From contig NZ_JACHNU010000002.1 of assembly GCF_014199525.1 (NCBI RefSeq), positions 168,147-232,146 of the forward strand: a DNA stretch of 64,000 nt, written 5' to 3'. The translations under genes and the position numbers were made by a program. The notes beneath the pieces were generated by a model, which was not told where the DNA came from, did not search any database, and was given only the letters and a program-made list of their open reading frames with translations. Below, piece by piece: positions 1-64,000 of the stretch (positions within the stretch are counted from its first letter, which is position 1; each line of letters opens with the position of its first letter). The stretch comes from Conexibacter arvalis (GTDB lineage: Bacteria; Actinomycetota; Thermoleophilia; Solirubrobacterales; Solirubrobacteraceae).

Positions 1-345
1 CGCGCGCTGGTCGGCGACGCCCGCGGCGCCTTCAATCTCGCGGCCGACCCGGTGCTCGACCCGCAGGTGCTCGGCGAGACGCTCGGCGCCCGCCCGGTGC
101 CGATGCGCGCCGGCTTGCTGCGCAGCGCCGCCGACCTGTCGTGGCGGATGCGGCTGCAGCCGACGCCGGCCGGCTGGGTCGACCTCGCGCTCGCCGTCCC
201 GCTGCTCGACGCGAGCCGCGCCCGCAGCGAGCTCGGCTGGACCCCGCGCTTCTCCTCGACCGAGGCCCTGACCGAGCTGCTCGACGGCATCCGCGAACGG
301 GCCGACCTGCCGACCCCGCCGCTGCACGACGGCCCGATCGGCTGA
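1..345 (+). CDS. NAD-dependent epimerase/dehydratase family protein, 3' part only
   Basis: This is the last 114 codons of a gene that begins before the window. The open frame runs from base 1 to a TGA. The text contains an NLAADPVLD segment and a late SRARSELGWTPR segment, both typical of the C-terminal substrate-binding half of extended short-chain dehydrogenases acting on nucleotide sugars. The Rossmann half with the cofactor motif and the catalytic Tyr-Lys lies outside the window, so the substrate cannot be judged. A 49-nt palindrome starts 8 bases after the stop and could end transcription. Confidence 0.75.
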   Translation, partial: RALVGDARGAFNLAADPVLDPQVLGETLGARPVPMRAGLLRSAADLSWRMRLQPTPAGWVDLALAVPLLDASRARSELGWTPRFSSTEALTELLDGIRERADLPTPPLHDGPIG

Positions 346-353
346 CCGAAGCC

Positions 354-402
354 GATCAACGCTGGTCTGGGCACGCATACCGTGCCCAGATCAACAGCGA
401 TC
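354..402. repeat. 49-nt imperfect palindrome (copy 1)
   Basis: The arms start GATCAACGCTGG and end CAACAGCGATC around a near-perfect inner stem TCTGGGCACG/CGTGCCCAGA. It lies just after the stop of the epimerase-like gene. It has the same 24-1-24 layout and GA...TC ends as eight other elements in the window, although the arm sequence differs. It may act as a terminator without a U-tract or be a mobile palindrome. Confidence 0.7.
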
Positions 403-456
403 CGCTGGTGACGAGGGGCGCCGGGCGGCGCGGCTGATCGGGCGCGGGCGGCCCGT

Positions 457-462
457 TATCGT
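457..462 (+). promoter_or_regulatory. -10 element TATCGT of a leaderless start
   Basis: TATCGT fits TANNNT and ends 8 nt before the GTG of the LacI-type gene, so transcription would start at about the start codon. No Shine-Dalgarno sequence is present. Confidence 0.5.
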
Positions 463-470
463 CCGCGCCC

Positions 471-1481
471 GTGCCCAGAGCGAGACCGGTCACCCTGCTC
501 GACGTCGCCCGCGCCGCCGGCGTCTCGCGCACGACCGCGTCGGCGGCGCTCGGCGGCAGCGGGCGGCTGTCGGAGGAGACGCGCGCGCATGTCGCGGCGG
601 TCGCGGCGCGGCTCGGCTACCGCGCCAACCCGGTCGCGCGCCACCTGCGCCGGGGCCGGATCGGCGCGATCGGCCTCCATCTGCCGTCGCACGCGACCGG
701 CCTCGCGTACTACATGGAGTTCGCGTTCGGCGTCGTCGAGCGCGCGCAGCGGGAGGGGCTGTCGGTGACGCTGCTGGCGCCCAAGGCGACCGCCCCGGCC
801 CAGGTCGACGGCTTCGTCGTCGTCGACCCGCTGCGCGGCGACCCGCTCGTCGGCGCGCTGCTCGGCTCCGGCCTGCCGGTCGTCAGCGGCGAGCAGGTGG
901 CGCCCGGCGAGCCGGCGCCGGCCGCGGTCGTCCAGGCCGACCACGAACGCGGCCTGCGGGCGCTGCTCGACCACCTCGCCGCGCGCGGCGCGCGACGACC
1001 GGCGCTGCTCGCGCCCGACGAGAGGTCGGCGTGGGCGCTGGCACTGCGCAGCGCCTACGACGCGTGGTGCCATGAGCGCTGCGTCCCCCCGCGCGTCCGC
1101 GACGTCCCCTTCAGCGCCACCGCCGATGAGGTCCGCGCCGTGTCGGCGGAGCTGCTGGGCGCCCGCGGCGGCGCGGCCGGCAGCCCCGATCTCCCCGACG
1201 CGATCGTCTGCGCGCCCGACGGCTCGGCGCTCGGCGCGATCGCGGCCGCCGCGGACGCGGGGCTGACGGTCGGCGACGACCTGCTCGTCGCCGCGTGCGT
1301 CGACAGCGCCGCGATGGCGCTCGCCGGACCGCCGGTCACGGCGCTCGACCTCCGCCCGCGCGAGTTCGGCGCCCGCTGCGCGACGTCGCTGCTCGCCATC
1401 CTCGCCGGCGAGCGACCGGCCGCCGCGACGCTGCGCCAGCCGGTCGACCTCGTCGTCCGCGCCTCGACCGGGACCCGCTGA
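471..1481 (+). CDS. LacI/GalR-family transcriptional regulator
   Basis: The 336-aa product has the usual length of the family. An N-terminal helix-turn-helix at residues 8-28 (VTLLDVARAAGVSRTTASAA) is followed by a periplasmic-binding-protein-like effector domain to the C-terminus. It probably represses sugar or nucleoside catabolic genes, but the effector is unknown. The GTG start is supported by the -10-like TATCGT 8 nt upstream (leaderless). 49-nt palindromes lie on both sides of the gene (354-402 and 1532-1580). No obvious sugar operon is adjacent; the next gene is a nitrilase-family amidase. Confidence 0.88.
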   Translation: MPRARPVTLLDVARAAGVSRTTASAALGGSGRLSEETRAHVAAVAARLGYRANPVARHLRRGRIGAIGLHLPSHATGLAYYMEFAFGVVERAQREGLSVTLLAPKATAPAQVDGFVVVDPLRGDPLVGALLGSGLPVVSGEQVAPGEPAPAAVVQADHERGLRALLDHLAARGARRPALLAPDERSAWALALRSAYDAWCHERCVPPRVRDVPFSATADEVRAVSAELLGARGGAAGSPDLPDAIVCAPDGSALGAIAAAADAGLTVGDDLLVAACVDSAAMALAGPPVTALDLRPREFGARCATSLLAILAGERPAAATLRQPVDLVVRASTGTR

Positions 1482-1531
1482 CCGGCGCCGCGCCCGCTCA
1501 GCGCCCGCGAACAACCGAGCCCCGCCGCCGC

Positions 1532-1580
1532 GAGCATTGGCTGTTTGCAATCGCTCAGCACCAGCAAAGAGCCAATGCTC
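1532..1580. repeat. 49-nt imperfect palindrome (copy 2, GAGCATTGGCT type)
   Basis: The outer arms GAGCATTGGCT and AGCCAATGCTC are perfect inverted repeats, with inner TTTGC/GCAAA. The same outer arms recur at 17086-17134 and, shortened, at 36367-36415. It sits 50 nt after the LacI gene and just before the promoter of the next gene. Confidence 0.8.
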
Positions 1581-1602
1581 CGCCCAGACTCGACCAACAC
1601 AC

Positions 1603-1631
1603 TTGCGGGATCGATTCCGCAGCGGTACGCT
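1603..1631 (+). promoter_or_regulatory. Promoter TTGCGG-N17-TACGCT
   Basis: A -35-like TTGCGG (1603-1608) and a -10 TACGCT (1626-1631) are 17 bp apart. The -10 ends 6 nt before the ATG at 1638, so the mRNA should be leaderless. Confidence 0.6.
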
Positions 1632-1637
1632 CAGGCC

Positions 1638-2588
1638 ATGAAGCTGCTCACCGCCTACGCTCCGCCCACGTCGCTCGCCCGCGTCGAGCAGCCCGCGCGC
1701 AGACCGCTGCGGGTCGGCGCCGTCCAGCAGCGCTGGCACGAGGACCCGGCCGAGCACCGCGCCGCGCTCGCCGAGGGGATCCGGATCGCCGCCGCCGAGG
1801 GCGCGCGGCTGGTCTGCCTCCAGGAGCTGACGCTCTCCCCCTACTTCGCCTTCGTCCCCGACGGCCCCGCGAAGCTCGGGGTCGAGCCGGAGGAGCTGGC
1901 CGGCGGCCCGACGCATGCCTTCGCCGCCGAGCTGGCGGCGGAGACCGGCGCCCACGTCCACGCCTCGCTGTTCGAGCGCGCCGACAGCCCCGACGGACCC
2001 GACGGCCTCGGCTACAACACCGCGATCGTCGTCGCGCCCGACGGCGAGCTCGTCAGCCGCACGCGCAAGCTCCACATCCCCGTCACGGCCGGCTACTACG
2101 AGGACAGATACTTCCGGCCCGGCCCGGCCGGCGGCGCCGACGGCAAGGGCCCGTTCCCCGTGCTCGGCATCGGCGAGGGCCGCTTCGGCTTCCCGACCTG
2201 CTGGGACCAGTGGTTCCCGGAGCTGGCGCGCGCCTACGCGCTGGAGGGCGCCGACGCGATCGTCTACCCGACCGCGATCGGCTCCGAGCCCGACCACCCC
2301 GACTTCGACACCCAGCCGCTGTGGCAGCAGGTGATGGTCGGCAACGGGATCGCCAACGGCACCTTCATGATCGCCGTCAACCGCTTCGGCGCGGAGGGCC
2401 CGCTGACCTTCTACGGCAGCTCGTTCGTCTCCGACCCGTACGGGCGGATCCTCGTGCAGGCGCCGCGCGACGAGGCGGCGGTGCTCGTCGCCGACCTCGA
2501 CCTCGACCAGCGCCGCGACTGGCTCGACCTCTTCCCCTTCCTCAGAACCCGCCGGCCGGACGCCTACGCCAGCCTCGCCGACGAGTAG
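1638..2588 (+). CDS. Carbon-nitrogen hydrolase (N-carbamoylputrescine amidase/beta-ureidopropionase-like)
   Basis: This 316-aa nitrilase-superfamily enzyme should hydrolyse an amide or N-carbamoyl bond in the cytoplasm. The catalytic triad is visible: Glu63 in CLQELTLSP, Lys144 in RTRKLHIP and Cys188 in FPTCWDQWFPE. The TCWDQWFPE text resembles N-carbamoylputrescine amidases, suggesting a role in polyamine or pyrimidine breakdown. An upstream in-frame ATG would add 31 residues, but those codons overlap a good promoter, so the ATG right after TACGCT is preferred. Two F420-type oxidoreductases follow and may serve the same pathway. Confidence 0.87.
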   Translation: MKLLTAYAPPTSLARVEQPARRPLRVGAVQQRWHEDPAEHRAALAEGIRIAAAEGARLVCLQELTLSPYFAFVPDGPAKLGVEPEELAGGPTHAFAAELAAETGAHVHASLFERADSPDGPDGLGYNTAIVVAPDGELVSRTRKLHIPVTAGYYEDRYFRPGPAGGADGKGPFPVLGIGEGRFGFPTCWDQWFPELARAYALEGADAIVYPTAIGSEPDHPDFDTQPLWQQVMVGNGIANGTFMIAVNRFGAEGPLTFYGSSFVSDPYGRILVQAPRDEAAVLVADLDLDQRRDWLDLFPFLRTRRPDAYASLADE

Positions 2589-2617
2589 GAGCCCATCGCC
2601 CGGGTAGGTGCCGGGCC

Positions 2618-3583
2618 ATGACGAGATTCGGCTACACGATGATGTGCGAGCAGGCGCCGCCCGACCAGCTGGTGCGCGACGTCGTGCTCGCCGAACGGGC
2701 GGGCTTCGACTTCTCGGTCATCAGCGACCACTGGGCGCCGTGGCTGGACGAGCAGGGCCACGCCGGCTACGCGTGGTCGATCCTCGGCGCCGCGGCGCAG
2801 GCGACCGAGCGGATCCCGCTGATGACCTACGTCACCTGCCCGACGCTGCGCTACCACCCGGCGATCGTCGCGCAGAAGGCGGCGACGGTGCAGATCCTCT
2901 CCGGCGGCCGCTTCCGGCTCGGCCTCGGCGCCGGCGAGAACCTCAACGAGCACGTCGTCGGCAGGCGCTGGCCGGCGGTCGGCGTGCGCCACGAGCTGCT
3001 CGCCGAGGCGGTCGCGATCATCGGCGCGCTGCTCGACGGCGAGACCGTCAACCACCGCGGCCGCCACTACGACGTCGAGCAGGCCGTCCTCCACGACCGC
3101 CACGACGTCCGGCCGCCGATCGGCATCGCCGTCTCGGGCCCCGAGTCGTGCCGGCTGGCCGGCAGGCACGCCGACCTGATGATCGCGACCGAGCCGAAGC
3201 CGGAGCTGGGCGAGCGATTCGACGCCGCCGGCGGCGAGGGCAAGCCGCGCGTCGGCCAGGTGGCGGTCTGCTGGGACGCCGATCGCGACGCCGCGGTCAG
3301 ACGGGCCCACGAGCAGTTCCGCTGGTTCGGGCTCGGCTGGCTGGTCAACGCCGACCTGCCGACCCCGGCCGCCTTCGACGCGGCGACGAGATTCGTGACC
3401 CCGGACGACGTCGCCGAGCAGATCGCCTGCGGCCCCGACGTCGAGGCCCATGTCGAGGCCGTCAAGCCCTACCTCGACGCCGGCTTCGACGAGATCGCCT
3501 TCGTGCAGATCGGCGGCGACCAGCAGGAGCGCTTCGTCGCCTGGGCCGAGCGCGAGCTGCTGCCGGCGCTGCGCGAGCTCTGA
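2618..3583 (+). CDS. LLM-class F420-dependent oxidoreductase (first copy)
   Basis: The 321-aa protein is a luciferase-like TIM barrel, probably a coenzyme F420-dependent dehydrogenase or reductase of the cytoplasm. The segments GFDFSVISDHWAPW, TCPTLRYHP and FRLGLGAGENLNEHV match the G6PD/LLM subgroup. It is paralogous to the next gene, with the same order of motifs (ISDHY/W, NEHVxGxRWP, HHRGRHY-like, CGPDVExHVE), so the pair arose by duplication. A GGGTAG element lies 10 nt before the ATG, but its -35 match is weak. The substrate is unknown. Confidence 0.88.
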   Translation: MTRFGYTMMCEQAPPDQLVRDVVLAERAGFDFSVISDHWAPWLDEQGHAGYAWSILGAAAQATERIPLMTYVTCPTLRYHPAIVAQKAATVQILSGGRFRLGLGAGENLNEHVVGRRWPAVGVRHELLAEAVAIIGALLDGETVNHRGRHYDVEQAVLHDRHDVRPPIGIAVSGPESCRLAGRHADLMIATEPKPELGERFDAAGGEGKPRVGQVAVCWDADRDAAVRRAHEQFRWFGLGWLVNADLPTPAAFDAATRFVTPDDVAEQIACGPDVEAHVEAVKPYLDAGFDEIAFVQIGGDQQERFVAWAERELLPALREL

Positions 3584-3603
3584 GGCGGCTCTGGCGCCAG
3601 GCC

Positions 3604-3628
3604 GTTTTCGCGGCCCCATCTGGGGTAC
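3604..3628 (+). promoter_or_regulatory. SigB/SigF-type promoter GTTT-N15-GGGTAC
   Basis: GTTT (3604-3607) and GGGTAC (3623-3628) are 15 bp apart, which matches the alternative stress sigma factor consensus GTTT-N14-17-GGGTAT. The -10 ends 10 nt before the ATG at 3639. Confidence 0.6.
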
Positions 3629-3638
3629 GGGGGCGTCC

Positions 3639-4604
3639 ATGAGAATCGGCTGCTTCCTCTCCAGCGAGGAGCACGGCCCGAAGGAGCTCGTCGCGCAGGC
3701 CGTCCGCGCCGAGCAGGCCGGCTTCTCGGCGCTGTGGATCTCCGACCACTACCACCCGTGGACCGACGAGCAGGGCCACAGCCCGTTCGTCTGGAGCGCG
3801 ATCGGGGCGATCGCGCAGGCGACCGACCTGCCGCTCGGCACCGGCGTCACCTGCCCGACGATGCGGATCCACCCGGCGGTCGTCGCGCAGGCGGCGGCGA
3901 CCAGCGCGATCCTGCTCGACGGCCGCTTCAGCTTCGGCGTCGGCTCCGGCGAGGCGCTCAACGAGCACGTCCTCGGCGACCGCTGGCCGGGCGCCGACGA
4001 GCGGATCGAGATGCTCGAGGAGGCGATCGAGGTGATGCGCGCGCTCTGGTCGGGCGAGGTCGTCCACCACCGCGGCCGCCACTACACCGTCGAGCACGCC
4101 CGCATCTACGACCTCCCCGACGCGCCGCCGCCGGTGCTCGTCTCGGCCTTCGGGCCCAAGGCGGCGAGCATGGCGGCGCGGGTCGCCGACGGCTTCGTCA
4201 CGACGACCCCCGACAGAGAGCTGATCGAGCAGTACCGGGCCGAGGGCGGCAGAGGCGTCGTGCAGGCCGGCGCGAAGGTCTGCTTCGGCCCCGACGAGGC
4301 CGAGGCGGTCGAGACCGTCCACCGCCTCTGGCCGACCGAGCAGCTGCCCGGCGAGCTGTCGCAGGTCCTCCCCACGCCCCAGCACTTCATGCAGGCCGCC
4401 GAGCTCGTGACCAAGGAGCAGATCGCCGCCTCGCCGGTCCCCTGCGGCCCCGACGTCGAGCGCCACGTCGAGGCGCTGCGCAGATACGAGCAGGCCGGCG
4501 TCGACGAGCTGTACGTCTCGCAGATCGGCCCCCGCACCGACGAGTTCTTCGAGACCTGGGCGCGCAAGGTGCTGCCCCGCTTCGCGGAGGAGCGGGTCGG
4601 ATGA
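3639..4604 (+). CDS. LLM-class F420-dependent oxidoreductase (second copy)
   Basis: This 321-aa luciferase-like TIM-barrel protein is a paralogue of the preceding gene. Conserved text includes ALWISDHYHPW, TCPTMRIHPAVVAQ, FSFGVGSGEALNEHVLG and CGPDVERHVEALRRY. It probably uses reduced F420; the substrate is not evident. It has its own SigF-type promoter, so it may be stress-induced independently of the first copy. Its TGA overlaps the ATG of a broken flavodoxin-like frame (ATGA), which suggests that a coupled reductase gene once followed. Confidence 0.88.
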   Translation: MRIGCFLSSEEHGPKELVAQAVRAEQAGFSALWISDHYHPWTDEQGHSPFVWSAIGAIAQATDLPLGTGVTCPTMRIHPAVVAQAAATSAILLDGRFSFGVGSGEALNEHVLGDRWPGADERIEMLEEAIEVMRALWSGEVVHHRGRHYTVEHARIYDLPDAPPPVLVSAFGPKAASMAARVADGFVTTTPDRELIEQYRAEGGRGVVQAGAKVCFGPDEAEAVETVHRLWPTEQLPGELSQVLPTPQHFMQAAELVTKEQIAASPVPCGPDVERHVEALRRYEQAGVDELYVSQIGPRTDEFFETWARKVLPRFAEERVG

Positions 4605-4708
4605 GCGCCGGCGACGGGCCGCTGCGGGCGACGCTGCTGAACTGCACGCTGAAGCGCTCGCCGAACGAAGCGCGGCGCGCGCCCCTCACGGCTTCAGCAC
4701 GACCTTGA
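4601..4708 (+). pseudogene. Truncated start of a flavodoxin/NADPH-dependent FMN reductase-like gene
   Basis: An ATG overlapping the stop of the upstream oxidoreductase opens a 35-codon frame whose beginning, LRATLLNCTLKRSPN, looks like the first beta strand and phosphate loop of flavodoxin-like FMN reductases. Similarity then fades, and the frame stops inside the 3' end of the convergent alcohol dehydrogenase gene. I infer a deletion that removed the rest of a translationally coupled reductase. The short length makes the family call tentative. Confidence 0.45.
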
Positions 4709-5873
4709 AGCAGCCCTCCTGCTTCTTCTGGAAGATCTCGTAGGCGCGCGGGGCGTCGTCGAGCGGGAGGCGGTGGGTCGCGTACTCCTCGACGCCGAGC
4801 GGGTCGCCGTCGCCGGAGACGAGCGGCAGCAGGTCGTCGATCCAGCGGCGCACGTTCGCCTGGCCCTGTCGGACGGTGATCTGCTTGTCGAACAGCTGCA
4901 GCAGCGGCATCGGGCTGGCGGCTCCGCCGTAGACGCCCGAGAGCGAGATCGTGCCGCCGCGGCGGACCAGCTCGATCGCGCTGTGGAGCGCGCTGAGGCG
5001 GTCGATGCCGGCGGTCGTCATCAGCTTCTGCGCGGCGACGTCGGGCAGCATCGCGGTCAGCCGCTGGGCGATCTTGCCGATCGGGGCGCCGTGGGCCTCC
5101 AGCCCGACCGCGTCGATCACCGCGTCGGGGCCGCGCCCGCCGGTCAGGTCGCGCACGTGGCCGGCGAGGTCTCTCCCCTCGTCGTTCAGGTCGAGCGCGA
5201 CGACGCCGTGATCGCGCGCCCGCTGCAGCCGCTCGGGCACGAGGTCGACGGCGAGGACGGTCTCGGCGCCCTGGTGCTGGGCGATCCGCGTGCACATCTC
5301 GCCGATCGGGCCGAGGCCGAGCACGAGCACGCTGCCGCCGCTGGGCACGTCGGCGTAGGCGACCGCCTGCCATGCCGTCGGCAGCACGTCGGAGAGGTAG
5401 AGGAAGCGGTCGTCGGGCGGCCCATCGGGGACCTTGATCGGCCCGTAGTGGGCCTGCGGCACGCGCAGCAGCTCGGCCTGCCCGCCGGGGATCTGGCCGT
5501 AGAGCTTCGTGTAGCCGAGCAGCGAGGCGCCGGTGCCGTACTCGCGCACCTGCGTCGTCTCGCACTGCGACTGCAGGCCGTTGTCGCACATCCAGCAATG
5601 GCCGCAGGAGACGTTGAACGGGATCACGACGCGGTCGCCCGGTCTGATCTGCGTCACCTCGCTGCCGACCGCCTCGACAACCCCCATCGGCTCGTGGCCG
5701 AGCACGTCGCCTTCGTCGATGAAGGCGCCGAGCACCTCGTAGAGGTGGAGGTCCGAGCCGCAGATCGCGGTCGAGGTGATCCGCACGATCGCGTCGGTCG
5801 GCTGCTCGATCGTCGGGTCGGGGACCGTGTCGACGCGCACGTCGCGCGTGCCGTGCCAGGCGACCGCTCTCAT
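4686..5873 (-). CDS. Zinc-dependent alcohol dehydrogenase family protein
   Basis: The 395-aa medium-chain dehydrogenase/reductase has the full zinc set: catalytic Cys38 (ICGSD) and His60-Glu61 (LGHEP), and the structural-zinc cysteines 90, 93, 96 and 104 (CGHCWMCDNGLQSQC). A Rossmann GLGPIG motif binds NAD(P). It resembles the glutathione-independent formaldehyde dehydrogenase-like group, which is longer than simple ADHs. The start at 5873 gives the classic MRAVAWHG opening; the longer frame upstream runs into the isochorismatase-like gene. It is followed convergently by the broken flavodoxin-like frame. Confidence 0.9.
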   Translation of the reverse strand: MRAVAWHGTRDVRVDTVPDPTIEQPTDAIVRITSTAICGSDLHLYEVLGAFIDEGDVLGHEPMGVVEAVGSEVTQIRPGDRVVIPFNVSCGHCWMCDNGLQSQCETTQVREYGTGASLLGYTKLYGQIPGGQAELLRVPQAHYGPIKVPDGPPDDRFLYLSDVLPTAWQAVAYADVPSGGSVLVLGLGPIGEMCTRIAQHQGAETVLAVDLVPERLQRARDHGVVALDLNDEGRDLAGHVRDLTGGRGPDAVIDAVGLEAHGAPIGKIAQRLTAMLPDVAAQKLMTTAGIDRLSALHSAIELVRRGGTISLSGVYGGAASPMPLLQLFDKQITVRQGQANVRRWIDDLLPLVSGDGDPLGVEEYATHRLPLDDAPRAYEIFQKKQEGCFKVVLKP

Positions 5874-5935
5874 CGTCAGCTCGCTTTCGTCGGGGAACTC
5901 GTCGTGGCTCGCACCCCTACCCGTTCGCCTGGCGC

Positions 5936-6493
5936 TCAAGCGCCCGAGCGCGCGCCGAGGCAGTCGGCCGCCGCGACGATCTCCGCGCGCATGTTGCGCT
6001 CCATCATCCGCAGCGCCGCGTCGCTGAGCGAGCGGTCGATGTGGGCGACCGCGTCGCGCACGACGCGGATCTCGAAGTGGCGGACGTAGGCGTCGAGCGC
6101 GGTGTAGAGCACGCACTGCTCGGTCACCTGGCCGGTGAGGATCACGCGCCGCGCCTCGCGCGTGCGCAGCAGCTCGTCGAGCGCGGTGCCGTAGAAGGCG
6201 CTGTGGCGGACCTTGACGAGGAACTCGTGGTCGGGCGCCGGCACGAGCGGCTCGATCAGGTCGGGCCGCCGGCCGGCGAGCGCCCGCTCGACGAGCTGCT
6301 CGCGCTGGGCGGCGTAGTCGCCGTGGTTGTCGTTGACCCAGACGACGTCGACGCCGTCGGCGTCGCGGCTCCGCTCGATCAGGTCGCGCAGCGGCTCGAC
6401 GACCGCCTCGGCGCTCGCCGCGAGCGCGTCGGCGTCGTCGTGGTCGTAGGGGTTGAGCATGTCGCAGACGATCAGGACGCTGGAGGCTGTCAT
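5936..6493 (-). CDS. Isochorismatase-family cysteine hydrolase
   Basis: The 185-aa protein carries the triad of the isochorismatase-like fold: Asp11 (VCDMLNPY), Lys94 (FLVKVRHSAF) and Cys127 (VTEQCV). Members hydrolyse nicotinamide, isochorismate, ureidomalonate or related amides; which of these applies here is not visible. The ATG at 6493 is chosen because GGAGG sits 4 nt ahead of it; a GTG three codons upstream is less likely. It is in the same direction as, and 62 nt upstream of, the alcohol dehydrogenase, so the two may be co-transcribed. Confidence 0.88.
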   Translation of the reverse strand: MTASSVLIVCDMLNPYDHDDADALAASAEAVVEPLRDLIERSRDADGVDVVWVNDNHGDYAAQREQLVERALAGRRPDLIEPLVPAPDHEFLVKVRHSAFYGTALDELLRTREARRVILTGQVTEQCVLYTALDAYVRHFEIRVVRDAVAHIDRSLSDAALRMMERNMRAEIVAAADCLGARSGA

Positions 6494-6562
6494 CGCCTCC
6501 ACCCTGCCCGCGGCGGTCGCGCGCGATGCGCGCCGGGCGCCCGCTCAGCCGGGCGACCGTCC

Positions 6563-6790
6563 TCAGCCGGGCGGCCGCTCGCCGTCGTCGTCGCTCTCGG
6601 CGTCGGCGTACGGGTCGGAGTCGGAGGTCGGGTCGACCTCGTCGGCCTGGTGGCTGAAGCGGTGCTTGGGATCCTCGCCCTCCTCCGGCGCGCGCGGGTC
6701 GACCAGCGGCGTTCTCGACGCCTCGGCCGGGTCGGGCGGCCGCTCGTGGACGCGGGACGGCTCGTTGCGGGTGCCTGGACGCGGTGCCAT
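6563..6790 (-). CDS. Small acidic hypothetical protein
   Basis: The 75-aa product is polar and acidic toward the C-terminus (DPTSDSDPYADAESDDDGE) and probably disordered. I do not recognise a family. Reality as a gene is supported by GGAGG 8 nt before the ATG and by a SigF-like promoter that overlaps the end of the sigma factor gene just upstream. It therefore may belong to the regulon of that sigma factor. Confidence 0.6.
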   Translation of the reverse strand: MAPRPGTRNEPSRVHERPPDPAEASRTPLVDPRAPEEGEDPKHRFSHQADEVDPTSDSDPYADAESDDDGERPPG

Positions 6791-6827
6791 GTGGAGCGCC
6801 TCCGTCGGTGGTGGGTCTGACCGCCAG

Positions 6828-6853
6828 CTACCTGGCGGCGGAGCGCTTCAAAC
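6828..6853 (-). promoter_or_regulatory. SigB/SigF-like promoter GTTT-N16-AGGTAG
   Basis: Read on the minus strand, GTTT (6853-6850) is 16 bp from AGGTAG (6833-6828). The element overlaps the last codons and TAG stop of the sigma factor gene and points at the 75-aa gene. Confidence 0.4.
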
Positions 6854-7658
6854 GCTCCCGTCTGCCGCTCTCGCCCGGGAGCGGCTGCGGCTCGTAGCTG
6901 ACCTGCGAGAGCCGTGCGATCGCGCGCCGCAGCAGGCGCGAGACCTGCATCTGCGAGCAGCCGACCTGCTCGGCGATCTCGGTCTGCGTCAGGTCGCGGG
7001 CGAAGCGCAGGAACAGCACGCGCCGCTCGCGCTCCGGCAGCGCGTCGACCAGCGGCGCGACCGTCGCGAGGTGGTCGATCAGGTCGAAGCGGCCGTCGTT
7101 CTCGCCGACCGTCTCGGCGACCGTGCGCTCGCCGCCGTCGTCGGCGCCGCACGGCTGGTCGAGCGAGGAGACCTCCTGGATCTCGCGGGCGTGGAGCGCC
7201 TCGGTGACCTCCTCGACGTCGAGGCCGGTCTCGTCCGCCAGCTCGCCGATCGTCGGCGCGCGCCCGAGCCGGCCCGACAGCTCGTCGGTCGCGCGGGCGA
7301 CGTCGAGCGCCGCCTCCTGGACGCCGCGCGGGAGGTGCAGCCTCCACGTCGTGTCGCGGAAGTGGCGCCGCAGCTCGCCGCTGATCGTCGGAATCGCGAA
7401 CGAGCTGAAGCGGGCTCCGTAGGAGGGGTCGTAGCGCTCGACCGCCTTCACCAGGCCCAGGTAGGCGACCTGCTCGAGGTCCTCCAGCGGCTCGCGGCCG
7501 CGGTGGAATCTGCGCGCCAGTCTGCGTGCGAGCGGCATGTACTCGACCGCCGCGCGCTCGCGCAGGCGCGGGTCCTTCGTCTCGTGATATCGCCGCAGCA
7601 GGGTCTCGCCGTCGGGCTGACGAGCCGCGGTCCGCGGCGGGAGGGCGCGGACGCTCAT
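6828..7658 (-). CDS. RNA polymerase sigma factor, SigB/SigF/SigG family
   Basis: The 276-aa sigma-70 group 3 factor directs RNA polymerase to stress or development promoters. Region 2 is seen in EPLEDLEQVAYLGLVKAVERYDP and FSSFAIPTISGELRRHFRD, region 3 in APTIGELADETGLDVEEV, and the region 4 helix-turn-helix in LTQTEIAEQVGCSQMQVSRLLRRA. The ATG at 7658 is the best guess; earlier in-frame starts at 7691 and 7757 remain possible. No anti-sigma or anti-anti-sigma gene is adjacent. GTTT-N15-GGGTA promoters near several genes in this window fit its expected target. Confidence 0.9.
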   Translation of the reverse strand: MSVRALPPRTAARQPDGETLLRRYHETKDPRLRERAAVEYMPLARRLARRFHRGREPLEDLEQVAYLGLVKAVERYDPSYGARFSSFAIPTISGELRRHFRDTTWRLHLPRGVQEAALDVARATDELSGRLGRAPTIGELADETGLDVEEVTEALHAREIQEVSSLDQPCGADDGGERTVAETVGENDGRFDLIDHLATVAPLVDALPERERRVLFLRFARDLTQTEIAEQVGCSQMQVSRLLRRAIARLSQVSYEPQPLPGESGRRERLKRSAAR

Positions 7659-7761
7659 ACCTGAGCCGTTCCCGCTCCCCCGACGCTCCATGTCGGGCCG
7701 GGCTGTGCCGGCGCCCAGATGGTCCGGGCGCCGACCATGCCCTGCTCGTGTCCGCACGCGA

Positions 7762-8187
7762 CTATTGCGAGATCGCCTCGACCAGCTCGCCGACCTGGTC
7801 GTCGGAGATGTTGCGCGCCACGTCAGCCTGGGCGACGATGCCGACCAGCCGTCTGCCGTCGATCACGGGCAGCCGCCGGACCTGGTATCTCGCCATCGTG
7901 TGGAGCGCCTCGTCGACCGAGTCGTCGGCGCCGATCGTGATCGTTCTCGCGTCACCCTGCCCCAGCTCTCCGGCACGGGTTCTGGCCGGGTCCTTGCCGG
8001 CCGCCAGCACCTTCACGACGATGTCGCGGTCGGTGACCATCCCCTTCAGCCGGTCGTCCTCGCCGCAGATCGGCATCGCGCCGACGCCCAGCTCCGCCAG
8101 CCGTCTCGCGGCCTCGAGCACGGAGTCGTTCTCGCCGATGCAGGTGCAGTCGTCGGACATGATCTCGCGGGCGGTCTTCGTCGCCAT
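7762..8187 (-). CDS. CBS-domain pair protein
   Basis: The 141-aa protein consists of two CBS repeats (TAREIMSDDC...VTDRDIVVKVLA and ITIGADDSVDEALHTMARYQVRRLPVID), which form one Bateman module that binds adenosyl ligands such as AMP or ATP. Stand-alone CBS proteins often act as stress or energy sensors. AGGAGG lies a good distance before the ATG. It is upstream of, and in line with, the sigma factor gene, and may share its stress role. Confidence 0.85.
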   Translation of the reverse strand: MATKTAREIMSDDCTCIGENDSVLEAARRLAELGVGAMPICGEDDRLKGMVTDRDIVVKVLAAGKDPARTRAGELGQGDARTITIGADDSVDEALHTMARYQVRRLPVIDGRRLVGIVAQADVARNISDDQVGELVEAISQ

Positions 8188-8245
8188 CTGTGCCTCCTGT
8201 GGGTGTATGACGGTCGGGAAGCTGCGGCGTTCGGCGGTCCCGGGC

Positions 8246-8521
8246 CTATCCGGGCGCGTCGCCGCGCGGCGTGCTCCGCCGTCGCGCCTCGCGCTCGGCC
8301 GCGCGAGCTGCGCGGGCGGCTGGGTCGTCGTCGCCGACGACGCTCTCCGGCCGGATGTGCCGGTGCTCGACCGGCTCGGGCTGGTCGGACTGGAGGCGGT
8401 CGCCCGCCGGGCTCGTCTTGCGCGCCCACAGCGCGCCGCCCGTCAGGTACATCACCAGCCCGATCCCGCCCGCGACGACGAGCACGATCACCAGCAGCAG
8501 GATTGCGATGCCACCTTCCAT
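8246..8521 (-). CDS. Small single-span membrane protein
   Basis: The 91-aa product starts with one hydrophobic helix (GIAILLLVIVLVVAGGIGLVMYL), followed by a charged cytoplasmic tail rich in Arg, Asp and Glu. No family is recognised. The ATG at 8521 is favoured over the GTG three codons earlier because a perfect GTTT-N15-GGGTAG promoter ends 9 nt before it. It probably belongs to the SigF-type regulon. Confidence 0.65.
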   Translation of the reverse strand: MEGGIAILLLVIVLVVAGGIGLVMYLTGGALWARKTSPAGDRLQSDQPEPVEHRHIRPESVVGDDDPAARAARAAEREARRRSTPRGDAPG

Positions 8522-8530
8522 GCTCGGCAC

Positions 8531-8555
8531 CTACCCCCGGCCCTCCGGGCCAAAC
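8531..8555 (-). promoter_or_regulatory. SigB/SigF-type promoter GTTT-N15-GGGTAG
   Basis: On the minus strand, GTTT (8555-8552) and GGGTAG (8536-8531) are 15 bp apart, and the -10 lies 9 nt before the ATG at 8521. The geometry is the same as at 3604-3628 and 63474-63498. Confidence 0.6.
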
Positions 8556-8692
8556 GACGACTGCGAGCGCCAGTCAGCGCGGCTCCTCCGGGCGCGCCGA
8601 CGGCCGCCGTCCGGCGGTCCTCGCGCCCGCGCGGACGCGCTCGCGCGCCGTCGCTCGACGCGCCGCTCCGCCCGCCTGGCCGCCGGCCGGCG

Positions 8693-8698
8693 TAGGCT
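8693..8698 (+). promoter_or_regulatory. -10 element TAGGCT of a leaderless start
   Basis: TAGGCT ends 7 nt before the ATG at 8706, with no Shine-Dalgarno sequence. Confidence 0.5.
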
Positions 8699-8705
8699 TC
8701 GCGCC

Positions 8706-9164
8706 ATGGCCTACACCACCGCCGAAGGACGCCAGCAGCTGCTCGACACGGTCGCCGAGGCGGTCGACGCGCTCGGCGAGGCGCTCGCGCGCTTCGGCGT
8801 CGCCTACGAGGAGCTCGACGAGTCGCGCGGCGACCTGCTCGAGGAGCGGCTGTTCTCCCCGGTCCAGAAGGCGTACGGCCGCCTGCGCCGCTGCCACGCC
8901 GCCTTCGCCGCCCGCCACGGGCTGCCGGCGCGGAGCTTCGCGCAGCCCGACGCGCCGGCCGCCTGGCACGGCGCCCGCAGACTGGTCGAGGAGGCCGCCG
9001 ACGCGGTCGCCGACGCCGACGAGGCGCTCGCCGAGCTGCAGGACTCGCTGCTGCCGGTCGAGGTCGGCGACCCGGAGCTGCGCGCCGACCTCGCCGACGT
9101 CCGCGCCCTGCTCGGCCCGCTCGACGCCGCCGCCGACGACGTCCTCCGCCAGCTGTGGCGGTAG
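8706..9164 (+). CDS. Helical hypothetical protein
   Basis: The 152-aa product is Ala/Glu/Leu-rich and predicted by eye to be almost all helical (for example VAEAVDALGEALARFGVAYE and DADEALAELQDSLLPVEVGD). It has no signal peptide or membrane segment. I do not recognise a family. A leaderless -10 supports the start, and a 49-nt palindrome follows 39 nt after the stop. Confidence 0.7.
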   Translation: MAYTTAEGRQQLLDTVAEAVDALGEALARFGVAYEELDESRGDLLEERLFSPVQKAYGRLRRCHAAFAARHGLPARSFAQPDAPAAWHGARRLVEEAADAVADADEALAELQDSLLPVEVGDPELRADLADVRALLGPLDAAADDVLRQLWR

Positions 9165-9203
9165 CCCGGCCGGCCCCGTCCCCACCCCGCCCCGGCGCGC
9201 CGC

Positions 9204-9252
9204 GACCTGCGTCGATCTGCCCACCGTGACGGTGGGCGGACTGACGCAGCTC
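9204..9252. repeat. 49-nt imperfect palindrome (copy 3)
   Basis: The arms match at 20 of 24 positions around a single central base, with a perfect core CCACCGT-G-ACGGTGG and outer CTGCGTC/GACGCAG. It lies between the helical hypothetical gene and the truncated hemoglobin gene and could terminate the former. Confidence 0.75.
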
Positions 9253-9270
9253 CCGAACCTGCCATGGTGA

Positions 9271-11232
<1,962 letters not shown>

Positions 11233-11299
11233 GGCCGCGGGCGGCGGCGCCGGACGGCCGCGGAGCGGCGGGGCGCGCGGGGGCTCGCGCGCCGGCCGC

Positions 11300-11776
11300 T
11301 CAGCCGACGGAGATCAGCTCGACGACGCGGATGCCGCCGGGCGTCACGACCTCGACGGTCTCGCCCGCGCGAAGGCCGACGAGCGCCTGGCCGATCGGGG
11401 AGACGATCGAGATGCCGCCGGTGGCCGGGTCGGCCTCGACGGGACCGACGAGCTGGCAGTCGCGCGGACCGCCGCCGCCGATGCGGATGCGGATTCTCTG
11501 GCCGATGCCGGCGACGCCCAGCGCCGGCGGGTCGGCGACGGTCACGAGCGAGAGCGTCGTGCGCAGCTCCTCGATCCGCCGCTCGAGCGCCGCCTGGTCG
11601 TCGAGCAGGCCGGCGAGCCCGGCGTTCTCGCCCGGCTCGCTGCCGTCGTCGCGCGCGTCGCGCAGGTCGTCTGCGACGCGACGGCGCTGGATCGTCGTCA
11701 GGCGGTCGAGCTCCGCGCGCAACCGCTCGTACCCCTCGCGCGTGATCAGCTGCTGCTGATTGGCGACGGTCGACAT
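11300..11776 (-). CDS. greA: Transcript cleavage/elongation factor GreA-like
   Basis: The 158-aa protein has the GreA layout: an N-terminal antiparallel coiled coil (about residues 10-80) that enters the RNA polymerase secondary channel, and a C-terminal FKBP-like domain ending ISPIGQALVGLRAGETVEV-like text. The coil tip, at about residues 43-52, reads DDGSEPGENA, so acidic residues are kept, but spacing differs by one from the usual GDLxENA. This could alter cleavage or make it a Gfh-like variant. GGAGG lies 6 nt before the ATG. Confidence 0.85.
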   Translation of the reverse strand: MSTVANQQQLITREGYERLRAELDRLTTIQRRRVADDLRDARDDGSEPGENAGLAGLLDDQAALERRIEELRTTLSLVTVADPPALGVAGIGQRIRIRIGGGGPRDCQLVGPVEADPATGGISIVSPIGQALVGLRAGETVEVVTPGGIRVVELISVG

Positions 11777-11795
11777 GGTCCTCCTTCGGACGATG

Positions 11796-11830
11796 GGAAA
11801 ACGAAACGACGCCGCGCGTCAGAGCGCGGC
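11796..11830 (-). terminator. Terminator-like hairpin with U-rich tail ahead of greA
   Basis: On the minus strand, a 7-bp stem GCCGCGC/GCGCGGC with a 6-nt loop (11830-11811) is followed by CGTTTCGTTTTC, one of the few T-rich stretches in the window. It may end the two-component operon upstream or attenuate greA from within its leader. Confidence 0.55.
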
Positions 11831-11870
11831 GCCGTCAGTCCCCCCATCGTGGGCCAGCCGGTCGCCGGAA

Positions 11871-11893
11871 GACATGCACTCACGGCCCCATCT
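11871..11893 (-). promoter_or_regulatory. Upstream box of greA shared with gdhA
   Basis: On the minus strand it begins AGATGGGG and ends GAGTGCATGTC, 20 of 23 identical to the gdhA box. It is followed 19 nt later by a possible -10 CACGAT. Confidence 0.5.
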
Positions 11894-11937
11894 CGCGTCG
11901 ATCGGGCGCCCGGGCGGGCATCGCGGCGCGACGGCGG

Positions 11938-12603
11938 CTACGGCTCGATCAGCCTGCGGCGGACGGCGTAGCGGGTCAGCTGGACGCGGTCGTGCATGCC
12001 GAGCTTGTCGAGGATGTTCGCGCGGTGGCGGCCGACCGTCTTCTTGCTGATCCCCAGCTCGGCGGCGATCTCGTCGTTCGTGCGCGCCTGCGCGATCAGC
12101 GCGACGATCTGCCGCTCGCGCTCGGTCAGCGGCTCGACCTTCGCCGGCTCGCCGCGGCGCGCCCGCTCGAGGTGGTCGCGCACGATCGCGCGCACGCCGC
12201 GCGGGGTCAGGAACGGCTCGCCGCGCAGCGCGGCGCGGCAGGCGTCGACGAGGTCGCGGTCGACGGACGTCTTCAGCACGTAGCCGGCGGCGCCGGCGGC
12301 GAGCGCGTCGAACAGGTACTCCTCGTCGTCGTGCATCGACAGCATCAGGATCCGCGTGTGCGGATGGCGCTCGGCGATCTCGCGCGCGGCCGCCAGCCCG
12401 CCGCCGCCGGGCATCGACACGTCGAGGATGGCGAGGTCGATCCCCTCCGGGTCGGCGCCGACCGTCGCGAGCGCCTCCTCCCCGCCGGAGGCCTCCGCGA
12501 CGACGCGCAGGTCCGGCTGGGCGTCGAGCACGCGGCGCAGGCCGTCGCGGACGATCGGATGGTCGTCGGCGACGAGCACGCGGGCGACGAGCGGCACGCC
12601 CAT
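11938..12603 (-). CDS. NarL/FixJ-family response regulator (downstream copy)
   Basis: The 221-aa protein has a receiver domain (acidic pair ADDHP, phospho-acceptor Asp61 in LAILDVSMPG, Lys in AGYVLKTS) and a LuxR-type helix-turn-helix (LTERERQIVALIAQARTNDEIAAELGISKKTVGRHR). The ATG overlaps the TGA of the kinase gene (TGATG), so the two are translationally coupled. It is a clear paralogue of the regulator on the other side of the kinase. Both could be phosphorylated by the one kinase and act on different or competing targets. Confidence 0.93.
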   Translation of the reverse strand: MGVPLVARVLVADDHPIVRDGLRRVLDAQPDLRVVAEASGGEEALATVGADPEGIDLAILDVSMPGGGGLAAAREIAERHPHTRILMLSMHDDEEYLFDALAAGAAGYVLKTSVDRDLVDACRAALRGEPFLTPRGVRAIVRDHLERARRGEPAKVEPLTERERQIVALIAQARTNDEIAAELGISKKTVGRHRANILDKLGMHDRVQLTRYAVRRRLIEP

Positions 12604-13568
12604 CACGGCACCCCGGGGATCCGCAGCACGACCTCGGTACCGCCGCCCTCGGCGTTGCGGACGATCAGCGTCGCGCCGATCAGCAGCGCCCGCTCGCGCA
12701 TCCCGCGGATGCCGTTGGAGGAGGAGGCGGCACCGGGCGGCATGCCGCGTCCGTCGTCGCGGACGCGCAGCACGGCCGACCCGTCCTCCCGCCGCAGCGA
12801 CAGCGAGACGCGTCTGGCGCCGGCGTGGCGGGCGACGTTCGTCAGCGCCTCCTGCGCGACCCGGTAGGCGACCAGCTCACGCTCCTCGTCGAGCGAGATC
12901 GGCTCCAGCGCGCGCTCGACGTGGACGCCGGCCTGGTCGGCGTGGGCGGTGGCGAGCGCCTTCAGGGCGCTGTGGAGGCCGAGGTCGTCGAGCACCTGCG
13001 GCCGCAATCGCGCGGCGATCCGGCGCACGTCGTAGGCGCCGACGCGCGCCGTCTCGCGCAGCTCCTCCAGCTCCTCGCGCAGCTCCGGCGGGACGGCGGC
13101 GGTGAGATGCTCGATCTGCAGCATGATCGCGGTGAAGACCTGCCCGACCTCGTCGTGCAGCTCGCGCGCGACGCGGCGCCGCTCGCCCTCCTGGACGGCG
13201 AGCGCGCGGCGGGCGCTGTCGCGGCGCTCGCGCTCCAGCCGCTCCAGCATGTCGTTGAACGCCTGCGCCAGCGCGGCGAAATCGGGCTCGCCGACGACCG
13301 GCACGCGCTGGCCCGGTCTGAGCGGGTCGATCGAGCGCATCGTCGTGGTGACGGTCTCCAGCGGTCGCAGCGCCGGGCGCAGCAGCAGCAGGCTGAGCGC
13401 GACGAGCGCGGCCAGCCCGCAGATCAGCACGACCAGCTCGGTCGCGGCGACCGGGATCGAGACCGTCACCGGAGCGAAGACGAGCAGCAGGAAGGCGACG
13501 GTGAGGACGACGAACTGCGTCGCGAAGATTCGCCAGTAGAGCGGCAGTGTGCCGAGGAGCTTGCGCAT
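12603..13568 (-). CDS. Two-component sensor histidine kinase, HisKA_3 (NarX/DesK-like)
   Basis: The 321-aa membrane kinase has two transmembrane helices (about residues 14-32 and 40-63) with almost no extracellular loop, a HAMP region (about 64-117), the phospho-acceptor His138 in ARELHDEVGQ and a HATPase domain with DDGRGMP. The short loop suggests sensing in or near the membrane. It sits between two response regulator genes transcribed in the same direction: 9 nt after the first, and overlapping the second. Confidence 0.92.
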   Translation of the reverse strand: MRKLLGTLPLYWRIFATQFVVLTVAFLLLVFAPVTVSIPVAATELVVLICGLAALVALSLLLLRPALRPLETVTTTMRSIDPLRPGQRVPVVGEPDFAALAQAFNDMLERLERERRDSARRALAVQEGERRRVARELHDEVGQVFTAIMLQIEHLTAAVPPELREELEELRETARVGAYDVRRIAARLRPQVLDDLGLHSALKALATAHADQAGVHVERALEPISLDEERELVAYRVAQEALTNVARHAGARRVSLSLRREDGSAVLRVRDDGRGMPPGAASSSNGIRGMRERALLIGATLIVRNAEGGGTEVVLRIPGVP

Positions 13569-13577
13569 CCGGAGATG

Positions 13578-14222
13578 CTACGGCTCAACGAGCCCGCGGC
13601 GAATCGCGAAGCGGGTCAGCTCGACCCGATCGCGCATGCCGAGCTTCTCCAGGATGTTCGCGCGATGGCGCTCGACGGTCTTCTTGCTGATGACGAGCAG
13701 CTCCGCGATCTCGTCGTTGGAGTACGCCTCGGCGATCAGCTTGACGACCTCCAGCTCGCGGGCCGACAGCTCCTGCTCGTCCTCGTCGCCGTCGTCCGGG
13801 CGCAGCCGTTCGCGGATCAGCGTCCGCTCGGCGTCGGGGTAGAGGAACGGCTCGCCGCGCAGCGTCGCGTGGCAGGCGGCGATGAGGTCGCGGTCGATCG
13901 CGGTCTTCAGCACGTAGCCCGAGGCCCCGACCGCGAGCGCCTCGTAGACGTACTGGCCGTCGGCGTGCATCGACAGCATCAGCACGCGCGTCCCGGGGCG
14001 GCGGCGGGTGATGTCGCGCGCCGCCTGCAGGCCGGTCTTGCGCGGCATCGAGACGTCGACGATCGCGAGGTCGATCTCCTGTGCGAGCGCCCGCTCGACC
14101 GCCTCCAGCCCGTCGGCGGCCTCGGCGACGACGTCGAACCCCTCCTGCGCGTCGAGCAGCCTCCGCAGGCCCGCGAGCACGATCGGATGGTCGTCGGCGA
14201 CAAGGATGCGCGTGCGCGTCAT
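13578..14222 (-). CDS. NarL/FixJ-family response regulator (upstream copy)
   Basis: This 214-aa receiver plus LuxR helix-turn-helix protein has phospho-acceptor Asp56 (LAIVDVSMPR) and the recognition region SNDEIAELLVISKKTVERHR. The MTRTRILVADDHP start at 14222 fits the family; upstream in-frame codons are less convincing. It is paralogous to the regulator at 11938-12603. It is the first gene of a regulator-kinase-regulator operon. Confidence 0.92.
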   Translation of the reverse strand: MTRTRILVADDHPIVLAGLRRLLDAQEGFDVVAEAADGLEAVERALAQEIDLAIVDVSMPRKTGLQAARDITRRRPGTRVLMLSMHADGQYVYEALAVGASGYVLKTAIDRDLIAACHATLRGEPFLYPDAERTLIRERLRPDDGDEDEQELSARELEVVKLIAEAYSNDEIAELLVISKKTVERHRANILEKLGMRDRVELTRFAIRRGLVEP

Positions 14223-14616
14223 CAGATCATGATGGCTCGCGCGCGCGAGGCGCAGCATGGGGTCGCGACCGCATCGGCCCGGCCCGGCGCGACGGCGCTC
14301 GCACGCCGCCTCATCGCCCGCCGCAGTGGCGCGACCGCGCGGCGGTGGCGGGGGTGGCGGCGGGGTGTCGGCGGGCGGCCGAGCGCGCTGCGGCGGGCCC
14401 GAGCCGCGCGGCGCGGGCGGGCGGCGGGGCGAGCCGCGCGGCGCGGGCGGGCGGCGGGGCGCTCGCGCGCGCCGCGCTGCGGCGGCGCGAGCCGCGCGGC
14501 GCGGGCGGGCGGCGGGGCGCTCGCGCGCGAGCCCGAGCGGCGCGGCGCGGGCGGGCGGCGGAGCGCCGGCGCTGGGGGCCGGCGGGCGGCGGGGCGCTCG
14601 CGCGCGCGGGTCGTCG
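14223..14616. repeat. GC-only tandem repeat region, no gene
   Basis: This 394-nt stretch is almost pure G and C. Two identical 30-nt units (14401-14430 and 14431-14460, starting GAGCCGCGCGGC) are followed by a third copy at 14489-14518 and by degenerate variants to about 14610. It must carry the promoter of the kinase/regulator operon near its left end, but I see no clear promoter and no convincing coding frame. Confidence 0.75.
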
Positions 14617-15144
14617 TCAGGCGATCCCAGGCGGGTCGTCGGCGGGCCGGTCGCCGGCGGGCGCCTCCTCGCCGGGCGCGACCGTCGGCGGTTCGTCGAA
14701 GATCGCCGCGACCTTGTCGAGCACCGCCTGCTCGTCCTCGCTGACGCGCTCGCCGCCGACGCCGAGGAAGCCGCCCTCCTTGTGCGCGTGCGCGACCGCC
14801 TCGCCGACGCCGTAGACGAACCGCTTGTACTCGGCGACCTCCTCCGGCGTCGCGCCGAGGTCGAGGACCCGGATCGCCGCGCGCACTCTCGCGAGCACGT
14901 ACCGCTCGAGATCCTCGGTCGTGCGCTGCTGCGGCGCCGGGCCGACCCCGGCCGGCGTCTCCAGCACCTCGCGCAGCAGCTGCCCGGGGCGCCCCTCGCG
15001 CGCGTCCGCGTACGCGCGCGAGATCGCCACGCTCTCTCTGACCGTGCCGCCGCGGCCGGCCGCGGCCACGAGCAGGCCGGTCAGCGCCGGCGCCGCGGTC
15101 ACCACCGACCAGTCCTCTGCGTTGAAGGCGGCCTTCGTCGTCAT
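14617..15144 (-). CDS. Hypothetical soluble protein
   Basis: The 175-aa product starts MTTKAAFNAEDWSVVTAAPAL and contains mainly helical, moderately conserved-looking text (TVRESVAISRAYADAR, DLERYVLARVRAAIRVLDLG, YGVGEAVAHAHKEGGFLGVG), ending in an acidic Pro-rich tail. No signal or membrane helix is visible. It resembles small proteins annotated as unknown in related genomes, but I cannot name a family. It is divergent from the next gene, with a 49-nt palindrome between them. Confidence 0.65.
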   Translation of the reverse strand: MTTKAAFNAEDWSVVTAAPALTGLLVAAAGRGGTVRESVAISRAYADAREGRPGQLLREVLETPAGVGPAPQQRTTEDLERYVLARVRAAIRVLDLGATPEEVAEYKRFVYGVGEAVAHAHKEGGFLGVGGERVSEDEQAVLDKVAAIFDEPPTVAPGEEAPAGDRPADDPPGIA

Positions 15145-15305
15145 CTGCGCTCCGTTCGTCCGATCTCTCGTCCGGGATGCCCGCCCGGCCGCGCGCCTAC
15201 CCGTCGGCCCTCGCGCCCGCCGGCGCCGAGGCGCGGCGCGCCGGGTCGGCCGCGCGTGGCGCCGGCGTCGGATCGGCTCCGCCGCGAGCGGCCCGGCCGC
15301 GCGCC

Positions 15306-15354
15306 GAGGAGTGGCGCCTTGGGGGTGATATCCACCCCCAAGGCGCCACTCCTC
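15306..15354. repeat. 49-nt perfect palindrome (copy 4, GAGGAGTGGCG type)
   Basis: Twenty-two-base arms are perfectly complementary around the loop ATATC. The outer arm begins GAGGAGTGGCG and the inner ends GGGGGTG. A close relative is at 53264-53312. Here it lies between divergent genes, where a terminator is not needed. Confidence 0.85.
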
Positions 15355-15464
15355 AGGCCGCGTGCGGAGCGGCGCGGGAGCGCGTGGTGCCGGCGCGCCG
15401 GATCGGCGTTCGCAGCGCGCGCGGCTGGATCTCGTCCGGGTGCGCTGACAAGCTGTGGCGGGCG

Positions 15465-16808
15465 ATGAGCGAGGATCGGCAGAACCGCGCTCCGCGGCAT
15501 CCTTGGCTCGATCGCCGGTCACTGGTGCTGTGGGGCGGCGACGGGCCCGAACCGGCGGACGAGGAGCGCGACGCGATCGGCATGATCGCGCTGCCGCTGC
15601 GCCATGCCGACGCCCACGCCGCGCTGATCGCGCGAGCGCGGGCGAAGGGGCTCGGCGTCACGCTCGTCACGGAGTCGTGGCAGGAGCAGCTGCCCGTGGA
15701 GCCGCTCAGCGCCGCGGCGGTGGCCGACCACGCCGAGCGCCATCTCGACGCGCAGCTGGCCGCCGGCGCGACGCTGGCGACGACCCCCGCCCACCTCGTC
15801 GCGCCGGACGATCCCGCCGGCCGCGAGCAGGAGCTGGCGCTGGCGCACGCGACCGTCGCGGCGTGGCAGGAGCGCCAGGGCTGGCGACCGCCGCCGCAAC
15901 ACCCTGACGCCGGGCCGCGCGAGCTGCACGCCGCGCTCGCCCTCCGCCCCTCCGACCTCCCCGCCCTACCCGCCCTCACCGAACGCTTCGCTGAGCTGTC
16001 GGTCGACGGCTACTGGCTGACCCTCCTCGACACCGGCCCGGCCGCGCACCGGTCGGGCGCGCCTGGTGGCCGGCCGCTCGCTCCCGTCGCAGCCCCGCCG
16101 GGCGGCGGCCAGCCAGGCGACAGCCTCTCGCGCCTCCGCGCCGCAGCCCCGCCGCGCGGCAGCTGGCAGGGGGCGCCAGACGGCCGACCGCCCGACCCCG
16201 CGCCGTCCCCGCCGCGCGGCGGCTGGCCGGGGGCGGCCGATGGCGACGGATGGGCGGCGGCGCTGGCGGAGATCACCGAGCTGGCGCTGGAGCTTCAGGC
16301 GCAGACGGGCCGGCCGGTGGCGGTCGCCGGCGCGGGGGCGGCGCATGCGGCGCTGCTGGCCAGCGGGGTCGCGGCGGTCTGCGCAGGTCCGTCCGGAGCC
16401 CGCGTCGCGTTTCCGCCGCAGCCGCTCGACGGCGACGGCGTGACCGGCATCGCGCTCCCGCTCTTCCATCCCGGCATCCTTGGCTTCGTGCCGCCCGGCG
16501 CGGCGCACGACGACGCGCGCACCGCGCTGTTCGCGACCGAGCCGTGCCGTTGCGGCTTCCACCGTTCCTTCGAGCCGCCGCGCGGCCGGCGCGAGACGCT
16601 CGGCCACAACCGCTGGTGGCTCGCGGCCGAGGCGCGCGACGCGACGCGCCTGGTGCCCGCGCTCGACGAGATCCGCCTCGCCTCCCGCGCCGCGCGCGCC
16701 GTCAGGGCCCGCCGCCGGCTCGACCTGCCGCCGCTCTCGCCGGCCTGGACCGCAGTCGCCGAGACCGCCCGCGCCCGCCGCGCCCGCACCGCCGCCGCAC
16801 TGGCCTGA
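15465..16808 (+). CDS. Hypothetical protein with a low-complexity insert
   Basis: The 447-aa protein is not recognised. The N-terminal half (residues about 1-190) has alternating strands and helices (LVLWGGDG, IGMIALPLRHADAHAALIARA, LGVTLVTESW). Residues about 195-262 are a Gly/Pro/Arg-rich insert with repeats such as PPRGGWPGA. The second half resumes ordered text (LAEITELALELQAQTG, VAVAGAGAAHAALLASGVAA) and has a CRCGFH cysteine/histidine cluster. The fold may be TIM-barrel-like. The ATG at 15465 was chosen because upstream codons overlap the palindrome. Confidence 0.6.
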   Translation: MSEDRQNRAPRHPWLDRRSLVLWGGDGPEPADEERDAIGMIALPLRHADAHAALIARARAKGLGVTLVTESWQEQLPVEPLSAAAVADHAERHLDAQLAAGATLATTPAHLVAPDDPAGREQELALAHATVAAWQERQGWRPPPQHPDAGPRELHAALALRPSDLPALPALTERFAELSVDGYWLTLLDTGPAAHRSGAPGGRPLAPVAAPPGGGQPGDSLSRLRAAAPPRGSWQGAPDGRPPDPAPSPPRGGWPGAADGDGWAAALAEITELALELQAQTGRPVAVAGAGAAHAALLASGVAAVCAGPSGARVAFPPQPLDGDGVTGIALPLFHPGILGFVPPGAAHDDARTALFATEPCRCGFHRSFEPPRGRRETLGHNRWWLAAEARDATRLVPALDEIRLASRAARAVRARRRLDLPPLSPAWTAVAETARARRARTAAALA

Positions 16809-17085
16809 CGGCCGGCCCCGCACCGCCGCCGCGCCGCACCGCCGCCGCACGCGCAGCACCGCCGCGCCCGCACCGCCGCCGCACCCGCACCGCCACCGCA
16901 CTCGCAGCACCGCCGCGCCCGCACCGCCGCCGCGCCCGCACCGCCGCGCCCGCACCGCCGCCCTGCTGGCGTCACCGCAGCGCCGACACCGCCGCCGCGC
17001 TGGCTGACCGCCGCGCCACCCGCGCGGCCGCCAGACCGCCGCCGCGCCTGCCAGCTCGGGCGGCACTCAGCCAGCGCGCACCTCT
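16809..17085. repeat. CACCGCCGC-type low-complexity region
   Basis: This 277-nt spacer between convergent genes is built of degenerate short units such as GCACCGCCGCGCCC. The same composition begins within the last codons of the preceding gene. No gene is supported here. Confidence 0.7.
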
Positions 17086-17134
17086 GAGCATTGGCTGATT
17101 GCACGTACTCAATACGCGCAGAAAGCCAATGCTC
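17086..17134. repeat. 49-nt imperfect palindrome (copy 5, GAGCATTGGCT type)
   Basis: The outer arms GAGCATTGGCT/AGCCAATGCTC are identical to those at 1532-1580, while the inner loop sequence differs. It lies 12 nt beyond the stop of the collagen-like gene, between convergent genes, and fits a bidirectional terminator. Confidence 0.8.
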
Positions 17135-17146
17135 GCGCCGGCCGCA

Positions 17147-18247
17147 TCATGTGTGTGGGATCGGGGCGAGGTGGAGCGCGGTCAGCGGCGCCCATTCGCT
17201 CATCGTGCGGCCGGTGAGGAGCGCAGCGATCTCCCAGGCGAGCGCTCGCTCCAGCGGCACGCCGGCGATCAGCAAGTCGAGATCGGCGCGCAGCAGGCGA
17301 CCGGTCAGCCGTACCGGCAGCCCGACCGTAACGACCGCGCCCAACCACGCGCCCGCGCCGCCCCCACCAAACTGCGCGTCCGCGCCGCTCGTACCGCCCG
17401 CGCCGCTCGCACCGCCCGGACCGCCCGCACCGTCCGCGCCGTCCGCGCCGTCCGCGCCACGCGCACCGTCCGCGCCACGCGCACCGTCCGCGCCGTCCGC
17501 GCCGTCCGCGCCACGCGCACCGTCCGCGCCGTTCGCGCCGCCCGCACCGTCCGCGCCACGCGCACCGTCCGCGCCACGCGCACGGTCCGCGCCGCGGTCC
17601 GCGCCGGCGCCGCTCGCACCGTCTGCGCCGTCGACGCTCTCGCTTGACGCGAGTGCGCGCGAGCGCCGCTGCGTGAGGCGGCGCAGGTAGCTGGCGGCGG
17701 CCGCGTCGAGCTCGCCGTCGACCTGCTCGACGCGCGCGCGGGAGTCGAGCGCGGAGAGGTCGACGCCCGCGGCGCGGAGGTCGTCGCAGACGAGCGCGCA
17801 CTCGACCGTCAGGCGGATCGCCAGCTCGACGTCGATGCCGGCAGCGTGGGCCGCGTCGGCCAGCGCTCTCAGCGCGTCGGTCGCCGGGAGCGTCCACGGC
17901 TCGTGCCGGTCGCCGGCGCGCACCGCCCGCCGGCTGACGACGCACTCGCCGCCCTCCCATGCGCGCCCGCCGCCCCGTCCGCGCGGCGGATCGGCAGGTG
18001 CGAGGCCGTCTCGTGCGCCGCCCCGTCCGCGCGGCGGATTGGCAGGTGCGAGGCCTTCCCGTGCGCCGCCCCGTCCGCCCGGCGGATCGGCAGGTGCCGA
18101 GCCGCTGCGCCCGGCGCCGCTTTCGCGCCCGGAGACCCCAGCAGCAGCGGCAAACCGCCGCTCCCCGCCCCAGCGGCCCTCCGCCGTGCGGCCGCCGTCG
18201 AGAAGGCGGAGCGTCGGCGCAGTCGTGGTCTCGTCAGAACCGGGCAT
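17147..18247 (-). CDS. Uncharacterised protein with a collagen-like Gly-X-Y tract
   Basis: The 366-aa product has four parts. An N-terminal low-complexity stretch (about 20-95) carries three repeats of the type APADPPRGRGGA. A helical core (about 110-195) includes VELAIRLTVECALVCDDLRAAGVDLS. A Gly-X-Y tract follows with 22 uninterrupted triplets, mostly GAD and GAR. A C-terminal domain has GAVVTVGLPVRLTGRLLRADLDL-like text. There is no signal peptide or transmembrane helix, so it is probably intracellular. The start at 18247 lies against an AT-rich palindrome shared with the divergent winged-helix gene, which probably regulates it. Function unknown. Confidence 0.65.
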   Translation of the reverse strand: MPGSDETTTAPTLRLLDGGRTAEGRWGGERRFAAAAGVSGRESGAGRSGSAPADPPGGRGGAREGLAPANPPRGRGGARDGLAPADPPRGRGGGRAWEGGECVVSRRAVRAGDRHEPWTLPATDALRALADAAHAAGIDVELAIRLTVECALVCDDLRAAGVDLSALDSRARVEQVDGELDAAAASYLRRLTQRRSRALASSESVDGADGASGAGADRGADRARGADGARGADGAGGANGADGARGADGADGADGARGADGARGADGADGADGAGGPGGASGAGGTSGADAQFGGGGAGAWLGAVVTVGLPVRLTGRLLRADLDLLIAGVPLERALAWEIAALLTGRTMSEWAPLTALHLAPIPHT

Positions 18248-18250
18248 GGT

Positions 18251-18267
18251 GTAGAAATAAATTCTAC
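18251..18267. promoter_or_regulatory. AT-rich operator/promoter palindrome GTAGAA-N5-TTCTAC
   Basis: A 17-bp inverted repeat with A/T-rich centre stands out sharply from its 70-plus percent GC surroundings. It touches the ATG of the plus-strand winged-helix gene and is 3 nt from the ATG of the minus-strand gene. On the minus strand it contains TAGAAT, a good -10. I infer a shared operator for the winged-helix protein. Confidence 0.6.
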
Positions 18268-18594
18268 ATGCCAGACAGAAAAGGCGCAAAGCCACGGACG
18301 CGTGGCGCGAAGCCGCTCACCCAGCGCGACTGGCTGTTCGGCTCACGGCCGCGGCGCATGGCGCTGGAGGCGCTGCTGTCGGCCGAGCCGGGCGCGCAGT
18401 GGTCGAAGGCGCGGCTCGCGCGCGCCGCCGGCGTCAGCCCGCACGGCGGGATCGACGAGCACGTCGACGGCTTCGTCCGCATCGGCCTGCTCGAACGGCG
18501 CGACGGCGGCTACGCGCTCGCCGAGCCGGCGCCGCCGTACCTCGCGAGCCTCGAGGCGCTCGTCTCCCAGCTGCACGCGCTTCCGGACCGCTGA
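18268..18594 (+). CDS. Small winged-helix DNA-binding protein
   Basis: The 108-aa protein begins with a basic tail (MPDRKGAKPRTRGAKPLTQ) followed by a compact winged-helix-like domain: ALEALLSAEPGAQWSKARLA, then RAAGVSPHGGIDEHVDGFVR as the likely recognition part, and a wing ERRDGGYALAE. It is probably a transcriptional autoregulator acting at the palindrome directly upstream. It is divergent from the collagen-like gene with only 20 nt between starts, so the two form a unit. It resembles small ArsR/MarR-like regulators, but the exact family is not certain. Confidence 0.7.
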   Translation: MPDRKGAKPRTRGAKPLTQRDWLFGSRPRRMALEALLSAEPGAQWSKARLARAAGVSPHGGIDEHVDGFVRIGLLERRDGGYALAEPAPPYLASLEALVSQLHALPDR

Positions 18595-18962
18595 TCCGCA
18601 CGCACGCGCGCAGAGCCCTCTGTTCTCGCCACGACGACGCCCAGCCGTCGCGCCGGCGGCCGGCGCCCGACGAGCGGGCGGACAGCCGCCCCCGGCGGGG
18701 CAGAGAGCCGCCGCGGGCAGGCGGACAGCCGCCCCAGCCACGCGCAGAGCCGCCGCGGCGGTCGAACCGCCGCCCCAGCCGCGCAAACAGCCGCCCCGGC
18801 CGCACGGCGGGCCGATGCACGCAGGCTTGCGGCGACTGGCCGGCCGGTCCGTACCCTGACGCCGTTCGGCCGGTGCCGTCGCGTCCGACCGATGACGTTT
18901 GATACACGCCGAACGTTTCCGAAGCCCGCACCGCACCGCACCACCCGCACCGCACCGCGCAC
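18595..18962. other. Intergenic low-complexity region
   Basis: This 368-nt region holds degenerate GC-rich units (GGACAGCCGCCCC, GAGCCGCCGCGG) from about 18660 to 18815, then a somewhat less GC-rich segment (18885-18925, with GACGTTTGATACACGCCGAACG) that may hold the promoter of the HDOD-GGDEF gene. No coding frame with convincing protein text is present. Confidence 0.6.
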
Positions 18963-20303
18963 GTGAAGAGAACAGCTCGCGATCGCATCGACCGCGCCAT
19001 CGAGGCGCTCGGCCCGCTGCCCGTGCTCGGGGGCACCGTCGCGCGCGTGCGCGCGCTGGCGGCCGATCCGGACGCCTCGACCCAGACGCTCGTCGCGGTG
19101 ATCGAGGAGGACGAGTCGTTCAGCGCGAACCTGCTGCGCTACGCCAACTCCGCTGCGTACGCCCGCCCGCTGCGCGCCCGCACGATCCACCAGGCCGTGA
19201 CGGTCGTCGGCCGCCAGGCGCTCGGCAGGATCGCGCTGGAGGCGTCGACCTACAGCTTCCTCGAGCGGGTCCCGGGCGCGGGCGGCCGGTCGCGCGGCCA
19301 CATGCACGTCCACGCCGTCGGCGTCGCCGCCTGCGCCGCCGAGCTCGCCCAGAGGACCGGCGCCGACGTCGAGACCGCCCACCTCGCCGGCCTGCTCCAC
19401 GACGTCGGCAAGCTCGTGATGCCGCTCGCCTTCGGCGAGGCGACGCTGGACGCGATCGTCGCCGAGGCGCCCTCCGGCACGCGTCGCGTGATCGCCGAGC
19501 GCGAGCGGCTCGGGGTCGACCACGCCTACGCCGGCGCCCTGCTCGCCGACCAGGAGGGCGCCCGCGGCGCGCTGTTCGACGCGGTCGTCCACCACCACGG
19601 CGGCGCCTCCGGCCTCGACTGCCCCTCGCCGGAGGCTGCGTGCGTCCAGCTGGCCGACGCGATCGTGGCGATGCTCGCCGGCGACGAGGGCGACAGCGAG
19701 CTGATCCACGCCGCCCTCGGCCGGCTCGGCGCCGTCCCGTCGCTGCTCGACGAGGCGGCCGAGGCGGCCGTCTCGGCCCAGCCGACGTCGGGCGGCGGCG
19801 ACGCGCTCGCCGACCGCGTCGCGTCGCTGGAGCGGCTCGCCAGCACCGACGAGCTGACCGGGCTCGCCAGCCGCCGCGAGTGGCTGTCGAGCACGCGCGC
19901 CAAGCTCGCCGCCGGCGACACCGGCTCGGTGCTGATGTGCGACGTCGACCACTTCAAGCAGATCAACGACACCGTCGGTCACCTCACCGCCGACCTCGTG
20001 CTGACCGAGATCGCGCTCGTGCTGCGCGCCAACGGCTTCGCCGGCCGGCTCGGCGGCGACGAGTTCGCGCTGTGGGTCCCCGGCGGCATCGACGAGGCGC
20101 AGCGGGTCGCCGCCGGCGTCGTCGCCGATGTGCAGACGCGGCTGGCGGGGACCGACCGGCTGCCGGCGGTGACGCTCTCGGTCGGCGCCGCCTCCACCGC
20201 GCTGTGCGGCAACGACCTCGGGCGGCTGCTGGAGACGGCCGACCGCGCGCTGTACGAGGCGAAGACCGCCGGCCGCTCCCGCGCCGCGTTCGGCGTCGCC
20301 TGA
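18963..20303 (+). CDS. HDOD-domain diguanylate cyclase (HDOD-GGDEF)
   Basis: The 446-aa signalling protein has an N-terminal HDOD domain (about residues 10-210, with LAGLLHDVGKLV) and a C-terminal GGDEF domain. The active-site motif GGDEF is intact at residues 364-368, and the substrate motifs DVDHFKQINDTVGH and GRLGGDEFALWV are normal, so it should make cyclic di-GMP. No inhibitory RxxD site is obvious. No membrane segment is seen. The GTG at 18963 is the best start. The next gene encodes an EAL-HDOD protein, so synthesis and breakdown or sensing of cyclic di-GMP are encoded side by side. Confidence 0.9.
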   Translation: MKRTARDRIDRAIEALGPLPVLGGTVARVRALAADPDASTQTLVAVIEEDESFSANLLRYANSAAYARPLRARTIHQAVTVVGRQALGRIALEASTYSFLERVPGAGGRSRGHMHVHAVGVAACAAELAQRTGADVETAHLAGLLHDVGKLVMPLAFGEATLDAIVAEAPSGTRRVIAERERLGVDHAYAGALLADQEGARGALFDAVVHHHGGASGLDCPSPEAACVQLADAIVAMLAGDEGDSELIHAALGRLGAVPSLLDEAAEAAVSAQPTSGGGDALADRVASLERLASTDELTGLASRREWLSSTRAKLAAGDTGSVLMCDVDHFKQINDTVGHLTADLVLTEIALVLRANGFAGRLGGDEFALWVPGGIDEAQRVAAGVVADVQTRLAGTDRLPAVTLSVGAASTALCGNDLGRLLETADRALYEAKTAGRSRAAFGVA

Positions 20304-20416
20304 CCGTTCGGACGGCGCCGCCGCCGGCCCGGCGGAACTTCGGCTCAAAGCCGCCTGTCGGCGGCCGACCACCAGGAAGGAGGGGCTGCCCACGCGGGCG
20401 GCCGCTCGCCACCGTC
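20304..20416 (+). other. Structured leader of the EAL-HDOD gene
   Basis: This 113-nt spacer can form several stems: CGCCGG/CCGGCG-like pairing at about 20318-20335 and GCCGCC-TGTC-GGCGGC at 20351-20366. The segment CTCAAAGCC followed by GACCACCAGGAAGG and GGGGCTGCC is vaguely like a cyclic di-GMP-I (GEMM) aptamer, but the 5' partner for the closing stem is not convincing. The purine-rich AGGAAGGAGGGG lies 31 nt before the chosen ATG. Confidence 0.3.
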
Positions 20417-21658
20417 ATGCCCGGAACACCGTCCACCGATCCAGCGACAGCGAAGCCGCCCGCCGCCGCGGCGCGCTCCGACTGCTTCGCGGTCGCACGC
20501 CAGCCGATCCTCGACCGCGCCGGCGCGACGATCGGCTACGAGCTGCTCTGCCGCCCCGTCGAACTAGCGGCCCAGGCGCCCGAGACGGCGACGGCTTCGG
20601 TGATCCTCCACGCGATCGGCGACCTCGGCCTGCCCGCGCTCGTCGGGCGCTCCCGCGCCTTCGTCAACGTCACGCGCGCCTTCCTCGTCGGCCAACGGCC
20701 GCTGCCGCTGCCGCCGCGCCGCGTCGTGCTGGAGCTGCTGGAGGACCAGGTCGTCGACGGCGCGCTGCTGGAGGCGACGCGCGAGATCGCCGCCGCCGGC
20801 TTCCCGATCGCGCTCGACGACTTCGTCTACGACCCCGAGATGGAGCCGCTGCTGTCGCTCGCCGCCTACGTCAAGCTCGACCTGCGCGAACACGACGACG
20901 ACGCGCTGGAGCGGACCGTCGCGCGGCTGAAGCCGCGCGGGCTGACGCTGATCGCGGAGAAGGTCGAGGAGCCCGAGGAGCATGCCCGCTGCCTCGCGCT
21001 CGGCTTCGACGGCTTCCAGGGCTACTACTACGAGCGCCCCGAGACGTGGCGGGGACGCGCCGTCCCGACCGCCCAGCTGGCGACGCTCGGCGCGCTCGCC
21101 GCGACCGACAGCGACGTCTCGCTGCGCGAGCTGGAGACGATCATCCGCCGCGACGCCGGCCTCAGCCACCGCCTGCTGCGGTTCGCGAACTCGGCGGAGG
21201 TCGCGCCGCGCAACACGATCCAGTCGCTGCGCCAGGCGCTGGCGCTGCTCGGCGGCACCTCCGTCCGGCGCTGGGCGCTGATGCTCTGCCTCGCCGGCGT
21301 CCCCGACCTGCCGCACGTGCTGCTGGAGGCGGCGCGGCTGCGAGCGCGCGTCGCCGAGCAGCTCGCCCCCTCGATCCCGGGTGCGAGCCCCGACCGCGCC
21401 TTCATCGTCGGCCTCTTCTCGCTGCTCGACGCGATCAGCGGCCAGTCGATGGAGGTGCTGCTCGAAGGGCTCGACCTCCACCCCGCGATCGAACGCGCGC
21501 TGCTCGCGCGCGCAGGCGCCGAGGGCGCGCTGCTGGAGGCGCTGCTGGCGCACGAGCACGACGAGCCGCTGGCCGAGGACGCGCCGGTGACGGGGGCCGC
21601 GATCGACGCCGCCTACGCCGAGCAGCTGCGCGCCTCGGCCGATCGCCGCGGCTTCTGA
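20417..21658 (+). CDS. EAL-HDOD signalling protein (YuxH/CdgJ-like)
   Basis: The 413-aa protein has an EAL domain (about residues 20-210) and an HDOD domain (about 215-410). The EAL residues needed for catalysis look present: Glu42 in GYELLCR, Asn in FVNVTR, Glu in LELLED, the DD pair in ALDDFVYD, Lys in VKLDL, Glu in AEKVEE and Gln in FQGYYYERP. Many relatives are inactive receptors, so activity is uncertain. It partners functionally with the HDOD-GGDEF protein 113 nt upstream. The ATG at 20417 lacks a well-placed Shine-Dalgarno sequence. Confidence 0.88.
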   Translation: MPGTPSTDPATAKPPAAAARSDCFAVARQPILDRAGATIGYELLCRPVELAAQAPETATASVILHAIGDLGLPALVGRSRAFVNVTRAFLVGQRPLPLPPRRVVLELLEDQVVDGALLEATREIAAAGFPIALDDFVYDPEMEPLLSLAAYVKLDLREHDDDALERTVARLKPRGLTLIAEKVEEPEEHARCLALGFDGFQGYYYERPETWRGRAVPTAQLATLGALAATDSDVSLRELETIIRRDAGLSHRLLRFANSAEVAPRNTIQSLRQALALLGGTSVRRWALMLCLAGVPDLPHVLLEAARLRARVAEQLAPSIPGASPDRAFIVGLFSLLDAISGQSMEVLLEGLDLHPAIERALLARAGAEGALLEALLAHEHDEPLAEDAPVTGAAIDAAYAEQLRASADRRGF

Positions 21659-21664
21659 CCACGG

Positions 21665-21670
21665 TACGCT
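21665..21670 (+). promoter_or_regulatory. -10 element TACGCT of a leaderless start
   Basis: TACGCT ends 8 nt before the ATG at 21679. The same hexamer lies ahead of the genes at 1638 and 43558. Confidence 0.5.
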
Positions 21671-21678
21671 GCGACGCC

Positions 21679-22590
21679 ATGGCCGAGCAGCTGCACGACG
21701 TCGGGCGCGGGGTGACGATCTGCGCGGAGACCTTCGGCGACCCCTCCGATCCGCCGCTGCTGCTGCTGATGGGCCTCGGCATGCAGATGGTCCGCTGGCA
21801 CGAGACGTTCGTCGAGCGGCTGACCGACCGGGGCCTGTTCGTGATCCGCTGCGACAACCGCGACAGCGGCCGCTCCACCTACTTCTCCGACGTGCCGCCG
21901 CCGCGGCTGGCGCAGCTCGCCCGCCGCCGCTTCGACCCGCGCCAGTACCGCCTGACCGACATGGCGGCCGACACCGCCGGCCTGCTCGACGCGCTCGGGC
22001 TCGACTCGGCCCACGTCGCCGGCGCCTCGATGGGCGGGATGATCGCGCAGACGCTCGCGGCCGAGCACCCGCGCCGCGTCCGCTCGCTCGTCTCGATCAT
22101 GTCGAACACGGGCAGCCGCTGGCACGGGCAGCCGGCGCTGAAGACCTACCCGGTGCTGCTCAAGCGGCCGGCGAGGGACCTCGACGCCTATCTCGCGCAG
22201 CAGGTGCTCGTCCACGGCGCCGTCGGCTCCCCGGGCCTCCCCGCCGACGACCCGCTGTTCCTCGAGATCGCCCGCCGCAGCTACGGGCGCAACCCCGACC
22301 TGACCGGCACCGGCCGCCAGCTCGCCGCGATCCTCGCCTCCGGCGACCGCACCCGCCAGCTCCACCGCATCTCGGCGCCGACGCTCGTGATCCACGGCGA
22401 CAGAGACCGGATGATCGCCCTCTCCGGCGGCCGCGCCACCGCGCGCGCGATCCCTGGCGCCGAGCTGCACGTCATCCCCGGCATGGGCCACGACCTGCCG
22501 CGCGAGAACTGGCCCGAGGTGATCGACTCGATCGTCCATCACGTCCGCGGCGCCGAGGCGGCGCGGACGCCCCGCTCGCCCGCGCCCTGA
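21679..22590 (+). CDS. Alpha/beta-fold hydrolase
   Basis: The 303-aa cytoplasmic hydrolase has the full triad: nucleophile Ser117 in GASMGG, acid Asp243 in HGDRDRM and His271 in GMGHDLP. The oxyanion-region text LLLMGLGMQMVRWHETFVE and the DNRDSGRST motif resemble aclacinomycin methylesterase (RdmC)-like and TIGR-type esterases. The natural substrate is unknown. The mRNA is probably leaderless. The gene converges with typA, with only 20 nt between the stops. Confidence 0.88.
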   Translation: MAEQLHDVGRGVTICAETFGDPSDPPLLLLMGLGMQMVRWHETFVERLTDRGLFVIRCDNRDSGRSTYFSDVPPPRLAQLARRRFDPRQYRLTDMAADTAGLLDALGLDSAHVAGASMGGMIAQTLAAEHPRRVRSLVSIMSNTGSRWHGQPALKTYPVLLKRPARDLDAYLAQQVLVHGAVGSPGLPADDPLFLEIARRSYGRNPDLTGTGRQLAAILASGDRTRQLHRISAPTLVIHGDRDRMIALSGGRATARAIPGAELHVIPGMGHDLPRENWPEVIDSIVHHVRGAEAARTPRSPAP

Positions 22591-22610
22591 GCGGCCGATC
22601 GGGCCGCCGC

Positions 22611-24464
<1,854 letters not shown>

Positions 24465-24638
24465 GGCGACGGGCCAGGATAGAGACTGACGCGGTCTGCG
24501 CGCGGACCGCCCGGTGTTGGCGATCGCGGCGGCGGGCAGACGACAGACGATCCCAAACCTCTCCTCATGGGTTCGAGAACGGCGGTGAGCGCTCCGGTCA
24601 CGCGCGATCGGAGCGTGAGCCGAACGCGGGAGAGCGGA

Positions 24639-25568
24639 TCAGCGCGAAGGCGGTTGCGACGCCTTCGCACACGCGCGGCGCTTGTCCGCAAGCGCCGCGT
24701 TGCGCTGCATGCGCAGCCGCCGCAGCTCGCGGCGGGCCGCGCGCCGACGTGCCGCCGGGCGGCGAGCTCTCGCCGCTCTGGCGGCGCGCCGGATGCGGCG
24801 GTCGAGCCTTCTCACGCGCGCGCCGGCACGGGTGCACGCGCGTCTCGCCGCCGTCGGCGCTCTCGGCGCCGCCTCGCCGGTCGGCACGGCGTCCGGGGAG
24901 CCGGCGGTCGGCGCCGCCGGGACGGGGCGATCGGCGGCGGGCGCGCTCGGGTCGGCGGCGAGCGGGACGACGAGCCAGTCGGTCTCGTCGCGCACCGGCG
25001 GCTGCGGCTGCCCGAGCGGGTCGAGCGGGACGATGCGCGAGACCGCCCGCAGGCGCACGCTGCCGACCGCGCCCGGTCTGATCCCGAGCCACGCCAACGG
25101 CAGCGCCCATCTGGCGCCGCCGGCGTCGGTCGCCGCCGCCGGGACGTTCGCCGAGCGCAGCCAGCGCGCGTCGGCGTCGCTCCAGCCGTCGAGCAGCCAG
25201 CTCGTCCGGTCCCAGGCCGGGATCGCGGCGATCTTCGCGTCGGCGCCGTGCTCGTCCGAGCTGCCGCCGGCGCGGCTGTCGAGGTACCAGGTGACGCGCA
25301 TGTCGGCGAGCATGCAAACGCCTGATGCGAGCGGGATGCAGCCGCCCCAGCCGGCCGGCGGGCGGGCGACGAGCTGCGTGCGCACCTCCAGCACCCCGTC
25401 GGCGCGGACCGAGGCGGTCATCTCGCCGATGTCGGCGACGAGCGGCTGCCCCTCCAGCGGGTCGACGAGCGTCGCCGGCGCGGCGCCCGCCGACGTCGCG
25501 CCGGCGCCGGCGCCGAGCGCCGCCGCGGCGAGCGTGACGAGCAGCGTCCGGATGCGACGGCGAGCCAT
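24639..25568 (-). CDS. Exported protein with a basic C-terminal coil
   Basis: The 309-aa product starts with a signal peptide (MARRRIRTLLVTLAAAALGA, cleavage after SAGAA). The middle domain (about 30-200) is beta-rich (VRADGVLEVRTQLVARPP, WYLDSRAGGSSDEH) and has two cysteines that could pair (GGCIPLASGVCM). Residues about 200-240 are Pro/Ala-rich, and residues 245-305 form a strongly Arg-rich helix, which may bind a polyanion at the cell surface. The family is not recognised. It is leaderless: TAGGTT (25580-25575) lies 6 nt before the ATG. Confidence 0.7.
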   Translation of the reverse strand: MARRRIRTLLVTLAAAALGAGAGATSAGAAPATLVDPLEGQPLVADIGEMTASVRADGVLEVRTQLVARPPAGWGGCIPLASGVCMLADMRVTWYLDSRAGGSSDEHGADAKIAAIPAWDRTSWLLDGWSDADARWLRSANVPAAATDAGGARWALPLAWLGIRPGAVGSVRLRAVSRIVPLDPLGQPQPPVRDETDWLVVPLAADPSAPAADRPVPAAPTAGSPDAVPTGEAAPRAPTAARRACTRAGARVRRLDRRIRRAARAARARRPAARRRAARRELRRLRMQRNAALADKRRACAKASQPPSR

Positions 25569-25646
25569 GCGCGAAACCTACGCGAAGCGACGCGGACGCG
25601 CGCGCTCACGCGCGAGCGGCCGCGATGGCGGCGAGGAGCGCCGGGT

Positions 25647-26153
25647 ATGACCACCCCGATGCCGGGCATCGAGACCACGTTCGCGCGCCTCACCGCGGAG
25701 CTCGACGCGCCGATGCTGATCGTGACGACCGAGGGCGGCGGCGAGCGGGCCGGCTGCCTCGTCGGCTTCTGGACCCAATCGTCGATCCGCCCGCCGCGGT
25801 TCCTCGTCTGCATCTCGCGCCTCAACCACACCTACAAGGTCGCGGTGCGCGCGGAGCGGATGATCGTCCACTTCGTGCCGGAGGGGGCGACGGAGCTGGC
25901 CGAGCTGTTCGGCGGCGAGACCGGCGACGACGTCGACAAGTTCGCCGCGGTCGACTGGCATCGGGGACCGGGCGGCGTGCCGCTGCTCGACGGCCTCGAC
26001 ACCTGGTTCGCCGGCGACGTCGTCGAACGGGTCGGCCTCGGCGACCACGTCGGCTTCCTGCTGGCGCCGATCGACGGCGCGGTCCGCCGCACCGCCGCGC
26101 CGCGGCTGCGCTTCCACCGCGCGAGACGGATCGAGCCCGGCCACCCGGCCTGA
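25647..26153 (+). CDS. Flavin reductase-like FMN-binding protein
   Basis: The 168-aa split-barrel protein carries family text GCLVGFWTQSSIRPPRFLVCISRLNHTYK-like with WTQSSIRPPRFLV as the FMN contact strand, and ends with a flavin-reductase-like C-terminus. It probably reduces or binds FMN in the cytoplasm, perhaps feeding electrons to oxygenases. A second in-frame ATG at 25659 is a possible start because GGGTAT lies just ahead of it (25643-25648). Confidence 0.82.
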   Translation: MTTPMPGIETTFARLTAELDAPMLIVTTEGGGERAGCLVGFWTQSSIRPPRFLVCISRLNHTYKVAVRAERMIVHFVPEGATELAELFGGETGDDVDKFAAVDWHRGPGGVPLLDGLDTWFAGDVVERVGLGDHVGFLLAPIDGAVRRTAAPRLRFHRARRIEPGHPA

Positions 26154-26327
26154 GCGCCGCTCCGGCCGCCCCGCCCTCCGGCCGCCCCGCCGTGCGGCCG
26201 ATGCGGAGCCGATGCCGAGGCTCCCGTCGGGACCCCGGTCGGACCCCGGTTCTGCCCTTCTGGGGAGGACGGGAGCGGCGGCGGCGCCTACGCTCGGCCA
26301 TCCCGAGACGGAGGCCGAGAAACGGAC

Positions 26328-26882
26328 ATGGGACTGCTGGACAAGGCACACAAGCTCGCGACGAGCGCGAAGGGCCAGTACGAGGAGCTGCGCGCCGCAC
26401 GCGACGAGGCGAGCGTGAAGCCGGTGGAGCCGCAGCGGCTCGGCGACCACGAGCAGGACGTGCTGCGGCGCGCGATGGCCTGGGGCGCGCCCGACCCCGC
26501 GGCGCTGCTGTCGCGCGCCGAGGCGTCGCACGTGCTCGGCGTCGAGCTCGGCGACGGCTCGCTGACCTATGACGACAGCTCGGTCGGGCTCGAGTTCGCG
26601 GCCGCCGGCCGCCGCGGCGAGCGCTGGTCGGTGACCGTCGGCGCCTGGCACGGCGACGAGGACGGCTACGACCCGGCCGCGTCGTTCCGCTTCGTCGCCG
26701 AGAGCCTGGCGGGCGACCGCGTCGACGACCTCGGGCAGGAGGCGCTCTGGGACGGCACGCGCCTGTTCGTGCTCGCCGCCCCGCTGCTGTTCCAGGTCGA
26801 GGTGCGCACGCCGGGCGGCGACGGCAACCGCGCCGAGGCGGTCGCCGTCGCGCGCCGCGTGCTCGCGCGGATCGAGGGCTGA
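26328..26882 (+). CDS. Hypothetical soluble protein
   Basis: The 184-aa protein begins with an amphipathic helix (MGLLDKAHKLATSAKGQYEE) and then has an alpha/beta domain with alternating strands (VLGVELGDGSLTYDDSSVGLE split by turns, RWSVTVGAWHGDEDGYD, TRLFVLAAPLLFQVEVRT). No membrane segment or catalytic motif is seen and no family is recognised. A TACGCT -10 (26289-26294) precedes it by about 33 nt, so this gene has a short leader. A strong hairpin follows the stop. Confidence 0.7.
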   Translation: MGLLDKAHKLATSAKGQYEELRAARDEASVKPVEPQRLGDHEQDVLRRAMAWGAPDPAALLSRAEASHVLGVELGDGSLTYDDSSVGLEFAAAGRRGERWSVTVGAWHGDEDGYDPAASFRFVAESLAGDRVDDLGQEALWDGTRLFVLAAPLLFQVEVRTPGGDGNRAEAVAVARRVLARIEG

Positions 26883-26890
26883 GCGCCCCG

Positions 26891-26922
26891 CCGGCGCGAC
26901 GCGGCGACAGGCGTCGCGCCGG
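26891..26922 (+). terminator. Strong hairpin, probable terminator
   Basis: Twelve perfectly paired bases (CCGGCGCGACGC/GCGTCGCGCCGG) around an 8-nt loop lie 8 nt after the stop of the hypothetical gene. There is no U-tract; a short AAA follows. Confidence 0.6.
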
Positions 26923-27050
26923 AAAGCAGCGCGAATGCGCCAACACGGCGCCCCGCGGGTCGGCGGCGCACCCATGACGGTGTGAACGGCGCGGCGGCGC
27001 GGTACGAGAACTGCGAGGAGAACCGTGCTGTCACGACCTGTGAGGTGCCT

Positions 27051-27965
27051 ATGAGCATGTCCCGAAGGCGGTCGTCGTGGTTGATCGCGCTGCTGCTCGC
27101 CGTCGCCGTCGCGGCACTCGCCGCCGGCTGCGGCTCCGAGGACGACGAGAGCGGCGGGACCGCGACGACCTCCGCGCCCGCCGAGACGAGCGGCGGCGGC
27201 GCGGCGGCGGCCGGCACGATCGCGATCCCCGACGCGCTCAGAGGCAAGGGCACGCTCGTCGTCGCGACCGACCCGACCTACGCGCCGAACGAGTTCGTCG
27301 ACAGAGACGGCACGACGATCATCGGCATGGACGTCGACCTGATCGACGCGATCGGCGAGCGGCTGGGCCTCGAGGTCGACGTCCAGCGGGCGACCTTCGA
27401 CGCGATCATCCCGGGCCTGGCGGCGAGAAGATACGACGTCGGCATCTCGTCGTTCACCGACACGAGAGAGCGCGAGCAGACGGTCGACTTCGTCACCTAC
27501 TTCAGAGCCGGCACCTCCTTCTACGTCAGAGAGGGCGGCCCCGACGTCACGACGCTGGAGGACGTCTGCGGCGAGAAGGTCGCGGTCGAGAAGGGGACGA
27601 TACAAGCGACCGACGTCCAGAGACAGAACAGAAGATGCGCGACGCCCGCCGACCTGCAGGTCTATCCCGACCAGAACGGCGCCAACCTCGCGATCCAGTC
27701 GGGCCGCGCCGACATCGGGATGGCCGACTCGCCGGTCGCCGCGTACATCGTCAAGCAGTCGAACGGCATGTTCAGACTCGACGGCGAGCCGTACGGCACC
27801 GCGCCGTACGGGATCGCGATACCGAAGGGGAGCGGTCTCGCCAGACCGGTCCTCGAAGCCGTCAGAGCGCTGATGAGAGACGGCACCTACATGGCGATCC
27901 TCAGAAGATGGGGCGTCGAGCAGGGCGCGATCGACAACCCGAAGATCAACGGAGCGATCGACTAG
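27051..27965 (+). CDS. Polar amino acid ABC transporter, substrate-binding lipoprotein
   Basis: The 304-aa protein is exported and lipid-anchored: signal helix, then lipobox LAAGC with Cys27, then a Thr/Gly-rich linker. The binding domain (about 55-304) has SBP_bac_3 text such as [30 protein letters not shown] and [15 protein letters not shown]. It should deliver a polar amino acid to the permease and ATPase that follow. The ATG at 27051 has GAGGTG just upstream. Codon use is odd: about 16 of some 22 arginines are AGA, which is rare for this GC content and much less common in the next two genes. Confidence 0.92.
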
Positions 27966-27977
27966 CGGGAGGCCGAC

Positions 27978-28955
27978 CTGTCCACCTCCTCCACCGAGCC
28001 CGCCGGCACGCCGGCGGGCTCCGCCGGTCCGCCGCCCGAGGCGATCAAGGCGATCCCGGTCCGCCATCCGGGCCGCTGGGTCGCGGCGGCGATCGTGCTG
28101 CTGCTGGTCGCCGTCTCGATCGACTCGATCGTCAGCAACCCGCGCTTCGAGTGGGACGTCGTCGGCGACTACCTGTTCGACGACCGCATCCTCGACGGCC
28201 TCGTCCTGACGCTCGAGCTGACCGTCGCGGCGATGGCGGCCGGCATCGTCCTCGGCGTCCTGCTGGCGGTGATGCGCCTCTCCCCCAACCCGCTCGTCGC
28301 CGGCGCCAGCGGCTTCTACATCTGGCTGTTCCGCGGCACGCCGGTGCTCGTCCAGCTGCTGTTCTGGAACTTCATCGCCGCGCTCTATCCGGAGATATCG
28401 ATCGGGGTCCCGTTCGGCGGGCCGGAGTTCTTCTCGATACAGGCCAACAGCGCGATCACGCCGTTCGTCGCCGCGCTGCTCGGCCTCGGCCTCAACGAGG
28501 GCGCCTACATGGCCGAGATCGTCCGCGCCGGGATCCTCTCGGTCGACGAGGGCCAGCACCAGGCGGCCCACTCGCTCGGCATGTCGCGCCTGCAGACGAT
28601 GCGCCGGATCGTGCTGCCGCAGGCGATGCGCGTGATCATCCCGCCGACCGGCAACGAGACGATCTCGATGCTGAAGACGACCTCGCTCGTGTCGGTGATC
28701 GCGACCGCCGAGCTGCTGTACGCGGCGCAGCTGATCTACGCCGAGAACTACAGAACGATCCCGCTCCTGATCGTCGCCTCGATCTGGTACCTGGCGCTGA
28801 CGACGGTGCTGACGATCGGCCAGTACTACCTCGAGCGCCACTTCGGGCGCGGGTCGGCACGCGAGCTGCCGCTGACGCCGTGGCAGCGGTTCACGCGGAT
28901 CGTCGTGCCCCGCCACGCGGAGCCGGCGACCGAGCCGGAGGCGAGCGGCAGATGA
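27978..28955 (+). CDS. Polar amino acid ABC transporter, permease
   Basis: The 325-aa membrane protein has an HisM/GlnP-type permease domain with about five or six helices and the cytoplasmic coupling loop [20 protein letters not shown]. No ATG, GTG or TTG exists in the proper place; the first GTG (28095) would cut into the first helix. A CTG at 27978 with GGGAGG 5 nt upstream gives a sensible N-terminus ([14 protein letters not shown]...), so a rare CTG start is proposed. The gene starts 12 nt after the binding protein and overlaps the ATPase by ATGA. Confidence 0.88.
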
Positions 28956-29716
28956 CCGAGCCGATGGTGCGAGCCGAGCAGGTCCACAAGCGGTTCGGCC
29001 GCCTGGCGGTGCTGAAGGGCGTCTCGCTGACGGTGATGCCGGGCGAGGTGACGTGCGTGATCGGCCCGTCGGGCTCGGGCAAGTCGACCTTCCTGCGCTG
29101 CGTCAACCACCTCGAGAAGATCGACGCCGGGCGGCTGTCGGTCGACGGCCAGCTGGTCGGCTACCGCCAGGAGGGCGACAAGCTCTACGAGCTGCGCGAG
29201 CGCGAGGTCGCGCGCAACCGGGCCGAGATCGGGATGGTCTTCCAGCACTTCAACCTGTTCGGCCACATGACGGCGCTGCAGAACGTCTGCGCGGCGCCGG
29301 TCCAGGTCCTCGGGATCGCCCGGCAGGAGGCGCGCGAGCACGGGATCGAGCTGCTGAGACGGGTCGGGCTCGAGGACAAGCGCGACGCCTACCCGTCACA
29401 GCTCTCCGGCGGTCAGCAGCAGCGGGTGGCGATCGCGCGGGCGCTCGCGATGAGACCGAAGCTGATGCTGTTCGACGAGCCGACCTCGGCGCTCGACCCC
29501 GAGCTGGTCGGCGACGTGCTCGCGGTCATGCGCGGCCTCGCCGAGAGCGGGATGACGATGATCGTCGTCACGCACGAGATGGGCTTCGCGCGCGAGGTCG
29601 CCGACACGGTCGTCTTCATGGACGGCGGCGTGATCGTCGAGGCCGGCACGCCGTCCGAGCTGCTCGCCAACCCGCGCGAGGCGCGCACGCGCGACTTCCT
29701 CGGCAAGGTGCTGTGA
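28952..29716 (+). CDS. Polar amino acid ABC transporter, ATP-binding protein
   Basis: The 254-aa ATPase powers the transporter. Walker A is GPSGSGKST, the Q-loop [11 protein letters not shown], the signature [15 protein letters not shown], Walker [13 protein letters not shown] and the H-loop VTHEMGFA. It belongs to the GlnQ/HisP group. Its ATG overlaps the permease stop, so the two are co-translated. A short insert at residues about 65-80 ([18 protein letters not shown]) is common in HisP-type proteins. Confidence 0.94.
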
Positions 29717-29726
29717 GCCCTTCCGC

Positions 29727-31337
29727 TCAGTCGCCTTCGGGGTAGAAGTTGGTGTCGTCGAGCAGCAGGCCCTCGCGGGAGGGGTCGGGTCTGCCTCTTC
29801 TCAGCTCGATCCCGATCGTCTTGACGACCACGCTGCCGTCGGCGTAGGCGAGCCGGATGCGAGCGCCGGAGAGGATCTCGTATCTGCCGTACTGGTCGGG
29901 CTGGGCGCTCCAGCCGGCGGTGAACGGCACGCCGCTGCCGCCCATGGTGCCGATCGACATGCTCGACAGCGCGAAGTTGCCGTCGGCGCGCAGCGTCAGC
30001 CACTCCGTCCAGGTCGTGCAGCCGGTGATGAGACCGCAGAAGCCGCTGAAGCCGCGATGGATCAGCTCGACGGCGTAGCGGCTGCCGGGACGCGGGACCT
30101 GGAGCTCGCGGTAGTCGTCGTGCTCGCCGACCTTCAGGTCGCCCCTTCTCCACCAGCCCTTCTCGCCGCCGACCGTCAGCGCGCCGGTGCGCGGGTGCAG
30201 GGCGTATCTGACGCAGCCGTCGCCGTCGCCGCTCGCGGTGACCCGCGTGCAGCGCGGCAGGCCGCCTCTCGGCAGGCCGCGGTACGCCCAGCCGCCCGGC
30301 AGGAAGGCGATCCCGTCGTTGTCCCAGGCGTAGTCGACGCGCGAGTTGAATCGCCAGAAGTAGCGGCCGGCGAGGTCGTCGGCCCCGCTGCCCGCCCCCG
30401 GTCTCGTCGGCCGCGGTCTCGGCTTCGGCGCCGTCTTCGTCGCGAAGCGCACCGTCAGCGTGCCGCGCGCGCTCAGCCGCGGCGCGCCGCTGGCGCGCAG
30501 CGACAGCCGCGTCGTCGCCTTCGCGCGCGCCGTCGCCTTCAGCGCGACGCGCAGGCGCAGCGCCCTGCCCGGTCCGAGCGTGCGGGCCGAGGCGCGCCGC
30601 GGTCTGATCGCGACCCCGGGCGCCGCGCCGACACGCAGCGCGACCCTCCGCGCCGGCGCCGTGCCGCGGTTGCGGACGACGACGGTCACGCGCGTCCAGC
30701 GAGCGCGCGGGAGCGGCTTGGCGCCGGTCGTCGCGGAGAGCGCCAGGCGCGCCCGTCTCGCGGGCGCTCTCGCTCTGCCGACCGGCGCCGTTCTCGCGGG
30801 CGGGTCGGGCTGGGGCTGCGGCTCGGGCGGCGGCGGCGGGGCCAGCGGGAACGGGCCGGCGACGTCGAAGACGATGCCGGGATCGCTCGCGTCGACGAGG
30901 TTCACGAGCGCGCAGTCGCGCGGGCCGAGCGCGAGCTGCGGCGCGCTCGCCGAGAAGGTCACCGTCGCCCCGTCGCGCGCGTGCGACCCGGCGCCCCCGT
31001 CGGTGCCGTCGATCCACACCCCCGGGCCGGCGAGGACCTTGCCGCCGACGGCGCCGGCCGCCGCGCACGCGCCGTCCGGCTGCGTCGTGCCGATCATCGC
31101 CGTCGCCTGCGAGTCGCTCGCCGCGGTCGGGGCCTCGGCGAGCCCGATCTGGAACGAGATCGAGCCCGCGTCGTCGTAGCTCGCGGCGACCGAGACGACG
31201 TCGCGCGCCGCGCCCGCGCCGTCGCCGGCGGGATCGCTCCCGCCGCCCTGCACCACCGCCGCCGACGCGCCCGTGACGGGCAGCGCCGCGAACGCGATTC
31301 CGGCGACGAGCGCGCCGACGACCTTCCGACCTGCCAT
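29727..31337 (-). CDS. Large exported protein of unknown function
   Basis: The 536-aa product has a signal peptide (MAGRKVVGALVAGIAFAALP, cleavage after ASA). Residues about 30-170 form a beta-rich domain beginning with a DPAGDGAGAARDVV calcium-like or adhesin-like turn. A Pro-rich linker (PPPPPEPQPQPDPP) follows, then a CARDB/DUF11-like beta domain (TRVTVVVRNRGTAPARRVAL). The C-terminal half (about 330-536) is Trp/Gly/Tyr-rich with four cysteines (YFWRFNSRVDYAWDND, GFCGLITGCTTWTEW). It probably acts at the cell surface. The function is not recognised. Confidence 0.75.
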   Translation of the reverse strand: MAGRKVVGALVAGIAFAALPVTGASAAVVQGGGSDPAGDGAGAARDVVSVAASYDDAGSISFQIGLAEAPTAASDSQATAMIGTTQPDGACAAAGAVGGKVLAGPGVWIDGTDGGAGSHARDGATVTFSASAPQLALGPRDCALVNLVDASDPGIVFDVAGPFPLAPPPPPEPQPQPDPPARTAPVGRARAPARRARLALSATTGAKPLPRARWTRVTVVVRNRGTAPARRVALRVGAAPGVAIRPRRASARTLGPGRALRLRVALKATARAKATTRLSLRASGAPRLSARGTLTVRFATKTAPKPRPRPTRPGAGSGADDLAGRYFWRFNSRVDYAWDNDGIAFLPGGWAYRGLPRGGLPRCTRVTASGDGDGCVRYALHPRTGALTVGGEKGWWRRGDLKVGEHDDYRELQVPRPGSRYAVELIHRGFSGFCGLITGCTTWTEWLTLRADGNFALSSMSIGTMGGSGVPFTAGWSAQPDQYGRYEILSGARIRLAYADGSVVVKTIGIELRRGRPDPSREGLLLDDTNFYPEGD

Positions 31338-31477
31338 GCGACCTCCTGCGATCAGCTGTTGCGGCCCGGAGGCCGGTCCCTGGATCCTGCCTTACCCTGG
31401 CGCGGAACCGCTATCACCTCGTCCACGCGCCGCCCAGCGGCGCCGTCAGGACACCGCGCGCGAGCCGGCCGTGCGCG

Positions 31478-31502
31478 TCAGCGCTGACGACTTCAGCGCT
31501 GA
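31478..31502. promoter_or_regulatory. Two TCAGCGCTGA palindromes ahead of the PadR gene
   Basis: Identical 10-bp palindromes at 31478-31487 and 31493-31502 lie 15 bp centre to centre, in the spacer between the divergent exported-protein and PadR genes. They are likely operator half-sites, perhaps autoregulatory. A -10-like TAGGAT follows at 31532-31537. Confidence 0.5.
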
Positions 31503-31591
31503 CTACTAACGCACACACCATTCCACCGCTCTAGGATGCATCGGGCCGTCATCGGGGGACGACGGCGCGAAGCGGCTCAGGAGGCAACCCG

Positions 31592-32185
31592 TTGTCGATG
31601 AAATTCGCCGTGCTCGGCCTGCTGATCGAGCGGCGCGGCTATGGCTACGACCTCGCGAACCGGCTGCAGGAGCGGCTCGGCCCCGGGTTCAGAGCGGCCT
31701 TCGGCGCCGTCTACGTCTCGCTCGACCAGCTCGCCAAGGAGCAGTTCGTCGCCGAGTCGAGACGGGTCCAGGTCGGGCGCCAGGTGAAGGTCTACTACGA
31801 AGCGACCGAGGCCGGCGTGCAGCGCTTCAGCCGCTGGATGCGCGAGTCGGTCGGCCGCGAGCCGGTGCGCGGCGAGCTCTACCTCAAGCTCGCGGTCGCG
31901 CGCGACGAGGATCTCGGCACGCTGCGCGACGAGCTGCACCGCCTCGAGCACGAGGCGCTGACCGAGCTCGAGCGCTGCGGTCAGGCGCTCGGCTCCGAGG
32001 AGGACGGCGAGGAGCTGCGGTGGGAGGAGGCTGCCCGCTGGCTCGCCGACGCCGCCGTCGTCGAGCGGCTGCAGGCCGACCTGCGCTGGCTGCGGATCGC
32101 CCTGCGCGCGCTCGAATGGGCGGCGGCGACCGGCGCGGTGCCGCGCGCCGAGCTGCGCCGCGTCGACGCGCTCGCGTCGGCGTAG
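31592..32185 (+). CDS. PadR-family transcriptional regulator
   Basis: The 197-aa protein has an N-terminal winged helix (KFAVLGLLIERRGYGYDLANR, then GAVYVSLDQLAKEQFVAESR) and a helical dimerisation region to the C-terminus. PadR proteins repress efflux or phenolic-acid genes; here the divergent neighbour encodes an exported protein. The TTG at 31592 is preferred because AGGAGG sits 7 nt before it; an ATG two codons on is the alternative. Paired palindromes upstream suggest autoregulation. Confidence 0.88.
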   Translation: MSMKFAVLGLLIERRGYGYDLANRLQERLGPGFRAAFGAVYVSLDQLAKEQFVAESRRVQVGRQVKVYYEATEAGVQRFSRWMRESVGREPVRGELYLKLAVARDEDLGTLRDELHRLEHEALTELERCGQALGSEEDGEELRWEEAARWLADAAVVERLQADLRWLRIALRALEWAAATGAVPRAELRRVDALASA

Positions 32186-32221
32186 GCGCGCGGGCGCCGG
32201 CCGGCGCGGCGCCCCGCCTCC

Positions 32222-32698
32222 TCACGCCCAGTAGCCGGCGTGCGCGACGCGCGCCTCGTCCTCGATCAGCGGCCCGCGGACCGCGACCGGCCGCGACGCG
32301 CGCGCGAAGACCTCGCGCGAGGAGAGCGCCAGCGAGGCGTGGCCGGCTCCCTGCAGCTCCATCAGCGACGCGCCGCTGAGCGCGAAGACGAGCGTCCCGA
32401 TCCCGACCCACACCATCGCCGCCGAGCACATCGCGCAGTTCTCGCAGCTCGTGTACATCGTCGTCAGCCGCGCCACCTCCGGGTCGAGGTGGCGGCCGGC
32501 CCAGACGGCCAGCTTCAGCTCCGGGTGGGCGCTCACGTCGCGGTCGGTGACGACCGTGTTGCGCGCCTCCGCCAGCAATACCCCGCCGGCCCCCACCAGC
32601 ACCGAGCCGAACGGCTCGTCGCCGGCGGCGCGCGCCTGCTCGCTGAGCGCGATCGCCTGCCGCAGCCAGCGCAGGTCGCTTCTCCTCACCCCGTCCAT
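32222..32698 (-). CDS. Nucleoside deaminase (cytidine/deoxycytidylate deaminase family)
   Basis: The 158-aa zinc hydrolase deaminates a base or nucleoside. The zinc site is His58 and Glu60 in AHPEL (usually HAE) with Cys88 and Cys91 in CENCAMC. It most resembles guanine or tRNA-adenosine deaminase-like members, but the substrate is uncertain. The start gives MDGVRRSDLRWL. It ends 36 nt from the convergent PadR gene. Confidence 0.87.
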   Translation of the reverse strand: MDGVRRSDLRWLRQAIALSEQARAAGDEPFGSVLVGAGGVLLAEARNTVVTDRDVSAHPELKLAVWAGRHLDPEVARLTTMYTSCENCAMCSAAMVWVGIGTLVFALSGASLMELQGAGHASLALSSREVFARASRPVAVRGPLIEDEARVAHAGYWA

Positions 32699-32713
32699 CG
32701 GCGTGGAGCGCGT

Positions 32714-33760
32714 CTACCCGTCGCCGTCGGCCGGCGAACCGCCGCGGCGCGGGCCGGCCTCGCTCGGACCGTGGCGCCGCTCGGCCAGCCAGGCGGCGAT
32801 CACGGCCTGCGCGGCCGCAGACAGCAGCCGGTCGTCGAGCATCGGCACGTTCGGCAGCTCGCCGGCGTGGAGCGCCTCGTCGAGCCAGAGGGCCGCCAGC
32901 GCGAGCGCGACCGAGCGCACGAGCGTCAGCGTCCCCGCCTCGTCGAAGCGGCTGGCGTCGCGGGCCAGCTCGCCGACGGTCGCCTTCTCGGCCGCCAGGT
33001 CCTGGACGGCCCGCCACCGCTCGGCGTGGTCGTCGCGGTGCTCGTAGGCGTCGTGGGCGAAGACGAGCGCGGCCGCGACCTCCAGCCACAGCGCCCGCAG
33101 CCACGGGACCTCCTCGGGTCCGCGGGGGTGCAGCAGGATCTGCTCGATCTGCCAGGTCGCCTGCTCGACGTGCGCGAGCGTCGCGCCGGGCTGCTCGTAG
33201 ACGCCGTGGCCGACCTCCGCGCCGCGCCGCTGCAGCAGTCGCTGCGCCTCGTGCAGCAGCGGCTCGATCTGCGCCCGCGACGCGATCCCCTCCTCGACGG
33301 TCGTCGAGCCGGCGAGCTGGTGGACGGCGACCAGCTCGGCGACGGCGATCGCGACCGTGTCGGCGCCGATCACGGCGTCGGGGCCGAGCGCCGCGCCGAA
33401 CATCGCCACGCGCGCGTCGAGCTCCGCCGGCCGCGGGCGGGGGCTGGCCGTGCCGGCGTGGCGACCGCGCTCCCACCGCCGCAGCGGCCGCTCCAGCTTG
33501 CGCAGCCAGGCGTAGGTGCGCAGGTCCATCTCCTCGCGCGCGGCGGTCGACGCGCGCGCGAGCGTCAGCAGCCGCGCGATCAGCTCGATCCGCTGCCGGT
33601 CGCTGCCGTTGAAGGTGACGTCGACGACGTCGCCGAGGTAGGCGTCCAGTCTCGGGCCGGACAGCTCCACCGGCGGCGAGGCGGCGCGCTCCATCGCCTC
33701 GGCGACGGCGCGCAGCAGCGCCTCGATCGCCTCGTCGGTCTGTGTCAGGTCTGCGGCCAC
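32714..33760 (-). CDS. Hypothetical helical protein
   Basis: The 348-aa product is almost all helical with no membrane span: several long amphipathic stretches (AIEALLRAVAEAMERAA, LRTYAWLRKLERPLRRWERG, TWQIEQILLHPRG) and a His/Asp-rich segment AHDAYEHRDDHAERWRAV. I do not recognise a family. The GTG at 33760 is the likely start. It lies 15 nt upstream of the deaminase in the same direction, so the two are probably co-transcribed. Confidence 0.65.
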   Translation of the reverse strand: MAADLTQTDEAIEALLRAVAEAMERAASPPVELSGPRLDAYLGDVVDVTFNGSDRQRIELIARLLTLARASTAAREEMDLRTYAWLRKLERPLRRWERGRHAGTASPRPRPAELDARVAMFGAALGPDAVIGADTVAIAVAELVAVHQLAGSTTVEEGIASRAQIEPLLHEAQRLLQRRGAEVGHGVYEQPGATLAHVEQATWQIEQILLHPRGPEEVPWLRALWLEVAAALVFAHDAYEHRDDHAERWRAVQDLAAEKATVGELARDASRFDEAGTLTLVRSVALALAALWLDEALHAGELPNVPMLDDRLLSAAAQAVIAAWLAERRHGPSEAGPRRGGSPADGDG

Positions 33761-33856
33761 GTCCGGTCTGCTCCGGCGGATTCCCCGCGACGCCCGCTCC
33801 CGCGAGCGCGCGTCACGCTCATCATGACCGGCCTGCCGGCCGTTCGCGTGTCGCGC

Positions 33857-34978
33857 TCAGCCGGAGGCGAACAGCTCGTCGCGCCCACGCGCCAAGTGGC
33901 GCCGCAGCGAGAGGAAGGCGACCGCGCCGCCGAGCAGCGGCAGCCAGAAGAGGATCACGCGGTAGGTGAGGACGGCGGCGGCGGTCACGGCGGCCGGAGC
34001 GCCGAAGACGACGAGCGTGCCGATCAGCCCGCCGTCGATCCCGCCGATCCCGCCGGGGATCGGCAGCAGGCCGCCGAGCTGGCCGATCAGGTAGCCGAGC
34101 AGGATCACCGCCGGGTCGACGTCGGCGCCGAAGGCGTGGAAGGCCGCCCACAGCACCGCGTTGTCGAACAGCCAGTAGCCGATCGCGCCGGCGATCACGT
34201 ACAGGTCACCCGAGCGGACGATCTCGATCGCCTCCCGCGTGCCGACGATCACGCTGCGGCGGGCCGCGACGACGCCGCGACGGAGCCTGCCCGCGCCCGC
34301 CGGCGGCGGCGCGCCCTCGCCGAGCCGCGGCAGCAGCACGATCGCGGCGATCACCAGCAGCGACAGGCCCGCCGGCAGCAGCGTCAGCCACGGCGACAGC
34401 TCCGGCCCCCAGAGGCCGAGCGCGACGACGACCCCGAGCACGGCGACCGCGACGAAGTTGACCGAGCTCTTGATCAGGAAGAAGGCGACCGAGCGGCGCG
34501 CGACGCGCGCGGGCGCCATCCCGTCCTGGATCAGCGCCCAGGCGCCCAGCGCCAGGCCGGCCGCGCCGCTGGCGGGCACGATCGAGCCCATCCCCAGCTC
34601 CGACCAGCCGATCCGCGACGCGTGGCGCCACGACATGCGGCGGCAGAAGACCGGCCGGAACATCAGCACGTAGGAGAGGCAGGAGAGCAGCTCGAGCACG
34701 ACCGCGACCGCGATCCACCACGGGTTGGCCGCGCCGAGGTGGCGGCGCACCTCCCCCAGGCCCGGCGCGAGCAGCGCGACGAGCACCAGCACGAGCAGCA
34801 GGATCCCGACCTGGAGCGTGCGCCGCAGCAGCGTGCGGGGTTCGAAGGCGGCCGGCAGCGCTCGGCGCTCGGCGGTCGCGGCGCCGGCGCGGCCCAGCCC
34901 GCCGCCGGCGGGACCGGAGGCGCCCGCGGTCGAGGCGGCGACCTCGTGCGGGGGCGGCGGAGGCGGTGGCGGGCTCAC
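33857..34978 (-). CDS. Lysylphosphatidylglycerol synthase TM-domain (UPF0104/flippase-like) protein
   Basis: The 373-aa integral membrane protein has a Pro-rich N-terminus (SPPPPPPPPHE) followed by about eight hydrophobic helices. Family motifs include the SELGMGSIVPASGAAGLALG loop and the late GGLLPIPGGIGGIDGG motif. Members flip or transport lipids or glycolipids. The GTG at 34978 is chosen; a TTG at 35005 would add nine residues but lies in an operator-like palindrome. It probably acts in envelope lipid handling. Confidence 0.85.
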   Translation of the reverse strand: MSPPPPPPPPHEVAASTAGASGPAGGGLGRAGAATAERRALPAAFEPRTLLRRTLQVGILLLVLVLVALLAPGLGEVRRHLGAANPWWIAVAVVLELLSCLSYVLMFRPVFCRRMSWRHASRIGWSELGMGSIVPASGAAGLALGAWALIQDGMAPARVARRSVAFFLIKSSVNFVAVAVLGVVVALGLWGPELSPWLTLLPAGLSLLVIAAIVLLPRLGEGAPPPAGAGRLRRGVVAARRSVIVGTREAIEIVRSGDLYVIAGAIGYWLFDNAVLWAAFHAFGADVDPAVILLGYLIGQLGGLLPIPGGIGGIDGGLIGTLVVFGAPAAVTAAAVLTYRVILFWLPLLGGAVAFLSLRRHLARGRDELFASG

Positions 34979-34989
34979 GACCTTGATTG

Positions 34990-35005
34990 TTGCATGAGCA
35001 TGCAA
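34990..35005. promoter_or_regulatory. TTGCATG-AG-CATGCAA palindrome
   Basis: Seven-base perfect arms with a 2-base centre lie 12 nt before the GTG of the flippase-like gene, in a locally AT-richer patch. It is a likely operator overlapping that promoter. Confidence 0.45.
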
Positions 35006-35151
35006 ATCGCTTGGCAGCGCGTCGCTCGGCCGGCGGCGCGCCCTCCCGCGTCGGCTTACCCGCCGCCGTCGACGGCCGCAACCAGCCCGGCTCGCTCAGG
35101 GTCCCGCTCGGACGTCTTTCGGCGGCCCCGCAGTTGCCCGCCGCTCGCGCC

Positions 35152-35182
35152 TTGACTTCAACCGCGCTTGAACTCGTAGGGT
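35152..35182 (+). promoter_or_regulatory. MerR-type promoter: TTGACT-N19-TAGGGT with a TTCAA-N6-TTGAA dyad
   Basis: The -35 TTGACT (35152-35157) and -10 TAGGGT (35177-35182) are separated by 19 bp instead of 17, and a dyad TTCAA/TTGAA (35157-35172) fills the spacer. Overlong spacers with a central dyad are the hallmark of MerR-family activated promoters. It drives the oxidoreductase gene; no MerR gene is adjacent. Confidence 0.7.
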
Positions 35183-35219
35183 GGCCCGCGCGATGACCTC
35201 GAACCGATCTGGAGTGTCC

Positions 35220-36206
35220 ATGCACGCGATCCGGCTGCACGCCTTCGGCCCGCCCGAGAACCTCGTCTACGAGCCGCTCGCCCTCCCCGAGCCCGGCCCC
35301 GACGAGGCCCGCATCGCGGTCTCCGCGGCGGGGGTCCACCTGCTCGACGCGAAGCTGCGCGCCGGCGACGACGGGCCGCCCGGCTCGCGGCTGGAGCTGC
35401 CGCACACGCCCGGCCGCGAGGTCGCCGGCGTCGTCGACGCGATCGGCGCCGGCGTCGACGGCGGCTGGCTCGGCAGCCGGGTCGTCGCCCACCTCGGCGT
35501 CGCGCCCCGGCACGGCGGCTACGCCGAGCGGACGATCGCGCCGGCCGCGGCGCTGCACCGCCTGCCCGGCCACGTCGCCGACGACGCCGCCGTCGCGATG
35601 ATCGGCACCGGCCGCACGACGATGGGGATCCTCGAGGTCGCCGAGCTGCGCGGCACCGACGTCGTGATCGTCACCGCCGCGGCCGGCGGGATCGGGTCGC
35701 TGCTGGTGCAGGCCGCGCGCAACGTCGACGCGTGCGTCGTCGGCCTCGCGGGCGGCGAGGAGAAGGTCGCCCGCGTGCAGGCGCTCGGCGCCGACGTGGC
35801 GGTCGACTACACGCGGCCCGACTGGGCCCGGCGCGTGCACGACGCGCTCGGCGGCTACGAGCCGACGGTCGCCTTCGACAGCGTCGGCGGGACGCTCGGG
35901 CGAGAGCTGCTGGGGCTGCTCGGCCTCGGCGGGCGGCTGATCCTGATCGGCTGGTCGTCGGGCTCGCCGACCGAGATCACGACCGACGACCTCTACGCCG
36001 GCGGCCTCACCGTCAGCGCCGCGCTCGGCCCGCGGATCATGCGCCGTCCCGGCGGGGTCCGGGGATTGGAGGAGGCAGCGCTCGGCGCGCTGGAGCGCGG
36101 CGAGCTGACGCCGGCGATCGACCGCTTCCCGCTCGCCGAAGCAGCCGCCGCCCACGCCGCCCTGGAGGGACGCCGGACGACCGGGAAGGTCGTGTTGGTG
36201 ACGTGA
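35220..36206 (+). CDS. Zinc-less NADPH:quinone oxidoreductase-like protein
   Basis: The 328-aa medium-chain dehydrogenase/reductase has no zinc-ligand cysteines, as in quinone oxidoreductases. GroES-like N-terminal text LHAFGPPENLVYEPL and TPGREVAGVVDAIG is followed by the Rossmann motif TAAAGGIGSLLVQAA. It probably reduces quinones or other electrophiles with NADPH. The ATG at 35220 has GGAG 5 nt before it; an upstream ATG at 35193 is possible. The MerR-type promoter suggests induction by an electrophile or redox stress. Confidence 0.87.
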   Translation: MHAIRLHAFGPPENLVYEPLALPEPGPDEARIAVSAAGVHLLDAKLRAGDDGPPGSRLELPHTPGREVAGVVDAIGAGVDGGWLGSRVVAHLGVAPRHGGYAERTIAPAAALHRLPGHVADDAAVAMIGTGRTTMGILEVAELRGTDVVIVTAAAGGIGSLLVQAARNVDACVVGLAGGEEKVARVQALGADVAVDYTRPDWARRVHDALGGYEPTVAFDSVGGTLGRELLGLLGLGGRLILIGWSSGSPTEITTDDLYAGGLTVSAALGPRIMRRPGGVRGLEEAALGALERGELTPAIDRFPLAEAAAAHAALEGRRTTGKVVLVT

Positions 36207-36366
36207 ACGGGCGGGGGCGGGGGCGCGGCGCGCGCGGCGCGGGCGCGAGCGCGGGCGCGGCGCGGCGCGGGCGCGAGCGCGGGCGCGGCGCGGGCGCGGC
36301 GCGGGCGCGGGCGCGGCGCCGGCGCGGGCGCGGCGCCGGCGCGGGCGCGGCGCGGCGCCCCTACCC
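36207..36366. repeat. GGGCGCGGCGCG low-complexity spacer
   Basis: About 150 nt of G/C-only degenerate repeats (GGGCGCGGCGCGGGCGCGAG type) lie between two convergent genes. No coding frame is supported. Confidence 0.7.
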
Positions 36367-36415
36367 GCGCATTGGCGTTCTGCACGTCTTAGACACGTGC
36401 AGAAAGCCAATGCTC
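36367..36415. repeat. 49-nt palindrome (copy 6, GCATTGGC type) overlapping the cydC stop
   Basis: The outer GCATTGGC/GCCAATGC and inner TTCTGCACGT/ACGTGCAGAA arms are perfect. The TAA stop of cydC (36391-36389) lies in its centre, so the last eight codons of cydC are made of palindrome sequence. Position between convergent genes fits a terminator. Confidence 0.82.
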
Positions 36416-38716
36416 CGCGGTCAGCCTCCGACCGGCGTCGTGGAGACGGCCGTCGCGGAGCTCGAGGACGCGGTCGAACGCCTCCAGGCCGGTCCGCTCG
36501 TGGGTGACGACGAGGACGGCGCGGCCGCCGGCGGCGCGGTCGAGGTCGGCGAGGAAGGCCTGCGCGGCAGGCGGGTCGAGCATCGCGGTGGGCTCGTCGA
36601 GCAGCAGGACCCGCGCCGGCGAGACGAGGCAGCGAGCGAGCGTGATCCGCTGCCGCTGGCCGCCGGAGACGGCGAACCCCTCCTCCCCGACGAGCGTCTC
36701 GATCCCGTCCGGCAGCGCCTCCAGCCATGCCCCGAGGCCGGTCGCCCGCAGCGCCGCCTCGACCTCGCGATCGCTGGCGCCGGGCGCGCCGATGCGGACG
36801 TTGTTCGCGATCGACGTGGCGAACAGATGCGCCTCCTGCCCCGCGAGGCGGACCCGCTCGTGCGCCGGCCCGTCGCCGCGCTCGATCGCCCCCTCGTCGG
36901 GCTCGGCGAGGCCGGCGAGCAGCTCGACCAGAACGGTCTTCCCGGCCCCGCTCGCTCCGATCACCGCAACCCGCTCCCCCGCCCCGAGCGCCAGGTCGAG
37001 CCCGTCGAGCACCACCGGCGCCCCCGCGCCTCCAGGGCGATGGCGAAGGCCGTGAGCCGCGAGGGCCGGGGCGCCTTGGGTGGCGTCGGCGATGCGCTCG
37101 CGCGCTCCGCTCGCCACGCCGCTGGCGTGTCCGGCGGTGGTCCGATCGGCCACGAAGGGAGGTCGCTCAGCGGCGGCGCGCTCGCTCGACGGCACGTCGG
37201 CGGACGCGACGGCGCGCGCCCCGCCCTCCGTCTTCTCGCCCCGGCGGTGCTCGACCGCGCCGCGCTCGCTCGGCGGCACGTCGACAGACGCGGCACGCGC
37301 TCCGCCCTCCCCCGTCGCCTCGTCCAGGCGGTGTCGGGCCTCGCCGCGCTCGCTCGACTGCACGTCGACAGACGCGGCGCGCGCTCCGCCCTCGCTCGTC
37401 CCCGCGTCCCGGCGGCGCAGGGCCGCGCCGCGCTCGGTCGGCGGCGTGTCGGCGGACGCGGCATGGCCCACCGCTTCGTCGAGGCGACGCTGGGCGGCGG
37501 AGACGCCGACGGCGCGGACGGCGGCCTCGGGGAGCGCGGTGACAGCCTCGAAGGCGCCGAGCGCGAGCAGAGCGAGTGCGCCGAGCCAGACCGGTGCGAG
37601 CCGGCCGTCGCTGGCGGGTCCGACCGCGACCGCGAGGACGGCGACCAGCGTCGCGCCGGAGATGAGCCCGCCGAGCGCCTGCGCGGCGGAGGCGGCGAGC
37701 GCGTCGCGGCGACCGATGCGCGAGAGGGCGGCGGACGCGCCGTCGAGCCGTGCGAGCCGCTCCGGCGCGCGCCCGGCGAGCGCCAGCTGCGGCGCGGCGT
37801 CGATCGCCTCGACCAGCTCGTCGACCAGCGCCGCCCGGGCCGCGCCCTGGCGCCGCAGCGCCCCACGCGCGGCAAGGTACGCCGCCGCCGGCACGACGGT
37901 CGCCGCGACGAGCAGCCCGCCCCCGAGCGCCAGCCCGGCGACCGGCAGGATCGCGGTCGCGAACCCGGTCGCCGCAAGCGCGGCGACCGCTGCGACCCCG
38001 ACCGGCCACCGCACGCGCACGTCGCGGTGCTGCAGCTCGTCGACGTCGACGACGAAGCGGCTGAGCAGATCGGCCGCACCAGGCACCGCACCGCTCCGCA
38101 CCGCCCCCGCCGCACCGCCCCGCACCGCGCCCGCGCCAGCCGCCGCACCGCTCCCGGCCGTGCCCGCCGCACCGCTCGCAGCCGCGTCCGCCGCACCGCT
38201 CGCAGCCGCGTCCGCCGCACCGCTCCGCACCGCGCCCACGCGCGCCGCCGCGCCGCTCCCGGCCGCGTCCGCCGCACCGCCCCGCACCGCGCCCGCGTGA
38301 GCCTCCCCGCCGCTCGCAGCCGCGCCGGCGTCGGCGACGAGCCGGCGGTACCAGCGGACGCGCAGCTCGGCGAGCTGGCGGAAGGCGGCATCGTGGGCGG
38401 CGATCCGCTCGCCGTAGCGGCCGAACGCGCGGACGAGGCCGAGCGCCCGCACGACGACGATCGCCGCGAGCAGCGCGAGCACCGGCGGCCGCTCGGCCGC
38501 GCGCGTCACCAGCCATCCGGACGCCGCCAGCAGCGCCGCTCCCGCGACCGCCGCACCCGCTCCGAGCGCGACGACGCGCACCGACGCCGGCAGCCGTCGC
38601 CACCCGCCGCCTCCACGCTCGCCGGCGCCGCCCACGGCTTCGACCCGCCACGCACTCACGCCGCCACCGCCTCGCTCGCCGGCACCGCCCGCGGCCTCCA
38701 CCCGCGTCACGCTCAT
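36389..38716 (-). CDS. cydC: Cytochrome bd assembly ABC transporter, CydC subunit
   Basis: The 775-aa ABC half-transporter (usual length near 550) pairs with CydD to export thiols or heme-related reductant for cytochrome bd assembly. The nucleotide domain has Walker A GASGAGKT, signature VSGGQRQRITLARC and Walker B LLLDEPTAML. The excess length comes from in-frame repeats: two 19-residue units at the N-terminus, an Ala/Gly repeat at about 135-215 inside the membrane domain, and four repeats of the EGGARAASVDV-SERG type at about 412-522 between membrane and nucleotide domains. The ATG at 38716 is one of six repeated start modules, so the true start is uncertain. Confidence 0.85.
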   Translation of the reverse strand: MSVTRVEAAGGAGERGGGGVSAWRVEAVGGAGERGGGGWRRLPASVRVVALGAGAAVAGAALLAASGWLVTRAAERPPVLALLAAIVVVRALGLVRAFGRYGERIAAHDAAFRQLAELRVRWYRRLVADAGAAASGGEAHAGAVRGGAADAAGSGAAARVGAVRSGAADAAASGAADAAASGAAGTAGSGAAAGAGAVRGGAAGAVRSGAVPGAADLLSRFVVDVDELQHRDVRVRWPVGVAAVAALAATGFATAILPVAGLALGGGLLVAATVVPAAAYLAARGALRRQGAARAALVDELVEAIDAAPQLALAGRAPERLARLDGASAALSRIGRRDALAASAAQALGGLISGATLVAVLAVAVGPASDGRLAPVWLGALALLALGAFEAVTALPEAAVRAVGVSAAQRRLDEAVGHAASADTPPTERGAALRRRDAGTSEGGARAASVDVQSSERGEARHRLDEATGEGGARAASVDVPPSERGAVEHRRGEKTEGGARAVASADVPSSERAAAERPPFVADRTTAGHASGVASGARERIADATQGAPALAAHGLRHRPGGAGAPVVLDGLDLALGAGERVAVIGASGAGKTVLVELLAGLAEPDEGAIERGDGPAHERVRLAGQEAHLFATSIANNVRIGAPGASDREVEAALRATGLGAWLEALPDGIETLVGEEGFAVSGGQRQRITLARCLVSPARVLLLDEPTAMLDPPAAQAFLADLDRAAGGRAVLVVTHERTGLEAFDRVLELRDGRLHDAGRRLTAEHWLSARV

Positions 38717-38892
38717 GCCACCACCGCCTCGCTCGCGGTCTCCACCCACCGCACGCTCATACCGCCACCGCCACGCTCGCGGTCTCCACCCGCCACGCAC
38801 TCACGCCGCCACCGCCACGCTCGCGTTCTCCACCCGCCACGCACTCACGCCGCCACCGCCACGCTCGCGGTCTCCACCCGCCGCGCGCTCAT
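38603..38892 (-). repeat. Tandem array of the cydC start module
   Basis: Six head-to-tail units read on the minus strand start with ATG or GTG at 38892, 38848, 38804, 38760, 38716 and 38659. The first four are exactly 44 nt long and the last two 57 nt. Each opens ATGAGYG or GTGAGTG, followed by CGGGTGGAG-like text and a GGCGGTGGCGGC tail. Since 44 is not a multiple of 3, the first four change frame; only the starts at 38716 and 38659 are in frame with cydC. The first overlaps the cydD stop as ATGA. Confidence 0.85.
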
Positions 38893-40661
38893 GCCGCCAC
38901 CGCCTCGCGGTCGCGGGCGATCGAGAGGACGCGGCCGTCGCGCAGCTCGACGACGTCGTCGCAGACCGCGATCACGGCGGGGTCGTGTGTCGCGACGACC
39001 GCGGTCCGGCCGGCCGCGGCGGCGCGGATGCCCTCGGCCGCGCGTGCGGCGCTGTCGGGGTCGAGGTGGGCGGTCGGCTCGTCGAGCAGCAGCAGCGGCG
39101 TCCGCGACAGGAGCGCGCCGGCCAGCGCCAGCCGCTGGCGCTGGCCGCCGGACAGCCCGCGCCCGCCCGGACCGACCACGGTCTCCACCCCCGCCTCCAG
39201 CTCGGCGACGACATCGGCCGCGTCGGCCCGCTCCAGCGCGCGCGCAAGCTCCTCGTCGCTCGCATCCGGCGCCTGCAGCAGCAGCGTCTCCGCCAGCGGT
39301 CCGCGCAGCAGCGCCGGCCGCTGCCCAAGCCACGCGACCTCCCGCCACCACGCCTCGCGCGTGAAGGACGTGAGCGGCACCGCCGCCCCCGCGCCGCCCA
39401 TCCCAGTCGCCGCACCGGCCACGCCGCCCAGCGCCGCCGCGCCCGCGCCGAGCGGGCCGACGAGGACCTCGCCGGCGTCCGGCTCGCGCAGACGGGCGAG
39501 CAGCGCCAGGACCGTCGACTTGCCGGCGCCGGAAGCGCCGACCAGCGCGGTCAGGCGGCCGGGGGCGATCGTCAGGTCGACGCCGTCGAGCGCGGGCGGC
39601 CGGCCGGCGCCGCCGAGCACCGTCACGTCGCGCAGCGTCAGCGGCGCGGACGGGATGAATGGCGGTCTGTGTCCCTCCTGGGGATACAGACCGCCACTCG
39701 TCGGCTCGCCGACGAGGTCGAGCAGCTTGCCGGCGGCGGCGGCGCCGTCCTCGGCGGCGTGGTAGCGCTGGCCGGCGAGTCGCAGCGGCACGTAGACCTC
39801 GGGCGCGAGCAGCAGCACGAACAGGCCGGCCTCGAAGCCGAGCGCGCCCTCGGCGAGCTGGACGCCGACGACCGCCGCCGCGATCGCCGTCCCGACCATC
39901 GCCATCAGCTCCAGCACGAGCGCGGAGAGGAAGGCGACCCGCAGCGCCGCGACCGACTCGAGCCGGTAGCGCTCGCCGATCGCCCCGAGCGTCTCAGCCT
40001 GCGCCGCGGCGCGGCCGTGGGCGCGCAGCGTCGGCAGGCCGCGGACGACGTCGAGGAAGTGGGAGCCGAGCACGCCCAGCGCCTGCCGCCGCTCCGCGAT
40101 CCGCTCGGCGCTCGCCTTCCCGACCAGCACCATGAAGACCACGACGAGCGGGAGCGTCAGCGCGAGCAGGATCGCCACCGGCAGGTCCCGCCAGCCGATC
40201 GCGACGACCAGCCCGAACGGCACGACCGCCGCCAGCGCCATCTGCGGCACCGCCTTCGCGTAGTAGTCGGCGAGCGCGTCGACGCCGTGGACGGCGGCGG
40301 TCGCCAGCTCGCCGCGGCGCGCCTCCTCGACCTGCCGCGCGCGGGCGGAGAGGACATGCGCCGCGACGCGCCGGCGCAGCTCGTCCATCGCGCGCTCCGC
40401 GGCGCGGCGGCCGAGCCACTCGGTGATGGCCGACAGCAGCGCCCGCCCGGCGAGCGCCGCCGCAAGCAGCGCGAACGTTCCCTGCAGCGCGCCGAGGTCG
40501 CCGCTCCCGAAGGCCGCGCCGTCGACGATCCGCGCGATCGCGGCCGCCTGCACGACGAGCAGCGCCGCGCCGACCACCCCGGCGGCGATCGCGCCGCCGA
40601 GCAGGAGCCGCGCGCGCGGCGCGAGGCCGAGCAGCCGGCGGTGGACCGCTCTTGCGTTCAC
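38889..40661 (-). CDS. cydD: Cytochrome bd assembly ABC transporter, CydD subunit
   Basis: The 590-aa ABC half-transporter has about six membrane helices, then Walker A GASGAGKST, signature LSGGQRQRLALAGAL and Walker B LLLLDEPTAHLD. It forms a heterodimer with CydC. The GTG at 40661 overlaps the cydB stop (GTGA). Around residues 320-336, between the membrane and ATPase domains, the coding sequence is a 49-nt palindrome relative (39654-39702). A Gly/Ala-rich insert lies after Walker A at about 407-432. The gene order cydA-B-D-C is the usual actinobacterial cluster. Confidence 0.9.
   Translation of the reverse strand: MNARAVHRRLLGLAPRARLLLGGAIAAGVVGAALLVVQAAAIARIVDGAAFGSGDLGALQGTFALLAAALAGRALLSAITEWLGRRAAERAMDELRRRVAAHVLSARARQVEEARRGELATAAVHGVDALADYYAKAVPQMALAAVVPFGLVVAIGWRDLPVAILLALTLPLVVVFMVLVGKASAERIAERRQALGVLGSHFLDVVRGLPTLRAHGRAAAQAETLGAIGERYRLESVAALRVAFLSALVLELMAMVGTAIAAAVVGVQLAEGALGFEAGLFVLLLAPEVYVPLRLAGQRYHAAEDGAAAAGKLLDLVGEPTSGGLYPQEGHRPPFIPSAPLTLRDVTVLGGAGRPPALDGVDLTIAPGRLTALVGASGAGKSTVLALLARLREPDAGEVLVGPLGAGAAALGGVAGAATGMGGAGAAVPLTSFTREAWWREVAWLGQRPALLRGPLAETLLLQAPDASDEELARALERADAADVVAELEAGVETVVGPGGRGLSGGQRQRLALAGALLSRTPLLLLDEPTAHLDPDSAARAAEGIRAAAAGRTAVVATHDPAVIAVCDDVVELRDGRVLSIARDREAVAA
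39654..39702. repeat. 49-nt palindrome (copy 7) inside cydD
   Basis: The arms GATGAATGGCGGTCTGT and ACAGACCGCCACTCGTC pair with few mismatches, and the total is again 49 nt. The outer GAGTGGCG resembles the 15306 and 53264 copies. It is read through in frame by cydD. Confidence 0.65.
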
Positions 40662-42004
40662 CAGCCGCCGCTCCCCGCCCGGCCCGGTCCGCCGCCGCCC
40701 GGCGCCTCCCCGCCGCGCGCGTCGCGCCCGGCCGCGCCGCCGCCGCCAGACGGCGACCAGCCGCCGCCTGCCGAGCCCGTCGCGCCGCCGCCAGACGGCG
40801 ACCAGCCGCCGCCTGCCGAGCCCGTCGCGCCGCCGCCAGACGGCGACCAGCCGACGCCGGACGAGCCCGTCGCGGCCGCCGACCCGGCCGCGCCCGCCGA
40901 GCCGGCCGCGCCCGCCCCGCCTCCGGAGCCGCCGTCGCCGCCGACCTTCTCCGCGACCCTCGCGATCAGGTCGATCGGGCTCGGCAGCGGCGCGCCGACG
41001 GCGGCGCGCGTCACGCGCTCGCGGAACAGCCAGTAGCTCCACGCCTGGATCGCCAGCAGCAGCGGGAGCAGCAGGCCGGTCAGGATCGTCATCAGCGTCA
41101 GCGTGTAGCTGCCCGCGGCGACGTCGGCGAGCGCCAGCCCCGCGCCGCCGTCGGCGCCGTTCAGGCCCGCCGGGAAGAGCGCGCAGAACCAGACCGCGAC
41201 GAGCAGCCCGATCGCCGCGCACCCCGCCGCGAACGCCCGTCCGGCCCGCCGCGCGAGCGCCCCCGCGACCAGCACGCCGAGCGCGGCCGCGCAGCCGGCG
41301 AAGGCGATCCAGCCGAGCACGCCCAGCCCGCCGACGCCGATCGCCGTCCAGACCAGCAGCGCGCCGACGAGCAGCGCGGCGGCCGGAGCCGCGAGGCGCA
41401 GCTCGCGGGAAGCGCGCGCGCTCACCTCGCCGTCGGTCCGCAGCGTGAGGAAGGCGGCGCCGAGCGCGCGGCAGAGCGCGACGAGCGCGAGCCCGCCGAG
41501 CACCGCGTAGACGGAGACGATGTCGAGCGGCCCGCCGACCGCCTCCTCGCCGCGCAGCGCGACGCCGTGCAGCGCGGCGCTCCAGATCAGCCCCCAGCAG
41601 AACGGCGCGACGGTGCTCGCGCCGAGCAGCACGCGCTCCCAGCCGCGCCGCCAGCGCTCGTCGTCGCGCTTGCCGATCAGCTCGATCGCGGCATTGCGCG
41701 AGATCAGCGCCAGCAGCACGAGGAACAGCGGCAGGTAGAGGCTCGACGACCAGGCCGCGTACCAGCCGGGGAAGGCGCCGAACATGCCGACGACGGCGAT
41801 CACGACCCACACCTCGTTGGCCGCCCAGGTCGGGCCGATCGCGTGCAGCGCGACGCGCCGGTCGTGGTGGTCGCCGGTGCCCCCGCGCACCCGCGCGATC
41901 AGCATCCCGACGCCGAAGTCGAACCCCTCCAGCACCAGGTAGAGCGTCCACAGCAGCGCGATCGCGACGAGCCAGATCGTCTGCAGGACAGTCAGGTCAG
42001 GCAT
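40658..42004 (-). CDS. cydB: Cytochrome bd ubiquinol oxidase subunit II
   Basis: The 448-aa membrane subunit (usual 340-380) pairs with CydA in the high-affinity quinol oxidase. Text such as LVLEGFDFGVGML near the start and GPTWAANEVWVV is characteristic. After the last helix (about residue 330) an unusual cytoplasmic tail of some 90 residues holds three perfect-to-near-perfect 15-residue repeats (GGGWSPSGGGATGSA), encoded by 45-nt tandem repeats at about 40725-40860. The tail is likely disordered. The stop overlaps the cydD start. Confidence 0.93.
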   Translation of the reverse strand: MPDLTVLQTIWLVAIALLWTLYLVLEGFDFGVGMLIARVRGGTGDHHDRRVALHAIGPTWAANEVWVVIAVVGMFGAFPGWYAAWSSSLYLPLFLVLLALISRNAAIELIGKRDDERWRRGWERVLLGASTVAPFCWGLIWSAALHGVALRGEEAVGGPLDIVSVYAVLGGLALVALCRALGAAFLTLRTDGEVSARASRELRLAAPAAALLVGALLVWTAIGVGGLGVLGWIAFAGCAAALGVLVAGALARRAGRAFAAGCAAIGLLVAVWFCALFPAGLNGADGGAGLALADVAAGSYTLTLMTILTGLLLPLLLAIQAWSYWLFRERVTRAAVGAPLPSPIDLIARVAEKVGGDGGSGGGAGAAGSAGAAGSAAATGSSGVGWSPSGGGATGSAGGGWSPSGGGATGSAGGGWSPSGGGGAAGRDARGGEAPGGGGPGRAGSGGW

Positions 42005-42016
42005 CCCCAGGCTCCC

Positions 42017-43432
42017 TTAGTACGTGAGTGCGAGGTCGGAGGACGAGCGACGGCCGGCGGCCTCCGCCCCGGCCGGCTCGCTCTGCGTGTGCTCGCCCTC
42101 CACTCCCTCGCGCAGCTCGCGCGCGAGCACGCGGCCGGAGAAGAAGAAGGTCGTCAGGTAGAAGGCGAGGTAGCCGGCGAGCGACAGCCCGACCGCCCAC
42201 ACGCCGACGTTGGCCGAGTTGGCGACGTCGGTCTTCAGCAGCCCTTCGACGACCCACGGCTGGCGGCCGCCCTCGCGCAGGATCCAGCCGCCGGCCTGCG
42301 CCAGGAACGGCAGCGCGACCGCCGCGATCGCCAGCTGCAGGAAGCGCCTCGACCGCTCCAGCGTCCCGCGCCACAGCAGGAAGCAGCCGAGCGCCATCAC
42401 GGCGATCATCGCGGTGCCGGCGCCGACCATCGCGCGGAAGCTCCAGTACATGAGGCCGACGATCGGCACGTAATTGCCCGGGCCGTGCTCGGCGACCGCC
42501 TCGGCCTGCAGCTCGTCGATCCCGCGCACGGTCGAGGTCGGCGAGAAGTCGTTCAGCAGCGACAGCGCCATCGGCAGCTTCACGTCGACGAGCAGGTCGC
42601 CGGGGTTGGCGGCGAAGCCGGCGAGCGCGAACAGCGACAGGCCGGCCGGGCTCTCGGTCTCGTACAGCGCCTCGGCGGCCGCCATCTTCATCGGCTGCTG
42701 CTTCAACGCCAGCATCCCCTGGAAGTGGCCGAAGGTGGCGGCGCCGATCGCGGCGACGAGCCCGATCTTCAGCGCCATCGCGGCGACCGGCTTGAACAGC
42801 TCCGCGTCGCGGCCGCGCAGCAGGTGCCAGGCGGCGACGGCGAGCACGATCACCGAGCCGGTCAGCAGCGCGGCGAAGAGGACGTGCGCGGTCGTCAGCC
42901 CGACGTTGAGGTTGAACAGCACCGGCAGCACGTTGGTCAGCTGCGCCTTGCCGTCGACCAGCTCGTAGCCGACCGGGTGCTGCATCCACGAGTTCGCGAC
43001 GAGGATCGCGTAGGCCGACAGCAGCGCGGCGCCGGCGACGATCCACAGGCAGGCGAGGTGGAGCCGTCTCGGCAGCCGCCCCCAGCCGAACATCCACAGC
43101 CCGAGGAAGACCGCCTCGACGAAGAAGGCCGCGAGCCCCTCCAACGCCAGCGGCGCGCCGAAGACGTCGCCGACGTAGGCCGAGAAGCGCGACCAGTTCA
43201 TGCCGAACTGGAAGGTCTGCAGGATGCCGGTGACGACGCCGACCGCGAACGACAGCAGCATCGCCTTGCCGAAGAACTTCGTCAGCCGCAGCCATCTCTC
43301 GTCGCCGCTGCGATGCCAGCGCGTCTGCATCACGGCGACGTAGATCACGAGGCCGATCGAGCAGGCGACGATGGCGAAGTGCAGCAGCGTCGTGAGGCCG
43401 AACTGCCAGCGTGCGAGATCGAGACTGTTCAC
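42017..43432 (-). CDS. cydA: Cytochrome bd ubiquinol oxidase subunit I
   Basis: The 471-aa heme-bearing subunit oxidises quinol and reduces oxygen at high affinity, useful under low oxygen or NO. The heme ligand His18 (TTLLHFAIV) and His183 (LTTAHVL) are present, and GREGGRQPW-like text (REGGRQPWVVEGLL) is conserved. The Q-loop is the short type usual in Gram-positives. The GTG at 43432 has AGGAG 6 nt upstream. It leads the cydABDC operon and is divergent from a PdtaS-like kinase gene. Confidence 0.94.
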   Translation of the reverse strand: MNSLDLARWQFGLTTLLHFAIVACSIGLVIYVAVMQTRWHRSGDERWLRLTKFFGKAMLLSFAVGVVTGILQTFQFGMNWSRFSAYVGDVFGAPLALEGLAAFFVEAVFLGLWMFGWGRLPRRLHLACLWIVAGAALLSAYAILVANSWMQHPVGYELVDGKAQLTNVLPVLFNLNVGLTTAHVLFAALLTGSVIVLAVAAWHLLRGRDAELFKPVAAMALKIGLVAAIGAATFGHFQGMLALKQQPMKMAAAEALYETESPAGLSLFALAGFAANPGDLLVDVKLPMALSLLNDFSPTSTVRGIDELQAEAVAEHGPGNYVPIVGLMYWSFRAMVGAGTAMIAVMALGCFLLWRGTLERSRRFLQLAIAAVALPFLAQAGGWILREGGRQPWVVEGLLKTDVANSANVGVWAVGLSLAGYLAFYLTTFFFSGRVLARELREGVEGEHTQSEPAGAEAAGRRSSSDLALTY

Positions 43433-43453
43433 ATTGGGCTCCTGTCGCGGTCG

Positions 43454-43550
43454 GCCGCCTCGCGAGGCGGCGGATGGCGGGCGATCAGGACCCTGGCGAC
43501 GGCGTCGTCGTGAACAGCGCGTCGGGTCCGACGATAGCAATGCGTACGCT
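43454..43550. promoter_or_regulatory. Divergent cydA/kinase control region with an 18-bp palindrome
   Basis: The perfect palindrome GCCGCCTCGCGAGGCGGC (43454-43471) lies in the cydA leader, 10 nt before its Shine-Dalgarno sequence. A minus-strand -10 TATCGT (43536-43531) for cydA and a plus-strand -10 TACGCT (43545-43550) for the kinase lie back to back. The palindrome could be an operator or an RNA hairpin that controls cydA. Confidence 0.55.
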
Positions 43551-43557
43551 GGAAGGC

Positions 43558-44817
43558 GTGACCCCCCGCCGCTCACCGATGCCCGTCGAGCACCCGCCCG
43601 CGGACGCCCGCCGCGAGGCGATGCGCGCCGGCCTGCTGCTCGGCTGGCTGTCGGTCGCGGCGGTGCTCGTCGAGCTGGCGCTGGGGATGCCGGTCCGCCA
43701 CGAGACGGCCGTCGTCGCGCTGGCGCTGGCGGCCGCGATCGGCAACGGCGCGATGCCGTTCGTGCCGTGGGGCCGGCTGCTGCCGGAGCGCTACTCGGGT
43801 GCCGGCACGCTGCTCGACCTGTGGGCCGGCGCGCTGCTGGTCTTCGTCGGCGCGCTGGTCGTGCTCGCCGGCGCCGAGGCGCGCTTCGACCTGCTGCTGT
43901 TCCTCGTCCTGCCCTTTATCGCGGTCACCCACGAGGGCCGCAGACTGGCGGCGTGGCTGGCGGCGACGGCGATCGTCTTCGCGGCCGCGATGGCGCTCGC
44001 GCCGGCGCCGCTCGACGCCGGCGAGATCGCGCTCCACGCGGTGCTGCTGATCGCCTCCGCGACACTGGCGCTGGCGCTGGCGCGGGCGACCCGACGGACC
44101 GCCGAGGCGGCGGCGCGCGCGGCCGCCGCGGCCGAGCTGGAGCAGGCGCTGCTGGCCGAGTCCCACCACCGCATCAAGAACTCGCTGCAGACGGTCGCCG
44201 ACCTGCTGCTGCTCGGCCGCCCCGAGGACGCGAGCGGCGGCGAGGCGTTCGACGCGACCGCCGCCCGCATCCGCTCGATCGCCGCGGTCCACCACCTGCT
44301 GGCCGGCGAGCGCGGCGGCACGGTCGCCGCAGACGAGCTGCTGCGCACGGTCGTCGCCGCGAGCGCCTCGCCGCGCGAGGAGGTCGTCGTCGTCAGCGAC
44401 GAGCTGCGGCTCCACTCGGCGCAGGCGCAGCAGCTCGGCGTGATCGCCAACGAGCTGGTCGCCAACGCGCTGCGCCACGGCGGCCCGCCGATCGCGGTCG
44501 TGCTGGCGTCGGCCGGCGGCGGCGAGGTCGTGCTCGAGGTGCGCGACGGCGGGCGGGCCGGCGCCGTCTCGGCCGGCGCGGACGCCGCGAGCCGTGGCGG
44601 CTCGGCGGCCGGCGGGAACGGCGCGGGCGCTGGCGGCGCCGACGGCCGGCGCGCCCCGTCCGCCACCGCCGCGCCCACCGGCCTCGGCCTGACGCTCGTC
44701 AGGCAGATCGCCGAGGCCGGCCTCGGCGGCTCGTTCGCGCTCGACGCGCGCGACGACGGCTCGACCATCGCCGTCCTCCGCTTCAATGTGGCCGACCATG
44801 CGCATCCTGATCGCTGA
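43558..44817 (+). CDS. Sensor histidine kinase, HisKA_2 type (PdtaS-like)
   Basis: The 419-aa kinase has about five or six N-terminal hydrophobic helices (residues 20-180) and no obvious extracellular domain. A short coiled coil leads to the phospho-acceptor box at His203-His204 (ESHHRIKNSLQTV), and an HATPase domain follows with NELVANALRHG. A Gly/Ala-rich insert at about 340-378 interrupts the ATPase domain ahead of GLGLTLVRQI. It is leaderless (TACGCT 7 nt before GTG). It overlaps its ANTAR regulator by 20 nt and is divergent from cydABDC. Confidence 0.88.
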   Translation: MTPRRSPMPVEHPPADARREAMRAGLLLGWLSVAAVLVELALGMPVRHETAVVALALAAAIGNGAMPFVPWGRLLPERYSGAGTLLDLWAGALLVFVGALVVLAGAEARFDLLLFLVLPFIAVTHEGRRLAAWLAATAIVFAAAMALAPAPLDAGEIALHAVLLIASATLALALARATRRTAEAAARAAAAAELEQALLAESHHRIKNSLQTVADLLLLGRPEDASGGEAFDATAARIRSIAAVHHLLAGERGGTVAADELLRTVVAASASPREEVVVVSDELRLHSAQAQQLGVIANELVANALRHGGPPIAVVLASAGGGEVVLEVRDGGRAGAVSAGADAASRGGSAAGGNGAGAGGADGRRAPSATAAPTGLGLTLVRQIAEAGLGGSFALDARDDGSTIAVLRFNVADHAHPDR

Positions 44818-45379
44818 GGACGACCCGGTCATCGCGATCGGCCTGACCGCCCGCCTGCGAGCGCTCGGTCACGAGCCGCTCGGCCCCGCCAGCGACGGCC
44901 AGCACGCCGTCGAGCTCGCGCGCGAGGACCCGCCCGACCTGTACCTGTTCGACGTCGACATGCCGCGCCTCGACGGCCTCGCCGCGGCGCGCGCGCTGAG
45001 CGAGGAGGGGCTGCGCCGGCCGATCGTCGTCATCACCGGCGTCGACGACCCCGACCTCATAGACCGCTCGATCGCGACCGGCGTATCCGCCTACCTGACC
45101 AAGCCGATCGACGACCGCGCGCTCGACGCCGGCATCCGCCTCGCCGCCAGCCGCCACGAGGAGTTCCGCGCGCTGGAGGCGGAGGTGACGAAGGCGCAGC
45201 AGGCGCTCGTCGACCGCAAGCTGATCGAGCAGGCGAAGGGGATCCTGATCACCGCGACGGGCGTCAGCGAGCCGGAGGCCTTCCGCCGCATCCAGCGCGC
45301 CGCCCGCGACCGCAACCTCAGGCTGGTCGAGGTCGCCCGCCGGATCGTCGACCAGCAGGCGCTGTTGGACGGCAGATAG
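44798..45379 (+). CDS. ANTAR-domain response regulator (PdtaR-like)
   Basis: The 193-aa protein has a receiver (EDDP pair, phospho-acceptor Asp52 in LFDVDMPR, Lys in YLTKPID) and a C-terminal ANTAR domain (about 125-185; LIEQAKGILITATGVSEPEA). ANTAR domains bind paired small RNA hairpins and prevent transcription termination. The upstream kinase overlaps it by 20 nt and is surely its partner. The target leaders are unknown; the cydA leader opposite is one candidate by position. Confidence 0.92.
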   Translation: MRILIAEDDPVIAIGLTARLRALGHEPLGPASDGQHAVELAREDPPDLYLFDVDMPRLDGLAAARALSEEGLRRPIVVITGVDDPDLIDRSIATGVSAYLTKPIDDRALDAGIRLAASRHEEFRALEAEVTKAQQALVDRKLIEQAKGILITATGVSEPEAFRRIQRAARDRNLRLVEVARRIVDQQALLDGR

Positions 45380-45390
45380 CGGGGCGGGAG

Positions 45391-46140
45391 ATGGCTCCGA
45401 TCTGCTCGCCGGGCGACCGCTCGCCCGCCGCGTCCCACGCGCGCGGCGCCGCCCCGCTGGGCACCGTCCTCGCCGTCCACGCCGGCCGTGTCGCGCCGCT
45501 GCCGTGGACCGGCGGCCGCACGATCGCGACGGCGATCGCCAAGCGGGCGGTCGAGGGGGCGGCGCGGGTCGGGACGCTGGGGATCGACGGCGACGAGCAG
45601 GGCGATCGGCGCAATCACGGCGGCCCCGACCAGGCGCTCTGTCTCTTCCCCTCCGAGCACTACGACCACTTCGCGCGGCTGCTCGGCCGCCCGCTCGAGC
45701 GGCCCGCCTTCGGCGAGAACCTGACCACGGCCGGGCTCTCCGAAGCGGCGCTGTGCATCGGCGACCGGCTCCGGATCGGGACGGTCGTGGCGGAGGTGTC
45801 GATGCCGCGCAGCCCCTGCTACCGCGTCGGCGCCCGCCACGGCGAGCGGCGCCTGCCGCTGTGGATGGAGCAGAGCGGCTTCACCGGCTGCTACCTGCGG
45901 GTCGTGGAGCCGGGCACGCTGCGCGCCGGCGACGCGATCGCGCTGCTCGACCGCCCCCATCCGCAGGCGACGATCGCGGAGGCCAACCGCGTCAAGAACC
46001 GCGACCGCACCGACCTCCCGGCGATCGGCGCGCTGCTCCTGCCGCAGCTGGGCGAGCGCTGGCGCAGACGGTTCGAGCGCCGCCTCGCCGGCGAGCTGGA
46101 GGACCCGACCGCCCGGCGCGAGGGGCCGCCCGCCGGATGA
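45391..46140 (+). CDS. MOSC-domain protein (YiiM-like)
   Basis: The 249-aa protein has a MOSC domain (about 20-175) with the conserved GIDGDEQGDRRNHGG and a cysteine in SPCYRVGARHG. A C-terminal three-helix part follows. YiiM-type members reduce N-hydroxylated bases together with molybdenum cofactor. GGGAG abuts the ATG at 45391; another start may be used. Its TGA lies inside a 49-nt palindrome. Confidence 0.85.
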   Translation: MAPICSPGDRSPAASHARGAAPLGTVLAVHAGRVAPLPWTGGRTIATAIAKRAVEGAARVGTLGIDGDEQGDRRNHGGPDQALCLFPSEHYDHFARLLGRPLERPAFGENLTTAGLSEAALCIGDRLRIGTVVAEVSMPRSPCYRVGARHGERRLPLWMEQSGFTGCYLRVVEPGTLRAGDAIALLDRPHPQATIAEANRVKNRDRTDLPAIGALLLPQLGERWRRRFERRLAGELEDPTARREGPPAG

Positions 46141-46184
46141 GGTGCGATCTCTGGTCGCTGAGCGACCGGAATTCGCACCTCATC
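46136..46184. repeat. 49-nt palindrome (copy 8) at the MOSC stop
   Basis: The outer arms GATGAGGTGCGA/TCGCACCTCATC are perfect, and the core is GGTCGCT-G-AGCGACC. It contains the stop codon of the MOSC gene and lies 72 nt before the SMC-operon start. Confidence 0.82.
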
Positions 46185-46256
46185 GCAGTGCGTCGCCGCC
46201 GCGGCCGGCCCCGCCGCGGCGCCGACCGCCCGGCCGGCTATCGTGCGCCGCCGCCG

Positions 46257-47822
46257 ATGACGCTCCCCCCGTCGACAGCGCCCTCCGAGCTCCTGCCGCC
46301 GCGCGCCGGAAGCTCCTTCGACGACGCCGTCGGGCGCCGCTCGCGCGCGCTGCTGTACGCGGCGCGGATCGGGCACATCGAGGAGGCGCGGCAGCGCAGC
46401 CAGGACCGGCGGCTGCAGCCCTACCGCGCGCCCGAGCTGGCGCTCCACGCGATCGACGCGGTCGCGGTGCGGATGGACCTCGAGTCCGGCGCGACGTGGG
46501 AGCAGGCGCGCGACGAGGTCGCCGCCCAGGCGGCCCGTCAACATCCCGACGGCGACCCGGCCGACCACCGTCACATGGCCGAATGGCTGCTGCGCCAGCT
46601 GACCGACGAGCACGACCACGAGTGGCTCGACGTCAGCGGCGGCGAGGCCGTCCGCCGCACCCACCGCGTCTTCCTCCTCTACGAGACCGAGCAGGCCGGG
46701 CTCCACCACCTGCGCGCCCGCGACCAGGCGATCAACGTGCTGGTCGACGCGCTCGACCTCGACATCGACTCGGCGCAGCTCGCCGCCGAGGCGCGGCTGG
46801 AGCACCTCGTGCGGCGCGGCCGCCACGACGACGCCTACCTCGCCGCGCGCGACAGCCGCATGCAGTCGATCCGCTTCATGGAGCAGGTCCGCGACGACCT
46901 GCGCGAAGCCGAGCGCGACCTGCGCAGCGAGCACTGGTCCTCCACCGTCTCCCCCCGTCTGACCGCCGCGCTCGACCACATCGTCGAGCGGATCGGCGCC
47001 GAGGAGCGGCTGAAGGAGCTGATCCACACCGCCGCCGACCGCGCCGAGGAGGACGACTTCCGCTGGATCCCCCGGACGGTCGAGCTGCTCGACGAATGCC
47101 TCGACCGCCACCAGGCGCTCCAGCAGGTGATCGCCGAGGCGCGCGACACCTTCCTGCTGGAGCAGCAGCGCCAGCACCTGCAGCCGCGCGCCCGCCGCGC
47201 CTTCGCCCATCCGGTCAACGACGTCCTCACGCGCGTGCTCGCGCGCGATTGCGGCGCCGCCGACGAGCTGCTGGCGGCGGTCGAGACCGCGCTCGGCGCC
47301 CGCGCGCCGCGGCTGCTGAGCGAGTGGGCCGGCGTCGACCTCCTCGCCGTCGAGCCCTCCGCGCCGGCCGAGCACGGCACCGAGGTGGCCGCGACCGAGC
47401 TGGCCCCGGACCGCGAGCCGCTGCTCTTCTCCGCCGATCAGGTCGCCGCCGCCGGCGCGCTGCTGGAGCAGGTCGGCGAGCAGCCGGTCGCGCTCGCGAG
47501 GCTGGCGCGCAGAGCCGGCGACCCGGCCGCCGCGCACGCGCTCGCGCTGCTCGCGCTCGCCCACCGGTCGCCGGAGCTGGGGACGCTGTTCGGCCAGGGC
47601 GCGACCTCGGCGCTGCTGACCGTTCCCGCCGACCACGACGACGCGATCTCCTCCCCCGCGCTGGTGCTCCGGCGCGTGGCGCTCGGGCCGCCGATGCAGG
47701 AGCCTGCCGACGACGACCGCGAGCGGGCCGAGCCGGGCGAGCGCGGCCCGGGCAGCGCCGCCGCCGGCCGCGCACCCGGCGCCGACGCGACGGCCGAGGA
47801 GCCGCTGGAGGCCGCCGCGTGA
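46257..47822 (+). CDS. Kleisin-like first gene of an SMC-type operon (JetA/MukF-like)
   Basis: The 521-aa product is largely helical. It has a conserved-looking early part (AARIGHIEEARQRSQDRRLQ), two long helices around EQVRDDLREAERDLRSEHWS, and a disordered acidic/Ala-rich C-terminus. Size, helical content and position ahead of a 253-aa winged-helix-like protein and a giant SMC ATPase match JetA or MukF kleisin subunits; I infer this role from order, not from a motif. The ATG at 46257 follows a TATCGT by 12 nt. The stop overlaps the next GTG (GTGA). Confidence 0.6.
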   Translation: MTLPPSTAPSELLPPRAGSSFDDAVGRRSRALLYAARIGHIEEARQRSQDRRLQPYRAPELALHAIDAVAVRMDLESGATWEQARDEVAAQAARQHPDGDPADHRHMAEWLLRQLTDEHDHEWLDVSGGEAVRRTHRVFLLYETEQAGLHHLRARDQAINVLVDALDLDIDSAQLAAEARLEHLVRRGRHDDAYLAARDSRMQSIRFMEQVRDDLREAERDLRSEHWSSTVSPRLTAALDHIVERIGAEERLKELIHTAADRAEEDDFRWIPRTVELLDECLDRHQALQQVIAEARDTFLLEQQRQHLQPRARRAFAHPVNDVLTRVLARDCGAADELLAAVETALGARAPRLLSEWAGVDLLAVEPSAPAEHGTEVAATELAPDREPLLFSADQVAAAGALLEQVGEQPVALARLARRAGDPAAAHALALLALAHRSPELGTLFGQGATSALLTVPADHDDAISSPALVLRRVALGPPMQEPADDDRERAEPGERGPGSAAAGRAPGADATAEEPLEAAA

Positions 47823-48580
47823 GCACGCCGACCGAGACCGCCCGCGACGCCGGCCAGCTCGTGCGGCTGTCGCTCGCCGCCCGCTCCGGCCCGCTGAGCG
47901 AGGAGCACGCGGCGCTGGTCGCCCGCTACCTCGCCGAGCCTGCCCTGCGCAGCGCGACCGAGGCGACGATCGACGGCCTCGGGCTGCGGCTGGTCGACGC
48001 CAGCGCACAGGGCGGCCTGCTGCTGACCTCGACGGGCTCGGACTCGCCGTTCCGGATGCGGCTGGCCGACTTCTTCCCGCGTCAGACGACGAGCGTGCAG
48101 AGACGGATGCTGCTCGCCTGCGCGATGGTCGCCTCCTTCGTCGCCTTCTTCCCCCGCCCCGAGGACCTCGAGGACAGCAACGAGCGGCTGCGCCGTCGCG
48201 ACGTCGACGACGTCGACCGGCTCGTGCGCGACGTCGCCGCGCGGCTCGACGCCGAGGCGAGAGAGCGCGGCGAGGAGCTCGACCCGCCGATCGACGAGCC
48301 CGACCTCGCGCGTGCCTGGACCGTCTGGCGCCAGACCTCCAACTCGAAGAAGACGGTCGACGGCCGCGAGCGCGAGGTCGGCACCCGCCAGATCGTCGTC
48401 CGCTGCCTCGACCTGCTCGCCGAGCAGGGCCTGCTGCGCACGATCGTCAAGGGCGAGACCTACGCCTCGACCCGCCGGATGCAGGCGATGGCGCGCGAGC
48501 TGGTCGGCTCGCTCGCGTGGTCGCAGGTCGCCGTCGCGCATCCGGGGACGCCGGAGCACGACGAGGAGGCCGCCCCGTGA
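47819..48580 (+). CDS. KITE-like second gene of the SMC-type operon (JetB/MukE-like)
   Basis: The 253-aa protein has the size and apparent winged-helix character of MukE/JetB KITE subunits: FADFFPRQTT-like text near residue 75, VQRRMLLACAMVASFVAFFPRP, then a C-terminal winged-helix-like part (QIVVRCLDLLAEQGLLRTIV). KITE dimers bind the kleisin and stimulate loop extrusion by the SMC. It overlaps both neighbours by 4 nt (GTGA), showing strict stoichiometric coupling. The assignment is by context plus general pattern. Confidence 0.6.
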   Translation: MSTPTETARDAGQLVRLSLAARSGPLSEEHAALVARYLAEPALRSATEATIDGLGLRLVDASAQGGLLLTSTGSDSPFRMRLADFFPRQTTSVQRRMLLACAMVASFVAFFPRPEDLEDSNERLRRRDVDDVDRLVRDVAARLDAEARERGEELDPPIDEPDLARAWTVWRQTSNSKKTVDGREREVGTRQIVVRCLDLLAEQGLLRTIVKGETYASTRRMQAMARELVGSLAWSQVAVAHPGTPEHDEEAAP

Positions 48581-51500
48581 ACTGGCGCATCCGCCGCGCG
48601 CGGCTGGAGGCGGCCGGCCCCGCCGACGCCCGCTACGACGACGTCACGCTCTCCTTCGCCGCCGACGGCCGCGCGGCCCCCAACGCGGTCGTGCTGCTGC
48701 GCAACGGCGGCGGCAAGTCGCTGCTGCTCCACCTGCTGTTCAAGTCGCTGCTGCCGCGCCGCAGCGACGGCACGAAGACCGCCGAGCAGCAGCGCGCGGC
48801 GCGTCCGGTCGTGCTCCCCGGCGAATGCGCGACGGTCGCGATCGAGTGGGAGCACCGCGACGACCCCGGCCGCCTGCTCGTCACCGGCCACAGCTTCGAG
48901 CGCGGCGACGGCGAGGAGTCGCGCTGGATCTTCGAGCCCCACGACGGGATCCTCACGCTCGACACGCTGCCGCTGCGCGACGGCAGACGGCGCCGCACCC
49001 GCGCCGGCCTGATCAGAGCGCTCGACGCGCTCTCCGACGGGCACCCGCGGCTCGGATTCCGCGTCGTCGCGGGCGTCAGAGCGTGGGAGGACGAGCTGCT
49101 CGGCGTCGGCATCGACCCGGCGATCCTCCGCTACCAGGCGCGCCTCAACCGCTCCGAGGGCGGCGACGACGACGAGCTGCGCTTCAACTCGCCGGAGGCG
49201 TTCGCCCGCTTCGTGCTCCAGATGGTGCTGGAGGACGAGCCGCTCGCGAAGCTGCAGCAGCAGGTCCAGACCCACGCCGACCAGCTCGCGCGGCGCGACG
49301 CGCTCGCCCGCGAGGCCGACTTCTGCCGCGACGTCGCCGGGCTGCTGCAGGAGCTGGCGGCCGCGCATGCCCGCGCCGAGGAGAGCGCCGTCGAGCAGGC
49401 CCGCGCCGAGGCGGCGCAGCGGCAGCTGGCGAGGGTCGTCGACGCCGCGATCGACGCCGGGATCGAGCGGCTCGACCGCCTCCGCCTCCAGCGCGAGCCG
49501 CTCGACCGGCAGCGCCGCAGACTGGAGGCCGACGAGCGCGACCTCGACGGCGAGACGCGGATCGTCCGCGCCCGCACCGAGCGGCTGCTCTCGGACGCCG
49601 CCGAGGCGGCGGTCCGCGAGGCGGCCGACGCCGCTCGCGCCGCCGACGCCGAGCACGCCGCGTGGCAGTTCGTCGAGACGCTCGCCGCGCTCTCGGAGAG
49701 CAAAGGCGAGCTGGCCGGCCTGGCCGAGCGGGTGCAGGCGCAGGAGCGCGGCGTCGCCGACGCGCGCGAGGAGCGCCGCACCGCCGCGCTCGCGCTCGCC
49801 GGCGCGCTGCTGCACGCCGCCGCCGCGCTCGACGGCGAGGCCGAGACGCTGCGCGAGCGGCTGGCGCGCGCCGAGGAGAGCCAGGACGAGCTGCGGCGGG
49901 AGAGCGAGGAGCTGTCGCGCCGCGCCGGCGAGCTGAAGCAGCGCCGCGGCACGCTCGAGGCCCAGCTCGACAACTTCGCGCGCGCGACCGAGCGACTGCG
50001 CGCCGACGAGCTGCTCGGCGACGGCGAACGGCCGTCGGCGGCCGTCGAGCGGTTCGAGGCCGAGCGCGAGGACCTGATCGGCCAGCGCCACGACCTCGAC
50101 GGCCGCATCGCGTCGCTGCGCGAGCGCCGCGAGCAGCAGACCGAGCGGCGCGAGGAGGCGCGCGCGAAGGCGGCCGAGCACGCCGCCGCCGCGCAGGAGC
50201 TGGAGCGCCGCCGCGACCAGGCGCTGGCGCGGATGCGCGGCGAGCTCGACGGCGCGATCCACGACGCGCTCGACGTGCCGGCGAGCTGGCAGCCGCTGGA
50301 GGAGCCGGCCGGCGCCGAGCTGGCGCTGGAGCGGGCGCGCGCCGCCGCCGACGCCCGCCGCGCGACGGTCGCCAACGAGATCGACGCCCGCGCCGCCGAC
50401 GAGCGCGCGCTGGAGCGCGACGGTCTGCTGGCGGTCGAGTCCGACGTCGAGCGGATCTGCGAGGAGCTCGAGGCGATGGGGATGCGCGCGCTGCCGGCGC
50501 TGCGCCACCTCGCCGAGACGCGCGGCGACGGCGACCGCGCCGCGTTGGAGGCGGCGATCGCCGCCCGCCCCGGAGCCGCCGCCGGCATCGTCCTGCTCGA
50601 CGGCGACCCGCACGAGGCGATCGTCGAGCTGCAGGCGGCGCGCGTGCGCCCGCCGCGCCGACCGCTGATCGTCGTCGCCGCCGCCGAGCTCGACGGCGCC
50701 GCCGCGACCGCCGCCGGCAGAAGACGCCGCAGCAGAGCGAGAAGCGGCGCGCCGGAGGGAGCGGCCGTCGTCCTCCCCGCCGCCGGCGCCTACGACCCCG
50801 AGGCGGCGGAGGCCGAGCGCGAGCAGATCGCGACCCGCCTCGCCGAGCTGAGAGCGGCGCGCGAGCAGCACCAGCGGCTGTCGGCCCAGCTCGGCCGGCT
50901 CGGCGCGATCGTCGCCGGCGAGGCGGAGGCGCTGCGCGGCCTGCTGCCGCCGAGCGGCCGCAACGAACGGCGGCTGCTGAACGCGCTCGCACGCGAGCTC
51001 GCCCGCCTCGAGGAACAGGCCGAGGCGGCGCGGACGCGCGCCGAGGAGCAGGAGCGGCTGCTGCGCGAGAGCGGCGAGACGCTCGCCGGACTGGAGTCGC
51101 GCCGCGTCGAGGTCGAGCAAGCCGAGCGCCGCTGCGAGCGGGCGCTGGAGCGGCTCGACGCCGTCGACGACCTCGACGTGCGCGCGCTGCGGGGCGAGTT
51201 CGAGCGGCTCGCCGCCCGCATCGACGAGCTGACCGCCGAGGCCGAGGGCGTCCGCCGCCGCCGCGACGAGACGATCCGCGACGCGAAGGGGCTGGAGGAC
51301 CGGCTCGCGACGCTGGAGGGCGAGGCGGCGACGCTGCGCCGCCGCGCCGCCGAGCTGCCGCTCGACGGCCGCGAGCCGGTCGCGGCCGAGGGGTCGCTGG
51401 CCGAGCTGAGCGAGCGGCTGCTGGTCGCCGAGCAGCTGCTGGAGTCGCGCATCTCCGACGGCGAGCTGCGCGCCCGCATGGCCGGCGCCGAGGCCCGCGC

Positions 51501-53229
51501 CGCGCGGCTGCGCGCCGATCTGGAGCGGGCCGGCGAGGCGGTCGTCGCGCGCGCCCGCCAGCTCGCCGGCTCGACCGCCGGGATCGACCCGGCGGCGCTC
51601 GCGCGCGGCCAGCGCGAGGCGAAGGAGGCATACGAGCGGGCGCTGCGCGAGCAGGGCGAGGCGGCGACCGTCGAGGGCCAGGCGGCCGAGCGGCTCTACG
51701 CCGCCAACGAGGCGCTGACGCCGGCCGACCGCACGCGCGAGCCGCGTCTGCTGAAGACGCTGACGCCCAAGGACCCCGCCCACGGCGCGGCCCTGCTCGG
51801 CGAGCTGAACGAGCTGCGCGCGGCGCGCGAGGCCGAGGTCGCCGACAACCGCGCCAAGCTCGCCGACAGCGACGAGCGGATCGCGACCGAGGAGGAGCTG
51901 CTCGCCGAGCTGCGCGCCGGCCGCGGCCGCCTGGCCGTCGACGAGCGCGCCCGCGTGCGGCCGGCGACCGCGGCCGGCGCGGCGCGCGGCCATGCCGCGG
52001 CGGCGCACGGCGATGCGGCGGCGGCGCACGGCGATGCGGCGGCGGCACACGGCGATGCGGGTGCGACCAGCCGCACCGGCGCGCGCAGCGCCGCCGCGGC
52101 GGGGTCGCGGGCGAGCGAGCCGCGCGCGTTCGTCGGCGAGCTGCCGGCGTGGGTCCGGCGCCGCGACCGGATCCACGAGCAGGTGACCGAGGCGGTCGCG
52201 GCGGTCGAGGCGGCGACGCGCGCCCACGGCGAGTCGCGCCGCCTGCTGCAGGAGCGGCTGCGGGCGCTCGCCGACGCGGTCGCTGCCGCCGACGAGCGGA
52301 TCCCCGCCGGGATCACCGCCCCGCTGCGCGCCGGTGAGGCGCTCGCGCCCGACGCCGCGCGGCTGGAGGGCGAGCTGCGCACCCGCGCCGGCGAGCTCGA
52401 CCGCACCGTCGGCGAGCTGGAGCGCCACCGCCAGGCGCTGGTCGCGCAGCTGCTGGCAGTCGGGGCAGAGGGCGTCCGGAAGCTCGACCGTGTCGCCGCC
52501 GCGACGACCCTCCCGCGCGAGGAGGCGCTCGGCGCCTGGTCCGGGAAGCAGTTCGCGCGCGTCCGCCACACGGTGCTGACCGACGACGCCGCCCGCCACA
52601 CGCAGCTCGGCCGCGTGCTCGACGCGGCCGTCGAGGGCAACGCGAGACGGCGCGGCCTCGACCTCGCCTTCGCCGCGACGATGGCGCTGCTGCAGGACGG
52701 CCTCGAGGTGACGGTGCTGAAGCCCCATCCCCAGCCCGACGGCCAGTACCACCCGATCGAGGTCGTCGGCCCGGAGTTCTCCGGCGGCGAGGAGCTGACG
52801 ATCAAGCTCGTGCTGTTCTGCGCGGTGTCGGCGGTCCGGACCGCGGAGCGCGCCGGCCGCTCGGCCGCCGGCCGCCGCGCCGGCCCGCTGCTGATCGACA
52901 ACCCGATCGGCACCGCCAGCCGCGAGTCGCTCGTCGACCTCCAGCTGCGCCTCGCCCGCCACCTCGACGCCCAGTTCATCCCGTTCACCGGGCTGGAGGG
53001 CGAGCTGAACGTGACCGGCCGCTTCGCCGCCGTCGTCGCGCTCACCAACGACAAGGACCTGCTCGGCGGCATGCGCTACGTCAAGCCGGTCGGCGGCGAC
53101 GGCAGGGCGCCGATCCTGCCGCCCCGCCCCGACGACACGCCCGACGGCGCCGCGCTCGTCACCGCCGTCAGCTACACCCCGCGCGTCGACGTCGCCGCCC
53201 TCGCCGACGCCGCCCGCGGCGAAGGCTGA
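48577..53229 (+). CDS. Giant SMC/MukB/JetC-like coiled-coil ATPase
   Basis: The 1550-aa protein has the SMC plan. The N-terminal ATPase half has a Walker A-like LLRNGGGKSLLLHLL (Lys47, Ser48; the first Gly of GxxxxGKS is replaced). A coiled coil of about 1100 residues (about 235-1330) is Arg/Glu/Ala-rich, and the C-terminal half has the signature EFSGGEEL near residue 1403 and Walker B PLLIDNPIG near 1437. A GDAAAAH repeat (about 1138-1162) interrupts the coil. It should dimerise and act on DNA, as condensin or as plasmid/phage defence (Wadjet type). No TOPRIM nuclease gene (JetD/MksG) is adjacent. Confidence 0.8.
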   Translation: MNWRIRRARLEAAGPADARYDDVTLSFAADGRAAPNAVVLLRNGGGKSLLLHLLFKSLLPRRSDGTKTAEQQRAARPVVLPGECATVAIEWEHRDDPGRLLVTGHSFERGDGEESRWIFEPHDGILTLDTLPLRDGRRRRTRAGLIRALDALSDGHPRLGFRVVAGVRAWEDELLGVGIDPAILRYQARLNRSEGGDDDELRFNSPEAFARFVLQMVLEDEPLAKLQQQVQTHADQLARRDALAREADFCRDVAGLLQELAAAHARAEESAVEQARAEAAQRQLARVVDAAIDAGIERLDRLRLQREPLDRQRRRLEADERDLDGETRIVRARTERLLSDAAEAAVREAADAARAADAEHAAWQFVETLAALSESKGELAGLAERVQAQERGVADAREERRTAALALAGALLHAAAALDGEAETLRERLARAEESQDELRRESEELSRRAGELKQRRGTLEAQLDNFARATERLRADELLGDGERPSAAVERFEAEREDLIGQRHDLDGRIASLRERREQQTERREEARAKAAEHAAAAQELERRRDQALARMRGELDGAIHDALDVPASWQPLEEPAGAELALERARAAADARRATVANEIDARAADERALERDGLLAVESDVERICEELEAMGMRALPALRHLAETRGDGDRAALEAAIAARPGAAAGIVLLDGDPHEAIVELQAARVRPPRRPLIVVAAAELDGAAATAAGRRRRSRARSGAPEGAAVVLPAAGAYDPEAAEAEREQIATRLAELRAAREQHQRLSAQLGRLGAIVAGEAEALRGLLPPSGRNERRLLNALARELARLEEQAEAARTRAEEQERLLRESGETLAGLESRRVEVEQAERRCERALERLDAVDDLDVRALRGEFERLAARIDELTAEAEGVRRRRDETIRDAKGLEDRLATLEGEAATLRRRAAELPLDGREPVAAEGSLAELSERLLVAEQLLESRISDGELRARMAGAEARAARLRADLERAGEAVVARARQLAGSTAGIDPAALARGQREAKEAYERALREQGEAATVEGQAAERLYAANEALTPADRTREPRLLKTLTPKDPAHGAALLGELNELRAAREAEVADNRAKLADSDERIATEEELLAELRAGRGRLAVDERARVRPATAAGAARGHAAAAHGDAAAAHGDAAAAHGDAGATSRTGARSAAAAGSRASEPRAFVGELPAWVRRRDRIHEQVTEAVAAVEAATRAHGESRRLLQERLRALADAVAAADERIPAGITAPLRAGEALAPDAARLEGELRTRAGELDRTVGELERHRQALVAQLLAVGAEGVRKLDRVAAATTLPREEALGAWSGKQFARVRHTVLTDDAARHTQLGRVLDAAVEGNARRRGLDLAFAATMALLQDGLEVTVLKPHPQPDGQYHPIEVVGPEFSGGEELTIKLVLFCAVSAVRTAERAGRSAAGRRAGPLLIDNPIGTASRESLVDLQLRLARHLDAQFIPFTGLEGELNVTGRFAAVVALTNDKDLLGGMRYVKPVGGDGRAPILPPRPDDTPDGAALVTAVSYTPRVDVAALADAARGEG

Positions 53230-53263
53230 CCCGCAGCCCACGGCCGCGCCACCGCAGCCGGCC

Positions 53264-53312
53264 GAGGAGTGGCGTCTTGGGGGTGCATATCACCCCCAGA
53301 ACGCCACTCCCC
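53264..53312. repeat. 49-nt palindrome (copy 9, GAGGAGTGGCG type)
   Basis: The arms GAGGAGTGGCGTCTTGGGGG and CCCCCAGAACGCCACTCCCC pair almost perfectly around CATAT. It is closely related to the 15306-15354 copy. It lies 34 nt after the SMC gene and closes the operon on the other side from copy 8. Confidence 0.83.
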
Positions 53313-53329
53313 GCTCGCGGCCCGCGGCA

Positions 53330-53360
<31 letters not shown>

Positions 53361-53376
53361 GCGGCGGGCGCTCGCG

Positions 53377-53778
53377 TCAGCGGCCGCGGCCGCGCAGCCG
53401 CTCCATCCGCCGGCGGTCGCGCTTGGTGGGGCGGCCGCCGCCGTCGGGGAGCTGCTGCTGGGCGGCGAGGCGGCGCTGCTCGAGCACCCGCTCGCGCAGC
53501 GCGACCGACTCCTCGGACTCCTCGTAGAGCTGCTGCGCGACCGGCGCCGGGCCGCGCATCTTCATCGTCCCGCGGATCGTCACGGTGGTCCGCAGCTCCC
53601 CGCTGCGGAACTCCAGCTCGTCGCCGGGCCGGACCTCCTTGGAGGGCTTGACCTGGGCGCCGTTGACCGAGACGCGGCCGGCCTTGACCGCCTCCGCGCC
53701 GAGCGCGCGCGTCTTCACCAGGCGCGCGACCCACAGCCATCTGTCGACCCGCTGGGGCTCGGTGAGCAGCTCGTGCAC
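53377..53778 (-). CDS. S4 RNA-binding protein (heat-shock protein 15-like)
   Basis: The 133-aa protein has an S4 domain at the start (RVDRWLWVARLVKTRALGAE, then VSVNGAQVKPSKEVRPGD) and a basic C-terminus (GRPTKRDRRRMERLRG). Hsp15-type proteins bind stalled 50S subunits carrying peptidyl-tRNA. The GTG at 53778 gives MHELLTEPQRVDRWLW. It converges with the SMC operon and is not part of it. Confidence 0.88.
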   Translation of the reverse strand: MHELLTEPQRVDRWLWVARLVKTRALGAEAVKAGRVSVNGAQVKPSKEVRPGDELEFRSGELRTTVTIRGTMKMRGPAPVAQQLYEESEESVALRERVLEQRRLAAQQQLPDGGGRPTKRDRRRMERLRGRGR

Positions 53779-53792
53779 GAGGCGGATCGTAG

Positions 53793-55061
<1,269 letters not shown>

Positions 55062-55076
55062 CCGCCGCGACCGCCC

Positions 55077-55097
55077 GGCGCCGCCGCGCGCGGCGCC
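55077..55097 (+). terminator. Hairpin after serC
   Basis: GGCGCCGC and GCGGCGCC pair around a 5-nt loop, 15 nt after the stop. No U-tract follows. Confidence 0.4.
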
Positions 55098-55269
55098 GCG
55101 GCCGCACACTGAACCCGCGCGCCGCCGCTTCGCCGCACCGCGCCCGTCGCCCAACGCCGCCGCCACGCCGCCGCGACCCCCGCGCCGCCGCCTGCGCGCC
55201 ACCTCGCCGGTGCGCCGGATCGGCGGCGCGGCGCTTGCTCGGCCGCGCCGTAGGGCAGATCTCTCGGCG

Positions 55270-55821
55270 ATGGCCCGTCCCGCGACCGCCGCCGCGCTGC
55301 TCGCCGCGACCGCCCTCGCGCTCTCGCTGGCCGGCGCGACCGCCGGCTGCGGCGGCGACGGCGCCACGACGATCACCGTCCCCGACTCCGGGGAGCGCGG
55401 CACGATGCCGGGCGCGACGGTGCCACGGTCGGTCGACCCGGCCGACGAGCGCGCGATCCGCACCTGGGCCGACACGCTGCGGCGCGGCGACGTCGCCGGC
55501 GCCGCCCGCTCCTTCGCGCGCGGGAGCCGCGTCGTCAACGGCGGCCGGCCGCTGCTGCTCGACAGCCGCGCCGACGCGCTCGCCTTCAACCGCTCGCTGC
55601 CGTGCGGCGCGGTCGTCACCGCGGTCGAGCCGAGCGCCCACGGCTTCGTGCTCGCGACCTTCCGCCTCACCGAGCGCCCCGGCCCCGGCGACTGCGGCGA
55701 CGGGACCGGCCGCACCGCGCGCGTCGCGGTGCGGGTCGACGAGGGCCGCATCAGCGACTGGATCCGGCTGGAGGAGATCCCGCAGACCCCGGAGGACGAC
55801 GCGCCGGGCAGCCCGGCGTAG
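55270..55821 (+). CDS. Lipoprotein of unknown function
   Basis: The 183-aa product has a signal helix and a lipobox-like ATAGC, so it is probably a lipid-anchored surface protein. The mature part has a helix (DERAIRTWADTLRRGDVAGA) and a beta-rich domain with two cysteines (LPCGAVVTAVEPSA, GPGDCGDG), resembling SnoaL/NTF2-like folds. Family not certain. It converges with hipA. Confidence 0.72.
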   Translation: MARPATAAALLAATALALSLAGATAGCGGDGATTITVPDSGERGTMPGATVPRSVDPADERAIRTWADTLRRGDVAGAARSFARGSRVVNGGRPLLLDSRADALAFNRSLPCGAVVTAVEPSAHGFVLATFRLTERPGPGDCGDGTGRTARVAVRVDEGRISDWIRLEEIPQTPEDDAPGSPA

Positions 55822-55828
55822 GCGACCC

Positions 55829-57136
55829 TCAGCCGCCCAGCCGCAGCCGGTGACCGCGCGCGATCCGGGCGGCGTCGGCCTCCGGCACGTCGGCCGCGGC
55901 CGCGAACTCGGGCCAGCGAGTGACCGCCGCGACCACCTCCGCGACGATCTCGGCCGCGCGGCCGCGGGCCATCGCCGCGCCGTCGGCGACCGCCCGCAGG
56001 TCGGCCGGCTCGAAGCCGTCGCGCTTGCCGTTGACGGTCATCTGGTGGCTGCCGACCCAGCGATGGCCCGGCTCCCACGCGTAGGTCAGGTCGAACGCCG
56101 GCGAGAGGCGCCAGCCGCCCGCGCGGTCCATCAGGAAGGCGATGTTCTTGACGTGGTCGTCCTGGTTGCGCGCGACGACGTTGAACGCCATCCGGCGGAA
56201 CTGCTCCTCGATCGCGGCCATCCCGAGGCCGAGCCGGCGGATCGCCTGCAGTGCCTGCTCGTAGGAGTGGGCGCCGGCGAGGTTGTAGTCGTGGTGGCCG
56301 AGCGCGCCGAGCGACTGCATGTGCAGCTTGCCGCCGTCCGGGAGCCGGTCGAAGCGGCGCGTCATGAAGTGGCGGCGGCCGTTCTCCTCCAGCAGCCGGC
56401 AGGGGCTCATCTCGATCCCGGCCGCCCGCGCCATCAGCGCGTAGGCGTATTCGATCGCGCCGTAGCCGAGCGGATCCTCGAGCCCCTTGTCGCCGCTGCC
56501 GGAGACGCCGTCGAACTTCAGCAGCCAATGCTCGAAGCCGTCGCCGGGATGGACCTGGCCGGAGCGCACGACGCCGCTCTCCGGGTTCCAGGCGATCACC
56601 GCCTTCGCGCGGGCGCCTCCTGCCGAGGTGCCGACGCGCAGGATGTCGGCGAGCGCATGCTCGCGGGCGGGCCCGTCGAGCGACCCGCTCAGCGCCTCGC
56701 GACGGCTCAGCACCTCGGCCGCGAGCGCGACGAGCGCGCCGACCTCGAGCTCCCGCTCGGCGCTGGCCGCCGGGCCGCGCGACGGCGCGAACTCGAGCGC
56801 GCCCATCCCCCGCGTGCCGACGTAGCAGAGCCGCTCGACCGCGTCGAAGCTCTCCGGCGCGCGCCCCTGGCGGGCGAGCCACGCGTCGATCAACGCGTTG
56901 CCGAAGCGGTCGGGCAGCGAGTCGGCCAGGAGCCCGGGCAGCCCGCGGAAGGCGTCGTGGGCGAGCGCGGGGAAGGCGTACGGCTCAGTCCGCAGCGGCA
57001 TCGCCAGCGGTGCCACCTCGATCCCGCTGCCCGCGAACTCGCGGTCGTACTGGAAGACGGCCGTCCCGCCGGGCGAATCGAGCGAGACGGCGCCGATCGC
57101 CCGCCCCCACAGCCGCACCTCCGCGAGGCTGCTCAA
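55829..57136 (-). CDS. hipA: HipA-family toxin kinase
   Basis: The 435-aa serine/threonine kinase is the toxin of a type II system; E. coli HipA phosphorylates glutamyl-tRNA synthetase. Motifs are intact: G-loop-like VGTSAGGARAKAVI, catalytic-lysine region LLKFDGVSG, HFMTRRFDR, the catalytic loop ARNQDDHVKNIAF, and the metal-binding SPAFDLTY. A TTG start at 57136 overlapping the hipB stop (TTGA) gives the SSLAEVRLWGR N-terminus. Its target may differ from that of E. coli HipA. Confidence 0.92.
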   Translation of the reverse strand: MSSLAEVRLWGRAIGAVSLDSPGGTAVFQYDREFAGSGIEVAPLAMPLRTEPYAFPALAHDAFRGLPGLLADSLPDRFGNALIDAWLARQGRAPESFDAVERLCYVGTRGMGALEFAPSRGPAASAERELEVGALVALAAEVLSRREALSGSLDGPAREHALADILRVGTSAGGARAKAVIAWNPESGVVRSGQVHPGDGFEHWLLKFDGVSGSGDKGLEDPLGYGAIEYAYALMARAAGIEMSPCRLLEENGRRHFMTRRFDRLPDGGKLHMQSLGALGHHDYNLAGAHSYEQALQAIRRLGLGMAAIEEQFRRMAFNVVARNQDDHVKNIAFLMDRAGGWRLSPAFDLTYAWEPGHRWVGSHQMTVNGKRDGFEPADLRAVADGAAMARGRAAEIVAEVVAAVTRWPEFAAAADVPEADAARIARGHRLRLGG

Positions 57137-57501
57137 GCGACGTTCCGGTCGTCCGGCTCGTCGCCCCACGTCCACGGCCGCGGCGGCTCGTCGCGACGGG
57201 CCGCGGCCCTGCCGGCGCGTCTGCGCCGTCTGCCGTGCAGCTTGAGCTGCTCGATCGGGCTGGGAAGCGGCTCCGGCACGAGCGCGTCGAGCCGGTCGAG
57301 CATGCCGAGCGCGCGCAGCACGCGCACGAGGTTGGAGAGCTTGCTCTCCTCGCCGGCCTCGATCCGCTCGATCGTCCGCTTCGACAGCCCCGCCTCGGTC
57401 GCGAGCTGCTGCTGGCTGACGTTGCGCTCCAGCCGCGTGCGCGCGAGGCGCGCGCCCAGCTCGCGCAGCACCGCCCGGTCGCTGCTGTCTCCCGAGATCA
57501 T
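57133..57501 (-). CDS. hipB: HipB-family antitoxin
   Basis: The 122-aa antitoxin carries a Cro/C1-type helix-turn-helix (NVSQQQLATEAGLSKRTIER), then a tail with an Arg-rich stretch ([15 protein letters not shown]) and WTWGDEPDDRN at the end. It should neutralise HipA and repress the operon. The ATG at 57501 is used; a GTG four codons upstream overlaps the AGGAG and is the alternative. It precedes hipA with a 4-nt overlap. Three operators lie upstream. Confidence 0.9.
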   Translation of the reverse strand: MISGDSSDRAVLRELGARLARTRLERNVSQQQLATEAGLSKRTIERIEAGEESKLSNLVRVLRALGMLDRLDALVPEPLPSPIEQLKLHGRRRRRAGRAAARRDEPPRPWTWGDEPDDRNVA

Positions 57502-57546
57502 GCTGTTCGCCACTCCTGTCGAATAGGCCGGGCTGCTGCCCCTGCA

Positions 57547-57650
57547 TCGTCAGATATGACGACTTTACCAGCCCAACCCACCCGACGGTACTACTCGTCA
57601 GCCGTGACGAATAGACGCGAATTCGCGAGACTACTCGTCAGATACTGCGA
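57547..57650. promoter_or_regulatory. Three HipB operators, TCGTCA-N4-TGACGA
   Basis: Perfect inverted repeats TCGTCA-GATA-TGACGA (57547-57562) and TCGTCA-GCCG-TGACGA (57595-57610), and an imperfect third copy TCGTCA-GATA-CTGCGA (57635-57650), lie upstream of hipB at spacings of 48 and 40 nt. The region is AT-richer than its surroundings and includes CGCGAATTCGCG (57617-57628). Cooperative HipA-HipB binding with looping is likely. Confidence 0.75.
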
Positions 57651-57668
57651 GTTACACGGCCGAGCTGG

Positions 57669-58223
57669 TCACTCGGCCGCGTCGGCGAGCGCGAGCAACG
57701 TCGTGACCGTTCTCCAGTTGCGCGCGGTCGCGGCGACGCCGAGCCGCCGCTCGCTCAGCGCCTGCGCGAGCTTCGAGCGGCCGAGCCCCTCCGGGGTCCA
57801 CAGGTACAGCTCGCGGCCGCGCAGCGCGAATCGCTCCGGCTCGTACGCGGCACGGTCGAGCTCCTCCAGCCGCCGCGGATCGCCCGCCTCCGCAAGGAAG
57901 AGGACGTGGTAGCGGGAGGGGTGGTCGGCGACGCCGGCGAAGGGATCGGCCGCGATCACCGCCGCCAGCTCGTCGCGCGTGCGGATCGTGACCAGCACGT
58001 CGAAGCCGAACGCCGCCGCGATCGCCCGCTCGATCCCCTCGCCGACCTCCGCGGCCGCGGCGTCGGGGTCGGCCGCCGTGAAGACGACGTTGCCGCTCTG
58101 CACGTAGGTTCTGACGGCGGTGTGGCCGAGGCCTTCGACCAGCTCGCGCAGCTGCGCCATCGGCACCTTCTTGCCGCCGCCGACGTTGATCCCTCTGAGG
58201 AGGGCGATCCGGCGGGCCGGCAT
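57669..58223 (-). CDS. DUF1697 family protein
   Basis: The 184-aa protein begins with the family hallmark RIALLRGINVGGGKKVPMAQL and has the VRTYVQSGNVVF motif, ending LWTPEGLGRSKLAQALSERR-like text with RNWRTVTTLLAL. The function is unknown; the fold is alpha/beta. It follows the 132-aa gene by only 4 nt and is surely co-transcribed with it. Confidence 0.9.
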   Translation of the reverse strand: MPARRIALLRGINVGGGKKVPMAQLRELVEGLGHTAVRTYVQSGNVVFTAADPDAAAAEVGEGIERAIAAAFGFDVLVTIRTRDELAAVIAADPFAGVADHPSRYHVLFLAEAGDPRRLEELDRAAYEPERFALRGRELYLWTPEGLGRSKLAQALSERRLGVAATARNWRTVTTLLALADAAE

Positions 58224-58227
58224 CGCG

Positions 58228-58626
58228 CTACTCCGCCTGCCGGCCCAGCAGCGCCGCGAAGCGCTCGACGCGCCGGCGCTCGTCGTCGGGCAGCGAGCCG
58301 TCGGTCTCGACCAGCAGCGTCATCGCTCCGCGGTCGCGCGCCCACGTCCGCACGCGGTCGCTGAAGCCGGAGCCGATCCAGATCAGCGGCAGCGCGCCGG
58401 CGTGCGCGATCACCGTCTCGTCCTGCTCGGCCGCCGTCGGCTCGCGGCGCACGACCGGGACGGTCGGCTGGCCGAGCCTGTGGGCGACGGTGTCGATCCC
58501 CGCCAGGCCGCTGCCGTCGACGAGCAGGGCGACGTCGGCGTCGCGGAGCAGATCGGCGGCCCAGCCGTCGGGCGCGCCCTCGAGCGCGGCGGGCACGCAG
58601 ACGAGGCGGAAGAGCGGAGCGTTCAT
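58228..58626 (-). CDS. Hypothetical protein, Rossmann-like
   Basis: The 132-aa product looks like a small alpha/beta domain (LFRLVCVPAALEGAPDGWAA, DVALLVDGSGLAGIDTVAHR, GALPLIWIGSGFSDRVRTW). No family is recognised. The ATG at 58626 follows a leaderless -10 TAGCTT (58639-58634) by 7 nt. It is the first gene of an operon with DUF1697. Confidence 0.7.
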   Translation of the reverse strand: MNAPLFRLVCVPAALEGAPDGWAADLLRDADVALLVDGSGLAGIDTVAHRLGQPTVPVVRREPTAAEQDETVIAHAGALPLIWIGSGFSDRVRTWARDRGAMTLLVETDGSLPDDERRRVERFAALLGRQAE

Positions 58627-58715
58627 GGCCGGGAAGCTACCGGCTGCGCGCGCCCGGGCGCCAGCCGCGCCGCGGGCGCCCGTCCGCCCCGCGGCGGAGG
58701 TCACGCCGCATCCGC

Positions 58716-59057
58716 CTACTTCTTCGCGTCGACCGCCCGCTGCAGCTGCTGCTTGTTCATGTTCGAGCGGCCCTCGACGCCGAGCTTTCTCGCCTCGTTG
58801 TAGAGCTGCTCGCGCGTCCGTCCGCGCGGTCGTCTCGTGCCGGAGCGCAGGCCGCCGCGCCGGCCGGAGGAGATGTCTCTTCTGGAGCTGCGCGACGCAC
58901 GTCTCGACTCGCCGCTGCGGGCCCGCTCCTTGTTGACCGTGCGCGCGGCGATCTCCTCGGCGCGCGACTCGCTGCGGCCCTGTCTCTGCTCGGATTCCTT
59001 CACGTGCTCGTACTGGCGAGCGCGCTTCGTTCCCTTTCTCACGCCTCTCGGGGGCAT
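58716..59057 (-). CDS. Small basic protein with plasmid-stabilisation-like and Rho-N-like parts
   Basis: The 113-aa protein is strongly charged. The N-terminal half (KRARQYEHVKESEQRQGRSE, AEEIAARTVNKERARSGES) matches small proteins annotated as plasmid stabilisation proteins in high-GC bacteria; the C-terminus (TREQLYNEARKLGVEGRSNM then NKQQLQRAV) is a Rho N-terminal/SAP-like helix-extended-helix motif that binds nucleic acid. It is probably nucleoid- or RNA-associated. No plasmid context is present. Confidence 0.78.
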   Translation of the reverse strand: MPPRGVRKGTKRARQYEHVKESEQRQGRSESRAEEIAARTVNKERARSGESRRASRSSRRDISSGRRGGLRSGTRRPRGRTREQLYNEARKLGVEGRSNMNKQQLQRAVDAKK

Positions 59058-59141
59058 CCGCTCTTCACCTCGCTCGGGTCGCGTGGACTGGACGGTCTGC
59101 CCGAACCACTACCCCGCGCACCGCGGCGCATGCGCGCCGCG

Positions 59142-59831
59142 TCAGCCCTCGACGCCGGTCGCCCCGTGGGCGGCGCCGACCGGCTTGGACTCGGGCGATC
59201 CACGCTGGCGCAGGTAGATCGCCAGCACGACCATCGAGCCGACGGCGAGGAACTCCGACTGCCAGTTCTGCAGCGTGCGATCCCAGAAGTCGGAGCTGCC
59301 GAGGTACTGGAGCCAGCTCAGCCCGTCCTCGCGGTTGCCGAACTGGGAGGCGTTGTAGGCGGCGACGCCGGCGATCGACTGGCCCAGCCACGACAGCAGC
59401 CAGATCGTCCCCATCGCGATCAGCAGCGAGTTGGAGTAGATGCGCGTGCGCAGGCCGCCGACGCGCGCCCAGCGCGGCGAGTCCTCGCGCGCGTGCGCCC
59501 CGACCAGCTGGTCGCGGTCGGACTCGGTCCCCGCCTTGTGCAGCTCCTTCGACTCCGGCGAGCCGCGCTGCAGCAGCCAGACCGTGCCGAGGATGAAGAG
59601 CGTGAACTGGAGGTACTCCGACTGCCAGTTCTCGAGCACGTCGACGGCGAACGACGAGGAGGTGACGTAGCGCCACAGGGAGATCGGCTCGCTGTTTGCG
59701 GCGAGCTGCTCGTGGTTGAAGGCGCTGTGGCCGACGAGCGCCTGCCCGACGAGCGCGCCGAGGAAGATCGCGCCGAAGCCGATCGCGAGGCCGTTGTCGC
59801 GCAGGAATCTCCGCATCCCGCCCCCGCTCAT
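59142..59831 (-). CDS. DUF6766-type membrane protein with an internal duplication
   Basis: The 229-aa membrane protein has four hydrophobic helices in two repeated halves. Each half has a helix, a loop with a W/F and NWQSE-(Y/F)-L, another helix, then LxQRGSPESK (about residues 69-94 and 191-217). Such proteins are widespread in soil bacteria, but their role is unknown. The ATG overlaps the stop of the 27-aa peptide gene (ATGA). A second ATG at 59816 is a possible start. Confidence 0.8.
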   Translation of the reverse strand: MSGGGMRRFLRDNGLAIGFGAIFLGALVGQALVGHSAFNHEQLAANSEPISLWRYVTSSSFAVDVLENWQSEYLQFTLFILGTVWLLQRGSPESKELHKAGTESDRDQLVGAHAREDSPRWARVGGLRTRIYSNSLLIAMGTIWLLSWLGQSIAGVAAYNASQFGNREDGLSWLQYLGSSDFWDRTLQNWQSEFLAVGSMVVLAIYLRQRGSPESKPVGAAHGATGVEG

Positions 59832-59911
59832 CGCGCCAGCAGCCCGATCGCGATGAAGTACGCCAGGCCGCCGAAGATCATCGCGACGTAGATGGCGAAG
59901 ATCGCGCGCAT
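59828..59911 (-). CDS. 27-aa membrane peptide
   Basis: A 27-codon frame (MRAIFAIYVAMIFGGLAYF then IAIGLLAR) encodes one transmembrane helix. Its ATG shares the final A of the upstream TGA (TGATG), and its own TGA overlaps the downstream ATG (ATGA). This tight coupling on both sides argues strongly for a translated gene that automated annotation would miss. Confidence 0.65.
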   Translation of the reverse strand: MRAIFAIYVAMIFGGLAYFIAIGLLAR

Positions 59912-60321
59912 CAGGCCTCCGCCTCGCACGTCGCCGGATGGGAGCGCGGGTCGCCGTCCTCGAAGCGGCAGCCGACCGCCGACAGCCGCCAGCCGTCGGG
60001 GCCCTCGTCGAGGAAGGCGACCTCGCCGTCGCGCAGCGCGACCTGCGCGGCGGTGATCGCGACCTGGACGCGCTCGACTCCGCCCTCGCCCAGCTCGAGC
60101 TCGCCGACGGCCTGCGGGCACGGCGCTCTCTCCTGCTGGACGAGCGACGAGCGGGTGGCGCTCGCGAGCTGGGCGCAGGCGAGCGCGCCGTCGCCGGCGG
60201 CGGCCGCCGCGTAGAACCGCTCCGTGACCGCGCGGGCGTCGTCGCGCGCCGCGCCCTGGCCGCAGCCGGCGGCGGCGACCGCGAGCGCCGCGGCGGTCAT
60301 CGCGATGACGAGCCGTTGCAT
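59911..60321 (-). CDS. Small lipoprotein, SnoaL/NTF2-like
   Basis: The 136-aa product has a signal peptide with lipobox AAAGC. The mature text DDARAVTERFYAAAAAGDGA and CAQLASATRSSLVQ is typical of small NTF2-like lipoproteins in actinobacteria; four further cysteines (CAQL, CPQAV, GCRFED, ATCEAEA) could form disulfides. First gene of a three-gene coupled operon with the 27-aa peptide and the DUF6766-type protein. Confidence 0.78.
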   Translation of the reverse strand: MQRLVIAMTAAALAVAAAGCGQGAARDDARAVTERFYAAAAAGDGALACAQLASATRSSLVQQERAPCPQAVGELELGEGGVERVQVAITAAQVALRDGEVAFLDEGPDGWRLSAVGCRFEDGDPRSHPATCEAEA

Positions 60322-60414
60322 GGCCGTCTCGTACCCCGGAGCCGAGCGCGGCTCACGTCGCCGGAGCGGACGCGACGCCCGCCCCGCGCCGGCGGCGCGG
60401 CCGACTCCGCCGCG

Positions 60415-60936
60415 CTACCCCTGCGCCGCCCGTCCGCTGCGGCCGCCGATTGCGGCCTCGTCGTCGCTTCCGCGCGGCGGCAGCTCGCCCTCGGGGATCG
60501 GCTCCCGCCCCTCCGCGAGCGCCTTCAGCCGCCGCAGCGACTCGGCGTTGCGCAGCCGCACGAGCGGGTCGGTGAGCGGGTTCAGGAAGATCCGGCTGCG
60601 CATGTCGGCCGGGTGCTCGTCCAGCGCGACACGCGTGCCGGAGGCGCCGCGCGGCTCCATCCGCAGCAGCACGTGGGCGCGCGTCAGCGGCCGCGCCTTC
60701 ACGAGCAGTCTCAACCTGTGCGGCGGGACGCTCTCGACGACCTCGGAGTGATCGGCGAGCGTCAGCGGCCCGACGCCGACGCGATGGTCGAATGCGCTCC
60801 CCGGCGCGGGCCAGCCGGCGTCGGCGCGCCGAATCGCGCGCGAGCCGACGACCCAGCGCGCGAACGAGCGCGGGTCGGCGAGGACCGCGAAGACCGCCTC
60901 CGGCGGGGCGTCGACCTCGATCTCGTTGTGCGCCAT
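60415..60936 (-). CDS. SRPBCC (START-like) family protein
   Basis: The 173-aa protein opens EIEVDAPPEAVFAVLADPRSFARWV, cut here to the hallmark VDAPPEAVFAVLADP, and belongs to the polyketide cyclase/dehydratase-like SRPBCC superfamily, which binds hydrophobic ligands. A charged tail (EGREPIPEGELPPRG) follows the domain. The gene is divergent from the phytoene-dehydrogenase-like gene with 83 nt between starts, so they may serve one lipid or isoprenoid pathway. Confidence 0.85.
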   Translation of the reverse strand: MAHNEIEVDAPPEAVFAVLADPRSFARWVVGSRAIRRADAGWPAPGSAFDHRVGVGPLTLADHSEVVESVPPHRLRLLVKARPLTRAHVLLRMEPRGASGTRVALDEHPADMRSRIFLNPLTDPLVRLRNAESLRRLKALAEGREPIPEGELPPRGSDDEAAIGGRSGRAAQG

Positions 60937-61019
60937 GGCGGCGCCCTGCCCCGCGCGGTCCGCGGCGAATCGGCGAGGGTCCGCCGTTTGACGCCGGCCG
61001 CGCCGGGCACGGTCTCGCC

Positions 61020-62543
61020 GTGAGCAGACGAGTCCTCGTGCTCGGCGCCGGCCACAACGGCCTCGTCGCCGCGATCCACCTCGCCGAGCACGGACTCGAC
61101 GTCACCGTGCTGGAGCACGCGCCGCGGCCGGGCGGCGCCTCCTCCTCGACCGCGGCGACGCTGCCCGGCTTCGTCCACGACCATTGCGCGGCGTTCGTGC
61201 CGATGAGCGCGGTCTCGCCGGCGCTGACCGAGCTGGAGCTGGAGCGCGAGGGGCTGCGGTGGGTCGTCCCGCCGCTCGTGCTGGCCCACCCGTTCGAGGA
61301 CGGCAGCGCGATCGCGCTCCACCGCGACGTCGGCGCGACGGTCGCCTCGCTCGGCCGCGCCGGCGCCGGCTGGGAGGCGGCGATGGAGAGGCTGCTGCCG
61401 CTCGTCGGCCCGCTCACCCGCAGCATCCTGTCGCCGATCCCTCCCGGCCCGTCGGCGCTGCGGCTCGCCGCCGGGCTCGGGCGCGACCTGCCGGAGTGGA
61501 CGCGGCGGATGCTCGGCTCGGTCGAGGCGCTCGGGCTCGACCTGTTCGACGGCGACCGACGCGCGACCGCATGGCTGGCGGGCTCCGCGCAGCACTCCGG
61601 CCTGCCGCCGTCGACGACCGTCAGCGGCGCCTTCGGCTTCCTGCTGCAGCTGATCGGGCACAGCCACGGCTGGCCGTTCCCGCGCGGCGGGATGGGCGAG
61701 CTGGCCGGCGCGCTCCTCGCCCGCGCCGAGCGCGCCGGGGCGCGGATCCGCTGCGGCGCGACGGTGGCGCGGATCGAGACGCGGCGCGGCCGCGTCGCCG
61801 GCGTCCTGCTGGCGAGCGGCGAGCGGATCGCCGCCGACGCCGTCCTCTCGACGGTCAGCGCGGGCGTACTCGTGCGGCTGCTGCCGGACGGGGCGCTGCC
61901 GACCCGGCTCGACCGCCAGCTGCGGCGCTGGCGCTACGGCACCGGCGCCTTCAAGCTCGACTACGCGCTGTCGGCGCCGGTGCCGTGGGCGGCGGAGGAA
62001 CCGCGCGGCGCCGCCGTCGTGCACGTCGGCGGGGAGCTGGCGGCGCTGAGCGCCGCCGCGCAGGCGGCCAGCCGCGGCGAGGTCCCGGAGCGGCCGGCGC
62101 TGGTCGTCGGCCAGCAGACGCTGTTCGACGACACGCGCGCGCCGGCCGGGCGCCACACGCTCTACGTCTACGGCCACGTGCCGGCCGCGCGGCCGGAGGT
62201 CTCCGACGAGGAGCTGGCCGGGCGGTTCGAGGCGCAGCTGGAGCGGTTCGCGCCCGGCTTCCGCGACGTCGTGCTGGCGCGGGCGATCCGCTCGACCGAG
62301 CAGAGCGAGCGCGAGAACCCCAGCCTCGTCGGCGGCGACCTCGCCGGCGGCTCCTACGAGCTCGACCAGCAGATGATCTTCCGCCCGGCGCTGCGGCTGA
62401 TGCGCTACCGGGCGCCGCTGCGCGGCCTCTACGTCGGCGGCGCCTCGACCCATCCTGGCGGCGCCGTCCACGGGATCAGCGGCCGCGCCGCCGCCCGCGC
62501 GCTGCTGGCCGATCTGCGCCTGCGGCCGTGGCGGACGCGCTGA
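61020..62543 (+). CDS. Phytoene dehydrogenase-like FAD-dependent oxidoreductase
   Basis: The 507-aa flavoprotein starts with the dinucleotide-binding RVLVLGAGHNGLVAAIHLAE (GxGxxG) followed by VTVLEHAPRPGGASSS, and ends with YVGGASTHPGGAVHGISG, all typical of carotenoid desaturase/retinol saturase-like enzymes. The GTG at 61020 starts directly before the FAD motif. No carotenoid synthesis gene is near, so the substrate is open. Confidence 0.88.
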   Translation: MSRRVLVLGAGHNGLVAAIHLAEHGLDVTVLEHAPRPGGASSSTAATLPGFVHDHCAAFVPMSAVSPALTELELEREGLRWVVPPLVLAHPFEDGSAIALHRDVGATVASLGRAGAGWEAAMERLLPLVGPLTRSILSPIPPGPSALRLAAGLGRDLPEWTRRMLGSVEALGLDLFDGDRRATAWLAGSAQHSGLPPSTTVSGAFGFLLQLIGHSHGWPFPRGGMGELAGALLARAERAGARIRCGATVARIETRRGRVAGVLLASGERIAADAVLSTVSAGVLVRLLPDGALPTRLDRQLRRWRYGTGAFKLDYALSAPVPWAAEEPRGAAVVHVGGELAALSAAAQAASRGEVPERPALVVGQQTLFDDTRAPAGRHTLYVYGHVPAARPEVSDEELAGRFEAQLERFAPGFRDVVLARAIRSTEQSERENPSLVGGDLAGGSYELDQQMIFRPALRLMRYRAPLRGLYVGGASTHPGGAVHGISGRAAARALLADLRLRPWRTR

Positions 62544-62576
62544 GGCGCCGCATGCGTCGCCCCCGCCTGCTGCGGG

Positions 62577-62695
62577 CGCCGTTCGCGGCGCGGCGCCGAC
62601 CGCCGTGCGCCGGGGCGCCGTTCGCCGCGCGGGGCGGCGCCGACCGCGGTGCGCCGGGGCGCCGTTCGCCGGCGGGGCGGCGCCGACCGCGGCCG
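62577..62695. repeat. GC-rich tandem repeats between convergent genes
   Basis: About three units of 40-45 nt, each containing GGCGCCGTTCGC and GGCGCCGACCGC, fill the spacer. No gene is supported. Confidence 0.65.
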
Positions 62696-62706
62696 GGTCG
62701 CGTCGG

Positions 62707-63372
62707 CTACCGCGCGAGCGCCTCGTCGAGCCGGACGGCCAGCTCGGCGGCGTCGTCGCAGACGAACGCCGCGCCGGCGTCGCGCAGCTCGTCCGCCGCG
62801 AAGCCGCCGCTGAGCAGCCCGATCGCCGGGATGTCGATCCGCGCGGCGGCGTGGCAGTCCCAGACGCTGTCGCCGACCAGCAGCGCGGGGCCGCGGCCGG
62901 CTCTCTCCAGCGCGACCTCCAGCAGCTCCGGCGCCGGCTTCGTCTCCTCGACGTCGGCCGAGGTCGTCCAGCCGTCGAGCAGATCGGAGGCGTCGAGCAG
63001 CTCGAGGTAGCGGTCGAGCTCCTCGGCCTTGCCGGAGCTGGCGAGGACGACCGTCAGGTCGCGCCGCTTCAGCGCCTCGATCAGCTCGCGCCCGCCCGGC
63101 AGCACTCTCGCCTCGTCGATCAGCTCGCCGTAGCGTTCGGTGTGGGCGTCGCGGATCGCGTCGCCGCAGGCCGACTCGACCTCCTCGCCGGCGACGTGGG
63201 CGACGTACTTGTCGCCGCCCATCCCGACGGCGCGGTGCAGTCGCGCCGCCGGCAGCTCGAGGCCGGCGGCGGCGCGGAAGGCCCGTTGCCACGCGATCGC
63301 GTGCAGGTAGTTGGTGTCGACGAGCGTGCCGTCGACGTCGAGCAGCACGGCGCGGATCGGGGTGGCGTCCAT
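62707..63372 (-). CDS. HAD-superfamily phosphatase (phosphoglycolate phosphatase/beta-phosphoglucomutase-like)
   Basis: The 221-aa hydrolase has motif I LLDVDGTLVDT, motif II VVLASSG, a motif III lysine in EETKPAPEL and motif IV VGDSVWD, with a cap domain after motif I. The substrate is not defined. A GTTG-N15-GGGAAG element sits 10 nt before the ATG, mirroring the SigF-type promoter of the divergent gene. Confidence 0.9.
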   Translation of the reverse strand: MDATPIRAVLLDVDGTLVDTNYLHAIAWQRAFRAAAGLELPAARLHRAVGMGGDKYVAHVAGEEVESACGDAIRDAHTERYGELIDEARVLPGGRELIEALKRRDLTVVLASSGKAEELDRYLELLDASDLLDGWTTSADVEETKPAPELLEVALERAGRGPALLVGDSVWDCHAAARIDIPAIGLLSGGFAADELRDAGAAFVCDDAAELAVRLDEALAR

Positions 63373-63382
63373 GCGCTTGGAG

Positions 63383-63407
63383 CTTCCCCGCGCCCCTTGC
63401 ACCCAAC
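63383..63407 (-). promoter_or_regulatory. Possible SigF-type promoter GTTG-N15-GGGAAG
   Basis: On the minus strand GTTG (63407-63404) is 15 bp from GGGAAG (63388-63383), 10 nt before the HAD gene ATG. The -10 departs from GGGTA at one base. Confidence 0.35.
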
Positions 63408-63473
63408 CGCCCGACGCGCTCGCGGGCCGGTCGACCCGTCGCGGCCGGCGTCGCACCGGCCTCCGGCGCGACG

Positions 63474-63498
63474 GTTGGCGCCGCCGCCGTCCGGGTAG
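63474..63498 (+). promoter_or_regulatory. SigF-type promoter GTTG-N15-GGGTAG
   Basis: GTTG (63474-63477) and GGGTAG (63493-63498) are 15 bp apart and end 9 nt before the ATG at 63508, the same geometry as at 3604 and 8531. Confidence 0.55.
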
Positions 63499-63507
63499 CC
63501 GAGGGCC

Positions 63508-63915
63508 ATGCGACTGCTCGTCCTCGTCGAGGAGGCGATCTCCGCGGAGCTGCTGCGCAGCGTCACGAGCGACCTGGCGCCGGACGCGGAGGTGCTCGTC
63601 GTCGCGCCGGCGACGACGCGATCGCCGCTGCGCTTCTGGGTCTCCGACGTCGACCGCGCGATCGAGCACGCAGAGCGCACCGAGGTCGAGACGGTCGAGC
63701 GGCTGACCGAGGCCGGCATCGACGCCTCCGGCGAGGTCGGAGACAGCGAGCCGCTCGTCGCCGTCCAGGACGCGCTGGCGACCTTCCCGGCCGACCGCAT
63801 CGTGATCGTCGGCCATCCGGAGGGCCGACGCGACTACCGCGAGGACGGCGGCCTCGCCGCCGAGGTGCGCGAGCGCTTCGGCATCCCCGTCGACGTCGGC
63901 ACCGTCGCCGGCTGA
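63508..63915 (+). CDS. Universal-stress-like small protein
   Basis: The 135-aa protein has an alpha/beta pattern like universal stress proteins: first strand MRLLVLVEEAISAELL, DAEVLVVAPATTRSPL, and DRIVIVGHPEGRRDYRED. The nucleotide-binding GxxG motif is not clear, so it may be a non-ATP-binding variant. Its SigF-type promoter fits a stress role. The window ends 85 nt after its stop, with no further gene. Confidence 0.65.
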   Translation: MRLLVLVEEAISAELLRSVTSDLAPDAEVLVVAPATTRSPLRFWVSDVDRAIEHAERTEVETVERLTEAGIDASGEVGDSEPLVAVQDALATFPADRIVIVGHPEGRRDYREDGGLAAEVRERFGIPVDVGTVAG

Positions 63916-64000
63916 GCGCCCGGCGCCCATGCCGCCCGCGTCCGGCCCCCTCCCCCTGCTTCACGGTCCTTTGTCATCCGGTGCACGCTGAGCCGGCATT

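What the first reader, a model, noticed from the sequence alone, without database searches (positions are those of the whole stretch)
46257..53229. SMC-type three-gene operon without a nuclease: possible new MukFEB/Wadjet-like system
Three genes overlapping by GTGA encode proteins of 521, 253 and 1550 aa. The third has Walker A-like LLRNGGGKS, a coiled coil of about 1100 residues, SGGEE and LLIDNPIG, the SMC plan. The order large helical protein, KITE-sized protein, giant SMC copies jetABC/mukFEB. Known Wadjet (JetABCD) and MksBEFG systems carry a TOPRIM nuclease (JetD/MksG) next door; here the flanks are a MOSC protein and an S4 protein. JetC/MksB proteins are usually nearer 1100 aa. This could be an orphan condensin, a defence system with a distant effector, or an undescribed class.
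Basis: partly seen in the sequence, partly recalled or inferred. Interest (0 to 1): 0.85.

Follow-up and report, generated by a model that had tools for sequence, protein, structure and literature searches.

The report
Wadjet-type SMC operon lacking its nuclease
Three genes encode the DNA-moving motor of a bacterial plasmid-destroying machine (Wadjet type III) but not its DNA-cutting subunit, and similar cutter-less motors recur in other actinobacteria, which suggests that the motor has been put to another use, perhaps shaping the chromosome.

Summary
[quoted passage not shown]); predicted folds of JetA and JetB agree, modestly. The 1550-residue SMC is normal for type III. JetD nuclease was found neither at the locus nor in the genome, by searches that find it elsewhere. 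In the genus (Conexibacter, inferred) 4 of 7 genomes have the operon, none of the four JetD. So it fails PADLOC's four-gene definition of Wadjet. It is not an undescribed class: nuclease-less MksBEF of Pseudomonas aeruginosa is a published precedent. What looks new is the scale. JetD-less type III JetABC recurs in Pseudonocardiaceae, Frankia and Streptomyces (JetA3 in 147 of 150 genomes, strong JetD3 in 11 of 150), and AU tests reject the JetD-less rows as one clade. Best explanation, inferred, about 0.5: a chromosomal SMC motor that shed its nuclease more than once and works like an accessory condensin. No function was tested.

The parts
46257..47822 (+). jetA (type III), JetA/MukF-like kleisin, 521 aa
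   Evidence: PADLOC JetA3 PDLC00567 E 3.8e-78, residues 19-470. AF2 model pLDDT 75.5, pTM 0.40. Foldseek: none at E <= 0.001; best 1.6e-3 to 8q72_E of a JetABCD core, then 3rpu_B of MukE-MukF. VIA Z 13.0, rmsd 7.1, 224 residues to 3rpu_A, tied with unrelated helical bundles
47819..48580 (+). jetB (type III), KITE-like winged-helix protein, 253 aa
   Evidence: PADLOC JetB3 E 1.1e-3. AF2 model pLDDT 81.3, pTM 0.74. Foldseek: none at E <= 0.001, but the five best rows are Wadjet JetABC entries and MukE-MukF, best E 7.4e-3. VIA Z 8.3, rmsd 6.2, 179 residues to 8as8_C
48577..53229 (+). jetC (type III), SMC ATPase, 1550 aa
   Evidence: PADLOC JetC3 PDLC00588 E 5.5e-125; no Pfam or NCBIfam family above cut-off
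48703..48720 (+). Walker A of JetC, NGGGKS (residues 43-48)
   Evidence: NGGGK plus S, T or G in 89 of 89 rows
52780..52794 (+). ABC signature of JetC, SGGEE (residues 1402-1406)
52888..52911 (+). Walker B of JetC, LLIDNPIG (residues 1438-1445); Asn where ABC ATPases usually have Glu (recalled), a feature of the whole family
   Evidence: D-N-P in 89 of 89 rows, the 20 JetD-bearing ones included
51975..52060 (+). 21-bp tandem repeat (about 4 copies) inside jetC, before the C-terminal head; a gap in the G182 and G087 copies (G584 not compared)
   Evidence: repeat; alignment

Best explanation
The operon makes a type III JetABC complex (JetC SMC, JetA kleisin, JetB KITE) that has lost its JetD nuclease. 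Most likely it still uses ATP to load on and extrude DNA, as JetABC does in complete Wadjet, but extrusion no longer ends in a cut, so the complex acts like an accessory condensin on the host chromosome beside the ordinary SMC-ScpAB. Shown here: family membership of the three subunits, intact head motifs, purifying selection, conserved location in three of four genus genomes, no JetD found genome-wide, JetD-less rows in more than one clade, presence of ScpA. Inferred: complex assembly, ATPase, loop extrusion, direction of change (loss rather than gain of JetD), and the condensin-like role.
For: JetA3/B3/C3 matches and fold matches. JetD3 not found in G000, G182, G087 or G584, while the same searches ring in G388, G242, G358, G285 and G573 at 1e-58 to 1e-144. 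No JetD remnant in window, L005, L006, L007 or L157: best E 1.1, against 1e-119 and 1e-123 for two positive loci. G000, G182 and G584 keep the operon in the same wider neighbourhood; in G087 it lies on a 6.36-Mb contig beside genes that resemble window genes at 32-36 kb (by eye). dN/dS 0.25-0.57, neighbours 0.22-0.64; JetC residues 1400-1499 are invariant in 93% of columns over four genomes. ScpA in 6 of 7 genus genomes. Elsewhere: JetA3 in 147 of 150 genomes of the genus of G542 (Streptomyces, inferred) and JetD3 below E 1e-40 in 11 of 150. Of 58 named genomes with a JetD-less locus, 55 gave no JetD anywhere: 36 of 38, 19 of 20. In Amycolatopsis rifamycinica jetD sits between jetC and a gene that in A. 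vancoresmycina and A. bullii follows jetC. AU tests reject one clade for the 19 JetD-less rows of 36 (p 3.8e-7) and for Conexibacter plus Streptomycetaceae (p 0.0011).
Against: The operon is patchy: 4 of 7 genus genomes, with G113 and G160 98% and 96% complete and lacking it, and only 3 strong hits among 201 genomes of the order. That is unlike a core condensin. No function was tested. JetC's Walker B has Asn in place of the usual Glu, so vigorous ATP hydrolysis is not assured, though JetD-bearing relatives share it. The Conexibacter branch is long, its place unsure, and the groups for the AU tests were named after a first tree was seen. The trees are unrooted; JetD could have been gained in some lineages. 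JetB and JetC were not searched in the 150 genomes.
Confidence: 0.5

Rival explanations
1. Still anti-plasmid or anti-phage defence, without cutting: JetABC loads on small circular DNA and compacts or silences it, as is proposed for Smc5/6 on viral circles, or blocks its replication.
For: Type I systems studied restrict plasmids, and Smc5/6 is proposed to compact circular DNA (passages of PMC10586767). Some complete type III relatives are on plasmids (with JetD confirmed). Patchy presence in the genus fits accessory defence.
Against: Repeated chromosomal places and presence in 147 of 150 Streptomyces-type genomes are unlike most defence genes; no relative confirmed in viral contigs.
Confidence: 0.2
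2. Complete defence with a distant or unrelated effector encoded elsewhere in the genome, a non-homologous replacement of JetD.
For: Absence was tested only for JetD-like proteins; an unrelated nuclease would be missed.
Against: By eye, no gene is shared next to jetABC by all four genus loci or across lineages.
Confidence: 0.15
3. Decaying remnant of a Wadjet system that lost jetD and is on its way out.
For: JetD-less rows in more than one clade; operon not found in 3 of 7 genus genomes, one of them only 77% complete.
Against: All three frames intact in four genomes at dS 0.27-0.43, dN/dS like neighbouring genes; JetA3 kept in 147 of 150 Streptomyces-type genomes; Walker B intact in 67 of 67 JetD-less rows.
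Confidence: 0.1
4. A wholly new class of SMC system unrelated to Wadjet, MukBEF or MksBEF.
For: No Pfam or NCBIfam family above cut-off and no convincing PDB relative by sequence.
Against: PADLOC type III matches for all three, same order, relatives with jetD attached.
Confidence: 0.02

Closest known systems
Wadjet type III (PADLOC JetA3/B3/C3/D3)
   Same: Same three subunits, order and SMC size; same head motifs
   Different: No JetD found in locus or genome; JetC only 19-27% identical to the seven type III relatives outside the genus that were aligned
MksBEF of Pseudomonas aeruginosa
   Same: SMC, kleisin and KITE without a nuclease; [quoted passage not shown]
   Different: Not compared by sequence here; MksB of C. 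glutamicum is 1111 aa (passage of PMC10123090) against 1550 here
MukBEF
   Same: Order kleisin-KITE-SMC (recalled); predicted JetB and JetA resemble chains of MukE-MukF
   Different: No match to such families in Pfam or NCBIfam; MukBEF apparently replaced Smc-ScpAB (passage of PMC10586767), whereas ScpA is present here
SMC-ScpAB
   Same: SMC architecture
   Different: JetC scores 15.4 bits against a cut-off of 567.35 for SMC_prok_B; the genome has its own ScpA on another contig

Membership tests
Wadjet type III | JetA3 kleisin | tested here: met
   PDLC00567 E 3.8e-78 over residues 19-470
Wadjet type III | JetB3 KITE | tested here: met
   Weak by profile, PDLC00577 E 1.1e-3; 23-30% identical to JetB of six JetD-bearing loci; fold closest to Wadjet JetABC chains and MukE
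Wadjet type III | JetC3 SMC ATPase of about 1450-1500 aa | tested here: met
   PDLC00588 E 5.5e-125
Wadjet type III | JetD TOPRIM nuclease encoded with JetABC (PADLOC requires the full JetABCD set, passage of PMC9252829) | tested here: not met
   Not found with PDLC00594, alignment A4 of eight JetD3, or nearby as a remnant. PF09983 also none, but it misses two of eight type III JetD at E 0.01; PF09664 none, without a positive control
Wadjet type III | Restricts circular plasmids | not testable with these tools
   Needs an experiment
MukBEF/MksBEF condensins | SMC, kleisin and KITE in one operon and no nuclease | tested here: met
MukBEF/MksBEF condensins | Sequence match to MukB/MukE/MukF family models | tested here: not met
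   None listed in Pfam or NCBIfam at E up to 1; that these libraries hold Muk models is recalled. A PADLOC model noted as MukB-like (JetC1, PDLC00519) matches only at E 0.075
MukBEF/MksBEF condensins | Chromosome organisation or segregation role | not testable with these tools
   Needs deletion and chromosome-contact maps
SMC-ScpAB | Match to SMC_prok_B | tested here: not met
   15.4 bits against cut-off 567.35

The most novel reading that the evidence does not exclude
Type III Wadjet has given rise, more than once across Actinomycetota, to a nuclease-free SMC complex that is now part of the resident chromosome machinery: nearly universal in Streptomyces, common in Pseudonocardiaceae, accessory in Conexibacter. 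It would be an unstudied extra bacterial condensin beside SMC-ScpAB.
Probability: 0.4. Interest if true: 0.8.

Novelty: new variant of a known kind. Interest (0 to 1): 0.58.

Why it matters
That defence SMC motors turned into chromosome-organising ones (MksBEF, MukBEF) has been proposed (passages of PMC10586767) but rests on few cases. JetD-less type III JetABC offers many, at least one with a JetD-bearing sister species at the same site, so the change can be studied close to its origin. If the Streptomyces complex works, organisms used for chromosome-folding studies carry a second SMC complex. I found no paper on it in ten library searches, of which I saw listings and some passages; the library holds open-licence papers only, and two listings were cut (20 of 5,875, 20 of 22).

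Tried and rejected
Viral origin: 34 stretches of viral contigs matched the pattern, none encodes a relative. PDB relatives by sequence: nothing convincing for the JetC, JetA or JetB profiles; the rows were an outer surface protein, designed proteins, HTH and other unrelated proteins. Linked effector: Pfam and PADLOC scans of ten neighbouring ORFs each, some of them shadow frames, gave none; the mad3/AriA hits on ORF 38889-41951 I take to come from an ABC transporter ATPase beside cyd-like genes (names from sequence by eye and recall, no family search). Locus tags SCO1631-1633 were guessed to be the Streptomyces coelicolor genes; passages show SCO1631 is a helicase, so the guess was wrong. JetA fold rows: CorA and designed bundles score like MukF, so that match alone is weak. 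A weak JetA hit in G169 (E 9.5e-4) shows no jet operon in its region (L008) and was set aside. A hinge-less SMC variant in marine Actinobacteria (passage of PMC12153180) was not compared.

Results against or beside the reading: weak JetD hits at E 0.16-0.21 in G182, G377 and G440 and 0.11 in G542; 10 further Streptomyces-type genomes with JetD3 matches at 2.3e-7 to 7.9e-4 besides the 11 strong ones; 3 of 150 without JetA3, of which G654 is 98% complete.

Rows dropped before counts: of 101 loci, 12 were left out of the 89-row tree (L046, L047, L049, L050, L055, L057, L062, L063, L112 as partial or duplicate; L065, L079, L120 for low JetC score); 2 of the 89 have no JetD label. In some searches only 48 and up to 84 first-look candidates per genome were scored in most genomes, and some genomes are draft or metagenome assemblies; controls rang 6 of 6 and 1 of 1.
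Full report
Observation. Three genes on + at 46257-47822, 47819-48580 and 48577-53229 overlap by GTGA and encode 521, 253 and 1550 aa. The third carries LLRNGGGKS, SGGEE and LLIDNPIG. Pfam and NCBIfam list no family above cut-off, but PADLOC matches JetA3 (3.8e-78), JetB3 (1.1e-3) and JetC3 (5.5e-125).

Folds. With 45 and 46 aligned rows, AlphaFold2 gives JetB at mean pLDDT 81.3, pTM 0.74 and JetA at 75.5, pTM 0.40. For JetB no Foldseek match reaches E 0.001, but the five best rows are Wadjet JetABC entries and MukE-MukF (best E 7.4e-3), and VIA-align puts 8as8_C first (Z 8.3, rmsd 6.2, 179 residues). For JetA the first Foldseek row is a chain of a JetABCD core (8q72_E, E 1.6e-3), then a MukE-MukF chain, then CorA; the VIA row for 3rpu_A (Z 13.0, rmsd 7.1, 224 residues) is tied with helical bundles. 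That these chains are JetB, JetA, MukE and MukF is my reading of the entries. JetC was not modelled and its coiled coil was not predicted by a program.

The nuclease. No neighbour scanned is a nuclease. The genome gives no JetD_C domain (the control rings in Corynebacterium glutamicum), no JetD3 and no match to an alignment of eight type III JetD proteins, while five other genomes ring at 1e-58 to 1e-144 in the last two searches. The eight JetD proteins were checked: all match PADLOC JetD3, six match Pfam JetD_C at E 0.01 or better, five of them above cut-off, so the Pfam search alone is not enough. No remnant shows in the window or the other genus stretches: best E 1.1.

The genus. Of 7 genus genomes 4 carry JetA: G000, G182, G087, G584. 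All four loci hold jetA, jetB and jetC and no jetD, and JetD was found in none of the four genomes (G182 had a weak hit at E 0.207). In a sample of 201 genomes of the order only the three genus members then drawn had strong JetA3 hits. G000, G182 and G584 share a wider neighbourhood: cyd-like genes, an ANTAR regulator, an S4-like protein and a serC-like aminotransferase (cyd, S4 and serC names by eye and recall, the aminotransferase and ANTAR domains by Pfam). In G087 the operon is on a 6.36-Mb contig beside genes that look like window genes at 32-36 kb (by eye). The frames are intact and under selection: dN/dS 0.25-0.52 (jetA), 0.25-0.38 (jetB), 0.40-0.57 (jetC), neighbours 0.22-0.64, dS of the jet genes 0.27-0.43 (simple NG86, biased by very high GC3). 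ScpA is in 6 of 7 genus genomes, the miss being 77% complete, so this is an extra SMC complex and not a replacement.

Beyond the genus. A scan of species genomes gave 80 named loci, the best 80 of 485: 15 have JetD near jetC, 4 cannot tell, 61 show none. JetD-less loci sit at repeated places. In 16 of the 23 Streptomyces-type loci listed a conservon-like gene is among the first three downstream genes, and also in five loci read (L040, L041, L042, L044, L051). In 8 of the 27 Amycolatopsis and Prauserella loci a gap-like gene is among the first three, and further downstream in L082. These gene names are by eye. For Frankia and Pseudonocardia no common place was looked for. In the genus of G542, which groups with named Streptomyces in the tree, JetA3 is in 147 of 150 genomes and JetD3 in 21 of 150 at E 1e-3, 11 of them below 1e-40. 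JetB and JetC were not searched in those 150; JetC3 rang in 11 genomes of this genus in a phylum sample (18 of 396 genomes in all, one of them weak). In G388 the strong JetD belongs to a second, complete copy (L043). Whole genomes of 58 named JetD-less loci were searched: 36 of 38 and 19 of 20 gave no JetD; the exceptions are A. azurea, Candidatus Frankia meridionalis (partial match) and Streptomyces sp. LBL. Controls rang 6 of 6 and 1 of 1.

History. On a tree of 89 rows (87 labelled) the JetD label needs at least 7 changes. On 36 chosen rows AU tests reject the 19 JetD-less rows as one clade (p 3.8e-7) and the 3 Conexibacter plus 7 Streptomycetaceae rows as one clade (p 0.0011). The groups were named after the first tree was seen, long branches are present, and the Conexibacter placement is unsure. 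In A. rifamycinica jetD lies between jetC and a gene that in A. vancoresmycina and A. bullii follows jetC directly; loss in the sisters is the simpler reading, gain is not excluded. The trees are unrooted, so 'loss' is inference, helped by JetD being present in the most divergent relatives (L045, L048, L054, L056).

Mechanism. In Wadjet, JetABC extrudes plasmid DNA and JetD is then activated to cut (passages of PMC12647877, and PMC10586767). Without JetD the motor should run but not cut. P. [quoted passage not shown] I therefore favour an accessory condensin (0.5), then silent defence (0.2), distant effector (0.15), remnant (0.1). Against a vigorous ATPase stands the Asn in Walker B, but JetD-bearing relatives share it. 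Against a core role stands the patchy presence in the genus.

Novelty. PADLOC needs all four genes for a Wadjet call and reports partial sets as 'other' (passage of PMC9252829), which may be why this group is not discussed. A survey of Actinobacteria reports Wadjet in 42% of genomes; the passages I saw do not mention JetD-less loci (PMC10482375). A 2026 paper on SMC in Streptomyces names no second SMC complex in the passages I saw (PMC13121528). Ten library searches turned up no paper on nuclease-less type III JetABC (listings and passages only). I call it a new variant of a known kind.

Noticed in passing
window 51975-52060: 21-bp tandem repeat (about 4 copies, 90% matches) inside jetC giving a short Ala-His-Gly-Asp repeat; a gap in the G182 and G087 copies.
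   Followed up: partly
window 55829-57513, minus strand: HipA-like protein (HipA_C E 3.9e-49) with a small gene directly upstream that looks like a helix-turn-helix protein, a HipBA-type toxin-antitoxin layout (the small gene was not scanned on its own).
   Followed up: no
L043 (G388) and 10 further genomes of 150: Some Streptomyces-type genomes hold a strong JetD3; in G388 it belongs to a complete type III JetABCD beside the JetD-less copy, so the two kinds could be compared in one cell.
   Followed up: partly
JetC of 89 rows; window 52888-52911: Type III JetC has D-N-P in Walker B where SMC and ABC ATPases usually have D-E (recalled); the catalytic residue may lie elsewhere.
   Followed up: no
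L055 5994-10310: An Embleya sp. NBC_00888 plasmid holds what looks like an incomplete type III copy: two JetC pieces in separate frames and a partial JetD, no JetA or JetB match in the stretch.
   Followed up: no
L054 14693-15547: On a Streptomyces plasmid a gene annotated as 3'-5' exonuclease (RNase_T, just below cut-off) follows jetD directly, perhaps an extra subunit.
   Followed up: no
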